From the NCBI GenBank assembly GCA_038093975.1, contig JBBPTG010000086.1:1-64000 (forward strand): a stretch of 64,000 bases of DNA. The letters run 5' to 3'. The stretch comes from Chalciporus piperatus (taxonomy: Eukaryota; Basidiomycota; Agaricomycetes; Boletales; Boletaceae). The notes below the pieces were generated by a model. It was not told the DNA's origin, ran no database searches, and saw only the letters and a list, made by a program, of their open reading frames with translations. Below, in pieces: positions 1 to 64,000 of this stretch. A program made the position numbers and the translations under genes. Position 1 is the stretch's first letter, and each line of letters opens with the position of its first letter.

Positions 1-2267
1 CCTCAAGGCCCACCCGCGAACGCATCTTCTAATTCGCCAGTCCTTGAGAGCTTTTCGAGTTCACGCCGTCACACACTATGGGAACAAATCCGAGTGATAA
101 TGACCAAGGGGCTGGGTGAAAAACAGCAATCACCAGGTTTACGGGTGATTGCCAGGTGCCTGGTAATGACCTAGTGATTTGGGACCACCGTGTATCTAGT
201 TGAATACCAACGGGGTCTTTTCACGGACCTCAGGCCTCTGACAGGTGTTGATATTCACTTGGAACAAAGGTGATTTTAACTGGTAATGTAATAATCTACT
301 AATTGTCTACAGCTGGGAGACCAAAACAAAAATAGAACAAATTGCTGGCGTGTTAGACCGTTAGACCACGGGGACAACATTGGCATACCGCGTTGTCAAT
401 ATTTGACTATGCATCAACTTCCTCAGAGAGTCGGAGTGGGTGCGTGAAATTTTCGTTGAAGTCCCGTTGTGTTCTACTCGAACCAGATCCCACCTCTTCT
501 CTGTCATCAACTCACGACAGAACGAACACAAAAAACGATAACGAAGACACTGGCCTGGGAAGCGAGGCGACCGAATCAACGACAGCCTGAGCCCGAAATC
601 GAGTCACGCAGCAACATACTGGCAGCAACGCCCACGGAGCCCCATGCCCTGACGAGGCTCAGCACATCATTCCGAGGTGACTGGATCCTCCAGCGGTCGA
701 GCAGTGACATGGATATTGGGCGATCACTCACGTCGACAGTGGGACATCGAGTCGAAACATACCAGGCGATAGGTCGAACAAAGTGAAGCCGACTTTTCGT
801 GAAATCGACGACTCGGATACCATTCGCAATTAACAATACTGGAACACACGCCAGCGGTCGAGCGGTGACATGGATATCGGGCGATCATTCACCTCGACAG
901 CGGGACATCGAGTCGAAAAATACCAGGCGATAGGTCGAGACAGAAAGTGAAGCCGACTTTTCGCGAAATCGACGACTCGGATACCACTCGCGATTAACAA
1001 TGCCGGACACACGCCATGAGCGGACACCTTCCCTCACATCTTCCTCCTAGCCAAACCACCCCGAAGTCAAACAGGCAAGTGTCCCGACGAGAAACTGTCG
1101 ACTTTGCGGTGCGTGGCAGCGATGGTACTCCGGATACGTCCTCGCCCATGGACAACCACACGACCACGTTCTCACCATTGCCGCCCGATCCTGCTACCTC
1201 GGACCACCTACGACCGACCTTCCATACGCCGAACTAACCGACTCTGCTTTCGATCGTAACAAACAGAGGCACATACCCCCAGTTTCGTTTCTTGGGATTA
1301 GTTCGGTCGGAAACCGATCACGCTTCGCTAGCAGGTATCCACAAGACTATGGGATCGAGAACTTTACCAGCGACTGGCGCGCCATACGACGGCACGTGTC
1401 TCAATAACAATTCCTAAATCAGCTCAGCCGACCACGATAGCGGGCCCATTCCATGTCCAACGGGACTACATAGTAGACGCGCGGACCAGGTTGTGTGAGA
1501 CACGGACGCAGCGCAAACTCAACCAGACGACCAGGAAAGTCGAGGAGGCGACGATGCGCATCAAGCCGAGTTGAATGCCCCATAGTTTGTAGCTTAAATC
1601 ATCCTATCACGGCACCGTCACGCATGTACATACATTCACAATGCTCTCACTCTTCATCTGCTTGTTGTAACTAGTTCTGAATTCATAATTTCACCGGGAT
1701 TGTCCCTGCTTCAAAAGCGGTGAATTAAACCAATCTAAACAGGTGCTGATCACCATTGTCAGCTCCCCACCACATGGTGAATTCGGCAAAAAAATGGGTG
1801 ATTAACACTACTTTCTAGCAACCTGTGTCAGGGTGATTTCCACCCCTCCCGGTCGAAGATCACCACGTTCCCCCGTGCATATCACCTACGCGCGAGGTGA
1901 TCCCCCAGGTGGATTTCACCCAGACTAATTCCCACAGTGTACAGGCGTTGATTCGCGATCACGTGACCTGTCGCGTCGATGTTGTCTCGACGACTTGTGG
2001 CAGTCACTGTTGGTGGCAAACTCGTTCGATAGCATCGTCAACATCGTCCTCAGCAAGCTCAACATCGACCACATCATCCTCGTCGTCAAGCACAGCACCT
2101 CGCCATTCGCCTTCGACCACTGCTACTACCAACCCCGCAACCCCCGTATCACAGTCTTTATAATCTCCTTTGCTTTTTCAGTTTTTTTTCGAGTGAATTT
2201 GTTGGTCCTGCACGTGGATATTGCCCACACACCCCTTCGTTAACAACGGCGACTCTGAGCATTTTCT
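1..2267. other. Gene-poor leading region
   Basis: No reading frame here carries a recognisable domain. The open frames are short, and the only moderately long one (about 1016-1237, +) is a low-complexity Thr/Ser/Pro-rich stretch without a family I know. The region contains a tandem duplication (691-1015) and two zones rich in GGTGA or its complement (about 110-290 and 1690-1920). It ends at the start of the kinesin gene. It may be old transposon or intergenic DNA; I cannot say which. Confidence 0.5.
691..1015. repeat. Two-copy tandem duplication, unit about 161-164 bp
   Basis: Copy 1 covers about 691-851 and copy 2 about 852-1015. Both begin with CAGCGGTCGAGC and run through the same order of words (TGACATGGATAT, GGGACATCGAGTCGAAA, CCAGGCGATAGGTCGA, GAAGCCGACTTTTCG, AATCGACGACTCGGATACCA). 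They differ by scattered substitutions and a few small indels. No gene is evident inside either copy. Confidence 0.85.
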
Positions 2268-5200
2268 ATGACCTCTCACAGGATCAAAATTGCCGCTCGA
2301 GTTCGACCGCGACTCGAAAACGAACTCGATGATGAAGGCATCCAGATAACACCCACGCCCGGGGGTGCTTCATGTATCAGTGTCCCTAACCCCCGCGACC
2401 TTTCTCAGGTCTTTAATTTCCCGTGAGTTCCTCGCGCGCTTGGATTTGTGCCGCTATCACTGTCCACGAACTATTCGCGGAAATCTCGAGTCGGAGCGAA
2501 CTGACCCGACTTTGATTGTAGGTTGACTTCATGTTATGACCAATTGTCAACACAAGAAGAAATATTTGAGAATGACGTCCGTCCTCTTATCGACGTTGTG
2601 TACAGTGGCATCGTGAGTTCCCTTTCTCGCGTACTGTTCATACTTTACCGAGCTTCAGACTGTCACAATCTTCGCATACGGAGTCACTTCTTCTGGCAAG
2701 ACTCACACCATGCAAGGAACACAAGCCCAGCCGGGTGTCATTCCTCTTGTAGTCGAGGTAGGTTGAAACCATGATGCGTAAATAATCACATTTTGACATC
2801 TGCTGTTATTGTAGGCAATGTTCCTTCAGCAATCTACCCTGGAACGCACTAGCGTTAACTTATCTGTCTCATACATGGAAATATACAAGGATGAGGTCTA
2901 CGACCTCCTCGTGAACCGTGAAACGGTGGGTTCCTGTCATACCTGTCATACACGACTACCATTCAGCGAAGTCGTGATGAGAAGCTCATACCTGATATCT
3001 ACCTTAGGCACCCAAACTTCCTGTCCGCGAAAACGACGTAGGACAAGTATTCGTCGCCAACTTGACTTCTATCCCAATAGCATCAGTGGAGGAGTTCGAT
3101 GCTATCTACTCGTTCGTCATTTCGTAGTGACTCCTTCTGTTTGCTCAACTTAGATGACAGACGTGCTTCCCGGCATCGTTCTGTCGGTGCCACGAACCTG
3201 AATCGAGCATCATCGCGCTCACATGCTGTACTCACCATTGAAGTGACGATGACGGATTCAGCCGCTCAGAAAAGTGCGTAACTCCTGCATGCATTACATT
3301 GGATCTAACAGTTTGCTTTCGGCGTTCAGCATTGACTGGGAAAATCAATCTGGTTGATCTTGCCGGCTCTGAGAACAACAAACTCACGGGAAACGATCCA
3401 ACGCGCATGGCAGAGTCGGCCGCCATTAATAAGAGTTTGAGTGTCCTTGGACAGGTGGTCCACGCACTAAACCAGGGAGCCGTAAGTCCTCGTCTTGCTC
3501 TTTCTCAGCCTTGCTCCGCTCACAGGGTTTCGTAGTCTCGTATCCCTTATCGCAACTCGAAGCTCACTCGAATCCTCCAAGATGCCCTCGGTGGCTCGTC
3601 AGTGGGGTTGCTCATTTGCAACCTTGCACCCGGCATCAAGTTCCGGCAAGATACCCTAAATACCCTTAAGTGCGCGACCTTTGCGTTTTCGTCTATAGTC
3701 GATGAGATAACTGACCTGAGTCGACGCTTCTGCGCAGTTTCGCTGTCCGTACTAAGAATGTCGAGAATCGTCCAGTAATCAACGAGCGCGGTTCGTTGCT
3801 CTTGAGAATGTCTGAGACAATAGCAATACTCACCCGTTCATGTAGACAACCGTCCTCAAGCGAAGGCTCACTTCGCAGCCATCCAACCACCCCCACCCAA
3901 GCTTGCCCCCGCCGTACTCCAATCCGATCCCATCCACGCCGCCGCGAGAGTCACGTCAACCATCAACAATGCAGTAGCTGGACCTTCTCGCCGCCCTCGC
4001 CCGTCTCGCGTTCCACGCGTAAGTGGAATCGGTGCTGGGTTAGCACCACCGTTACTCGGAGCCAAATCGAGATCTCGTCCGCCGTCATCAACTGCTATTA
4101 TCGAAGAGTCGGAGGTCCTGGTACAATTGACGGATAAAGATATCGATGAGAGAGTTCGTGTGTTTCCTCGTAGTAATTACCCGGTAATTAATATCTCACA
4201 TTCTCGCAGATTGCAAGGGCTGTCGAAGCTGAAGTTGCTCGCCGTCTAAAAGAACGCGAAGTCCATGAACGAGAAGAGCAAGCGCGTCTCCGACAAGAGA
4301 AGGAGAATTTTGCTCTCAAGGAGAAACAACTCGATGATGAGAAGCGTCAAGCGGCAGATCCAAAGCTACCACCTGGCATGCTCACCCCGCTGTTGACTCG
4401 CCATCAAGAATTGGATGACCAGCTTCGCGCAAGACTTGCAGAACTCGAGGAGAAATAGTGCGTGTCGAGAAATATGAAATATCAACGTTATAGGGGCTCA
4501 TTGGTTTCGCTTCGTCTACGACCCAAATAGTGAACGCGGAAACAAGGAACTACAACTTGCAGACGTGCTGTCGCCAGTATCTAGGAAGAAGACAGGGCGG
4601 GCGTATGTTGCCCTTGCTCGCGCCCATTCTGAAAAGTGCGTTCATCTCAGCTCAGCGGGCTTCACAATCCTAACTGCCAAATGTCAACGCCAACCTGCCA
4701 TTTTTTCAACTTGAACCCAATATCACAGGGGTGATCTCCAGGTAGCACTCGAACTCTACCGCAAAGCGGAGACATATGTCCCCGATAACGTCAAGCTCAG
4801 AGAGAGGTGGATACTTTTCGTTATCAACGTCTTCCTATGTAAACTATCCATGAGTGGCACCTAAATTCTGACGTTCCTTCCTTTTTGCTTTTTTTTTCCC
4901 CCGCTTGGCACACCACCTACGCACGTCCATCGAAATCCCCCTGAACGTGTCTATTTTTGCCAACAACTGCAGAGTCCTCGAGATCGAATGGGCTCTCAAG
5001 AATGGCAGGGAATTCGTCCCTTCGCCGAAGAGACCCCGCAAGCTTCGAGGCAAGAAACGCAAGGTCGCGGCTATCAATCTCGGTCGAGGAGGAGGGGTCG
5101 AGGAGGGGAGTACCTCGATGGGTGCTACGGGACATAGCCTCATGAATCAAAGCTCGATGGACGAAGGCGAGGAAGAAGAGGGATGCGATGATTCGGGGGT

Positions 5201-5306
5201 GTCTATGCTAGCCAAGATCAAGGAGGAGGAGTATGAGGGGAACGGATATCCGATGGAGACGCCTGCCAAGAGGGTGAGGGGTGATGTCAAGATGGAGCAG
5301 TACTAG
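2268..5306 (+). CDS. Kinesin-10-like motor protein with TPR-like tail
   Basis: Microtubule motor ATPase. The ATG at 2268 opens a motor domain spread over short exons (2268-2422, 2522-2612, 2659-2757, 2815-2925, 3008-3111, 3161-3273, 3330-3481, 3536-3669, 3738 onward). Visible motifs are the P-loop [11 protein letters not shown], switch [13 protein letters not shown], switch [10 protein letters not shown], then [13 protein letters not shown] and DTLNTLNFA with a joined N across an intron. The last two wordings are most like the KIF22/Kid (kinesin-10) group, which acts on chromosome arms. After the motor come a basic Pro/Arg-rich linker, a coiled coil ([16 protein letters not shown]...), a TPR-like helix pair ([20 protein letters not shown]) and a basic/acidic tail with [13 protein letters not shown], a likely nuclear signal. 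I see no helix-hairpin-helix motif of animal KIF22. Family is firm, subfamily is inferred. Confidence 0.85.
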
Positions 5307-5830
5307 GAGGGGCTAGAGGCTAGAGAGGTTTGGTCCCCTCCACTCCCGTTGGAGGGGACCAGGAAGGGGTTTGTTGGTTTTTGTACGAGCGTTTTCGTGA
5401 TCAGTATGATATCCGGTATACGCGTACTACTCGTTTCTTTTCCCTCCGTTTCTCGTTCTTTGTGTTCATTTTTATTTAAGACTACAGTCACTTTCAATAC
5501 ATGCATCGCTGTACATCTCGAAGCCGCATCTCCAAACACAAGAAGAAAAAAAAGAAAGAACGGTATAAATATTCTCAACGCGCGCGCGCAAGACAACAAA
5601 ACGCCCCACGGCCACAGGGGAAATAAAAGAGAGGGGATGAAAAAGGCTACTAGATAGGTATCCAGCCTCTTGATCGTTCCCTTGCAAAAAATATTATTAC
5701 TTGTACGTAAATACGTAGGGGGTGGCAACTTCTGACTCTTTCTTCACTTTCGTCCATGGTTCGAACTTTTTGTTTTTGTTTTTGGTGGAAAGACGTGATC
5801 GGGGATCCCAACGTAGGAATGAAACACGTC

Positions 5831-5862
5831 TTCGAGTCTCTGTCTCTGTCTCTGTCTCTGAG
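5831..5862. repeat. TCTCTG microsatellite
   Basis: A short run of TCTGTC/TCTCTG hexamers just after the stop codon of the CCCH zinc-finger gene, so probably in its 3' untranslated region. Confidence 0.7.
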
Positions 5863-5872
5863 ATTCTGAATC

Positions 5873-8253
5873 TCATCCGTCCATGCTGAACAACTCGTCG
5901 TCGTCGACGGTGACGAGCGGCCGGCTGAGCGGGCTGAGTGCATTTTGGGTATGCCAGTTCCGGCTGCTGTTCGCACTCGAATGAGGGGGTGTGCGGAGAG
6001 GCGTGTTCGTCGGCGGGAGTCTCGAGAACATGTTCTCGAGAGCTGCCATCGAGGACGAGAGCGGGGCACCAGACGACGACGACGATGGTGGGTGGCCAGT
6101 TCCGACGTCGTGGTGGTGGTGGTGGTGGTGGTGGTGTGCAGAAAGGGACAGATGGGAGATCGCCTCGGTGGGGAGATGTGCGAGGTTGGATTGAAAATGC
6201 CATTCCTGACTCAACCCAGAACCAACGTTGATACCGAACGGTACGGGGCCGTGGCTGGGGCTGAACGTACCGCCCACGCTTGATCCCCCGATTGAGCCGG
6301 GGGATCCTGTGTGCGGGACGGCGTGGATGCGCGAGTAGCCAGCTGCGAGACCCTGAGGGAGACTCTGGCCGGGTGCGTGCGCTTGGAGGGCACGGATGGA
6401 AGGGGATGCAGCTTCTCCGAGCCCGAGACCTATTCCTGCACCGTTATTTGCGTTGGTGCGTCCTTCGTCGGCAACAGGTCCGTGTATGGGAGCGTGAGAC
6501 AATGGCGAACGGCTCAGTCCTCCGAATCCACCTAACCCAGCACCAAGTCCTAGCCCAGCACTGGGTGCACGTCCGTTGCTTGCCGTGTTCATCTTGGAGT
6601 AATAGTGGTGAAGACTTGGGAGGAAGGCGGCAGACGCATTGGATGGTGCGAGCAGAGACGACGAAGCGAAGTGTGGGTCGTCTCGGAAGGGACTCAACCC
6701 CGTTCCAGACGGGACAGTGCTCCCTATGTTGTTATTGAGGGAACCGAAGCCGTTGGAGGATTTGAGAGAGCCAGGCGTTCCTGAGCCTATCGCCCCTGCA
6801 CCGAAGCTGTACTTGTCTGGAGAGCCAGGGATCCCATTGGCAGTAAGACCACGCTCCGCCCAGATAGACTTGACATCACCCAGAAGCGAAGGAGCAGGTA
6901 CGGAGCGTGAGTATCGGTGGTGTGCTTGGGTTTGTGAGAGGTGGGACTGGACAGCGGGATGGGGGGACGGTGAGTCGTTCAAGTTGACAGGACGGGAGGA
7001 TCCCGAGTGTGTGCGAGACATTCGCCGAGAACGCTCCGAAGGAGTCAGGAGGTCCGTAAGCGAAGATGGTAGGAATTCCTCTAGATCTACATCTGTAGAG
7101 GGACCATCTCGGTCTTTGTCCACAGATATACTGACATCAATCCCTGGGCTCGCCCTGGAGGTGAGGGGCTGAGTGGGGACCGATCCAGGTTCCGTTTTCC
7201 ATGGCTGACTATGGGTGTGTCCGAGAGAAGAAGAACCACCGGCTCCCACACCAAGACCGAGACGATTCCTAGACTCGGTGAGAAGGGACGTCTGGGCGTG
7301 GAATGTCTGGGGAATTCCAAGATTCTGAGGGAGGGTGTCTGAGGAAATCGAGGAGTGACTAGGCAAAGATCCTCGTGGCGGGGAACCAATGGGTCCAAGA
7401 TCAGTACCATCGGGTGGAATTACAGAACGTCGAGGAACACTGGGGACGTTGAGAGGCAGGGTGGGGGGAGATGGATTTCGGGTCCTGACAGGAGATGAGG
7501 CCTCTGGAGAGGGTTCCAATGGCGGAGCAGGTTGAGATCCTTCTTGTTGCTCAGGATCCGACTCCTGTTTCGAAGTCTCGATGTTGGCAGTGGTAGCAGT
7601 AGTATTATCAACATCGTCCGGAAGCATGAAGGGAGGAAAATCAGTATCTTTCAAGGGAGGGGCGGGAGCGGAGGGAGATATGGTCGCCTTGAGCGAGATC
7701 GAAGGGCGAGTCGAAGTTGTGCGGGTAGGAGCCGTCGAGCCAGAGAGAAGACCCGTGCGAGAACTGACAGGGGGAGTTGTCGACGAACTATGGGCATGAG
7801 CCGGATAATTTGGATCTCTCTTCCCTCCTTTCGAGTTCCTCCCTTCTTTACTCGCTCCACCGGACGCCCCACCGTTAGCCGCCAACTGGGCGGCCTTCTT
7901 GTTTTTACGATCCATAGACATGCTCTGTCCGGGAAGGACATGGGCTAACGCACACTTATGACCGAATTTGCAGTTTCCCTTTACGAACCAAGCACAGACG
8001 TCTTTTTGTTGACCAGGCTCGTGGACGTAATGCGAGAACGGACATGAAGAGCCGGCTGTACAAGCACCCACTTTGAAGAACTTGCAAGGGACATGGGAAA
8101 GGTCCTTTGCTGTATTCGAGTCGGTTAGAAGAGGACGAAAGGGAAGAGGATAAGATTAATACATTTGGAAGAGGACGACTTTGATTTGTGGCCTCTTTCG
8201 TTATCGGTGTCCTTGTCGAGTTCTGCAGGATCGGGCTTTGGTGTGGCGGACAT
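5873..8253 (-). CDS. Tandem CCCH zinc-finger protein
   Basis: Probable RNA-binding protein of about 765 residues. The start at 8253 gives a short first exon (MSATPKPDPAELDK...), then one intron (GTATTAATC...ATACAG) and one long exon. Two zinc fingers follow at once near the N terminus: C-x7-C-x5-C-x3-H in CKFFKVGACTAGSSCPFSH and again in CAWFVKGNCKFGHKCALAH. The rest is low complexity, rich in Ser, Pro, Gly and Thr, with a nine-His run encoded by a GTG/CAC microsatellite near 6109-6136. The finger pair preceded by SKDLSHVPC resembles yeast Lee1 and fission yeast Cps3, so a post-transcriptional role is the best guess. The tail shows no domain and is probably disordered. Confidence 0.85.
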
Positions 8254-8779
8254 TGTGAAAGAAAGATGGTAAAAGACCGAGGAGTACACTCAAGTCAAAC
8301 TCGATGAAAAGTTTAAGAGAGATTCGAGTCGCTGCTTGACCAAGCAAGCCGCTCAATAATGGAATTATACAAAGATAACATAATCCTTGCATAATCCAAT
8401 CAAAAATAATTATAACCACTGCACGTCAAATACCACCATACTCGAGCAAGCTACGACTGCGTTCTTCTTTCGTTAATCAAAACCTATGCTACTCAGGAGT
8501 CGCGGGCAGGAAAGTTGGTGGTTGTCACTACACCATCGTACACCAGCTCAAAGTCCGACATGTTCTCCTGGTCGCTCCGCTGTAACAAAGAAACCCCAAC
8601 ACTGAATAGCATAACCACATGGCGTGCTCATGAATGGCCACTCATCCATCGTTGGCGGAAACGCGGACGATATGAATTAGTGTCCGTTGTATCCCTTGTC
8701 ATAGGACGAACGACTCTCGTGTCTACCACCGCCCAAGGAGAGTAGCGGCTCGGGTCAAGTGGTCTTGGATCCAGATCCA
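8254..8779. other. Intergenic, CCCH gene promoter side
   Basis: Between the start of the CCCH gene and the edge of the GH47-A duplication. I see no supported gene or RNA. It should contain the promoter of the minus-strand CCCH gene. Confidence 0.4.
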
Positions 8780-9090
8780 GATGCTCAACAATGAGCTTCA
8801 GGCCTCCCTCGCCGCTGGCAAACGCTCTATCATTACGTCTTGCCTTTACACTTCTCGGTCGGTATCACATTATCAGTGTGTACAACCTCCACGCTATCAT
8901 CGCTGACGATCACTGTAATCCGAAAGTGAACTACTATTATGATCATCTGACGGTTTCTATCAATCCCCCATCCTTGTCGTGCTCTTCCAAGGTAAACCCG
9001 GACAGCGGATAGACGGAACAAGGGAGATCTCATGGTGATGTGTACGTTCGATAAGGTCAGACGATGTAAGTTCATATGTACTAATACGAA
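8780..9090 (+). pseudogene. Relic of the Sos7-like gene next to GH47-A
   Basis: Words such as CTGGCAAACGC, GTCTTGCCTTTACACTTCTC and ACAACCTCCACGC, then a TATGTACTAATACGAACGATGC block, align with the equivalent relic beside GH47-B. The latter block also matches DNA at the end of the intact Sos7-like gene at 25490-25550. The reading frame is broken and much of the gene is missing, so no product is expected. Confidence 0.6.
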
Positions 9091-9557
9091 CGATGCTTCC
9101 ATCGTCACCAGATAATCCGCTCGCTTCGAAGTTCAAGCAGCCTACCTCAATGGTTTGATCACATGTCCGACCCACCGGGGCCCGGAACATATGGAGGAGG
9201 GGAGCTTCCTCATCTCCATTCGATCGCCTAATGGAGAGAATTATGCCAAGACGCTGCCACCATGTCGACGAGTCTGAGCTTACCTTAGTTCGCACAGCTA
9301 GCGACACGACATGTTTCAGCTGACTCTAACATCAGAGTTTCTGGAGATGTTTGGTCTCTGGACACTCTGCTGTCACTCCAGCGATCATTAACCGGCGTCA
9401 TTGCATGAGAAATCAACATTCTTCTGATCATCGATTCTGGGTCAGATGGACGGTAAGTGGGACTCATGATCTCTGAGCACTCACATGTTTGAATTCTTCC
9501 AGATCATCTGGTCGCAGCGTACATGTGATGCAGAACCACGCATGCTAACCAAGGGTT

Positions 9558-9563
9558 TATAAG
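9558..9563 (+). promoter_or_regulatory. TATA-like box of GH47-A
   Basis: TATAAG lies about 75 bp upstream of the GH47-A start codon, within a GGTTTATAAGTATG context. A similarly placed TTATAAG is seen ahead of copy C and TATATAA ahead of copy B. Confidence 0.45.
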
Positions 9564-9634
9564 TATGACACCACTGGTTCGATAATTAACCGCGCTCTGC
9601 TTTTCAAGCTCTGCATCAAACTTGATCTCTCGCA

Positions 9635-12036
9635 ATGTCTCTTCGTCGTTGCCTGGCGCTCGCGCTCGTCGCTGTCGCGAATGGCGCACATGTCCAGAAG
9701 CCGGGCTTACAACTTCCGTCAACCGCCGCTGCCCATCAGCAGGCCGTAGTTGATATCTTCAACACTTCATACACCGCATACAAGTGCGTTGATTTGAACT
9801 TGTGTGGGTGCTCGACTTATGCTACCTACAGGCAATATGCATGGGGTCATGACGATCTCGCACCAGTCTCCGAGTCGTATATTGATGCGCGGAATGGATG
9901 GGGCGCGTCCATTGCCGATGCGTTGGGGACCCTGGTTTGCGTTCCGTCATGCACCCGAGCTTCCGAGCGACTGACGTCTGCTTTCGTAGTGGCTCATGGG
10001 TTTCCGTGACTGGTTTAGTGAGGCGGTCGAGTACGTTGGAACTGTGGACTTTAGTAGGTCGCAAACGGACGCTACTGTTAGGTCAGGATCTATTTCTCCA
10101 TCAAGTTCGTGACCATCTCAACATCTATTGCTAGTCTGTTCGAGACGACCATCCGTTATGTCGGGGGCTTCTTGAGCGCCTACGAGCTCTCTGGATATCA
10201 ATATCCTGTATTGGTCCAGAAAGCTGAAGAAGTCGCTCAACAAATGGCGTACGCATGGACTGGGGTTAGTTACTATGCACCGCGTTTTCGTAGCAGCTTG
10301 GGTGATCTAGATCATTTAGAACCACTCAATTCCTTATGGTTTTATCAACTTCACCGACCACCAACCCACGATCGCTACGGTGAGATTTATGCCATCGTGG
10401 TTTCCGAAAGGTGCTATGCTTACTGAAATGAACTATCCAGTCGAACATTGCTGAAGCTGGCACTGTGAGTTCTTTGTGCGGGTGTTTTCATTGGGTGGGA
10501 TGACTTAGCGCATGGTTAGCTGACCATGGAGTGGAATCGTTTGAGGTGAGACGAGTTCCTTGCATATCGCTCACGTCCGAGGCTAAGCCATCGATAGCCT
10601 GTACACCAAGAATGACACCTACCGTCAGCTCGCCGAGAAATCGGTGCAGTATATGATCCACATGGTAATTCCTTGTACCTTTCCGCTAGATCATGGTCCA
10701 ACGCCGCCGTATCTGAATATGTAGCCGGCACCATTGCCTGGTATTCCTGCGCAGCTCATTGACCCCACGACCGAAGATTCTGTGGGTTCATATGTGGTAA
10801 GCGTACTACGTGATGATTGCTTGGTAGTTCTGTCCGCTCATCAATCGCAGTCGTGGGGTGGAGGATCAGATTCATACTTGGAATACCTGATCAAGTATCC
10901 TCGGCTTACGAACACGGCTGATAATTCGTATGCGGACGCCTGGTCCACCGCGGTGGATACCTCTCTTCGTGACCTGTTGCGGGTACGTCCGCTATATTAC
11001 GGTGTGCTGAATATATTCTGACGATTTTGATGATCTTGCGCTAGACCTCGACGGTCGGTAACTGGTCCTACCTCGCCGATTACGATGGCAGTCAGATTCT
11101 TCACGTCGGCTCACACTTGGCTTGTTTCTACGGTGGTAACTGGATTCTGGGTATGTCGTCATCGATCCTTGGTCGGAACCTTGCTCAGACAGCTCCAGGT
11201 GGTAAACTCACGAACAATGATACGATTGTCAACATTGGACTCCAGCTCACGGACGCATGCTGGAACACTTATGCAAGTACCGCGTGAGCATCTTTCGTTT
11301 CAGACAACTTTGAGAGGTATACTGACCAACTTCGATAGAACTGGCATCGGCCCCGAAACCTTTGCGTACATTTCCAGCGATGGAAACTACACTGGTGGTG
11401 ACCCCATGACCGCAGAACAGATCCAATACTACGAGCAACATGGTAACTACATCACCACCCCCTACTACATCCTTCGTCCCGAGGTCCTCGAGTCCAACTT
11501 TTACGCATGGCGCGTGACTGGTGACACCAAGTACCTCGATAACGCTGCCAGCGCCATCCAGAGTTTCCAAAAGTACCTCCCCACGACGGTTGCGTACACT
11601 GGAATCAACGACGTGAATAACGTCGCTTCGAGCAAGATTGATGATATGTGGAGTTTCTGGTTGGCAGAGGTGCTCAAGTATCTGTGGGTGTTTTCAGCAC
11701 TTCTTTGTTGTTGAAGACGCACAACACTGAACATCAACTTTCTCGCAGGTACCTGACTTTCGATGACCCTAAGAAGATCTCGCTCGACGATTGTGAGTTG
11801 GTGTGCGAGGAAGCCGTAAATCGTGACTGACGATGAGCGCATCGGTTTCAGACGTGTTCAACACTGAATGTCACCCGTTCAAGGCGCCGCCTACTAAGCC
11901 TGTTTATGGCTCTGGTCCAGGACCACATGGGGTCTCGACCCCGCCTTTCATCCCGCATACGACTCACGATGGACCTCTTCCTGTTATTTCACCGAATCCT
12001 TTGTTGCCCCCGACCCTCGGTCGGGCGGGTAATTGA
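9635..12036 (+). CDS. GH47 alpha-1,2-mannosidase, copy A
   Basis: Class I alpha-mannosidase, which trims alpha-1,2-linked mannose from N-glycans; secreted or secretory-pathway. A signal peptide (MSLRRCLALALVAVANGA) is followed by family motifs spread over about a dozen exons: YAWGHDDLAPVSESY, DARNGWGASIADALGTL, VSLFETTIRYVGG, LTMEWNRLSLYTK, WGGGSDSYLEYL, TGIGPETFAY, RPEVLESNFYAWRVTGD, and YVFNTECHPF near the C terminus, whose Thr sits where the family binds calcium. The family usually has NTEAHP; here it is NTECHP. After this comes a proline-rich tail of about 46 residues, absent from copy C. A 48-nt intron follows the WILG codons (see findings). All exons can be read, so I regard the gene as intact. 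Confidence 0.9.
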
Positions 12037-12756
12037 CAATGCCATAGAGTATGAGATGGGGACAATTTGACTGTTATATGCTCTTACGAACGTACGACCC
12101 GTCATCGTTGACCTGGACTTGGAGCTTCTGATAAGCTCCAAGTCCAGGTCACCGACGACGTACGAGTACTGCGAGGTCTTTGAGAGGTGGACTCAGAGTC
12201 TGTGTTTGTTGCCATAGTGATTGGCTGCACTGAAGAAAATGCGCGAATAGATGAGAGCAGATCAAAAAGACAAGTCTCGTCAAGTTGTCTCCTAGGTGGT
12301 CGGATGAAGACGGTCGTTCACCTACTTACTTGACTAGATGTACGGCCGAGCTTCAGCAGAAACCTTGTTGACGGTAAGGAACTCCATACACCCACGGCCA
12401 CAATTCTCCCCCCTGTAAACAGGTAACAAGAATCAAACTGGACCCACACCCACCATACACGCAACACTCGAATGCCTTACCTGCCAATGCGAAACATGAT
12501 CCAGAGGGTTTAGTCACGAACTAACATATCAAATTCTCCCAGAGGCTATGCAGCAACCGAACGAGCCCCACTGCCAGCGCTGGAATTATATCCGAGACTG
12601 CAGTACCGCATCGTGGGCGCCACGCGCCCATCTAACCCCGGCCTCGCCAGTGGCCTAGCCCCTCATGTGGACCTTTTCGGAAACCACTCGCCATCTAAGT
12701 ACCCAACCTACACTAGTACTTCCCAGCTTCCCAACTTCCTACTAGCCATCCACCCA
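12037..12756. other. Intergenic with a strong hairpin
   Basis: No gene is supported. The region contains the end of the segmental duplication (about 12100) and a perfect 18-bp-arm hairpin at 12110-12150. The remainder up to the start of the membrane-anchored protein shows no feature I can name. Confidence 0.4.
12110..12150. repeat. Hairpin, 18-bp perfect arms
   Basis: GACCTGGACTTGGAGCTT, a 5-base loop CTGAT, then its exact reverse complement. Pairing continues imperfectly about 10 bp further out. It lies just past the point where homology between arms A and B ends, and arm B has no such hairpin. It could act as a terminator or mark the breakpoint. Confidence 0.8.
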
Positions 12757-13625
12757 ATGCGTCGTCCCAGAGATCTCGCTCTTCAAACAGGGCTCTATGC
12801 AGCAGCAGCCATCTCAGGCGTCGCTGCAGCCTACATTTTGAAGGAGGTAAGACTGCCCCTCTGCCAGCGCGCACGCTTTGTTCTTGCTCACGTTCGACTC
12901 GAATGGGCGCTTTTATACAGTACATGCTTCGCTTTTGGGATTCCTGGACCCGAGATCGCAGCGTTTGCAACGACGCCAGTGACAACGTAGTACTAGACCG
13001 GGACCGGGACAGTGGTGATTCGGAATCAAAATACGAGTCCAAGATAAATGATCCTACGTTATCAGTGCGTTTGGATGCAACGGAGGGGCAGTCGCCAACG
13101 ACCAGCTCTCCTTCTTTTTCCCTTCCCGCCACCGCCTCGCCCATACCTCCTTCTGATCCCGCGGCTGTGGTTCCACGTGGGGAAACACGACCATCTGTAG
13201 TACATGCCGCCCCAGCTCAGACACGGACTCTCCCACCCCTCCGTACACATGCCCTCCCTCCACCTTCCCCCAACGCACAAATGATACTCTCAGGAACGAG
13301 TCATCCCGATAACACATCGCTCTCCCACGTTACCTCGCCGACAACAAGGTCCTCATCTCTAAGCGTATCCCAGACGTGGTCGGTGGTGGGATCCGAAGAT
13401 GAGAGCACGACGGAGGACAGCAATGGGGACGGGGATGGTCTGGGTGTCACTTCACCTGTCTCAGAGTCCCTTGTCGAGGTGTTGTCGCCTCATCCGACGC
13501 AGGGGATCTCAATGCAGCGCAGTGTGCGAGCCCATGACATATTCGCTGCATCACATATGTCTTTCGCGGAGCTGGGAAGCCTGGTGGATACCACCGATAG
13601 CCAGCCTAATCGAGGCACACTGTGA
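12757..13625 (+). CDS. Single-pass membrane protein, unknown function
   Basis: A predicted 264-residue protein from two exons (12757-12846 and 12921-13625, intron GTAAGACTG...ATACAG). The N terminus RRPRDLALQTG is basic and leads into a hydrophobic stretch LYAAAAISGVAAAYIL that looks like a single membrane anchor. The rest is Ser/Thr/Pro-rich and acidic, with low complexity and no recognisable domain. The start was chosen because it supplies the anchor and joins in frame. I do not recognise a family. Confidence 0.55.
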
Positions 13626-13780
13626 ACTGTATGCTTTGGAATTGTAGGGGGACGTTGTTCTTGTCATATCTTGACTCATTGTATCACGCATAGACGTCGT
13701 CCGAATGTAAATCTTCTATACTAACAGCTGAAGCAGCATTGACCACCCACAACAAATCTGCTACATATGCGTCGCATGCC

Positions 13781-16700
13781 CTAATCCTTCTTCTTTCCCC
13801 CACTCAAAAAGCTCGAGGAGTAAGTGAAGACGTCTTCGTCATGTATATCTTGAATACCATGTCTAGAAAATATGTTTGTCAGACGACCTGCAAAATGACC
13901 CGGGATCGGGAAAACGTACTTGGCTTTGACGTGCGATCTCAGTGCATTGAAATCCATAGCCTTCACTCGCGCTGAAGGACAATGCTTGCATCCATAATCG
14001 ACCTTGCTCTGCAGCTTCTTCGCACAATAGGCAGGGCCCAGGATCCGCTCAACGACGCCTCGCTCGAATGGATGCCACGAGTGCACGTCGGGCCCAGTTA
14101 GATTGGATGTCTCTGGTATGACAGCCATGATCTGAATCTCCATATTTTCGTGTCGATGTGCGTGACCGATCTGTGATGCATATTTAAAATTAGATGAAGC
14201 GAGCGCCTCTCGAGAATTGAGACCAAGGAAAGACTCACGGCAGTGTCAAAATCCATAATTATACAGCCCGTGCACGACTTGCACCGAATTGTTGCACCCA
14301 GCGCGATCAACAGGGATGCGGCCTCCGAATCCTCGTCAGACAGACGAAACAAACTGAGGATGTTGTTGATGAGTCGGATTGCCTGGGGAGGACCAGCGGC
14401 GAAAGACGTTTGAGTGTATCGCAACGAGAAGCAGGGCAGAACGTACTTTCTCATCCTTCTGGAATACTTCCACCTTCCAATCATATGTTCTCTCCTTATT
14501 GTTCTTTTTGCTCTCCTCCCCCACGGGTGCTTGTTCGTCTTCTCCGTCAGGATGTTCGTCGGCACCTTTTCGTTGCGTTTCTTGCCGTCTATCTTCAGTA
14601 ATCTTCCGCTTCGTCGACGTACACGCATGAGAGCAAACGCCGCTGAAATCCAAGCATCCTTCCCTCTGGAACCGCCTTCCAACTCCACCATCACGACACC
14701 TCCGACACAAAAATCTGGCCGTCACTCGCTCCAACGGGTGAATCTTCCGCTTGCTGGCACTTTGCCATCCATCTGGGTAACCCAGTAATCCCATGAGATA
14801 GCTCTTCACGGGAATTAACCACGTTTGGATATCAGATACGATGAGTGACGTGGCGAGGGGAGACGACTTGAGATTGCTCGACGCAGTGGCGTTTCCATTT
14901 GATGGCAAAACGCTCGGATCGGGACGGCCCTTGAGAGTACGAACAGAGGGGAGCTCGCAAAAGACGTGAAGAGGTGGGAGGATGATTCGATTTCCGGCAG
15001 GAATCGATCCGGAAGACCCCACACTGATTCCTTTCAAGGTGCCGCAACGCATGCTGTCATAGATCTTTTTCACCTCGGTCAGCTTTTGTTTGTAGGTCCG
15101 TTCAGCTTCCTGGCGGTTGCGACGAGCTTGTCTCTCAAGAAGTTGGGATTCAATATCAGGTCGGATGGCAGCCACGTCTGAGTTTAAGGAGTTCGCGGTC
15201 AAATCAATGTACGTCCGCACAACAGTGGTAGACCAAGTCATGGTGAGCATGCTGGCGCGATTTCGACTGCATTCACGCACCTGTCATTTTGAGTTCTTCC
15301 AGAAGGAAACTTTTGCGTCGGAGCAATGAACTGTAGGCATCTGACATGAGGAGATCTTGGCTATCCCAGCCTTCCGCACCGGCGACGTTATGCGAGCTAG
15401 CACAATGTAACGAGCCGCGGGGGAGGATGTTATTATTGACAAACGAGTCAGCAACAGTTAGCATTACAGCCATGAAAGAAAAGGAATCGCTTACAATAAT
15501 TCGTTTACTTTCCTCATCCCTCGATGGGCTAGGTCATAAGCGATCTTCCAGGTCAGCAGCTTCACAGAAAGCTGATAGTACGCAGCATTGGTTAGGTCGA
15601 AGAGGGATGCAGAGGACGATATTTGACAAAATAGAAATAGTCAAGACGTTGAAACACGCCGGACAAAAGGCGTACTTACGCCCATAATCTCCGGAAATCT
15701 CTCCACAGCCGCGTGACAGTGCTGTGGGCGAGTTGATGAAAGGGAAATGGCGGTAGGGAAATGCACCAACCATTATAACAGAATCTATAGAATCCTCTTC
15801 GTCCCCCTGCGGGGTTGGGTCATTTCTTCCTTCAACTACCGCTGGACCAGGGACAGGAGTCACTGTTCGTTTTGCGGTAACCTTGGCTTGTTCTACAGCT
15901 GCATACACCAGGAGGTCACACTTGAATTTCTCCCAGTCAGTCTTGCGCAAAAGGACAGTATCGTTGTGAGGCCCTAGTCAGAAAGTAAAGATACCAGAAA
16001 GCAGTGATTTCGAGACAAACGCACATGTTCTTCGGGCTGCGGGGGGATGAGAGCCTAGAAAGATGCACAAACAGGGAGATGATCAGTCAAAGCCGCAGCC
16101 AAAAGTCGCCACGTACGGATACTGTGATTGCTTTCCACGTAGGGGACCCACATTGATTCGCGATTCCGTCCAAAAAACTGTGTTGTCACGTCTACGAGAC
16201 TCTCTCTGAGTGAGAGGAGAATTCACGAAGTCACCGTAGAGGCAGTTTCCCGAATGAACATACACGAGCAACGAGAAGAATCAGCACACAAGACATAAAA
16301 CACAGACATGGAACTGACTCTCTGAACTTTCTCAGACAATAATACTGTTAAACGACGTGAGTGAACTGAACGCGTTCGAGGGCTGATTTGGACTCACGCT
16401 ACCGCACAATCTGATCCTTGCCGAGAAGCTCACGTACATCGCGTGCGTGTTCTTGTGACAGACCTCGCAACGACCTCCATCGAACACGAAAGCGGCATAC
16501 TGTGCCTCGGTCCCTTTCCATGCCTTTCCAGGTTCGGGAAGAGGGTGTGGTTTGCACGTTTCGCGAACACCGCGCCATATGAAAGATGCAGCGGGATTGA
16601 GGGCGAGAGTGCGGTTGAGGAATGAGCAAGTACGGGATACAGCGAGAACTGTGGGCGGAGAACAAGTGATGAGAAGAATCTCTGCGAGAAGCTCGAGGGG

Positions 16701-16850
16701 TAGGCTCGTTAGAGTGGCTCGCTGAGGTTGTGCAGGTGTAACAGTCGGGCCTTTGGTAGAGTTGACTTTTCCCTTGTTGGTACTTCCCTTGTTGGCATTG
16801 AGCCTGGGTCGTTTCTTGGCTGGTTGGGAGACTTTGCGCTTTGTCGACAT
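13781..16850 (-). CDS. F-box domain protein
   Basis: Likely substrate adaptor of an SCF ubiquitin ligase. The start at 16850 follows MSTKRKVSQPAKKRPRL, a basic stretch. The F-box is TLTSLPLELLAEILLITCS...AVSRTCSFLNRTL, about residues 45-85. A Cys-containing segment CEVCHKNTHAMYVSFSARIRLC comes next. Many short exons then read through LLVYAAVEQAKV, LLRRKSFLLEELKM, ESQLLERQARRNRQEAERTYKQ, a region with CRRC...CLDFSGVCSHAC, and end with DFNALRSHVKAKYVFP. This plan of F-box, zinc-binding-like patch, helical region and LRSHVKAKY near the end is common among Agaricomycete F-box proteins. Internal exon edges are approximate; two genes instead of one is possible but less likely. Confidence 0.75.
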
Positions 16851-16944
16851 TGGAGAGTCTGCCGAGGAGGTGGATGGAGAGACAGTACGAGGTTCTGTTC
16901 GAGTCTAACGTGGCTCTGTCAGGGTCGGAAGCGTCCGTTAGCAA

Positions 16945-17016
16945 GACTCCATAGCTCAGTGGTAGAGCATACGATTGCAGATCGTGCGGTCCCGTGTTCG
17001 AACCACGGTGGGGTCT
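16945..17016 (+). tRNA. tRNA-Cys (anticodon GCA)
   Basis: A 72-nt cloverleaf with no intron. Acceptor GACTCCA pairs with TGGGGTC, the D arm is GCTCAGTGGTAGAGC, the anticodon loop is TTGCAGA on a TACGA/TCGTG stem, and the T arm is CCGTGTTCGAACCACGG. It lies between the divergent F-box and Swp1 genes inside the block flanked by the GH47 inverted duplication. Confidence 0.95.
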
Positions 17017-17152
17017 TGTTCTTTTTGCTAACTAGCAAGCATTAGGATATCTCCGTAGTTGTTTTGGTAGTGCTAAATTTGTAGTTGGTAATATTGTTAG
17101 CTACATTGACACGTCGGTCCCATTCCACTCCTGCTTCTCGACCTAGTCGACC

Positions 17153-18156
17153 ATGTTAACGCGCTCAACTTTCTGCTTGTCGTGGTTGCTGTTAGCAGCA
17201 TACGTCCACGCTGCCTCGCTCTCGCTCCAGTCCCCTCGTTTCACGATCACTTCCTCAGATGCGTCGCAGCTACGCGCAGACACGTATGTCACCACCAACC
17301 CGTCTCACCGACCATACCTAACACAATCACTCCCTAACAGTCTCTCGTTGACCAAAAAGCCAGAGCCTCTGACCCTCGGCCCATCCGACACACTCAAGCT
17401 CACATTCCAAGTCACCGAGAGCGACGACGGCAAGGGCGTCCAGCCCCACCAGACCTTCCTCCGCTTCTATGACAGCGTCTCTGGCGAAGAAGGCATCCAG
17501 CCCGTCCGCGTTACACCTGGAGGAAAAGCCAAATTCGAGCTGGTGCGTCTCTCCACCCTTCATCCCGCCCGTATTTCCCACTGATGACTTTGTCCCCAGA
17601 ACATGGCCCGCCCACCCGCGTCTCTGCCCCCGACGACCGACCGTCCATTGTCGGTATCGCTCATCCTCGGTTCTTTTGTGCACGACCCAGCTGCATTCGA
17701 CCTTTTTGACCTCCACGTTCCCCCGTCATCCACCCCTGCACCTCATGGCGACGAAGCGCTCTTCCACGTCCGACCAGCCATCGCGCACACCTTCAATCCA
17801 GAGCAAAAGCTTCCTCCCAAGGTCATTTCCGCCTTCTTCTCCGCGCTTGTGGTCTCTCCATGGGTCGTTCTCCTTGGTTTGGTACGTTCCTTCGTCTGTA
17901 TATTATGGGGTTTCGTGTTTGACATATCTCCCTCTAGTGGGGAATGGTCGGCGTAAGCGTCCCACATCTGTTCTCGCCCCGCATCCTCCCCTTCACTGCA
18001 CTCCTCGGCGCATTCGAGGTCCTTCTTTTCTGGTACTGGGTCGATCTCAAACTCGGTCAGGTGTTGCTCTACGGAGGTATATTGGCCATTCCCACCATCT
18101 TTGCGGGTAAGACTGCGCTCGCTACTACGGGCAAATGGAGGGCCGGGAAGCAGTAA
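17153..18156 (+). CDS. Oligosaccharyltransferase subunit Swp1 / ribophorin II
   Basis: Membrane subunit of the ER oligosaccharyltransferase, which transfers the lipid-linked glycan to Asn. Four exons (17153-17283, 17341-17542, 17600-17881, 17938-18156) give 277 residues. A signal peptide (FCLSWLLLAAYVHAASLS) is followed by a lumenal domain with PLTLGPSDTLKLTFQV and a C-terminal block of three membrane segments: FFSALVVSPWVVLLGLWGMV, ILPFTALLGAFEVLLFWYWV and VLLYGGILAIPTIFAG. The first intron is 57 nt with no in-frame stop, so an unspliced reading is also open. I removed it because the joined LSLTKKPEPLTL fits the family better. Confidence 0.85.
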
Positions 18157-18317
18157 AAAAGAGTATCAATAGAGTCTCGCATGCACTCGCTGTTTCACAT
18201 CTCGATGGTGTGAACGGCATTCATTGACAGACTTCGTGGTATTCAAAGGGTCGTACGTTCGTAAGAGCATCATGGTATTAACAGTCAAATTGTCCATCTC
18301 ATACTCGATGGCATTGA

Positions 18318-20730
18318 TCAATTACCCGCCCGACCCAGGGTCGGGGGCAACAAAGGATTCGGTGAAATAACAGGAAGAGGTCCATCGTGAGTCGTATGCG
18401 GGATGAAAGGCGGGGTCGAGACCCCATGTGGTCCTGGGCCAGAGCCATAAACAGGCTTAGCAGGCGGCGCCTTGAACGGGTGACATTCAGTGTTGAACAC
18501 GTCTGAAACCGATGCGCTCATCGTCAGTCACGAGTTACGGCTTCCTCGCACACCAACTCACAATCGTCGAGCGAGATCTTCTTAGGGTCATCGAAAGTCA
18601 GGTACCTGCGAGAAAGTTGATGTTCAGTGTTGTGCGTCTTCAACAACAAAGAAGTGCTGAAAACACCCACAGATACTTGAGCACCTCTGCCAACCAGAAA
18701 CTCCACATATCATCAATCTTGCTCGAAGCGACGTTATTCACGTCGTAGATTCCAGTGTACGCAACCGTCGTGGGGAGGTAATTTTGGAAACTCTGGATGG
18801 CGCTGGCAGCGTTATCGAGGTACTTGGTGTCACCAGTCACGCGCCATGCGTAAAAGTTGGACTCGAGGACCTCGGGACGAAGGATGTAGTAGGGGGTGGT
18901 GATGTAGTTGCCATGTTGCTCGTAGTATTGGATCTGTTCTGCGGTCATGGGGTCACCACCAGTGTAGTTTCCATCGCTGGAAATGTACGCAAAGGTTTCG
19001 GGGCCGATGCCAGTTCTATCGAGTTGGTTAATATACCTCTCAAAGTTGTCTGAAACGAGAAAGAAACTCACGCGGTACTTGCATACGTGTTCCAGCATGC
19101 GTCCGTGAGCTGGAGTCCAATGTTGACGATCGTATCATTGTTCGTGAGCTTGCCACCTGGAGCTCTTTGAGCAATATTCCGACCAAGGATGGATCACAAC
19201 ATACCCAGAATCCAGTTACCACCATGGAAACAAGCCAAGTGTGAACCGACGTGAAGAATCTGACTACCATCGTAATCGGCAAGGTAGGTCCAGTTACCGA
19301 CTGTTGAGGTCTAGCAAAAGTATATGCATCGTCAGAACCATCAGGATATATTCTGCACACATAATCCGGGATACGTACCCGCAATAGGTCACGGAGAGAG
19401 GTATCCACCGCGGTGGACCAGGCGTCCGCATACGAATTATCAGCCGTGTTCGTAAGCCGAGGATACTTGATCAGGTATTCCAAGTATGAATCCGATCCTC
19501 CACCCCACGTCTGCGATTGCCGGTGGTGAGCGAACAAAATTACCAAGAAATCATCACGTAGTACGCTTACCACATATGATCCCACAGAATCTCCGGTCGT
19601 GGGGTCAATGAATAGCGAAGGCATACCAGGCAATGGTGCCGGCTACATATTCAGATATGGCGTTAGACCATGACCTAGCGGAAAGGTACAAGGAATTACC
19701 ATGTGGATCATATACTGCACCGATTTCTCGGCGAGCTCACGGTAGGTGTCATTCTTGGTGTACAGGCTATCGATGGCTTAGACTCGGACGTGAGCGACAT
19801 GCAAGGGACTCGCCTCACCTCAAGCGATTCCACTCCATGGTAAGCTATCCATGCGCTTAAGTCATCCCACCCAATGAAAACACTCGCACAGAGGACTCAC
19901 AGTGCCAGCTTCAGCGATGTTTGACTAGATAGTTAATTTCAGTACACATAGCACCTTTCGGAAATCATGACGGTATTAATCTCACTGTAGCGATCGTGGG
20001 TTGGTGGTCGGTGAAGTTGATAAAACCATAAGGAATTGAGTGGTTCTAAATGATCTAGATCACCCAAACTGCTACGAAAACGCGGTGCATAGTAACTAAC
20101 CCCAGTATATGCGTACGTCATTTGTTGAGCGATTTCTTCAGCCTTCTGGACTAAAACAGGATATTGATACCCAGAGAGCTCGTAGGCGCTCAAGAAGCCC
20201 CCGACATAACGGATGGTCGTCTCGAACACACTTAGCATAGTTGTTAAAATGGCTACAAACTTGATGGAGAAAGAGATCCTGACCTCACAGTCGCGTCCGT
20301 TTTAGACCTGCTAAAGTCCACAGTGCCGATGTAGTCGACTGCTTCACTAAACCAGTCATGGAAACCCATGAGCCACTACAAAAGCAGACGTCAGTCGCTC
20401 GGACGCTCGGGTGCACAGCGCAACACAAACCAGGGTGCCCAACGCGTCGGCAATGGACGCGCCCCATCCATTCCGCGCATCGATATACGACTTGGAGACT
20501 GGTGCGAGATCGTCATGACCCCATGCATATTGCCTATATGTAGCATGAGCCGAGCACCCACACAAGTTCAAATCAACGCACCTGTATGCGGTATATGAAC
20601 TGTTGAAGATATCAACTACTGCCTGCTGATGGGCAGCGGCGGTTGACGGAAGTTGTAAGCCCGGTTTCTGGACCTGCGCCCCATTGGCAGCAGCAACGAG
20701 GGCGAGTGCCAGGCAACGACAAAGAGACAT
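18318..20730 (-). CDS. GH47 alpha-1,2-mannosidase, copy B
   Basis: The closest relative of copy A: same signal peptide pattern (MSLCRCLALALVAAANGA), same exon order, same YAWGHDDLAP, WGGGSDSYLEYL, RPEVLESNFYAWRVTGD and YVFNTECHPF motifs, and the same proline-rich C-terminal tail. Read without splicing, it has an in-frame TGA a few codons after WILG. That triplet lies in a 48-nt stretch with GTATGT and CCAG ends, and removing it restores the GG-x-WILGGKLTNN alignment expected for GH47. I therefore call the gene intact. A TATA-like TATATAA lies about 35 bp upstream. Confidence 0.85.
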
Positions 20731-20762
20731 TAGAGTGTTTTGGTAACCTTCACGAATGAAGC

Positions 20763-20772
20763 TGATTTATAT
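20763..20772 (-). promoter_or_regulatory. TATA-like box of GH47-B
   Basis: CTATATAAAT on the minus strand about 35 bp upstream of the copy B start codon. It is closer to the ATG than in copies A and C. Confidence 0.4.
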
Positions 20773-21329
20773 AGAGTTTGGGTGGGAGAACCTGCACGTT
20801 ATGCAAGGTTGCTGCAACCCTCAATTGCGAGATCTGACCAAGTTTGGAGCAGAACTTGAAACGCAGAGCTTGGCAAATTATCAAACCAGTGGTGTCGCAC
20901 AGCACGGGTGCTTCCAGACGATCTGGAAGAATTCAAACATGTGAGTTCCCAGAGCTCACGAGTCCCACTTACCGTCCATCTGACCCAGAATCGAGGATCA
21001 GAAGAATGTGCAATGACGCCGGTCAATGATCGCTGGAGTGACAACAGAGTGTCCAGAGACCAAATATTTCCAGAAACTCTGACGTTAGATTCAGTTGAAA
21101 CATGTCGTGCTGTGTGAAAAGTTTAGTAAGTTCGGACTGGTTGACATGATGGCAGAGTCTTGGCATGATTCTCTCTCCCTTAGGCGCCGTGATCACCGCC
21201 TCCTCCATATGTTCCGGGCCCCGGTGTCGGACATGTGAAAAGTAGGTTGCTTGAACTTCGAAGGGAACGGACCATCTAGTGAGAGAACGATGGAAGCATC
21301 GTTCATATTAATACATATGAACTTACATC

Positions 21330-21610
21330 GTCTGGCATTATCAAGCGCACACATGCATCACGAGATCTCCTTTGTTCCGTCTATCCGTTGTCTGGGTCTG
21401 CCTTGGACGCGTGGAGGTTGCTGCATACTGATAACGTGATAGGCAACCGAGGGAGCGGCGAGTGGGTGACCTTGACGGAGAAGTGTAAAGGCAAGACGTA
21501 CATAAAGCGTTTGCCAGTGAGCATTCGCGCAGCGAGCATTTGGTCAGCGCTCAGCAAACTGTACGCGCTCTGGTTCAAGAGAGCGATCAATTGTTTGACG
21601 TCCGCCGAAT
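21330..21610 (-). pseudogene. Relic of the Sos7-like gene next to GH47-B
   Basis: Plus-strand words GCGTGGAGGTTGCTG and GTGACCTTGACGGAGA.GTGTAA match the intact Sos7-like gene at about 26155-26215, and the adjoining ATATTAATACATATGA block matches 25500-25520. About 550 bp of the intact gene lying between these two blocks is missing here, so it is a deleted fragment copied along with the mannosidase gene. Confidence 0.65.
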
Positions 21611-21902
21611 AAAGTTCGGGCACTCGTTTCTTGAGCAGAACCACCTATGTGTTGTCGCTCGAGGGGGCTGAAAGTCATCGTCATATATCGGTGATACTGG
21701 CAGACTGTGAGTAGAACTGAACATCTTAAGCATGAACTTGGTGTGGGGACCTACTTCGCGCATCCTAAGGAGCTGCAACTCCAACCATTCGGATCGATCA
21801 GGACGCTTCACAGGTGATCAAGGAGTCAGTGGGCGATGGGTAAGCTAGGACGGGTGAAGCAAATGAATCCAGAAGCAATTACATGCTGTATAAGGTGACG
21901 AC

Positions 21903-22390
21903 AATGAAACACCCGTATCTTCGTCCCCCCATGAGTCGATCTATCAGGACTTAACGTTTAACCCCGTCTGTTCTCATTGGTTGATTCTTCGTGGGACTTC
22001 ACTGCTACATTCGTAGTTTGAAGTTACATCTTTTTGACAGCGACAGGCTACCTTTAAACTTTTACTCTTTATCTCTATCGTCGACGATCGTCTGACCTAA
22101 CGGGACCAGCCCTTCCTGGAAAGCACTACACCGATCAACATGTCTTGTTACAATCTGTGCAGCGCAGTCAATAGATGTTCCTGGAGGGCCTATCCCGTTA
22201 GGGACGGGACAGGCCCTCCTGGAATATCAGACGATCGCCGACAATGGAGATAAAGAGTACTAGTAAGTTTAAAGGTAGCTTGTCGCCGTCAAAAAGATGT
22301 ACCTCCCAACTACGAATGTAGCAGTGAAGAAACAGACGGGGTGAAGTCCAGATAGATCGACTGGGGGGACGAAGATACGGGTGTTTCATT
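21903..22390. mobile_element. Foldback (long inverted-repeat) element, about 490 bp
   Basis: The ends are reverse complements: the left begins AATGAAACACCCGTATCTTC and the right ends with its complement. Pairing continues for about 200 bp with small gaps (shared CATCTTTTTGAC, GCTACCTTTAAACTT, CTCTTTATCTC, GATCGTCTGA) into a central hairpin GGAGGGCCT...AGGCCCTCC at 22183-22219. No coding frame is apparent. It resembles a foldback or MITE-type non-autonomous element. I found no clear target duplication. Confidence 0.7.
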
Positions 22391-22564
22391 ATATGTATAA
22401 AATAGTCATACCGAAGCATCTGAGACGCTGTATGTATTCACGCTTGCTCCAATATCAGTCGCAGTTTCACATCGCAGCAGGTAAATATTATTTGTGAGAT
22501 ATCCAGGGGTATATACGTCGATCGTTCACAAGATGATAGAATAATCATAAGTGAGGAGCTCGCA

Positions 22565-22650
22565 ATGCAGCGTTCCGTGAAATAGTAAGGACGGTGAGAG
22601 TCGTCTGCAGTGTTCAGTGAAATAGTAAGGACAGTGTGAGCCGCCCGACC
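22565..22650. repeat. Short direct repeat, unit about 45-50 bp
   Basis: Two adjacent copies share GTTC.GTGAAATAGTAAGGAC and GAG.CG downstream (first about 22571, second about 22614). They lie between the foldback element and the 3' end of GH47-C. Confidence 0.65.
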
Positions 22651-22686
22651 TGAGGGCCTCATGAAGCTTGGTCCCTTTTCGTTTCA

Positions 22687-24934
22687 TCAATAGGAAGCTT
22701 TAGCAGTTGGTGCTTTGAACGGGTGACACTCGGTGTTGAACACGTCTGAAACGAACACATTCACTATCAGTCTTGGCTGTCCACAACCACAGGAACGAAC
22801 TCACAATCATCGAGCGAGATCCTGGTAGGGTCATCGAAAGTCAGGTACCTGCGAGGAAGTTGATGTTAAGTCCTATGCGTCTTCAACAACAAAAAGTCCT
22901 GAAAATACCCACAGATACTTGAGCACCTCTGCGAACCAGAAACTCTCCATATCATCAATCTTGCTCGAAGTGTCCTTGTTATTCACGTCGTTGATTCCAG
23001 TGTACGCAACCGTCGTGGTGAGGTACTTTTGGAAACTCTGGATGGCACTGGCAGCTCTATCGAGGTACTTGGTGTCACCAGTCACGCGCCATGCGTAAAA
23101 GTTGGACTCGAGGACCTCGGGGCGAAGGATGTAGTCGGACCCGGTAATGTAGTGGCCATGTTGCTCGTAGTATTGGGTCTGTTCCGTAGTCATGGATCCA
23201 CCACCTCCGTCGCTTGAAATGTAAGCAAAAGTTTCAGGGCCGATGCCAGTTCTATCGGGCTGGTGAGTATACCTATTCGTAGGAGAGACTCGGACAGCAC
23301 TTACGCTGTGCTAGCATAAGTGTTCCAGCATGCGTCAGTCAGCTGGAGGCCAATGTCCACAATCGTCTGATTGTTCGTGAGTTTGCCACCTGGAGTTCTT
23401 TGAGCAAGGTTCCGACCAAGGATCAACGACAGCATACCCAGAATCCAGTTACCACCATAGAAACAAGCCAAGTGCGAACCGACGTGAAGAATCTGACTGC
23501 CATCGAAATCGGCGAGGTAGGTCCAATTGCCGACAGTCGAGGTCTAGTGAGATGATAAGGACCATCATCGGCATCCGATCCCTTTGTGCTAGTACATACC
23601 CTCAACAATTTTTTAATGGAAGTGTCCACCGCAGCTAACCATGCGTCTGCCCACGAATTGTCGACCGTGTTCGTGAGCCGAGGATACTTGATCAGGTATT
23701 CAAAGTACGAATCTGATCCTCCGCCCCATGTCTCCAAAATTGGTGAGCAACCAGAACGACTGGAAATCGTCACGTAGTATCCTTACCACATATGCACCAA
23801 TGGATTGTCCACTTGTGGGGTCAATGTCTTGCGCCGGCATTCCAGGCAGCGGGTTAGTCTACAAAAGCAAAATTAAACCATGATTGAGCAGCAAAATTAG
23901 GATATATTACCGCATCGTTCATGATATACTGGGCCGCCTTTTCGGCGAGCTGGCGGTAGGTGTCATTCTTGGCGTACAAGCTATCGAGTGTTTAGACTCA
24001 GACGCGAGCTGTATGCGACGGGTTTCATCTCACCTTAAGCGATTCCACTCCAAGGTGAGCTTTATGGGGGTAAGTTGTCTCTCCCGAACGGAACCATGGA
24101 GAACTCACAGTGCCAGCTGCAGCGATGCCCGACTGGATAATTAATCAGTAAGATTAATACCTTCGGAGAACGTTATAAAACATACCGAGGCAACCGTGGA
24201 TTGAGAATCAGTAAAGTTGATGGAATTATAAGGAAGCGCATTGTTCTGACTATCGTCAAAGGTGCCCGAATAAACTGTGGATATCTACTCACCCCAACCC
24301 ACGCATACGCCATTTGTTGCGCTACCTGTTCAGCTTTCTGGACCAAAACAGGGTATTCAGTGCCATTGTTCGCAGCGAGCTCGTACGCGCTTATGAACCC
24401 TCCAACATAGCGAATGGTGGTCTCAAAAAGACTGGCAAACCCGTGAATATAAATAACTTCTGACTTGATGGAGATTAAAACCTTACTTGACAGTGTCGTT
24501 CGTTTTCGATGTGCTAAAGTCCACTGTGCCGATGTAGTCGACTGCCTCATTAAACCAGTCATAGAAACCCATGAGGTACTACAAAAGCAGACATCAGTCG
24601 CTGCGAAGCTCGGATGCACAACGGAACACAAACCAAGGTGCCCAACGCGTCGGCAATGGACGCGCCCCATCCATTCCGCGCATCAATATACGACTTGGAG
24701 ACTGGTGCGAGGTCGTCATGACCCCACGCATATTGCCTATATGTAGCATAAGTCAAGCACCCACACAAGTTCAAAATCAACGCACTTGTATGCAGTGTAT
24801 GAACTGCTGAAGATATCAACTACGGCCTGCTGGTCGGCAGCGGCGGTTGAAGGAAGCTGCAAGTTTGACATTTGAACCTGTGCTCCATTGGCAGCAGCGA
24901 CGAGGGCGAGCGCCAGGCAGGAGCGGAGAGACAT
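22687..24934 (-). CDS. GH47 alpha-1,2-mannosidase, copy C
   Basis: The third class I alpha-mannosidase gene, more diverged than A and B. The signal peptide is MSLRSCLALALVAAANGA. Motifs: YAWGHDDLAPVSKSY, DARNGWGASIADALGTL, VSLFETTIRYVGGFISAYEL, LTLEWNRL, WGGGSDSYFEYLIK, TGIGPETFAYISSDG, RPEVLESNFYAWRVTGD, YVFNTECHPFKAP. Unlike A and B it stops soon after this motif (TAKASY then TGA), which is closer to a normal GH47 C terminus. At the 48-nt intron position the unspliced reading is open (GMLSLILGRNL...), but splicing still gives the better family fit. It lies directly downstream of the intact Sos7-like gene on the same strand, so this is the likely ancestral locus. Confidence 0.9.
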
Positions 24935-24989
24935 TGCAAGAGGTCGGATTCGAACCGAGAAATCTTTGGCTGAGAGTCAAAATGGTGGT

Positions 24990-24998
24990 CTTATAAGT
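24990..24998 (-). promoter_or_regulatory. TATA-like box of GH47-C
   Basis: CTTATAAG on the minus strand about 60 bp upstream of the copy C start codon, in the same general place as TATAAG in copy A. Confidence 0.4.
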
Positions 24999-25561
24999 AA
25001 CCCAAGCCGATGACGAGAATCGGACATACTAAGGTCTTCCGAGTTCCAATAATAACCCGAAGCGAGCGTGCTTGTGTCAAAGGTTCAATTGCCGGTCCCC
25101 ATGCCTTGTCAAGTTGTCATGATCGGCTGGAGTTGGCTAGAGTGAAGTGCCAAGGGATCCGAACAATTTCAGCGGTGGTTTCGATACAGTCGACAGCTCA
25201 TTCGAGTTGGAAATGGGGTACTCCGGTCCAATCAGAGTTCTCGTTGAACCGGCACTTACCCGATATTTGGCACTACACTTTTCGCGGTTCGAGGGTAGTA
25301 AATAGGTGATGGCTCGCGAAAGTCCCTTCAGAAACGAGACGCAATCTCAGATCGGCGGCGGTGCACTCCGCGCTGGCAAGGAAGGTCCCGTTTAAAGTTT
25401 CTCCAAACGAAACTTATCCAGCCAGCACGGACTTGTTTCTTTCCGCGGCGAGTGACTGGAAGATGCGAGACTATCCCCTGAGAACTACGAAAGCATCATT
25501 CGTATTAATACGTATGAGGTTATTGTCCGACCATATCGAGCGTACACACCACAACGAAACC

Positions 25562-26818
25562 CTATTGTTTCCTACTGGGCAAGCCTTGGGCTCGTACTCT
25601 TGCCAGAACCGCCCATACAAGGCCAGAAATATCGTTCGTTTGGACGTGTGCATCGATCACGTCACCCAAATCCAACCCGACGCCCCCCAGCGTGACGTCT
25701 GCAGAGGCCAATTGTCGGGTATTGGGAATGAAGAGTAGGGTCAATACCAAGTCTTGTGGGGAAGAGGATGCCGGTGGCGGTGGAGGATCATTAATAGAGT
25801 ACGTTAGTCGTAGCTCGTTCTCGGATTCAGCGTGCGTCGACTTGAGAGAGAGGAGAGAGCGATGGATCGTCAACGATGAGACGAACCTGTCCGAGGGTGG
25901 GCTTTAGCAGGTAGAACGTCGAATAATGATGGATGATTTCGTACCAGTCGTAGAGCCCTCCAATCCGGGGATCCTCTTCCTCTGCGGTTTCCTTTCCTAC
26001 AAGCTCGAGTTCTGCGATACGTTCCCTCTCGATTCCTCGCAGACTCTCTAACTCTGACATCTCTTGTTTCAGCTTCTCTTTCGTCTCTGCTATCCGCACA
26101 TTGACGACTTGAAGGTCATCCTCCATCGTTTGCATCTGCTCCACCTGGCTATCTAGCGTGGAGGTTGCTGAAGCGATAGTCAACCGGGGCTGTGGGTGAG
26201 CTTGACGGAGACGTGTAAGAGCGAGCCGCGCATCGAGTATCTGGGCAGCGAGCGTCGTTGCAAGGTTAGTGAGCGACCGTGCTTTCTGAAAGTCTGTGTC
26301 ACAAAGAAGTTAGCGAAAGAACGACGCGGGCGAGTGTCAACAGACCTTCCTCTACGAGCGGTGCCAATGTCCGCACATCCTCTTGACGCTCTGCCAATGT
26401 TGCTTTCGCCTCCTTCAGCGCACGCTTCTTTTCATCGTTCAATAGCCTGAGTTCCTCGTTTGACGATGCTGTTATGAGCGGCGCATCGTCTGACACGATC
26501 GTCTTGACATATTTATCTTTCGCTTTCTGTTCGAGATACTGGAATTTAAGTTGGCGGAGGAACGACTAGTGGAGCCCATTGTCAGTGCCTCCGATAGCTT
26601 GAATGAAACTGACCACAAACGAGTTGAGCTGCGACATCGCTTGCTACCACTGCTGGATCGCTGAGCGCGTCTTCGCTGGTAGGCAGGTCATCGATACCGT
26701 CGAATTGGTGAGATTTTAGCTGGGCGCGCGAATTGAGAATGTGTAGATCAGCGTTGTCGAGTGCGGCTTGAAGTTGTTTCGATTCGTCCAAGGTCGACAT
26801 GTCATAGACGAGGTTCAA
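25562..26818 (-). CDS. Kinetochore protein Sos7-like, coiled coil
   Basis: Probable kinetochore component of the Sos7 type. The start at 26818 (MNLVYDMSTLDESKQL) could also be the internal ATG at 26800. Exons read through FLRQLKFQYLEQKAKDKYVK, the segment that suggests Sos7, then LLNDEKKRALKEAKATLAERQEDVRTL and DSQVEQMQTMEDDLQVVNVRIAETKEKLKQEM, both strong coiled coils. The C-terminal part (LYDWYEIIHHYSTFYLLKPTLGQ, then after a 46-nt intron STHAESENELRLTY) is globular and ends in RAQGLPSRKQ. The intron joins the last two segments in frame. Fragments of this gene lie beside GH47-A and -B. The coiled-coil protein is clear; the Sos7 name is from memory of the family. Confidence 0.65.
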
Positions 26819-26859
26819 CTAATCCCTATGATGTAAGCAACAAGGACTTGGACATCAAC

Positions 26860-27279
26860 ATGGCTCACTCGCTCTCAGCGGAATGCACACCACTCAAACA
26901 CGCCTATGACTCGTGTTTCAATACCTGGTTCGAAGGCTATCTCGAGCCGGCGATCGCACACTCCGCTCAAGGTCGGCGGAACGAGTATGCCAAAAAGAAA
27001 GCGGAGGAATACGAGCAGAAGTGCGGGGCTGTTTGGGCACAATACAAGGAGTGTGTGCAGGTGAGCGCGACTACCTCTTTGCGTGTTCGTTGCTTCCAGG
27101 ACGAGTTGTCATGGAATGCTTGTTTCGAACGCGTGCTGACCTCGCTCGTTGCACACTTGCAGAAGGCGGTACAAGAGCGTGGATTGGGGGATCTGCTTGA
27201 CCAGGCCCGGCAAGATAATCCATTACGGGAGCCCCCACCGCCGTCAGAAGCGGGCGGGACGTCGTCGTCAAGTACATGA
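26860..27279 (+). CDS. Mdm35/TRIAP1-like twin CX9C protein
   Basis: Small intermembrane-space protein that in yeast and man escorts Ups/PRELI proteins carrying phospholipids between mitochondrial membranes. Two exons (26860-27060 and 27163-27279) encode 105 residues. The two CX9C motifs are CTPLKHAYDSC and CGAVWAQYKEC, with the family wording SCFNTWFEGYLEP between them. The 102-nt intron has GTGAGC and TTGCAG ends and no in-frame stop, so unspliced RNA would encode 34 extra residues. The start sits about 40 bp from the divergent Sos7-like gene, so the two share a very short promoter. Confidence 0.85.
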   Translation: MAHSLSAECTPLKHAYDSCFNTWFEGYLEPAIAHSAQGRRNEYAKKKAEEYEQKCGAVWAQYKECVQVSATTSLRVRCFQDELSWNACFERVLTSLVAHLQKAVQERGLGDLLDQARQDNPLREPPPPSEAGGTSSSST

Positions 27280-27332
27280 GCCCATGGCCATCTCTTCTAC
27301 GAACTTGCAACTACATACATAGTACACTCTAG

Positions 27333-28534
27333 ATGTCGCACTACATCACCACCTCTGCTTCCTTCATCCTCAACAAGTACTCTCGCTCTTACCCATCTCC
27401 AGTACCTCCCAATGGACAGACTCCGGTCGAACCTGAATGGCAATACTTCACTAAGCCCATCATGAGGATCATTCTGGACGCGAGGAAGTCACCCTTTGGA
27501 GAACTCGCGTCCATGCGCCCGAGGATATTATGGAGCCTACATACGGAGACTGGCGATGCGTATGCGGATCAGAGGAAGGTCATTTTCGTGTCAATCACCT
27601 TGATGCTTTATGACTCAGGAAGATCTGGAACTGTTGTCCTTCTCTTCGTCGACATTTCAATTGCCGGGACCTCAATTTGATCACAGTCTTCCTCTCAAGG
27701 CAGTGTATCGTGATGCAGTCGTCGGCATTCGTTACTTGCATCCGACCAGAGTTCCCCCTGGTTGCCAACCGGCATGTCGAACTCTTTGTTGCATCCCGCT
27801 CCTCTAGTCCTACCGTCGCTTCCGGATCGCGTTCGGGGAGGCGTCAGACGCATCCTAATTCATTGATGCTATCAAGCCTGTATGCCCTTGTAAAGCGAAT
27901 CCACCCCCAAGCCAAATCACTCGGCAACCCACAACGCTCACACCCTCATTGACACGCGCTGCAACGACGATTGCCGCACCCATGCAACCCGTACAGATGG
28001 CGAGACAACCCCAACCTCGAACCAACGTGGTAACTCCGCGTATCGCTCCCATGCTCGTGTCGGAACACGTCCAGTCCAACCAAACAACCGTCAGATCTTC
28101 CTCCCCTACAACGACGAGTCTGTCCTCCGATGATGGCGCCTTCTTAACTTGTTCCGAAACATCCCGCAAAGCCGATCACCACCTGGGCAACCAGAAGGCA
28201 ACCGATTACCGAAATTACGACCGTCCGGCTAATCGTTCGCTTCCAAGTCACTCACAACCTTCATCATCAGACCAGAGCGTAGCTATGCCTCCGCCCCGTT
28301 TCCCGCCAAGTGTTTCGCGTGTTCCAGATACCACGACCGCAGAGCCATCACGAAGGGTTGATGCACCATTAGACAGGTCGCCGCTTCTCGCGTCATTGAG
28401 TCAGGCGCCAGCTCTTTATGAACTATCTCGCTCTAGTAAGGAGAAGACACCAGGTATGTCCCAGGCATTTTCAGGTTACATCTAACGTCTCTCTCAAAGC
28501 CTCAGGCGACATTGCTTCCCGAAAGTCCGGCTAA
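27333..28534 (+). pseudogene. Rec114-like meiotic protein, disrupted
   Basis: The N-terminal half resembles the pleckstrin-like domain of Rec114, a partner of Mei4 in meiotic double-strand break formation. The start MSHYITTSASFILNKYSRSY leads to EWQYFTKPIM, an intron, DLELLSFSSSTFQLPGP, LKAVYRDAVVGIRYLHPTR, a second intron, then YRRFRIAFGEASDAS and FIDAIKPVCPCKANPPP. The RRF..F...FI..I..VCPCK pattern is what suggests Rec114. A TAA at about 27856-27858 falls between DAS and FID in one continuous frame, and I found no splice pair that removes it. Further on, the Ser/Pro-rich frame ends near 28534 and cannot be joined in phase to the next open frame. It may be a recent pseudogene or carry sequence errors. 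Confidence 0.5.
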
Positions 28535-29140
28535 ATCACCTTCCAAGCCTTCGGTCGCGCCCGCCTCGGTCAAGAATCCGGTGGCTCAAATGTCCACCAC
28601 CTCGCTGCCTATCGGGCCTACTACTGCTCAATCAGGTCGTTCTTACCTGCAGGAGCAGGGTGAAGCGAAGGAGAAGATCAAATCACGCCCTAATCATTCC
28701 TCGCTGTTCGCGGACAAGAGGGGGCTTCCAGGCCACCTGAGATGGGAAAGCTTTGTTAAAGTGAGTTTCAGGATACTAATTGATATCCATTGATGCTAGG
28801 TCGTGATAGACATGAGATTCACATATGATCCCAGCACAGCAGGGTCGTCGGTCCGCTTCGATCCACAACCCCAAGGGATAGGGTAAGTTTCGCCGACTCC
28901 CAGATTTACGAGGCTCACATGTTCTGCTCCCCAGTCTATCTCCGTGCACAGGCGTATGTTTTTTCTCCTCCCCCCATGAGAGATTCCATGAACTCAATGT
29001 GTTATCAATCCGTAGCTCATCCCGGTTCGACGATGGAGCCACATAAGATCAGGGATGTCGGGGATAAACTGAAGAAATACTACGGGTGGTCCGATGATTC
29101 CAAACTTTTGATACATGATTGTACGAGAGTGGACAAATGA
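28500..29140 (+). other. Possible 3' exons, unassigned
   Basis: An open Ser/Pro-rich frame (ATLLPESPAKSPSKP...) runs from about 28506 to 28760 and joins in phase across a GTGAGT intron to VVIDMRFTYDPSTAGSSVRF. A last frame, KIRDVGDKLKKYYGWSDD, ends at a stop near 29140. These could be the true C terminus of the Rec114-like gene after a frameshift, or a separate gene. I do not recognise a domain. Confidence 0.35.
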
Positions 29141-29416
29141 TAATAGATTAAAAACACCTCAACATTGAGGGTTTGGTTGTAGACCCGGTGTATCACTTAC
29201 AGGCTTTACGAACTTAGGTGTGCATCAAGGATGCATTGGCCAGGAATGGCGGAGGAGCGTGTGAGTTTGAAGATTGGTACGGGGAATTTGTACAAACAGT
29301 TTTTTTCTTCCACTTTCATCACCTTCTACCTGGTTGAGCCCTCCAATATCTCTCAACTCCCTACTCTTTCTTTATGTCAAACATGCAATCAGGTATGTTA
29401 AAATTTGTCAAGCACA

Positions 29417-30972
29417 ATGATGCTGACTGTGGCCCAAGAATCATCCACTCATCAGGGTGGTGCAGATCACACTATAGTACTGGATGGTAAAGCCCAGATG
29501 TTTTGTGTTGTGTTTTACCCGGATGGTGGGCGTATTGTCACCGCTGGAGAAGAAGGCTTGATACGCCTTTGGAAAACCAATGGGGAGGAGATTGGACAGC
29601 CCATGCAGGTTGGCTGTACCATTCAAGATCTCAGAGTATCCAAGGACGGAAAGCTCCTTGCTGGTGCCACCCATGAGGGAAACATAATTGTGTGGAATGC
29701 ACACAATCATGAAAAGGTTTGTATCATTCAGGGACACACTAATCGTGTAAATTCCCTAGATATCTCACCAGACTCAACTCAAGTTGTAACTGGATCAGCT
29801 GATCAAAAGGTGTATCTCTGGACTCTTCCAACAGGCCAGAAATCAGTTGGCCCATTGGATCATCCCCATGATATCGTTGCAACCCGGTTTTCTCCCAATG
29901 GAGACTATTTTGTAACAGCAGTTGAGGGTAAAAAATGCATCCGCATATATACCCGGAATGGTGAACTCATGCATACAATTCCAACTGTCATTGGTGAAGG
30001 TTGGAATGATGCTCTTGCCTGGTCTTTTGATGGACAAAAGTTGTTTGTCCTAGCCAGGGTAGGACATTTGCAGTGCATTGATGCATTTGATGGATCCCAG
30101 GTTACCCAGTGGCAGGTTTATACAGGCAGAACACCCAGGTCAGGCCCTCTTGCCCTTGCAGCAAATGGCAAATTTGTTGTCACCATAGCCTGTGATTCCA
30201 TCAACTTTTGGGATCTCATTACACAGAGGCCCATTGGCCATTCCTTGGAGCATTCTCAGCCCATCTGGGCTATGGCATTGTCTCCGGACAACTGTTGTCT
30301 TGGAGTTTGTGGAGCAGATGAAAAAATCACACTATACTTTCTGCAACACATTCTTCCCTCTTCTTATCTTGTAAGTACCCCTGATGATTGCATATAGGCT
30401 AATCTACTGACACTGAAAACAAAGAAACCCATTGCCCCTTCCTCTATGGCCACCCTCCAAGTCAGGCTTCCTACTCTCCCTGCTCCTACCACTGCCCCTC
30501 CTACCACTGCCCCTCCTGCCACTGTCACTGCTCCTGCTCATGTTCCTGCTTCTGCTTCTGCTCCTGCTCCTGCTCCTGCTCCTATTGCATCCCCCCCTCA
30601 GCCCCCCATCCCTTCTTTCCCACTCCCTCATGCTGCTTCCCCACTCCCTCAGCTTGCTTCCCCATCTCCTCAGCCTGTTTTCCCATCCCCTCATGCTGCT
30701 TTCCCATTCCCTCATGCTGCTTCTCCATTCCCTCAGCTTGCTTCCCCCCTTCCCGTCTCTCCACTCTTTCAGGCTATTCTCTCTCTTCCTGATCCCCCAC
30801 CTGCACAAGATTACCCAGGTGAGCTCAATAATGTATAAACCAAATATATTTTACTTACACTCCACTGTATTTAGCTGAAAGGCTTGACAGGGACCATCAG
30901 TTTGCAGAATTTGATCGGAAGATCAATGCACTCAAGAATCAAGTACAAAAGATGAACGAACTGTTGCAGTAA
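29417..30972 (+). CDS. WD40 repeat protein with proline-rich linker and C-terminal coil
   Basis: An uninterrupted exon from 29417 encodes about 320 residues of WD40 blades (VVFYPDGGRIVTAGEEGLIRLW, LRVSKDGKLLAGATHEGNIIVW, LDISPDSTQVVTGSADQKVYLW, TRFSPNGDYFVTA, MALSPDNCCLGVCGADEKITLY). An intron (GTAAGTACC...AACAAAG) leads to a Pro/Ala/Ser linker made of imperfect PHAASP.PQLASP-like repeats. A second intron leads to a short coiled coil (AERLDRDHQFAEFDRKINALKNQV is its span) that ends LLQ-stop. The upstream ATG at 29375 cannot be joined without a 20-nt intron. Codon choice looks more AT-rich than in the neighbours. Function unknown; a scaffold is likely. Confidence 0.7.
30500..30590. repeat. CTGCTC/CTCCTG low-complexity run
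   Basis: A run of imperfect CTGCTC, CTGCTT and CTCCTG hexamers within the WD40 gene linker, encoding alternating Pro and Ala. It is likely unstable in length between strains. Confidence 0.7.
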
Positions 30973-31221
30973 TGCATGCCAGGGTCCCCAAGCAACATCT
31001 CCAAGCTCTGTGAAAACAAGAAAATGAGCTGTGACAAAATGAATGTATATATACTTTTGGTTGTGGGTTATAGATGTATAAAATGGACCATGAGTGAGTT
31101 GCAGAGGGATTGAAGCCTCTTCGGATTCGGACTGGGTACTAGGCAAAAAACTTGAATATAGATTGCGTCTTGAAGAAAACATAAACAACGGATACACTAG
31201 ATGAACTACGTTCCGTGAGAG

Positions 31222-32377
31222 TCATCGACCCTTCGGATATGGATGAAATCGACCATTCCTTCGGTCACCACCTCTGGCCTGTGGGCGCGTTGGTGGTGGC
31301 GGAGGCGCGTTCGAAGATGTGAAGGCAATTTGAGAACGCTTCAACTGGGCTGCAGCTGCTTGTTCCGAACGCGCCTTTTGTAGCTCGGCTTTGTGGATGT
31401 AGGAATTTCAAAGGTGTCGCCATGAGTGCCGATGTTGGAGGTGACCGCACGACAGGGTCGCGAACGTAAAGGAGCTGCATGAACACAAGTTGAATGTTGT
31501 AACGGATGGTACGTACCGATGTGATCCGAAAACCATTCAGGTTCTACATCGTTTGGATCCCAGATACTGGTCGGAAAATTTGTCGTACGTTCATCAACGT
31601 CAACGAATTCGACGAGTTTAGCGTATAGATGAGGGTTGCGAAACGATCGATTAGACATGAGCGAGTCATTGAAATGTCTGGGGTTCGCGGGATCTCGCTT
31701 CAAGGCGAGAAACTGAGTTACTTTTGCCTGGAACAGACCTAAGCGTCAAGATCCCACAAGCCAGAGAAAATACATACTTGGATAGCTGGGTCGCATGGTG
31801 CCGTTGATGGGGCAGGTATACCCCAGTCTGTTACGCCCGGTATTGATGGAGGTCTCAACAGTTCGCGGAGATGCGCTAATTCGCTGTCTTCAGATGAAGT
31901 AGAGGCCAAGGGTAGCTCTTGCAACGCCTCGTCGGGAGAGAACGGCAAAACGCCTGGTTGCTGGGGTTCCGTGACGATGTCGTCTGATATATGTGCCCGT
32001 GGATGACTTCTCGTATGCGTTGGTCGACGAATGATTACCTGGGACTTTGGTAATAGTCGGGCTGGAGAGTGATGAATACTCGCAATCACGGACATACGAC
32101 GTGACACATACCGTCTGAGGATGAAGCAGAGGCGCTTTTTAGTGGCTTATCCTATTCCCAAACAGAAGAACAGCCAACAACGAGGGAAACGATTGTAAAA
32201 AAACCCGACGAGGGAACTCTTACATGGTTGGCAACGCCCATCTCGACCGACTTTGAGCCAGATGCGACTTTTTCTTCAGAGTCGCTATGTGAGTCGTCGC
32301 TGTATGCGACGAGACCTAGAAAGCCATTAGACACCGCTGCTCGCCGCCAAAATGATTTGCTCGCGCTCACCGCGCAT
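31222..32377 (-). CDS. SAP30BP/HCNGP-like nuclear protein
   Basis: Homologue of the human HCNGP/SAP30-binding protein family, linked to transcription and splicing. The first exon is only ATGCGCG; after an intron the frame gives [18 protein letters not shown], the expected acidic N-terminal signature. The HCNGP core is in the C-terminal half: [77 protein letters not shown]. The tail is [20 protein letters not shown] then a Pro run and [21 protein letters not shown]. The start is 93 bp from the divergent GPI8 start. Family assignment is strong from the DWGIP and [10 protein letters not shown] wording. Confidence 0.8.
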
Positions 32378-32470
32378 GGTGGTGAGCAGGCCGGAAGTTG
32401 AAACTCCGTGTCAAAATGTGAGTGAGTTTCGAGGGGGATGCCGAGTTGCCGACTACTGTAACACTTTCGA
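32378..32470. promoter_or_regulatory. Compact bidirectional promoter (SAP30BP-like / GPI8)
   Basis: Only 93 bp separate the two divergent start codons. Both transcripts must start within or inside the neighbour's leader. I see no TATA box in it. Confidence 0.5.
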
Positions 32471-34003
32471 ATGCGCCTCCACCAGTCGTTTGCCAGTCGC
32501 TGTCTACTGCTGCTCGGATGTCTGGCAGCTTGGACAGCCGCGACGTTGGCCTCCACCGGATCTCAAGACGAACAGGTATCAGATTTCTTTGGCAGACATG
32601 CAACCAGCTCTGGACACACCAATAATTGGGCTGTCCTTGTATGCTCCTCGAGGTATTGGTTCAATTACAGGGTAAGTAACCGCTGCATATGTGTTGCGGC
32701 ACTGATACAGATCCTCCTTAGCATATGGCGAATGCCTTGGGAATGTAAATGTGCTCCACCACCGTGTCCCGTTGTGATATTGACCGTCATGAATAGGTAC
32801 CGCACCGTGAAGCGTCTGGGGATCCCGGATTCAAATATCATCCTCATGCTCGCCGACGACGCCGCGTGTAACACGCGCAATAAGTTCCCAGGGAGCGTGT
32901 ATGCGAAAGCGGACCGTCATCTGGACCTCTACGGAGATAACATCGAGGTCGACTATCGCGGATACGAGGTCACCGTCGAGAACTTCTTAAGGCTACTGAC
33001 TGGTATGTCATCATACGCCGTTCTCCTCACTTTTAACTCATCTTTGCAGGCCGAGTCGATCCATCAGTACCGCGTTCCAAACGACTGCTCACAGACGACC
33101 GATCCAACATCTTCGTGTACATGACCGGGCACGGTGGAAACGAATTCCTCAAGTTCCAGGACAATGAGGAAATCAGCGCGTTCGACATCGCTGACGCTTT
33201 CGAACAAATGTGGCAGAAGAAACGGTGTGTGCCACATTTCCTTCCGTGCTTCCCGCTCAGGGGCTCAACAAGCAGCTGTTAGCTACAACGAAATATTCTT
33301 CATGATCGATACTTGTCAAGCAAATACCATGTACTCTCAATTCTATTCCCCAAATATCCTAGCAACAGGATCATCAGAGATAGAAGAGAACTCTTATTCG
33401 GTATGCCACCTATCCTCCACCCATCGTCTTCCCCTTCTCATCGCATATAGCACGAAAACGACAACGACATCGGCGTCTCCGTCATTGACAGCTACACGCA
33501 CTTCGTACTCCAATTCATGGAAGGCATAAACAAGACGAGTCAGGTCTCCATGCAGGACTTGGTACGCGTTTTCCCCAACTCGACGCCTCATCGCCGGAAG
33601 CTAACGGTCTCACAAGTTCTCGTCTTACGATCCCGATATCATTCGCTCACACCCGGGCGTGCGTTCGGACCTGTTCCAACGGCCATTGGACAAGACTCTC
33701 ATCACGGACTTTTTCGGGGGTGTTGCTCAAGCTGAGGTGTTTCCGCTTGCCGAGGGAGATATGCCAACTGTCAGAGTGAAGGATGCAGGGAGACCAGGGG
33801 GGTCCCAGCCCGAGTCGATTCCTCCAGTGAACGAGCCCCAAGACCAGCGCCTCGAAGGGGTTCGAGAAAATGCTACTACCTTGCTTGTCTCAAATAGCGA
33901 GGGTGATTCACAAGCATGGGATACGAGATGGAAGGAGATAAGGAAATGGACCTCTGTCTTGTTAGTAACGTCACTTGTAGGTTGGGTATCCTTTGCCCGG
34001 TAG
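32471..34003 (+). CDS. GPI8: GPI transamidase catalytic subunit (GPI8/PIG-K)
   Basis: Cysteine protease-like subunit (family C13) of the ER GPI transamidase, which swaps a C-terminal signal for a GPI anchor. The signal peptide [20 protein letters not shown] leads to [23 protein letters not shown] (span), then [18 protein letters not shown]. The catalytic His is in [14 protein letters not shown] and the catalytic Cys in [17 protein letters not shown]. After that come [15 protein letters not shown] and the C-terminal membrane helix [16 protein letters not shown]. Several short introns interrupt the frame; the last exon runs to 34003. Length and motif order match the family. Confidence 0.92.
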
Positions 34004-34088
34004 ATTGGTGAAACACATCTCCCTCCACGCGCGCGATGATTAACACATGGAAAACTCGGCCGTACATTGCGGCTGGTAATACTTGGGT

Positions 34089-34097
34089 AATACACAC
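34089..34097. repeat. Target-site duplication, left (AATACACAC)
   Basis: The nine bases AATACACAC directly abut the outer end of the left terminal inverted repeat and are repeated exactly at 36021-36029 outside the right one. Confidence 0.85.
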
Positions 34098-34201
34098 TAG
34101 TCTGGTAACCAGCCCGTCTATGAGGCAAGCCGTCGATAGACGGTCTGGTAAATTTGGGAGTGGCGCAAGGGGGGTGAGCGGATCCGCACGATAACGTGAC
34201 C
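34098..34201 (+). repeat. Left terminal inverted repeat, 104 bp
   Basis: Starts TAGTCTGGTAACCAG and ends GCACGATAACGTGACC. Within it, ACCAGCCCGTCTAT and ATAGACGGTCTGGT are near-perfect reverse complements 14 bp apart, so the repeat itself can form a hairpin. Confidence 0.9.
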
Positions 34202-34324
34202 CTTGTCCAATAAGATAACTCGTGTTTTCCAATGAAAAACATTCTGGTATCATTTACCATTCGTCCTCGAAATTAATTAAGGGTGCTATCTCGACGCGTC
34301 GACGCTTCTATCAATCCGAGTCCT

Positions 34325-34830
34325 ATGGACGACGAGCTCGTTGCGCCGTTCGTCAAGGCAGTTCGGTGGGCTCCGTTAGATGTCCTTATCCAACTCTCGT
34401 CAACGTTAATCAACGATCGACTGCCCCACGATTACCTGGCGACACTGAAGGATGACGATAAACTCGACGCGCTCCGAGCATGTATGATCGTGGCGTTCCT
34501 TACCGAAGGACGCGTTGTACCACGCGTTTTTCAGCTTCGGGCTTCCCTCGAGATGCTACACCAACACGACAGTGTCATTATTGCCGGTACTGGCAGTGGG
34601 AAGACATTATGCTTGTTGATACCAATTCTACTTCGTCCGGAGTCGATATCCATAACTATATCTCCGTTAAAATGCCTCCAAACAACTCAGGTGAGATGAA
34701 GAATAATGCTCATTGTGGGAGATAGGTACTACCATGATCCAGATGCTCGAGAGTGAGAAGTTTCGGATCAAAACAATCGCGATAAATGAGGACACTCCGG
34801 ACGACGAAGACCTCTGGAAGGTGAGTCAAG
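34325..34830 (+). pseudogene. RecQ/DEAD-type helicase, N-terminal fragment
   Basis: The frame from MDDELVAPFVKAVRWAPLD reaches a helicase start: VFQLRASLEMLHQHDSVIIA, then AGTGSGKT (Walker A, motif I) and ITISPLKCLQTTQ (motif Ia region). After a probable intron comes IKTIAINEDTPDDEDLWK. All later motifs (DEAH/DEAD box, motifs III-VI) are missing. The intron join is out of phase by my reading, which suggests decay. Known full-length relatives are multicopy in Agaricomycete genomes. As a fragment it cannot be an active helicase. Confidence 0.65.
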
Positions 34831-34849
34831 CGGGAACTTGAACTATGAT

Positions 34850-35922
34850 GCGAGTATTTTATTAAGCGAGTTTGATCTCGTAGAGAATCGCAAACGTGCC
34901 GGACTGAACTTTTGCGGGTGCAGAATCTCGCTGTTCGACGAATATCGATGTCTTGATGTTGATGTTATCCCAACAGAGAACGTGAAGACCGCGAGCAATA
35001 CAACGAGCACGCTCGAGGCTCTCCGACGCGAGTTGCTTCAGTAGCTTGGTGAGCAACGAGAATGATACACAAAGTCCACATTTGTGGAGGGCCTCGATGG
35101 TCTGACATGAAGCTCCATTCGTCCAAAGGAAGAGCGTGAAGGGTATTGCAAAGAATTGAGCCTGCTGTGATCGCTCCTTAGCGAGTTGGGTGACGGGTCA
35201 CGATAACATTGCAGGCCTTCGAAAAATTAATCTATTGGAGTTCTAAACGAAACAGATATGTCTATGGTGACACACGACTTAATCTTATTATGCTCCTTTG
35301 CACGTTTCGTCTCCGCAGCGACCTGGAGGATGTGACCGAGGGTCGGGGCACTGCTATCGACAAGCGGACCGATAAACACGTCGACGTCCCACGTCAAGAG
35401 GCTATCTGGAGTTGTGGTGTTGATTGTCCATGCGAGCGCATTCTTTATCTCGTCCATCTCTCTTGCGATCTTGTCCGAAACGAGCTCGATAGCGTCACGG
35501 TGTGGTTCCATGCAGGAGAGAAAGGCGACACGACCTCGTTTATCTCCAAAAACGCGGTCTAACAGTTTGGTCAACTTGCCAGACGGGTTGGCGAAGAAGC
35601 GGTCCAGATAGATCACAAATTCAGCTTTGTCCGACTGCAGGATGTGAAGGACGAAGTCGAGGAGTGATATGCGGCCATCCCGAAGGATTTTCAATGCTTT
35701 TCGAAGGCGTTTGTCACGACTGTATCGCGCACTGTCCACGGTCTCATCGTCGGAGTCCATGATGTTGATGTTCTGTGCGAGGGATGACTTGGGGATGAAG
35801 GGAGTACGTTGTGTAGGCTTACGAGGAGACTTAGCAGGGCTTAGATAAGAGGTTATCCTACGGTAGCTACGGGCCGGCTGTCTTACCAGGAAGAAAGGTC
35901 CAAAAAGAGACTTGACGGTCAC
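34850..35922 (-). pseudogene. DUF6589-like protein, N-terminal part
   Basis: A minus-strand frame begins just inside the right inverted repeat (MTVKSLFGPFFLVRQPARSY) and runs as one exon to about 35227: SRDKRLRKALKILRDGRISL, LLDFVLHILQSDKAEF, SGKLTKLLDRVFGDKRGR, LTWDVDVFIGPLVDSSAPTL, HILQVAAETKRAKEHNK. A second stretch at 35056-34862 continues ERARCIARGLHVLCWDNINI and FVEQRDSAPAKVQSGTFAIL. The LLDF..., W.D.....AP..., and WDNINI...FVEQR wording is that of a multicopy Agaricomycete family that I place, from memory, with DUF6589. The remaining C-terminal part is lost. It may be transposon encoded. Confidence 0.6.
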
Positions 35923-36020
35923 GTTATCGTGCGGATCCGCTCACCCCCCTTGCGCCACTCCCAAATTTACCAGTCCGTCTATCGACGGCTTGCCTCATAG
36001 ACGGATTGGTCACCAGTCTA
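35917..36020 (-). repeat. Right terminal inverted repeat, 104 bp
   Basis: Reverse complement of the left repeat with five substitutions (outer end TAGACTGGTGACCAA on the minus strand). The DUF6589-like start codon lies within its inner edge. Confidence 0.9.
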
Positions 36021-36029
36021 AATACACAC
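36021..36029. repeat. Target-site duplication, right (AATACACAC)
   Basis: Exact copy of 34089-34097, directly outside the right terminal inverted repeat. Confidence 0.85.
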
Positions 36030-36131
36030 ACTTGGTATGTTACATCCTGTTAAGCAGGACAGAATAAAATACAACTACTCAGAAAAGCACCTTTAGATCG
36101 TTACAAAACACTCCCGAGTGTTTGCTTCGCA

Positions 36132-38783
36132 TCACAAGTACTTGTGCCTTTCGGCCGACCATTTCTTGTCGGGGTCGTACAAAACCCCCTCCTTAGACAT
36201 GCACCATTCGATGACTGCACAAGGTGGCCACAAGCCTTCAGGCTCATCGCCGGCATCCTGGAGAAGCAGCGCGACTACACCGTGTGCCGGCACGGCGTGT
36301 GCTGTGAAGTTCCTCGCTGTGGTGCCATTGTCGGTGTGAGCCCAAAGGTCCTGGGTTGAAAATGAGCACCTTCGTTGAGGAATGAGCCTGAGCCAGACGA
36401 CTTACTCGGACGGAGTACTGTCTTCCTGCTCGGATCCAGGGAGACTCGGTGAGGTTGAAGAACATATCCGCAGGTTCGTCCAACGTGTTGATCTATTCCA
36501 GATCAGCGGGGAAACAAGTCTACGGAGACGAAGCTACGCACGAGCATGAAGACTGTGCCGTTCTGGCTTTCACCGCTCCAATACTGTGCGGGATGTGTTG
36601 CGTTGCTGACATAGTTCGGCTAATGCCATACTCAACCAAACCATTCAGGGAGAAGTGATGCAGACTCGCTTACGTTGATGCCCCATCGGAAAGGCGAGAT
36701 GCTGGTGCCCACGACAGGGTCTTGGTTGATTGCAATAATCTCGCGGTTGGTAAGGATCTCGATACTTTGCTTGCTGATCCTCTCCAACTAAGTGAATAAC
36801 TCATATCAGGGCTTGTCCACTATTCCTTTTGCGGGGAGACACTCACGTTAAGACTGATCAACAAGGGAGATTTCATAAAGGCCCAGGCGGTAAAGTGTGT
36901 CTTGGATTCCTCGTAGTTCAAATCACCGTTCCCTCTTGAGATCGGGATGAGTGATAGGGAGAGCATGAGATCCAACACATCACTCACATTTCCAGCTGAG
37001 GAGTTGTGTTTAGCTCAATGGCAAATCGCTTGGAAGCTGCTGGGAGCACTCACGATATCCATGTCATTGTGGCCGTAAAAATCAGTGGCCCAGGTATAGA
37101 AAGAATTCCTGGCAAACACGATCAGAATCTCACAAACGAGAAGGCAACGTTCATGTCTAACTGATTAATTAGATTCGCCATAGACTTCCAATTCGCCCCT
37201 GTATGGTAGTCCGGTAATGAGCGTCAATCTCGCGTTTCGGGACGTACGTACCGATATCGCTCGTAGTCTTGTATGAATTTCAGACAATCTACAAGTTGAA
37301 GGCTGCTGGATCACTCACCCGCCAGCTCTGTCCGAACTTTCTTGCCCATAGCCATCCTTGTTCCTAGAAGAGTATGTGGGTGAAATAGTCGGGGCACAGC
37401 ATAAAGAGCTTACCCTTCCCCACTGGCAGATAGACAAGAATAATGAGGGTTTACCGGTAGACTCGGAGAGATCCGCGATGGCGTGCGCCATGCGCTCATA
37501 TCCTGTACGACGGTTCAGATGTCAACATTCAGAGTCCAAAGTCAAGGCGATCCAACTCACGGCCCATGATGTTCTCTCTTGTAATGTTGTCAAATGGCAC
37601 GGCACAATTGTCATACCTGAGAGAGAATAGAGGTTAGCACACACTCTTGATTTCGCGCAGCATGGGCAGAATGTACCCACTTGAGATAATCGAAACCCCA
37701 TTCTTCCTGGAACAATTTCGCGTCCCTATGCGAGCATTAACACTTTCCCGATCGGAGATCTGAAGGATACGTGCCTTTCTTCATTCTGATATGAACCAGG
37801 GTATAACTGGCAAGTAAACCATCCTGAGTCGCTGTACTGTTGCGCCAACGTTAGAGATGAAAACGACGTGGAATATGGGCCTTACTATTCCTGCACGGCT
37901 ACATGGCGCTCCATATGAACATGATGGACCAACGGAAAGTAACAACAAACTTACAAACCCAGGTCATGAATCTGGTCCGTCAATGACCGCATACCAGACG
38001 GGAATTTGGTCTTGCCTATAACTGAGTCAAGCCATCGTCCATTACAAGTATTGAGACGACTCACTTGCGAGGATGTCTCCCTTGGAGCTCCGTTGTTTCT
38101 CTGAGTAACAGTCATCGATGTTGATGTGGTTGTAGCCGGCATCCTGAGTTACAGAAACGATCAACGAGTGCGCATACAAGGAGCTGTCCGATGGGTACCT
38201 GAAGTCCGAGCGACTTCATCAACTTCGCAGTCTTGAGGACGAGGTGCTCGTTGATATTACACTAATGGAACGATCATGAGACCATTCTCACTTGCGCAAT
38301 GGAGAGGGACCCACATAATACGCATTCCACGCTAACGGTCGACATTAAACATTCCTCACCATAGTACTCGGAGATGACGCGAGCACTCACTGTTGTATCC
38401 CATAACTGCCAAGGCCTACGTGAGCCACGCCTCTCGTCGAGCGGCATCATACACACTCACCCGGAAGCTTCCCCACTCTGTCAATCTCCCCAGCAGGCTG
38501 CGCATACTTTCCATGATGGATGAGCAACGTCGATAATCCAAGGATCGCAGCAATAGTGAACGCGAGAATACCCCAGGAGGAACCCTTGAGTTTGCTTCGA
38601 GGTGATCGCGCCTCTGCTGCGTGTGCGTAGTGATGTTGATCAGCTTCGTCACCTCCCGATCTCCGTTGTCCACGGGTGCGGGCTGTTTCGGAGGCATGGA
38701 GAAACGGACTAGCACTCACGATAACCCAGCAGGGGCGTGCTGGACGAGGATACCAGCGGATCGGATGGTGGCTTGTGGTTCAT
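36132..38783 (-). CDS. GH27 alpha-galactosidase, putative type II membrane protein
   Basis: Retaining alpha-galactosidase family. The start at 38783 (MNHKPPSDPLVSSSSTPLLG) and a 37-nt intron lead to a basic, His-rich segment and then SSWGILAFTIAAILGLSTLL, which looks like a signal anchor some 60 residues in, not a cleavable signal. GH27 motifs follow over about a dozen exons: RVGKLPG, MGYNTWNAYHCNI-like opening, DAGYNHINIDDC, TKFPSGMRSLTDQIHDLGL, YDNCAVPFDNITREN with the nucleophile Asp, HNDMDI with the acid/base Asp region, and [13 protein letters not shown]. The C terminus ends ERHKYL. The usual acid/base segment is NDPDM; here it reads NDMDM/NDMDI. The start and N-terminal intron are inferred. 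Confidence 0.8.
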
Positions 38784-39052
38784 TGAAAGTTGGGGGGATC
38801 AGTACGATGTCGACGAAGAACGGTGTCAACGACCCTTCGTCGTCGTTGCGGGGAAGAAATGCCGGGTGCGGGGTCAGGCGGTCATGCTAAATAGTCCCGG
38901 CGCCTCGTGGTTCTCACATTAGCGCTCCACTGAGACACATCAGTGACACATCTTGCCAACTACGGTTCTGGTACACAACATCCCTTTGATTACAGAAACA
39001 TGGAAAACAGCGACACCAATGTTTATACAAACAGCATTCGCTCTAGCTGTAC

Positions 39053-41412
39053 CTAGTGCCATTCTCAGCGGTGCATTGTGAGTCTGCCTGGCCAGCACAA
39101 AGAGGTGTAAGACCAGCAGGTTCATTACCAGCATCCTGGAGCAACAGAGCAACGACACCGTGGGGTGCAACAGCAGTCGCAGTGTAGCTACGCACGGCAG
39201 TGCCATTGCTAGTGTGGGTCCACAGATCCTAGATACAAGATAATGTGAATACCACGCTCGCAGAATAATAAGGAGCGAAGAATGTTGATTGACGATGTCA
39301 CGTACCCTGACAGAGTACTGGCGACCAGCACGGATCCATGGGGATTCAGTCAAGTTGAAGGTCATGTCGGCTGGCGTGTCCAAGGTGTTGATCTACCGCA
39401 GCATCACGGGGAACGTCAGCACTTCATTCCAATCATCGCGCACCAAACGCTTACCAGCATGAATACCGTTCCCGTCTTGCTCGGACCACTCCAGTACTGA
39501 GCTGGGTAAGAAGAGTTAAACGTCCAGTCGGGCTATACTGTGTAAGAAAGCCAATCACAGCACGGTCAAGTATTTGGAGCTTACATTCAGACCCCAGCGG
39601 AAGGGCGAAACGCTGACGCCGTAGACTGGGTCTTGGTTGATAGCAATGATCTCAGGGTTCTTGTAAACGCTGAGCATCTCCTGGCTGATTGTTGCGAGCT
39701 AATACCAGTTTCAAAAATCTGGGGTCGACAGAAGGACACGTCAACTCACGTTAGTACCAATCAACAAGGGAGCTTTCATGAGTGCCCAAGCTGTGAAGTG
39801 GGTCTTGGCTTCTTCGTAAGTGAAATTTCCGTTTCCAATTTCGAGCTAAGGTAGATGTGAGCGCTTGAGCGATCACGGTTTGCAAGGTTTGATAGGGAAA
39901 GTCACCATATCGGGGTCGTTGCGTCCATAGAAGTTAGTGGCTTGAGTGATGAAAGAAGCACTAGCGGCGTGTTCAGATACATTTCGACAGTCAACCAGAA
40001 TGGATGGTGCTCACCCGTTAATAATGCTTGCAATGGAGTTCCAGAAAGGGCCAATGTCGCCGTTAACCTATGCAAGCCATAACCGGTTATGCGCCATTCT
40101 TTTCAGAGATCTAACCTAGTACTTACCCTCCAACTGTGACCCATGGAGCCACCCCAACTTCGATCCAAGAGTCAGTTGAGAAAGACAAGAAACCTGCTAA
40201 TACATACAGCCAGACTTGACTCTAAGCACTGCCATGTGAGCGAAAAGCAACACTTCACCAGATATCAGACTCACCCATCCCCACTCGCACAAGCTGAACG
40301 TAAATGTTGTTTTAGTTTTCTGAGCAACCTTAGCCAGCGCATCGGTCATTCGCTGGTACTCTGTGCCATGCAACGATGAGGGAGCAAATGCGCAGATAAA
40401 ACGCCTGACTTACTGCCAATCATGCCCTCTTGAATGATATCATCGAAGGGAACTGAGAGAACGTCAGTATTGTAGCAGGAACATGCAAACCCAGAAATAG
40501 CGTACTTGCGCAGTTATCATACCTGGGGGCAACAATTAATACTACATCGCACCCGGGAAAACAAGGAGAAAACTAACTTTAAGTAGTCGAAGCCCCAAGA
40601 TTGGAATGTCATAGCGTCTTGTTCTTCGTGCATAAAGGAACCGGGGTACCCCGCACAGGTAAACCAACCAGAATCAGAGTACTAGACAGGACGTGGTTAA
40701 TCAAGAACTATCTTATCTCCCAGGTCACTTACGATGCCGGCGTGGCTGAACGACAGAGAGAACATTGAGCACAGTATTTCCGCATCTCAAGAAGGGTATA
40801 CTCACAAGCCCATCTCGTGCAACTGGCTTGTCAGGCTGTTCATGTTGGGGAAGCGAATAGGGTCTGATGTCATTCTAATGTCAGCGAACCGTATTGATTC
40901 ATGGGTAAGCACAAGACTAACCGGACAGAACCTCTCCTGTAGAGCTGCGGTTCTTGGATGCCCAGCAATCGTCCAGGTTGACATGGTTATAACCGAGGTC
41001 CTGAGGAGCTGTGAGCAGTCCATAGGAGACTCGAACGCGAGGAAACCCACCAAGAGGCCATAATCTTTCATATATTGAGCAGTCTGAATTATCATGGTTG
41101 CATTCACGTTGCACTATAACATAAATGAAGTTAGCGTGCGCCAAGGATGAGTACTGAGTAATGATCGAGAACTAACCTGGAATGCATTCCAGGCTGCCGA
41201 GCATGCTGGTCAGCTCCACACCAACGATGAATTCCACGAGCACCTACCATTATAGCCCATAGCTAGGTGGTGATTTCAGTACCTCCGCGTGGCGACAACG
41301 GGGAGTAGGTCAACTCACCTGGAAGCTTGCCGACACCATTCTGGATTGCGATAACGGACGAAGCAGCGGATAGGATACCAACAGCGGCTCCCAACGTTTT
41401 AAGGGAAGCCAT
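39053..41412 (-). CDS. GH27 alpha-galactosidase, secreted form
   Basis: Second GH27 gene, directly upstream of the first on the same strand. A cleavable signal peptide is likely ([20 protein letters not shown], then [11 protein letters not shown]). Motifs: [52 protein letters not shown] with the nucleophile Asp, [26 protein letters not shown] wording, and a C-terminal beta domain with [20 protein letters not shown] ending in ENGTRYS. Exons are many and short. Compared with its neighbour it has the canonical NDPDM and no membrane anchor. Probably extracellular, acting on galactosides of plant material. Confidence 0.85.
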
Positions 41413-42435
41413 CTCGAGTAGTCTGATCTCAAACGAAGCTACCGTAGCGCCTCAGCTCCTCCCGCTTTTAAACTGTGGATTTAGCCGTAATCCGGGCCAT
41501 TGGAACCCATGATGCACTCTCGTGACTGGGGAAGAAACGCACCTTGTGATACTAATCAACGAGTTAGAAAGCTTACCGAAACCTATTTGCCTGACTTGGG
41601 AAGGTTTGAAACACAGGAAGAAGGTCTGGATGTACCATTTATAGAGGGGGTTTACGCGAGAACGGTCATGATCTCTGGCATGAGGCCGGGCACGCGGTTA
41701 TAGAATGGACAAAAATGAAAAGGAGCGCGCCGATTGATAGGCAGGGTTTAGATATTTCGATATACCGGTGGTGAAATGCTTCGAGCTCTTCGAGCTACAT
41801 ACTCATATGAAAACCCCAAAGACGGAGGTCCTCAGCTGATCTGGATCCATCTTCATGGCGAAACATTTACTCGAATCAGAAACAACGCCGCATGTTGGTC
41901 CGCACGGAACCTTCTGCGTCCATACGTTGAACATGTGAGCAAGTCTGGCGTGGAGGAGCTCCACAGTGATCCACTCGGTAGTCAATTCTAAAAGATTCTA
42001 ACCGACGTCACTCCCTGTTCTTCTTGCCGGAACAAGGAAATTCCATCCTCAAGTGCGTGAAGCGACGGGCCGCAAGAACGTCAGATGACAGTGAGATAGA
42101 AGTTCAGCGTCAAGCAAGATGTGTGTAAGTTCGGTCAAGTTTCGGTGAGACTTTGTTTACACTTCAAGTTGGCAGTCCTGGGAGACATCTGTCTCCATAT
42201 GTGGAATGTCAGTGTGGAATGTCAAGAGGGTAGCATTCCCATTGCAACCATTCAAGTAGACTCTGTCGTACTCGTACGATCATTATGCGTATGGATAAGC
42301 CTAATAGCGGGCGAGGATCTAATAGTGATCCAATCGTACTATGCTAGTGGTGAGGATGTACTTCAAACAAGTCCAAACACGATCTGTGGCGATCAACGAG
42401 TGTACCGTGCTGGATATCGCTTGACCATCGCCATC
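41413..42435. other. Intergenic region, about 1 kb
   Basis: Lies between the start of the secreted GH27 gene and the SmD1 start. Open frames are short and show no domain. It should contain both promoters. I see no RNA gene or repeat. Confidence 0.4.
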
Positions 42436-43000
42436 ATGAAGCTCGTCAGGTAAATCCGTCTCTTTGGTGTCTGTTCCCGAGCTTTGACCTGACCATAGAA
42501 CGAATCTTCACCATCCATTCCCATTTTGCACTTGGAAAAGCTGAGACAACATGTCGCTGACGTCCATTTTCTTTGGTTTATCGTATCCAGGTTCTTGATG
42601 AAATTGAACAACGAAACTGTCTCCATCGAGCTAAAGAATGGATCAGTTGTGCATGGGACGATCACTGGTGTGTTTATTATCGTCGGTTTGTCCATATGTT
42701 TGGGGCTCTGACCCCTCTCGGATAGGCGTCGACATGCAGATGAATACGTATCTCAAAACCGTCAAAATGACCACTCGCAATCGCGATCCTGTTGCCCTTG
42801 ACTCGCTTTCTATCCGTGGAAACAACATCCGCTACTTTATTCTTCCTGATGCACTTCCATTGGACACCCTTCTGGTCGACGATGCACCTAAACCCAAAGG
42901 AAGGAAGAAGGATGACGCTCGTGGGCGGGGGGGTAGTCGTGGTGCAAGGGTGGTGGAAAGGGCACGCGGAAGGGGCAGGGGTCGGGGTCGGGGTCGGTGA
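42436..43000 (+). CDS. Small nuclear ribonucleoprotein SmD1
   Basis: Core protein of spliceosomal snRNPs, part of the heptameric Sm ring on U snRNAs. Three exons (42436-42449, 42591-42667, 42726-43000) give 121 residues: [40 protein letters not shown] (Sm1), then [20 protein letters not shown] and [18 protein letters not shown] (Sm2). The C terminus is an RG-rich tail, a usual site for arginine methylation. The first exon is only 14 nt. Length and motifs are normal for SmD1. Confidence 0.95.
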
Positions 43001-43244
43001 TTATAATCGACCATTTGGCCAATGGGCAGTCAAAAGGATGTTGTGGGGGATGCCAGTTACTCATTGCACGTTCTCAAGCTGTTAATACCTGCTAAAATAT
43101 GGTTCCAGGCCGTGAGGGCTTGGCTTGTATCTTTTACTGTTGTCTATACTTTTTTTCCCGCTATCAAACGTGGGTTTGCGTCAAAGACACTTCGACCAAC
43201 GGGTATGCCATAGTCGCTAGTGGCTGTGCTGCCTAGTATCCTTG

Positions 43245-44891
43245 ATGTTTTTCAAGCGGTTCGCATCGACGTCTGCGGGGACACTACCTCTGACGATCCG
43301 CCAGATATTGGCTTCAGGACAAGACTCCACGAGCAGGATCAATGTCCACGGCTGGATAAAGTCCGTCAGAAAACAAAAGAACGTCACTTTTGCAGTCGTT
43401 AACGATGGGAGTTGTGCTTCGGGACTCCAGACCGTGGTGAGCAACAACCTGAACGTGAACTTTCAAGGGTGCGTCGTTTTTCGTGTATACTATGATTAAG
43501 ACTTACTTCCTTTTGACTTTGACGCGTTCAAACTTCCAGGTTAACGAATGGCGCGAGTGTTCGTGTGATCGGGTCAATTGTAACCAGTCCAGGGGCCGGT
43601 CAAGCAAAGGAACTCAAGGTGGACTCTATGGAGATACTCGGAGAGTGTAACCCCGATGTAAGCACGGGCATCTCAACTGTCTTCAGTCCGCTGATTGACC
43701 GACCCACTCGTCCTAGCTGTATCCGATCCAGAAGCAGTCACTCACTCTCGAGTACCTCCGGGATCACGCACACCTACGTCCCCGGACAGACACAAACGCC
43801 TCCATGCTTCGGCTTCGTAACTCACTCTTCAAATCTCTCCACGCCTTCTTCGAGGTACATTCCACCCCATCTACGACCCCCCTCACCCCTACTGACAGAA
43901 AGTCATCCAGAGTCAAGACTTTTGCTACGCTCATACCCCCGTCCTAACATCTAGTGACTGCGAAGGCGCAGGCGAAACTTTCCGCGTCACTTCATCATCC
44001 ACGTCCTCCCCATCTTCTAACCCAGAATCAGACCCAGCCTCCCAAGACTCCACCACCTCCGAATTCTTCTCCAAGCCTGCATACCTCACTGTCTCATCCC
44101 AACTCCATCTCGAAGCCCTCGCAGCCTCCCTAGCACGCGTATATACCCTCTCTCCCTGCTTCCGTGCGGAGCGGTCTCAGACGAACCGACATCTCGCAGA
44201 GTTTTGGATGCTCGAGGCGGAGTGGGCATTCACTAGACAGGTGGGGGACGTATGTGACCTCGTCGAAGCCTGTGTCAAGGACGCACTTAATGCCGGACAC
44301 GACGAACGTGCACTACTGATCAAAGGCGCAACGGGACACGACGAACGTGTCGCTATTCTCGAGGCCGCTGTTTCCTCGAGGCCCTGGGCACGAATGACTT
44401 ATACCGAAGCTGTCGCAGAACTCGAGAAACACCACGCCTCTCCGGCTTCCCGGACGCACCCATTCGCATTCGAGCCACGATGGGGACATGCACTACAAAG
44501 CGAACACGAGAAATGGTTGAGCGAAGTACTCGTCAAGGGCCCCGTCTTCGTCACAGATTACCCGAGTACCCTGAAACCATTCTATATGCGGGCGAACGAC
44601 GACGAGAAAACGGTCGCATGTTTTGATCTCTTGGTACCGCACGTCGGAGAGCTCGTGGGTGGATCGTTGAGGGAGGAACGGTTGCAAGTGTTACAGGAAC
44701 GGATGACCTCTCACGGGTTGGATCCTGCCGGAGAGGAATATGGGTGGTACACGGATCTTAGGAGGTATGGGAGCGCACCTCATGGTGGATTTGGGATGGG
44801 CTTTGAGAGATTGATTAGTTGGGTGAGTGGTATCGAGAACGTGCGCGAGTGCATAGCAATGCCTAGGTGGGCAAAGAGGATGTTGCTGTAG
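43245..44891 (+). CDS. Mitochondrial asparaginyl-tRNA synthetase
   Basis: Class II aminoacyl-tRNA synthetase charging mitochondrial tRNA-Asn. Four exons (43245-43468, 43540-43657, 43717-43854, 43899-44891) give 490 residues. The N terminus MFFKRFASTSAGTLPLTIRQ is a likely mitochondrial targeting sequence. The OB fold reads RINVHGWIKSVRKQKNVTF and GASVRVIGSIV. Catalytic core: LYPIQKQSLTLEYLRDHAHL, motif 2 region GAGETFRV, LEAEWAFT, FVTDYPSTLKPFYMR, and motif 3 HGGFGMGFERLISW. HLRPRTDT is typical of AsnRS/AspRS/LysRS, and DYP.....FYM of AsnRS. The long insertion with Ser/Thr/Pro (about SSSTSSPSSNPESDPAS) is a low-complexity loop. Confidence 0.9.
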
Positions 44892-45161
44892 CTGAGGCGT
44901 GGATAGGTAGAGCGACATTACAATAATATGGGAGCCAGAGATTCATCGATCTTGAGAGCGCCGAGGACTGCAACAGACAAAACTTAGGAATGCGATAAGG
45001 AAAGGAACCACAAAGTATCCCAGGGGCCCTACCAATCATCAGCAAAGGGCAAGGGCATGCATTAAGAGAACACCATTGGTATAACAAGGTATCGAGGGTA
45101 ATTAATGTAGACAAGACAATGGTCCAATTTAACAAGCAGGGATCAAGCAAGAGTCAGTGAA

Positions 45162-47040
45162 TTAAGCAAGGTTCGCGAAGCCAACACGGGCATTGTCAAC
45201 ATCAAACACGGTGTAGACATTTTGCAGGAACACATCGCCAATGATCCAGTAGGCTGATAAGGGATGAGTATCGCTGTATGCTCAGAAGCAGAAAAAATAC
45301 GCACCGCTTCCTCCACCAGCAAGCCCGGCAATACAGTCCGTCGAGCCGTTAGAAACCGGTCCGAGATTGAAAGTGAAAGGGGAAACAGCGAAATTGCTGG
45401 AACCATAGGTCAATGTCGGCGCGATAGAACCGATGATGTCACACGGCACTGAGCATGGAATGAGTGAACGATATTCGACTTCTCACAAGTGAACAACAAA
45501 CCAGTCCAAACCCCACCGCCAACCTGGGATGAAGGTTGTGCGCCGGGGATGTTGGCGTAAAAGGCTTGGGCATTACTGTCACTCGTGATGATCAAGGTAG
45601 TTCCAGTGTCGATGATCGACTGAGCATAGCTGGTCTTATTGACCACTACGACTTCAGAAGTACCGTCCAAGCCAGGGCGAGTCAGACCAGCAAGAGGAAT
45701 TTGCCAATATGCAGGGAGAGATACTGAGATGTACTCGATCGTTGATTCTTGATACATGTTCGTGTTAGTACCGCCGATAGTAAGCTCGCTCCCCCCAGAT
45801 TGGGAAGAAAGCGCGAAGCCGAACACGCCCTCCTTCACGGCGCCGGAGGAGACCATGGTCTGGAACACGGGAGAAGCACCGAGGACAGATATCGTAGGGA
45901 AACCCATGCCAAACAACCCATCTGGCAAGAAAGCAGAGATCTGCAGACCTGGGGAGTAAGTCGTGGCAGCGCCAAAGGTCTGATTTACAGCCTGGAGGTG
46001 TGGTCATAATCCCAGCATGGTTTAGCAATTGGATGCAACAAACGTGTGAGATAGTACCTCATATCCGTCCACGAACACGCTGTCCGCATATTGCGTGCCA
46101 TTCACATTCGAGCCGCCCCCGTATGCTAGCTGGAATGTTTTACCAATATCAACGGAGGCCGACGACTGCGTGGGATCATATTTTGTATGTCCATCGCACG
46201 TACTACCGCAAGTTTGGTCAGGAAGGATTAGGTCCGATGAACCCGTGTCAAAGTCGACTGAAAGAGCGACCATGCGGATGAACTCAGTGCGGTTGAAGTA
46301 TGAGGTTAAGCATACCCAGGAAAGTCTTCGGAGGACTGCCAACACTGATGGTGCCCATCCACATGTTTCCATTGACTTCCGCGAGAGATACGTCCCTCTT
46401 CGCACGGCAATCTTGCCAGACTTGTGGTCAGCGGTGCTGTGCTGCACTGAGCGGCCTTGATATCACTTACCGTCGCTCCTTCGCCGGCGTTTTTCTATCC
46501 TGCCTGCTGGAACGGGGCCACTCGCTGTTTTGCCGCCCAAAATCCCCGTGGTGATTGCGGAAATTGCGTCGGCCAAAGGATGGACAGTGCCTGTGTTGGC
46601 TTCATACGCTGCAAGCGTAGCTTGGTATTTCCTTGAACAAGTGATGTTAGTTAGTGAACTATCGACCTTGCAGATAAATGATTGAGATTGAGGCACAAAC
46701 GAACTCCGCGAGTTCGTGGATATTCGATCAAGTTGGCTTGAAGAGAAGCAAGGTGATAGGAAGCGGTACATAAAGCAACTCACTGGCCAACACGGATTAC
46801 GTGCGACTTCAAGAACTCGTTGATTGCAGGTCCTGCTCCATCGTTCGTTCGGGCGACAGGATCGGCCGAGGCACTATTGGGAGATGGCCCAGGAGGAGGG
46901 TGGGTGATGTCCCACTTTCTTTCTAATGGGACACGAATCACATCCCCATTGGGTTGGTTCGCTGGGGAAGCGAGGGTGAGGATCGAGGAAGAAAAGGAGA
47001 GTACAGCAAGAAGCGTTGCGAAACTTGGTGCAAGACGCAT
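45162..47040 (-). CDS. Secreted aspartic protease (family A1)
   Basis: Pepsin-like endopeptidase. The signal peptide is [20 protein letters not shown], followed by a propeptide with [13 protein letters not shown], a likely processing site. Mature domain: [20 protein letters not shown], catalytic [51 protein letters not shown], the second catalytic [11 protein letters not shown], and the C terminus [20 protein letters not shown] then ARVGFANLA. About ten short introns break the gene. Both Asp residues and the spacing are standard, so the enzyme should be active. A TATA-like TATATAA lies about 90 bp upstream on this strand. Confidence 0.92.
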
Positions 47041-47125
47041 GATGAGCGACAGTGAGTTGAAAGAGCGGCGTTAGGACCGCTTAAACCAGCCCAACAGTGG
47101 TTGTATGAAGGAATGAATGAAGAGG

Positions 47126-47134
47126 GTTATATAT
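47126..47134 (-). promoter_or_regulatory. TATA-like box of the aspartic protease gene
   Basis: TATATAACC on the minus strand, about 90 bp upstream of the start codon. Confidence 0.45.
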
Positions 47135-47669
47135 TCCCTTGAGGAGACGTTGCTGAGCTGGCTGGACCTCTCTGGACCTGGGATTTGCTTGGGGTGTACG
47201 TAAATCCAAGGTCAACATCGTCGCGACAAGCGATTTACTGAACATGACGATCACCAACCGGGACGAACTGGAGCTTGTAACTCGTCAGAAGCATACGGGG
47301 CCAAGGGTGACCCGACCTCAGGAAGAGTTACGACCAAGCTCGACAAACACCAATTTTCCTTCCACCCCACGCTCACGACTTGGTTGGATGATGCTTTGCT
47401 GTTTGGAGCGAGAAACACTTGAGAGTCTCGACTGCGACTAATGGTTCGATACCTTTTCGAAGCATCACATCCGTCCTGACCGGCGCTCTCCAAAACGCCG
47501 GGTGAGTTCGTCAGTTGTCTGACATTGACGCGAGTCACGCAACGGCTTCACTCCAGACCTTCAACACATCGCATGTTCACCCCCGTGATGTTCGATGTTA
47601 AACGCAGATTCATCGAGTGATGGAAGATACAACTTTGGGGGAATCGTGCAAATTACATGACAAATGAGA

Positions 47670-48608
47670 TCAGAAAGCGGGCTCCTCAGCACCGAAGGAC
47701 TCTGCTTGGTAAGCAGGCTCTTGTGCGTAAGCGGGCTCAGCTGCTGCGGGTGGTGCAGCAGAAACGACAGCAGGTTCTCTTGATTCGGATGTAGGTTCGG
47801 AAACGATCTTGTCGACGGGGGGCTCCATGATATGGACGGAATCGGGAAGAGGCTTCTTGGGGCCAGTTTGGCCTTCGGGGTCGAATCCCTTCATGCTAAA
47901 CAGAGCGTCAGATCTTTTTACATGGTGCGTGTGACGCTCGGCTTACATCTTGACTTTGATACCAAGGACACCCTGCTTGAGCAGCACGTGGCGCACAGCA
48001 TAGTCAACAAAGTCTCTTGAGGGTTGACCGGAGTGGATCATAAAGCCATCGGTGAATTTCATGGACTTGGCACGGGCAGCACGAAGCTTGCCAGAAACGA
48101 CAACTTCGCAACCCTTGGCGCCAGACTCCATAACGAAACGAAGGACACCGTAGCAAGCCCTATCAAATATGTTAGACGAATTCTTGAACTGGTGTAAAGG
48201 TCTAGGTACCTGCGGACAGCAAGGCCACCGAGGAGCTTGTAACGCAAACTCTCGCACTGAGCGATGGCAGAGAGGCCACGGTGTTGAACCTTTTCAGCAT
48301 ACAATTCGAGGGAGTTCTCAGGGAACTTGAAACGCTTCTGGACGAGGGCGGTCAGCTCGCGGATGCGGCGAGCTTTCTCACCAAGAACTTCTTGGGTGTG
48401 GGTGGCACGGATGATAATCTAATAACGTATTGGGGCGCTGTATCGGTGGAACAAAGGGGTGATGTACCTCGGTGCGGGCGTGGGTGACACGGACATCACA
48501 ACCAGAGTAACCTTCCTCGGCAAGTTCACGAGCGAAGAATTCGTTGAGTTCGGCGCGGAAGACACCGTCGGCGACAAACTTGCGCTTTTTGCTGATTTGA
48601 GCGGACAT
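47670..48608 (-). CDS. RPS3: 40S ribosomal protein uS3 (RPS3)
   Basis: Small-subunit ribosomal protein at the mRNA entry site, with a KH domain. [20 protein letters not shown] starts the protein, then [15 protein letters not shown], an intron, [80 protein letters not shown] and GIKVKM, then [19 protein letters not shown]. Four or so exons. The C terminus carries an extra Ala/Glu/Pro tail ([20 protein letters not shown]), as fungal uS3 tails vary. Core conserved and surely functional. Confidence 0.95.
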
Positions 48609-49565
48609 CTTGAGGGAGAGGTGGGTCTGTAAAGGAGACAGATAAGCCCCATCACATCATCTGGATCGAAGGGTCGCCATCCATCTCAACGAGACAAACT
48701 CGCGAGATTTGACATGGTCCAACATCGTCTATGCATCGATTCCGGTCCAGGGGAGTGTACGAACCTTGCGGAATCTACGTCGTCGGCGCCGGGCGTGGTG
48801 TTGAGCTCGATGATATGGGCCTCCCTTGCAGATGACAAGTTCAGACTCCGATTTAACCGTTACCACATTCGGAATGCCCCTGTTCCTTCACTTCAAAGTC
48901 TCATGCGAAGTTCTGCTTGAGAGAAGTCCCGGGCCTCTGCTCTCACCAGGGCGGTGTAATCTCATTCTAGGTCTCGTCATCATGTACGTTGTGATCCCTG
49001 GCGTAGGGGGCGTTGGAAAACCCCTGCCTAGACATCGCACAGACTTCCCGACTATGACAGTGGTGTTTGCTGCGTCCGACTGAACTGGAAATGACGACAT
49101 GCATCGAATGTATTTCTCCGTCGTAGTCTGATGATACAAAGTGACTGGGTTGTCCAACATCGAGTGCGGGGTTAGATACCCCTTCTCAGCGGGATGTAAG
49201 AGAAAGATCCCAAGTAGTAAGAAATACCGTACATTCTTGTTTGGTTTGGACTCTAATCCTGTTGCACTAAAGGTTTGAGATTCACGAATGGGTGTAAGTT
49301 GAAGACATGGTTTTGGGGGAGTTGTTTCATCCTTACTACACTACTCTACAAGTACTTACTTGTTAGTAGCTTCGGCCCGCAGTTGGCAGACTGCGAGAGA
49401 AAACGACGGCGGCCTGAACCCCGCATCGCTGCCCTTTCCCGCGGCCCGCCGGTCCGATGAGTCCCACTCGCATATAAACCTCTGGCACGGGATACAGCAG
49501 TCTTGTTCCTTCCGTCTCGCTAATACAAGAGGAAAGGACGATCGCCGAATTATCTGTTGAAGACC
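48609..49565. other. Intergenic region between RPS3 and the dehydratase gene
   Basis: About 950 bp between two divergent genes. No coding frame with a domain is visible. A TATA box for the dehydratase gene lies near its right end. Confidence 0.4.
49472..49479 (+). promoter_or_regulatory. TATA box of the L-fuconate dehydratase-like gene
   Basis: CATATAAACC, with TATAAA at 49473-49478, lies about 90 bp upstream of the start codon at 49566. Confidence 0.5.
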
Positions 49566-51580
49566 ATGAAGATCACACACTTTGAAACACACGGTATGAT
49601 CGCACCATCCATCCGTCGTATGTCTCTGCTCATGATCTTGCCAAATAGATGTTCGTTTTCCGACCTCACTCACTGGAGATGGGACGGACGCAATGTAGGC
49701 TTTTCTCAGGATGTTACCGGTGTTGATGCTGATTGCGCTGATGTTTAGGAACACCGAGTGTGACTACTCGTCTGCCTACGTCTCTATCTACACCGATGGC
49801 GAATCACCTTTGGTTGGCCACGGCATGACATTTACCATTGGTCGCGGAAACGAAATTGTAAGTCGATCTTGCCCTACGTGTGCTTCAAGTCTGACAGACT
49901 ATTCCACTGTTAGGTTTGCCAAGCAATTGCATCCCTCGCAAACAGGCTGATCGGCCGTGACCCAGAAGAGCTTTTCAAGAGTATGGGAAAGACCTGGGAT
50001 TGGTTGAACTCTGATCCACAGCTGCGATGGTGAGTGGTACCTTTCTAGACAATGGGCACAGTATTCTGATGTACATCGCAAACAGGATCGGCCCTGAAAA
50101 GGGTGTCATCCATATCGCCCTTGGTGCCGTGAACAACGCCCTCTGGGATATGTTCGCCCGTGCTCGGGGAAAGCCTCTCTGGAAGCTTGTTGTTGACATG
50201 ACACCCGTGAGACTTGGTTTCTTTTATCTCACGGAGAAGGCTTCTGAAAGCTTACTTCACTTCCCAGGAAGAGTTGGTGGACGCAACTGCGTTCCGCTAC
50301 ATCACAGATGCCATCACACGCGAGGAGGCTCTTGCTATGCTCAAGGCCAACGAGGCCGGGAAGAAAGAGCGTGAGGCAACCGTAAGAGAAGTTGGGCAAG
50401 TCGCCACCCCGCATCGATCTTTTAACGATATTAAACGGTTCCTTGCAGATACCCCGCCTACGTCACATCTGCTGGTTGGCTCGGTACGACTCCTATTCTT
50501 CTTCATATGAAACCCAACTAACCTGTCTGATAACGTGCAGGATACTCTGATGAGAAGGTGGCACGCCTCACCAAGGAAGCTGTTACCGCTGGTTTCAACC
50601 ACTTCAAGATGAAAGTCGGGGCGGACGCTGCTAACGATCTCCGCCGCGGAACGATCATCCGCTCAATCATTGATGATCCGCAGTACCTCCCTGCTGGCTC
50701 CAACGGGCGTGACCCAAATAGTTCCGCGCTTGCAGGCAAGAACGCTGGCCCAACCGGCGCCGTCCTCATGATCGATGCCAACCAGGTTTGGGATGTTCCT
50801 CAGGCAATCGACTACGTGAAGAAACTCGAGCCTATCAAGCCTTGGTAAGTGCCTGCAAGTTCTTTGATTGCAAAGAAGATGCTCATCCACCACGACAAGG
50901 TTCATCGAGGAACCAACCGCTCCTGACGACATCCTTGGACACGCTGCCATCCGCAAGGCACTCAAGCCTCACGGCATCGGCGTTGCCACCGGTGAACATG
51001 CACACAATCGCATGGTCTTCAAGCAGCTTTTGCAAGCTGATGCTATCGACGTGTGTCAGATCGACTCCTGCCGGTTGGCAGGTGTCAGCGAGGTCCTGAG
51101 CGTCCTCCTCATGGCAGCCAAGTATGCACGCGACCCATCAGCAGACCCCATACTAACCTAACTCGTCTCTCAGATTCGGTGTCCCTGTCTGTCCACACGC
51201 CGGTGGTGTTGGTCTTTGCGAATACGTCATCCACTTGAGGTACGTCTTCACCCAGCATTCCCTTCGCTGTTCGTCGAGACTCAAGGCTACGCTATCAGCT
51301 TGATCGACTACATCGCCGTCTCTGGCACGATGGAACGCAACGTCCTCGAGTTCGTGGATCACCTCCACGAGCATTTCCTCTACCCTTGCTCGATCAACTC
51401 TCAAGGCCGCTACAACGTACCCTCGAATTCAGCTGAGGGCTACAGGTAACGTCCCTCTCTATTGGCCTGGGATCGGAATTCATTCCATGACTTTACAGTA
51501 TCGAGATGCACAAACAGAGCATAGCGGAATATGAGTGGCCACACGGTTCGTACTGGGTCGGTGCCAAGGGCGGCAAGTAA
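49566..51580 (+). CDS. Enolase-superfamily L-fuconate dehydratase-like (ENOSF1)
   Basis: Mandelate racemase/enolase fold dehydratase. Relatives dehydrate L-fuconate in L-fucose breakdown. Start MKITHFETH at 49566, then YSSAYVSIYTDG, GHGMTFTIGRGNEIV, GPEKGVIHIALGAVNNALWD, YPAYVTSAGWLGYSDEKV. Catalytic pieces: FNHFKMKVG (KxK lysine), MIDANQVWD, FIEEPTAPDD, GVATGEHAHNR (three acidic metal ligands Asp, Glu, Glu) and CPHAGGVGLCEYV (His). The C terminus is PHGSYWVGAKGGK. Around ten exons. The GHGMTFTIGRG and PHAGG wording is that of the fuconate dehydratase group rather than galactonate or tartrate dehydratases, so the substrate is a good but unproven guess. Confidence 0.88.
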
Positions 51581-52036
51581 AGCGTTCAAAAAGCCCCGCC
51601 GAATTGTGAATATGTATCATTACTTTATTGTCAGCACTGAAAAACTAGAAGAGTTCCCGAAGCATAAGTGTGCGAAGGAAATCCACTGACTCTCGAGGAA
51701 TTTTAGGCTTACTTGGACGACACCTAATTCCCTCCTCCGATCGATGAGATCGCGGATTAAGATCACCGGGGGGAACAATTGAGTACCGCGACTACGTATA
51801 ATAATGAGGGACAACAGATCTCTTGTTCACGGATAAGTTGAACATGTAGCTGATTCGTATAGATATAGAGGAACTGCGAAAACAACGAAGAACAGCAAGA
51901 ACGGGGGTTACACAGGAGAAGCAAGAAATGCGCTACATGATGTTGTATCATCGACAGAGCCAAGCATTATTTATAAGCGCTAGATGGTTTGGTAACTCCC
52001 TATAAAATCCCATCGTTTAGCGTTCGTTGATGAGAA
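51581..52036. other. Convergent 3' region
   Basis: About 450 bp between the convergent dehydratase and Tup1 genes. No gene supported. It should hold both poly(A) sites. Confidence 0.4.
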
Positions 52037-54574
52037 TCAATCGGAATACGCACATATCCGCGCCTGCCAATCACCACTTCCAGTGGCCAAAATACTGCCC
52101 GTGGGGCTGAGGTCTATTGATATAACTAGACAGAGGTCTCAGATCGGATATCACCGGCATGTTGATCACTCACCAGAATTCTTGTGTCCCTGGAGCATAC
52201 ATTGCACAGTGGCAGAGTGTGAATCCCAGAACTGTACACCGCGGTCTTTCGACCCTGAAACAACCCATTGACCGTCATGAGATACAGCAACGGATAACAC
52301 GTAGTCCTAATAAGAGTATATGAGTCCGCTCGTAACGGGTTATGCAGCAAGTGACGTACCGTGTGACCCACGAAATTCATCGTGCACTGGCTGGACTTCT
52401 CTAGCTCTTTCTTGCCATTTGCAGTGGCTTCCTTTCGTTTGGCGCCGTTGACCAAGCCACTGACATCCCAATATTTCAGAGTCTTGTCCAAACTGCCGCT
52501 CACCAAACCCTTGCCGTCGGGCGTGAAAGCGACGCTGTATACACTGTCCCGGTGACCACGCAATCGTTCGATCAACATACCACTGGAGACGTCCCAAATG
52601 CGGACAACGGTATCGAGACTGCCCGCAGCAACAAGTTGTCCATTAGGAGATATGGCAACCGAGGTAACTCCCGCATCATTATTCAATGAATCGGGATCGT
52701 TGATAGTGAGCACTTTCGATGAACCGTCCAACATGTCCCAGATTCGAGCAGTTTTATCACCCGAACCAGAGACGATAAGACGACCATCCAGCGAGAAGTC
52801 GAGAGAATAAATTTCTTGCTGATGACCCTCGAAGACATTGCGGATGCGCTTCTTGGCAATATCCCAAATCTAAAGAACAAACATCAGACATTCACTCGTC
52901 TTGAAAAGGGCCACTACGAACTCGGATTTGCTTATCCTCGGCGCCCGTGGCAAGGTACTTGCCATCGGGGCTGAAGCAAACACTGCGAATATACAAATCC
53001 CCAGCTTTCCCGGCGGATTCGTCAGCAAGGACACTGAAAGCATACGAAATGACTACTCCAGTGTTGACTTGAGATGAGGATTAATACATACCAAGTCTTC
53101 GCACCGGTTTTGGTATCATAGATCTGTGCTGTCCGGTTGCATCCGGTTGCTAGGAACTTGCCATCTGCGGAGAATCGCACACAACATACAACACTATTAA
53201 CCCCAAAATGAGTTACACTCCTATGGCCTTGGCGAAGTCGTGCATTATCTTACCTCTCGTGCATAAGAGTGTGGACCAACGCCACATCAAGTACCCGCTT
53301 GACTTTTGGATTGAAGACTGCAAACCAATCACTGCCTTCCTTCTTCAATTCTGGTGGGACGTTGTGTGGGTCGAGGTCGTCCGGAAACTGACCCCCATTT
53401 GAGGAGCTGTTCACCGGGGCTAGTGCAGAAGAGGTTGAGGATTGCTCATTGGGACCGGCCGGTGGCGGATTTCCAGGGCCAGGTGGGTATGGGGCATGTG
53501 CCGATGGGGGCGGAGGCAGACCAGGACCTTGGAAAGTAGGAGGTCCTGCTGGTGCGGGCAATTTGGGAGTTGGCCCAGGACCAAGAGAAGGACTATAATG
53601 ATCTAATGAAGGTAGAGGGGGAGAAAAAGGAGTTCGATATCCATGAGGTGGCGGAGAACGTGCGGAGCCCGAAGAGAGATGTTTACCTGGACGGTCAGTC
53701 TTCATACGCTCTGTCTTGATGCGTTTTGGGTCCCTCGATTCGATGGGACGGTCACGCTCTCGATCGCGTTGCTCGCGCTCCCGATCTCTAATTTCGCGCT
53801 CACGCTCGCGATCAGCACGTTCGCGGTCTTTCTCCCGTTCGCGATCACGGTCCCGGTCTCGATCGCGACCGTAATAGGGGTCATTGTAGGACCCAGGACC
53901 GGTGGCCGGTAGTCCTGCCGGTACAGATGGTGGGGCTGGAGGACCGGGAGGACCGACTGAGCCGGGGCCGACTGTCGGGTGAGGGGGGGCGGCAGCGGGA
54001 ATTCCCTGACGAGCAGCGTGAAGTTCTGCTCGCAATCGGGAAAGTTCCTCTTCATATTGTTGTCGAATCTTTCCGTGTTGAGATTCAAGTTCATAGAGTG
54101 ATTGACGAATGATATTCAGCTCATTGATGTGGGAGGTCACTACGGGTAAAAACAGATGAGGCCTTTCAAAGAAAGGATTGAAAAACACGCACCTTTCGAT
54201 TCGAATTCGTCTCGTTGGTTCCTCATGAGGCCCAAATCGGACGTGAGAACTTCAAATTCCTGACGAATGTTATCAAAGGCCTCATTGAGCCGCGCGTGCG
54301 AGTGTTGACTTGGCCCCTGAGCGGGAGGAGCGGTAGGCTGGAGGCTCCTATGCTAAATGGCGAGAAAGAAGTGAGATGAATCGAGGGGAGAGTGAGAGGT
54401 GCGCAAGAAAGGACAACGCAGACCGGGGGTGAAATTTGCGCTGTGGAGTGCGCTAGCGAGGACATATGAGCCTCTGTGCGGGGGTATGTGGGGAATGTTG
54501 TATGTTTTTTGCACGAAGCGGGGAAGACGAGAAAGAGCAGAAGAGGGACTTACGTTGTAAATTGTGGAGGACAT
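52037..54574 (-). CDS. TUP1: Tup1-like general transcriptional corepressor
   Basis: WD40 corepressor that in yeast works with Ssn6/Cyc8. First exon MSSTIYN, then [20 protein letters not shown] and the tetramerisation helices [20 protein letters not shown] and [21 protein letters not shown] Pro/Gly region and a long Arg-Asp/Arg-Glu repeat tract follow (about 53770-53875). The [17 protein letters not shown] segment leads into seven WD blades: [140 protein letters not shown]. The last intron needs the CTAG acceptor to restore NSVISIDLS. Family order and motifs are typical. Confidence 0.92.
53770..53875 (-). repeat. Arg-Asp/Arg-Glu repeat tract in Tup1
   Basis: Low-complexity GA/CG-rich DNA encoding [10 protein letters not shown] and RERE-type dipeptide repeats between the N-terminal helices and the WD40 domain. 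Confidence 0.8.
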
Positions 54575-56040
54575 GAAGGAGGTTGGGAACGTCCGGGTGG
54601 GTGTTGATCATCGCCCTTTATAACAAATGGCTGTCTTGGACCCTGCACTTCGCATTCTTTTCCCACGTTTGGCGTTCCCGGCGGCATGTCCATTTCGGGA
54701 ATGCTCACACAGCAGGCACCATCACGTGCCGAATAACATATCGGGTGTTAATTGTTTAAATTTGTCATCGAGTTCAGACCCCGCGAAGGTTCCTCGTGGC
54801 TGATTATCTTCCACGTTACTCTCCCGGTCCTCCGGTCGCCCTTTTCGGTCTCTCGTCATTCGCCGTTGAACCAAACACGAGGCCATCGCTCCGCAAGGAC
54901 AAAGGTTACCCACTTTATCACAGGGCTGTGAACGAGGCTCGCCATACCACAGTCGTCGTCCCCGCTATCGGACTGACCATTGTTCTCACTAGCGTCGTTG
55001 CGTGGAGTTAGTCACCGAATCTTGATCGGGTCTATCTCCCGATTCTCATCTTCGCACGGCACTAGTACTTTTCCTTGTCGTCTCGGTCGCTGTTTGCTCG
55101 GCCACCGTCGGCCATCCCTGTTAACCCCCGACTTGTGGGATTAATGCTGCCCCTCGCCGCCCTTCTCCTTCGAGCTCAGTCTATGTCATGTTGATACGGT
55201 CGCCACGGCTCCGCATCTAAATTTGTTCTATTGAATCTATTCCATCAGTTGATGGATCTGTCATGTCTTGCACTTTGGTATCCCTCACTGTTCATGCTCC
55301 TGACCAGCATCGGACCAGGCCGGTCATCACTTTCATTGTTTCAGTTCCACTTCCATGTCGATCGTGCCATCCCTCTGCCCTGGACAGAATTCTTATCCTT
55401 GGATAAGCACTTCAGAAATTCGTTCGAAACTTACGTAGATGAAGAATTCCTTCTCGTCGACGTGGTATATACAGATTCGTTTGGGGTACTTGAGTACGTC
55501 CCTTTGGAGCTTGGTCGTACGGACCCTGACCAACCCTCGAACCGACACATGTGGGCTGCCACCTCCTATGAACCTACGCTTCGTCTCCATTGTCGATCGT
55601 GCTTACGACCCATCAAGCACGGCTAGATAGAGAGGGTGACACGATGGCATCATTATATATCCGTGGGTTAGCTCGATATCACCAAATCTATCCACGGTCT
55701 AGAACGTCGTGCCAGCCCGACATAACGTGGTCTACTCAAGGGTTCTACTTAAGAAGTCAAATGTCGTGGTTCAATGTCTCTCCCTTTGCCCCAGATTTGC
55801 CACATTACTTCAAACAATCTGGTAAGACCTTTACACTACCTTTACTCTCAACTTTCTCATAATGCCGTCTTTGTTCAACCCTACAGTATATAGGCAACAC
55901 AGAACATTCGCCCGTTGCTCCTCGGTTAAACGTGCCCAGCTTGAACCAAGTGAGTCGCACCAGGCTGCTCTCGTTGACTATCCTACGTCGTCTGTGCCTG
56001 ACGTACTCCCCAGTTGAACAGAGTTGAACACTGACACCTC
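54575..56040. other. Region between Tup1 and its paralog
   Basis: About 1.5 kb between two divergent WD40 genes. A 71-residue plus-strand frame (about 54796-55011) ends in a hydrophobic stretch TTVVVPAIGLTIVLTSVVAW, like a tail anchor, but it lacks an ATG start and I found no convincing upstream exon. Frames at 55231-55860 show no domain. No Tup1 tetramerisation helices are visible here that could belong to the paralog. Confidence 0.35.
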
Positions 56041-57502
56041 ATGTCGTCCAGTTTAGACCCCTCGACAGCCCCACCCGACTTCGTCAGTGAAGGGAATGGA
56101 TGGCTTGCTGTCTTCAATTCCAAGGCCACACGTCCTATGAACGTTCAACTCCGCTCGAGTTATACTCAAACCGGGTGCGTCTTCTGCTGAATTACGAGGA
56201 CTTCCATGTTCGTTGGAGCTCATTTTATTGCCTTGTTTCAAACCGATCAGGGTCGTCTGTTGCGTCAAATTCTCCGCGGATGGATCGCTCCTCGCAGTTG
56301 GCACGGACAATGCTGTTGTCTTGTACAACTTGAACATTGTTCAGCAAACAAAGTTGACGTGGGTCCTCTTTGTTACAGGCTTTGTCCGTCTATTCATCGA
56401 GCACTCTTTGATCTAGCTTCCTCCTTGGAGCCGAACAGGAGGGGCGAAAGGCCAATCATGCTCGAAGCGTCGTCATAAGTCCAGATAACAAATTGCTTGT
56501 TGCGGGTGCGGAGGACAAGTACATTCGAGTAAGCGAACCGCGAGTCTGATGCACTGGTGACGCTCATCCTAGTACGTTGATAGGTCTGGAGCATCGAAAC
56601 CCACGACTTCCTTCGAACTCTGAGCGGACACAGCGGCGAAATCTATGCGCTATCGTTCACGTGCGATTCTCGAACCTTGTTCTCCGCATCGGGAGATCTT
56701 ACGGTTCGCATGTGGGACGCAACACAGTTCTCAGCTGACGTTACCGAAGTGCCCGAACCCAATTGCCGTGTTCTTCGTCCTCCAAGTCCAGAAGCGAAGT
56801 CGTCGGAACTCGTTTTTACCTCAGTCTCGGTCGATGCAACTGGTTCATTCGTGGCCGCGGGATCCCTTGATGGCCTCATCAGAGTATGGGATGTACGCCC
56901 GGATTCGACGAAAGAAGAGCCTGTCGGTGTGCTCCACGGACATTCGAAAGGAGTTTATGACGTCCAGTTCTTGTCTGGTGACATGGGGAGCTATCTCGTG
57001 AGTGCGAGCATGGATAAAACTTTGAAGCGTTGGAAGATCTTGCCAGACGAGGAGCGATTCGAATGTACGAAGACGTTCAGTGACAGTGGACACGAGGCAT
57101 GACCATCTGATTGTACGAGAAACCGTGGAAGCTAACACGTCGTTCTCGCAGGATGCCGTCCTGTCAGCATCTGTGTTGCAAGTAGGCAGGGAACAGCTTC
57201 TCGCATCATCATCTCGAGATAGGACTGTTCGGCTCTGGGACTTGAAGACTGGAGTCCCTTATCTCATGATTCAAGGACACACAAACACTGGTGAGTAATT
57301 CTCGTCGTGATCCACGCCATTGTCATTGTCTGACGTGCATTGCGCCCCCTTGAAAGTCACCTCGGTCGACCTCAGTAGCGTTGGATCTCTTTTGGCTTCT
57401 GGGAGCGGTGACCGCGAAGTGCGAATCTGTGAGTTCCGTTTCAAAGTCTGTCAACTCTTCGCTGACTTTGGCTTCACTTCAGGGGAGTATAATCTCCATT
57501 AA
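56041..57502 (+). CDS. Tup1-like WD40 protein lacking the N-terminal corepressor domain
   Basis: Diverged paralog of the adjacent Tup1. It starts at the point matching the Tup1 linker: SSLDPSTAPPDFVSEGNGWL and AVFNSKATRP (Tup1: [11 protein letters not shown]...WFAVFNPK). Blades: RVVCCVKFSADGSLLAVGTD, SVVISPDNKLLVAGAEDKYI, IYALSFTCDSRTLFSASGDL, TSVSVDATGSFVAAGSLDGL, VYDVQFLSGDMGSYLVSASM, LLASSSRDRTVRLWDLKTGV, VTSVDLSSVGSLLASGSGDR. The last exon is GGGAGTATAATCTCCATTAA, giving RIWEYNLH-stop. All seven blades are readable across about nine exons. It has no tetramerisation helices and no RD/RE tract, so it cannot form a normal Tup1 complex by itself. Confidence 0.82.
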
Positions 57503-57673
57503 TGTCACCATGTCAGCGTCTTCTCGAGCGGGCAGACATTAGTTTCGAGTGACTCTATGATACCTTTGGAATATACCCTTGCCTGTCTTCGCTTACCTAA
57601 TTGATTACCGGAGTCCTTTCACTTCCAAGTACAATATATGGGCTTGGATTGTACGCTGTTGTAGTCATCCAGC

Positions 57674-58644
57674 ATGGTCCTCGTGCTCATCATTGGCGAC
57701 ATTCACATCCCTCATCGTGCACACGATCTTCCCGCCAAGTTCCGCAAACTCTTGGTTCCAGGAAAGATCCAACAAATACTATGCACAGGCAATGTCTGTG
57801 ACCGAGAAACATACGAATACCTACGCACCATCGCGGGCGATGTGTGTGTTGTAAGAGGTGACTATGACGAGGTATGTCCTCACACTCCTCGGGACTCGTC
57901 TCGGAGGGTGCAATGGTATGAGGGCGATGCTGACGCAAGGACCCCTCGCACTAGAATGCAAGCTTCCCCCCGTCTGCGACGGTCGTACACGCCCCAATAC
58001 GGATTGGTGTCATACATGGTCACCAATGTGTACCTACAGGAGATCTCGATGTGCTTAGTGCCATGGCACGACAGATGGACGTGGACGTGTTGGTCTCGGG
58101 GCATACGCATACGTCAGTAGGTTCTCTCCTTGCCCCCATCTCGCGTGTACACACACACTCGCGCTCACACACTCACCCTGGATCGTGGTCTCGCGCTGAG
58201 TTCTGAATGCTGAGAGTGGAATGTGTTTTTTGTTCATAGGTTTCAAGCGATAGAGTATGATGGACGGTTCTTTGTCAATCCAGGTTCAGCGACAGGTGCA
58301 TGGACGGGTCTACATAACGGGTACGCGTCCCTTCTTCCTCGCACTCCCCACCCCCACCCCCACCCCCACCCCTCACACCCACTGATGTCCGACCCCCCAG
58401 CGACCCAACGCCCTCATTCGCACTCATGGACATCCAAGGCCCCGTCGTCGTCACCTACGTCTACCAACTCGTCGAAGGCGAAGTCCGAGTAGAAAAGATC
58501 GAATATCGAAAAGAAGCAGAGGCAGCGAAACCACCCGTCGCTGCGCCTCTCTCTCAGTCGAATTCGATGTACTCGAGCGCAAGTGGGGGGTTTGGACAGT
58601 CGGGGCCGAGTAGCCCGCAAGCAGCGACGCAGGGGGTGTGGTAG
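57674..58644 (+). CDS. VPS29: Retromer subunit Vps29
   Basis: Metallophosphoesterase-fold subunit of retromer, which returns cargo from endosomes to the Golgi. Start [20 protein letters not shown], then [30 protein letters not shown], an intron, [68 protein letters not shown], and after a further intron [21 protein letters not shown] Ser/Pro/Gln tail of about 35 residues at the end is longer than in yeast or man. The last intron (about 58322-58400) contains a C-rich CCCCAC repeat. GN, GHTHT and IHGH motifs of the fold are in place. Confidence 0.93.
58343..58372. repeat. CCCCAC microsatellite in a Vps29 intron
   Basis: A run of CCCCAC hexamers (CACCCCCACCCCCACCCC) within the last intron of Vps29, near its middle. 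Confidence 0.75.
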
Positions 58645-58967
58645 GGGCTTGTGTGAGGAGCTGTTGTTGTTATTCTAGTTTCGCGTGTTTCATGCATTCA
58701 TTGATCAGATCCATTCAGACTCGGAGGCTTTGCTCTTCGTGACCACTTTTTCGATTGTGAATGATGCTCGTTGTCATCTAATATATATTGTGGCTCGGAT
58801 GATCATCTCCGTCCAGGATACATGCGGCAAGGTAAAAGAGTGGAACGCTGAAGCAGAGCCTGCTGGGGTGAGAAAGTCAGATGCAGAACCAGTTGCTGCA
58901 CGGTGAAATGTGTCTCGACGCGTCAGTGAGTTCATGTGGGCCTCGAGCAAAAAATGAGCAAAAGAAA

Positions 58968-59050
58968 TGTCCCTGGCAGGAATTGAACCTGCGGCGCCAC
59001 GGTTCTGTGCAATCCACAACGTGGCGATTTAACCACTAATCGACAAGGAC
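58968..59050 (-). tRNA. tRNA-His (anticodon GTG) with an 11-nt intron
   Basis: On the minus strand, acceptor GTCCTTG pairs with CAGGGAC and the discriminator is A. The D arm is GATTAGTGGTTAAATC, the anticodon stem is CCACG/CGTGG, and the T arm is GCAGGTTCAATTCCTGC. The anticodon loop holds 18 nt, read as TTGTGG, an 11-nt intron ATTGCACAGAA, then C, so the spliced loop TTGTGGC has anticodon GTG. The 83-nt gene gives a 72-nt mature tRNA. Confidence 0.9.
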
Positions 59051-59291
59051 TTGTTAGTTCTGGCCGCAAAACCCACAGCCGGTCGTGTAATTGCAGTGCG
59101 GTCTAGAAACGGTGGGTGGAGTGTGGCGCTCGAGAGTTGGACAAGGGAATGCTCTTTGCCAATACATCACGAGCATGTATAGTCTGGTGTAAAAGAGATA
59201 TCACAATTGTTCGGAGTGAGCTCTACAAGCCAATCGTACCTCGTAGTGACGCAACAGATACTGAGTCCCAGAACCCGCAGAGTGACTGGCT

Positions 59292-60584
59292 CTAGAGTTC
59301 TTCTCCCCTCGCCTCGGCTTCTAATATTTCGCGCTCTAGTCTTGCACGTTCAGCTTCCCGTAGCCGTAGAAGGGTGATGGCTTCGAAATCCAAGGCGCTG
59401 GCTGTAGGTTTGCTTGGCTCGGGTGGTGGGGGCGTAGCAGGGAATGTGGTAGGCTATGCGAACGAGCAGGGGTCAGCACAAAAAAGGTGGCACCAAACGA
59501 AAAGTAGAAACGTACGAATGTTGAAAACTTGCCAGTCGATTCGTTGACTCCTGGAACGCCATTCGGAGGTGTTGTAGGTGGGGGGTTGGATTTAGGTTTT
59601 CCACCAAGCTCGCCCCGGTCACGCAACCAGCCTAGTATTGGTGGTTCTGAACCTGCAGCCCATGAGACATCCATGCCTTGTTCTTTGAGCGTGGGTCCAC
59701 TTGAAACCATTCCAAAGGGGGAGCTTATTTGAGCGAAGGGCACCACGGCCGTGACGACCATATCTCCTTCGTCGTCCACGCCATTTCCCTGTTTCTTCTT
59801 CTTACTTGCCTTCTTGGGCTTAATCGACAATACAACAGCTCCCTCGTCGATCTCCCCAAAACGCTTCAGATGTGCTGCCAATGCAGACGCCGTACCGAGT
59901 GACGGGAACGCCGAAAGCGTGAACTTGACCCGAATGGTAGTATCGTAGGGTCCAAGTGGCGGGGGCGCATTCTCCTCCTCCTCTACCTCCGTTCTCGTTT
60001 CTTCAACCTTTGCTCTCGCCAGTTCTTCCCGTTGCTTCTCTCTCTCCTCCCTTATCCTCCTACCCGCTTCCTTGATTCGATCGTTCTCGGTCTCCCTCGC
60101 AGCCTTTTCCTTCTGCTGGCCCATACGCGCTTTCTTGAACTCGCGTTCACGTTCTTCGAGTTCGGTGACGAGAGCCTTTCGTTTGTTATCGTAGGCTGCA
60201 AAGCGCGTCTTTTTGGCTGCTGCAAGTCGGAGTTGGGCATCGAGCGCGAGACGCCGTAGTGGGTCGAGCAGGAGCGTTGACGCTACTGTGAGGGCATGAA
60301 ACTTTTGCGCTGTCGGTCATCGCCTCTAGATTAGCAAACGTCTCTCTCTCTATCGGAGCGAGAATTAAAATTGACGGACCTGCATTGGGGTCATTCCGGT
60401 TCTAAGAGAGTGTAAGAAACTAGGTAAAGGACGAGGTATGTTAGAAAGCACGTACGCGATCGGGGTGAACTTTGAGTGACCGCGTGCGGTATGCGGTACG
60501 AATCTCAGCGTCGGTGGCTTCTTGGGAAACATCCAAAAGCTCGTATGGGTTCTCTTCAGGTTCTGTGGGGGCTGCGGGTGCCAT
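59292..60584 (-). CDS. DNAJC17-like J-domain and RRM protein
   Basis: J-domain protein, in animals and yeast (Cwf23/DNAJC17) linked to the spliceosome. Start MAPAAPTEPEENPYELLDVS, then QEATDAEIRTAYRTRSLKVH and PDRNRNDPNA (J domain with HPD), after introns KFHALTVASTLLLDPLRRLA and LDAQLRLAAAKKTRFAAYDN, then a charged helical stretch RKALVTELEEREREFKKARM. Further on comes an RRM-like IRVKFTLSAFPSLGTASALA, HLKRFGEIDEGAVVLSIKPK, MVVTAVVPFAQ. The C terminus is RLREAERARLEREILEAEAR then GEEL. The domain order J, coiled coil, RRM matches the family. Confidence 0.88.
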
Positions 60585-60735
60585 GTCGTGGATATGATGA
60601 TATTATCTGTGAAGCCAGGTGATGGTCAGTGGTAAAGGCTCCTTGGAGCTTCAGCTATGCAGCCCAGGTTTGATTACCAAATACGGAACTGCTTCACTTG
60701 GTTTTCGTTTCTGAACTTCGTCGACGACAATAATA

Positions 60736-61036
60736 ATGGCGAAAGGTGGAAAGGCGAGGTGCGTAGAGGTCTGCTACTATCCATCCTTATAGACGGTCTG
60801 ACGTCTTTGAATTGCAGAACCATCATCGTGCGGATGATTTCGACCGCTCAGACTGGTTTCTTCTATACCACTCAACGAGTCCGGATGTTGGCTCCGAAAC
60901 TATCAGCGGTGAAGTATGATCCCATCGGTGCGTGATCATTTCACACAGTCTTTTTCATCCAAGCTTGTGTTCATGCCTTGCAACGACAGTGAAACGGAGA
61001 GTACTTTTCGTGGAGAGTCGGAAGACGAGGAAATAG
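60736..61036 (+). CDS. Mitochondrial ribosomal protein bL33m
   Basis: Small mitochondrial large-subunit protein. Three exons (60736-60758, 60818-60927, 60990-61036) give 59 residues: MAKGGKARTIIVRMISTAQT, GFFYTTQRVRMLAPKLSAVK, YDPIVKRRVLFVESRKTRK. The FFYTT and K.YDP...R.V.F.E...K pattern is that of L33 (yeast Mrpl39). Zinc-binding cysteines are absent, as is usual for mitochondrial forms. Starts 150 bp from the divergent DNAJC17 gene. Confidence 0.9.
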
Positions 61037-62162
61037 TTTCGGGATTCGTCTGAACAGCCCATAGAACTACATACTCTTCCCGGCGTCCCCGTCCACGACC
61101 ACGACCCACTACTCACCTTGGTCAACATGTCTCGGACCACTAGGACCACGTTGTTTTCCAAACATAATGTGTAGTTCGTCGTAGTTTCGTCGCGCCCGAC
61201 AATAATGCATGCAATTAGACATTCCCTCCCATCGCGCGGAGGAAACCTCCTTGGATTGCTAGTGAGTCATAAGCACTTTGTATTTTGCAGCAAACGCGCG
61301 GCTTGTGTTGGTGAAGTGTGCTATGAGCTTCGACGTGAGAACTGCCTGCCTATTTCCATCGTCATAGTAGGTCTGCATTCGACTGCTTCGAACAAGCTCT
61401 GCCACAACGTTGAGCTCCACTCGACGTGGACCCATCACGGATCCTGCGACATGGAAGGGGAATCCTATTCTCTCCATCTGAATCGGACTCATCTACTCTT
61501 CATCCCCTCCCTCAACCTCGCCCATTCGAGTTCAAAGCAAGACGCGATGGGCACGGTGGTACAAGTGTCTCTCCGCGTAGAAGGGTATACGATCATTCCT
61601 TGGGAAGTGGGGCATATTGATGTTTGTTCAGTAGCTTGTCCGACCAGGAGGAACGCATATACACCCCCGAGCAAGCGACAATAACTGTGAGTGTGCCATT
61701 GAAGCCGACCCGTCCATCGACGCCCTTAGACCAGGCTTTCGTTAGAGGACGATCGAGACGATAGTGGCAGGCCACGTCAACTCGGTGTGCAAGATGCCTG
61801 GGTGCATCGTTATCCAGGGGGTGATGCTTGGGTACAATCTCGTTGGAGGTAAGTGTCGTCGACAATGAAGAAAGAGCCTGAAGACGTATGCCTCGCAAGT
61901 CAAGAAACCTTGGAAATACGGTCGGGGAAAGCAATTCTTCCTGGGGGACACCGCTCTGCAACCAGCCGAGGACAAGTGGATCTTCCGTTTCGAAGTCGCG
62001 AAATAGACTTGCTCCCGAGCGCATATACGCACCCACAAAGCATCTTCAAAGCCTCATATTTTTCTGCAGTCCTACACGTGGATGTTTTCTCTTTCCTATT
62101 GTTGTGAATTAGCTGTATCAAATACATTGTCCTCAGATTGCCCGCAATCCAGACATTGTGCA
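61037..62162. other. Region without a confirmed gene; minus-strand candidate 61593-62030
   Basis: About 1.1 kb between bL33m and RPC19. A minus-strand frame of about 140 residues at 61593-62030 has FETEDPLVLGWLQSGVPQEE and RFLDLRGIRLQAL, which looks like real protein, but it has no recognised domain and its ends are not defined. A plus-strand frame at 61205-61684 overlaps it. I would not call either with confidence. Confidence 0.35.
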
Positions 62163-62887
62163 TCAACTCTGCTCTTCCCATCGTTCGTATTGTCCTTCTG
62201 CGAGACTGGCACGATATTTTTCCTCTACGCTGCCACACACGTCATCGAGATTCGACAGGGCCTCAAGAAGTGTATCGAGTGAGGAAAGGCCGTCTGGACC
62301 CATGTGAGCGCGGGAGTAACCGGTATGAGTAGGCAAGATACACACCGTACATCTGGATACGTAGTTGTATAAGATTTTCGGAAGGGTGCGGGACGCTGGA
62401 GTACAAGATTTTTAGCTCGTCTTCCTTGATGCACAGAAAGAGAGTCTAGACAGATCGGGGAATTCCGAAAGGACAAAGCAATGAGACGGGTGGAGACACA
62501 TGGAGACACATGGACCCCCTTTCATGAGTTCAATAAGACGAGTCACGGATGGCGTGCTATGCGTTGGAGACGTAAAAAAGAGAGAGGGCCGAAAACTAAG
62601 CAACACGGCCTCGAGCGGACTCACCTGTAGCCACAGAACTCTACTTTCGGACTGAATCATTCGGAGATCAAGTTCAGTGATTAGTTCTCGGGGTATGAAA
62701 CGTACGACTCACTTCTTCATGATCATCCATCGGAGTGCGTTTCCCAGAGTATGTGACTCGTCGAAAATTTGATATGTGGCGGCAGAGAGGTCAGGCGATG
62801 CGCCTTTCATCTAAAGAGTGTCAGAACATGGGCTAGTATCCAGACAGAGAGACATACAATCTTTATTTTCTGAGGGATCTCGGTCAT
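62163..62887 (-). CDS. RPC19: RNA polymerase I/III subunit AC19 (RPC19)
   Basis: Shared subunit of RNA polymerases I and III, paired with AC40. The start at 62887 gives MTEIPQKIKI, an intron, MKGASPDLSAATYQIFDESH, TLGNALRWMIMKN, a short exon PKVEFCGYS, VPHPSENLIQLRIQMY, and then DGLSSLDTLLEALSNLDDVC, SVEEKYRASLAEGQYERWEE. The EHTLGN.LR..I..NP.VEFCGY..PHPSE..I..RIQ signature is complete. Five exons. The frame ends at 62163. Confidence 0.93.
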
Positions 62888-63483
62888 GGCTATGGAACGC
62901 CGAGCAAGATGCCACTGCAAAGACAATGTCGGTATGTGACTTCCTAGAAAGGAAACTGGACAGGATGAGTGGACGACTGTGTGTCCGAGATGTCTTGGCA
63001 CGGAATAGCCTCCCGGAGAAAAGACAATGATTCATGAACAGCCTCTGACACGGTGCACCAGGCTTCACCGCAGTGAATGGTATTTTATCATTATGCCACC
63101 ATTATTATGCTGTTTGAAAGGTCAATGAGCACGAGTCCATTGAGCCTGTGGTGCCCAAATAGATGCAAACAAGCGTGCTTTGTTTGTGTTCTACTTTGCA
63201 CAATGCAAGCCAACCTGAAGTCAACTCTTTATTTGCTCAACAAAGGCAATCTGATGTGTACATCGTTCGCTTACTTGTTCCTTTATTCACTTTGTATAAG
63301 ATGAATCGCACATCACCGCTGTCTGTCATCGGTCTCATATCCTCTCCTCCGCCCAAGAGCTCGATACCCTTCATATATAATTCTCGTCCGAGGCAGGTCT
63401 TTGGAGCACCCTGGTGGATATATCTCAGCTAGCTGGATATCTTCTTAATTCCCGACGACCCTCATCACATCTTATCATCACCA
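62888..63483. other. Intergenic region
   Basis: Between the divergent RPC19 gene and the gene at the right edge. AT-richer than its neighbours; no gene supported. Confidence 0.4.
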
Positions 63484-64000
63484 ATGACCCACTACGCATC
63501 TCATGCATCTGCGTCTGCTCGGCCTACTCTCCCTCCGCTTCACACACTTGATCTTCCCCGCGGAAACATTCAACTCCCCCACATTCACGAACTATATGAC
63601 TTGGACGAACTGAGTCGTCAGGTATATCCCTTTCTTTCCCGATTTCAAAAAAGCAGGTGTTCACACAGCTCCCTCGTATCAGACTGCACAACTACACATT
63701 CCCTCCTCAGCACCTTGCAGCCGTCAACGGCGCCAAATCTCCATATCCTCACCCACGTCCTCGCGAACACCTTCCCCCACGCCATCCGCTCCCGCGCCTT
63801 GTTTCCGTCCGCGCACGAATACCCCTACGCCCGTACCCCATCCCACTCAAAAATTCCGCCTAGTACCGACCACGTTCGAGGACGCAGACGCAGTCATCCT
63901 CGTATCCCCTCCGACAGCATCTAACATGCCCACGCCTCAACCTTTACTCCTCGTTGGTCCTGCTCTCCAGCGTTTACGTCAACCGCAGCGTCAGCTCGCA
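63484..64000 (+). CDS. Unidentified gene, 3' end beyond the window
   Basis: Start MTHYASHASASARPTLPPLH, TLDLPRGNIQLPHIHELYDL and DELSRQ, then an intron (GTATATCCC...AAGCAG) and VFTQLPRIRLHNYTFPPQHL. The final part of the window is open in the frame RLVPTTFEDADAVILVSPPT, which probably belongs to the same gene after another junction that I could not define. Low-complexity Pro/Ser-rich sequence lies between. No family recognised. Confidence 0.4.

What the first reader, a model, noticed from the sequence alone, without database searches (positions are those of the whole stretch)
34089..36029. Undescribed-looking TIR transposon with 9-bp target duplication carrying a helicase and a DUF6589-like gene end
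Seen directly: 104-bp terminal inverted repeats with five mismatches, and the exact 9-mer AATACACAC abutting both outer ends. Inside, a RecQ/DEAD-type helicase frame starts by the left end and a DUF6589-like frame by the right end, facing inward, and both break off where they meet. Inference: this is an internal-deletion derivative of a longer element that encodes both proteins, so a helicase plus DUF6589 pair may define a distinct DNA transposon type in mushrooms. No DDE transposase is visible.
Basis: partly seen in the sequence, partly recalled or inferred. Interest (0 to 1): 0.88.

Follow-up and report, generated by a model that had tools for sequence, protein, structure and literature searches.

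The report
Deleted AcademH-type mushroom DNA transposon
This is a recently moved, internally deleted copy of a two-gene fungal jumping gene (a DNA-unwinding helicase plus a transposase hidden under the label DUF6589), which best fits the already described AcademH group rather than a new transposon type.

Summary
The window carries a 1,923-bp element (34098-36020) with 104-bp inverted ends (5 mismatches) flanked by the exact 9-mer AATACACAC. Its genome has five near-identical copies at different sites; 12 of 12 two-ended copies examined with these or similar ends have exact 9-bp duplications. Inside are the 5' parts of a RecQ-like helicase gene and a DUF6589 gene, facing inward and cut off where they meet. 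A sister family shows the proposed history: a 5,631-bp element with both genes (L024) and shorter derivatives, 99% identical at both ends, with 9-bp duplications. "No DDE transposase" is wrong: DUF6589 itself is predicted to be one (best structural matches Hermes, P element, RAG1; D223/D392/E637 conserved in two diverged lineages). Helicase, DDE transposase and 9-bp duplications match AcademH, published in 2020. I could neither open that paper nor compare with an Academ sequence. Unexpected: 21 of 25 ends fold back as hairpins; in six sister-family ends the stem is kept by compensatory changes; the L023 and L028 ends do not. No contiguous two-gene copy with a matching duplication was found.

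The parts
34089..34097 (.). left target-site duplication AATACACAC
   Evidence: exact match to 36021-36029
34098..34201 (+). left terminal inverted repeat, begins TAGTCTGG
34108..34149 (+). terminal hairpin of the left end (nt 11-52 of the repeat)
   Evidence: -11.8 kcal/mol, z -3.89, 0 of 200 shuffles as good
34325..34820 (+). 5' part of a RecQ/DEAD-type helicase gene (Walker A GTGSGKT; short putative intron near 34691-34727, phase not resolved; later motifs missing)
   Evidence: Met and intron limits read by eye
34821..34864 (.). zone of the internal-deletion junction where the helicase and DUF6589 remnants meet (exact base not resolved)
   Evidence: inferred
34865..35197 (-). second coding stretch of the DUF6589 (transposase) gene; carries the block with the first catalytic Asp (CWDNINIK)
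35230..35760 (-). first coding stretch of the DUF6589 (transposase) gene, from the Met of MDSDDETVDS; similarity to DUF6589 proteins weak here
35917..36020 (-). right terminal inverted repeat, begins TAGACTGG on this strand
35969..36010 (-). terminal hairpin of the right end
   Evidence: (I3): z -3.80, 0 of 200 shuffles as good
36021..36029 (.). right target-site duplication AATACACAC

Best explanation
The element is a non-autonomous, internally deleted member of an AcademH-type DNA transposon family. The autonomous form carries two convergent genes between its inverted repeats: a RecQ-like superfamily 2 helicase and a DUF6589 protein that is the DDE transposase. The transposase binds the ends, cuts the element out and joins it to a new site with a 9-bp stagger, giving the 9-bp duplications (duplications shown as sequence; binding, cutting and joining inferred). 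The helicase probably assists strand opening or end processing (inferred). The window copy lost the 3' parts of both genes in an internal deletion, kept both ends, and then spread to at least five sites using proteins supplied by another element (inferred from five near-identical copies at five sites).
Confidence: 0.85

Rival explanations
1. A distinct, so far undescribed superfamily (helicase + DUF6589) that merely resembles AcademH.
For: The original AcademH paper and any Academ sequence could not be read here. No paper of the held library mentions DUF6589, and the only paper with PF20231 is an unrelated optics paper.
Against: The AcademH traits that I could read (helicase, DDD/E transposase class, 9- or 10-bp duplication, presence in Basidiomycota) are met.
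Confidence: 0.1
2. A Mutator-like element (MULE) that captured helicase and DUF6589 pieces and is moved by a MULE transposase; MULE duplications are 8-11 bp (PMC6446971).
For: 9-bp duplication and long TIRs fit MULE. This genome has one MULE-domain match over the cut-off, on C18, and one below it, on C270.
Against: Neither C18 nor C270 appears among the TIR matches. The frames scanned from the longer elements L023, L024 and L028 gave DEAD, Helicase_C and DUF6589 and no MULE domain (not every frame was scanned). DUF6589 itself has a predicted DDE fold.
Confidence: 0.03
3. A KolobokH element (Kolobok with RecQ helicase, fungi only).
For: RecQ helicase in fungal DNA transposons (PMC9587614, passage).
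Against: [quoted passage not shown] here the duplications are 9 bp of mixed sequence and the genes are convergent.
Confidence: 0.01

Closest known systems
AcademH lineage of the Academ superfamily (Kojima 2020, Mob DNA 11:15; seen only through passages of PMC10045372 and PMC10799480, paper itself not held)
   Same: helicase-encoding DNA transposon known from Basidiomycota, DDD/E transposase, 9-bp (9 or 10) target duplications
   Different: homology of DUF6589 to the Academ transposase not testable here; the window copy is a deletion derivative; whether the hairpin ends are reported in the original paper is unknown to me
AcademX
   Same: same superfamily as AcademH
   Different: nuclease instead of helicase and 3-4-bp duplications (PMC10045372 passage); neither was seen in the frames and copies examined here
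KolobokH
   Same: fungal, RecQ helicase plus DDD/E transposase
hAT (Hermes), P element, RAG1/Transib transposases
   Same: best structural matches of the DUF6589 model; RNase H core with a helical insertion before the catalytic Glu (that feature of the known ones is recalled)
   Different: about 7-11% sequence identity; hAT and P make 8-bp duplications (recalled); different ends

Membership tests
AcademH | 9- or 10-bp target-site duplication | tested here: met
   12 of 12 two-ended copies with window-like ends, 3 of 4 in the sister family; the long copies L023, L024, L025, L028 lack one
AcademH | encodes a helicase | tested here: met
   PF00270/PF00271 and RecQ relatives; convergent with DUF6589 at 12 of 21 loci
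AcademH | encodes a DDD/E transposase | tested here: met
   by prediction only: model m1a47649526fa, matches to DDE transposases, D/D/E conservation
AcademH | transposase groups with other Academ transposases in a tree | not testable with these tools
   no Academ reference sequence held; paper not held
MULE | MULE transposase in the autonomous element | tested here: not met
   frames scanned from L023, L024, L028 show DEAD, Helicase_C, DUF6589 and only sub-threshold others; PF10551 matches in this genome lie on C18 and C270, which hold none of the listed TIR matches
KolobokH | TTAA 4-bp duplication | tested here: not met
   the 15 duplications tabulated are 9-mers of mixed sequence
AcademX | nuclease gene and 3-4-bp duplication | tested here: not met
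   9-bp duplications; no XPG or other nuclease domain over cut-off in the frames scanned

The most novel reading that the evidence does not exclude
The ends are functional DNA hairpins. Each repeat starts TAGTCT (or TAGACT) and folds back from about nucleotide 11. In the sister families the stem sequence differs between families, and between the two ends of one element, yet the pairing is kept by matched changes; their folds also pair bases of the terminal AGTCT with AGACT just past the hairpin. In this reading the RecQ-like helicase opens the ends so that the hairpin is extruded and recognised or processed by the DUF6589 transposase: a helicase-assisted DDE transposition with structured ends. 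(Probability lowered from 0.20 to 0.17 on recheck, because the ends of L023 and L028 show no such hairpin.)
Probability: 0.17. Interest if true: 0.7.

Novelty: new member of a known kind. Interest (0 to 1): 0.42.

Why it matters
It gives a likely function to DUF6589 (PF20231), a Pfam family "of unknown function" that is frequent in mushroom genomes and annotated there mostly as hypothetical proteins: it looks like the DDE transposase of helicase-encoding transposons. It also points to a genome with young, recently moved derivatives and several long two-gene relatives, which makes the role of the helicase and of the hairpin ends testable.

Tried and rejected
Chance repeat: rejected by five near-identical copies at different sites, each with its own 9-bp duplication. 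Empty site of the window insertion: the 300-bp left flank has no second match in this genome, so there is no paralogous site to compare. Full-length parent of the window subfamily: the nearest relatives outside the five copies are 57-71% identical (helicase frame, C26, C351, C19, C91), up to 76% in pieces for the first DUF frame and up to 75% over short stretches for the second, and those I read are themselves short or broken. The C91 element (L021) has the left end and both gene starts but no recognisable right end; another helicase gene begins there. Linking DUF6589 to Academ through animal or XPG-bearing relatives: a second protein search with a diverged lineage listed only fungal names and no second Pfam domain among the 120 of 132 hits shown. 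A first large alignment of 99 + 110 proteins timed out and was replaced by every third sequence, 33 + 37. The sequence search of P0001 against solved structures gave only two hits at E 0.024-0.03, named Lmo1026 and Lin1025 protein. C/DxxH signature (PMC9587614 passage): H427 is conserved, but the residue three before it is G in P0001 and E in L028, not C or D (read by eye). The promoter scan is for bacteria and was ignored. Hairpins: of 25 ends folded, 21 show the hairpin from about nucleotide 11 and four (both ends of L023 and L028) do not; the 11 ends tested against shuffles were picked after seeing and leave those four out. Not examined: about 15 one-sided TIR matches of 41 and the C132 pair (counted by eye), and the DUF6589 sites on C60, C102 and the second one on C219.

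Full report
Observation. The window element spans 34098-36020, with 104-nt inverted repeats differing at 5 positions and AATACACAC on both sides. The left-hand frame 34277-34696 (+) is a DEAD-type helicase start (PF00270 E 1.5e-7) and continues to about 34820. On the minus strand two coding stretches, 35760-35230 and 35197-34865, belong to the right-hand gene. Neither scores PF20231 by itself. The first resembles DUF6589 proteins only weakly (best BLASTP 5.2e-4; phmmer none at E 1). The second aligns with DUF6589 proteins over the region just before and including the first catalytic Asp (best BLASTP E 3.2e-11 among the 120 proteins). In the same genome it also matches stretches that lie directly upstream of PF20231 hits on C34, C215, C391, C168 and C360. 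Both genes stop between about 34821 and 34864.

Copies. The unnamed 35.5-Mb assembly shows 41 and 40 matches to the repeat and its first 64 bases (only 40 of 60 and 40 of 58 candidates were scored). I read both ends of 12 copies: the window, L027 and L041-L050. The last four (L047-L050) share about 56 bases of the repeat at 93-95%. All 12 have exact 9-bp duplications of different sequence. Five of these (C86, C119, C221, C77, C1) are exactly 1,923 bp long and differ from each other at 4-10 positions. They share the internal structure but sit at different sites, so the deleted form itself moved recently (inference). The window's left flank is single copy.

Longer elements. PF20231 gives 46 hits in this genome. 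Of 23 loci that I fetched around DUF6589, helicase or repeat hits and tested, 21 hold a DUF6589 match, and 12 of those 21 have a helicase in convergent orientation: L022, L023, L024, L025, L028, L032, L033, L034, L038, L039 and, weakly, L036 and L040. This counts position and orientation; that both genes lie between one pair of ends is shown only for L023, L024, L025, L028 and the derivative L038. Of the other nine, L026, L030 and L035 are cut by a contig end and L051 and L052 by my fetch on the side where the helicase would lie, while L029, L031, L037 and L053 show none in the stretch fetched. A sister family with ends TAGTCTCGAACC gives a direct parent-derivative comparison. L024 is 5,631 bp with both genes. 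L038 matches its two ends over 821 and 1,007 bp at 99.1-99.2% and lacks the middle. L055 has the same structure; L054 is a third derivative with other sequence in the middle. L038, L054 and L055 have exact 9-bp duplications; L024 does not. A nested insertion adds an empty site. Around a related element (X), CCATTCCCC lies next to one end on C215 and next to the other end on C391, and it occurs once at that place in the uninterrupted copy L024. The two ends come from different contigs, and on C215 the other end of X has a different flank, so this is consistent rather than proven. The host element's two ends likewise both carry GTGGTTAGG, on C360 and C391. No contiguous two-gene element with a matching duplication was found (L023, L024, L025, L028 lack it).

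Ends. Of 25 ends folded as single-stranded DNA, 21 (window family, its relatives and the sister families) show a hairpin starting near nucleotide 11, and four (both ends of L023 and of L028) do not. Eleven of the 21 were then compared with shuffles: all 11 fold better (z from -2.89 to -10.09; 0-3 of 200 shuffles as good). In six sister-family ends the stem keeps pairing through matched changes: 88% of cells paired against 78.5% in shuffles, 9 pairs with changes on both sides (shuffle mean 4.8, reached in 1 of 500), 11 further pair types (mean 8.2, reached in 22 of 500), and a covariation score of 0.283 against 0.105 (0 of 500). Sliding the partner by 1-3 columns drops the score to 0.099 or less. 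The six sequences are related and the structure was taken from one of them, so this is suggestive. A palindrome copied from one arm to the other by template switching would look the same. The window family itself shows little variation in the stem. In its right end, positions 4 and 47 of the repeat change together (TAGTCTGG...GGTCTGG against TAGACTGG...GGACTGG; sequences).

Comparison with what is known. A passage in PMC10045372 says that AcademH generates 9- or 10-bp duplications and AcademX 3 or 4, and relates this to the helicase and the nuclease they encode. Passages in PMC10799480 list helicase domains from AcademH in fungi and say that AcademH occurs in Basidiomycota, Ascomycota and Mucoromycota. 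A passage in PMC6416283 notes that most fungal Academ copies carry domains such as DEAD and recQ_fam. A passage in PMC8290104 reports widespread putative non-autonomous Academ and MULE elements in Marasmius oreades. PMC9587614 lists Academ among superfamilies with a DDD/E transposase (passage). KolobokH (RecQ helicase, fungi) is excluded by its TTAA duplications (PMC9587614 passages). MULEs share 8-11-bp duplications (PMC6446971 passage), but no MULE domain was found in the frames scanned, and the two MULE-domain matches of this genome lie on C18 and C270, contigs without listed TIR matches. The AcademH paper itself is not held; my memory of its title led me to it. I did not find DUF6589 in any paper of the library, and the single PF20231 paper is unrelated. 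Papers were seen as passages or search listings only; none was read whole.

Verdict. A new member of a known kind: a young deletion derivative, moved in trans, of an AcademH-type transposon. The useful new points are the likely identity of DUF6589 as the DDE transposase and the hairpin-forming ends.

Noticed in passing
window 34098-34161 and 35957-36020; L024, L025, L038, L051 ends: Ends of these elements form hairpins; in the sister families the stems are kept by matched changes, and in the window element two repeat motifs (positions 4 and 47) change together between left and right ends. L023 and L028 ends lack the hairpin.
   Followed up: partly
L025 (C215:6883-12646), L026 (C391:2284-4058), L056 (C360:9300 on): Nested insertion of one two-gene element into another, apparently scattered over three contigs, with flank 9-mers that match across contigs; the C215 contig may be a misjoin or collapse.
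   Followed up: partly
L028 (C234), proteins P0121-P0240: A deeply diverged DUF6589 lineage with its own helicase and different termini (GTCTGC...), listed only from fungal species where named.
   Followed up: partly
L033 (C62), 8597-9901: The helicase match (8651-9847) lies between 54-base perfect inverted repeats; a further copy of part of the repeat lies at 6264-6306.
   Followed up: no
G000:C132:13483-13609: Two window-type ends facing each other within only about 127 bp: a minimal (MITE-like) or nested end; not fetched.
   Followed up: no
window 34229-35712, 16 sites: 14 of the 16 positions that vary among the five 1,923-bp copies are transitions, as cytosine-methylation decay or a RIP-like process would give.
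   Followed up: no
G000:C86:64568-64610: A piece of the sister-family repeat lies just beyond the window's right edge.
   Followed up: no
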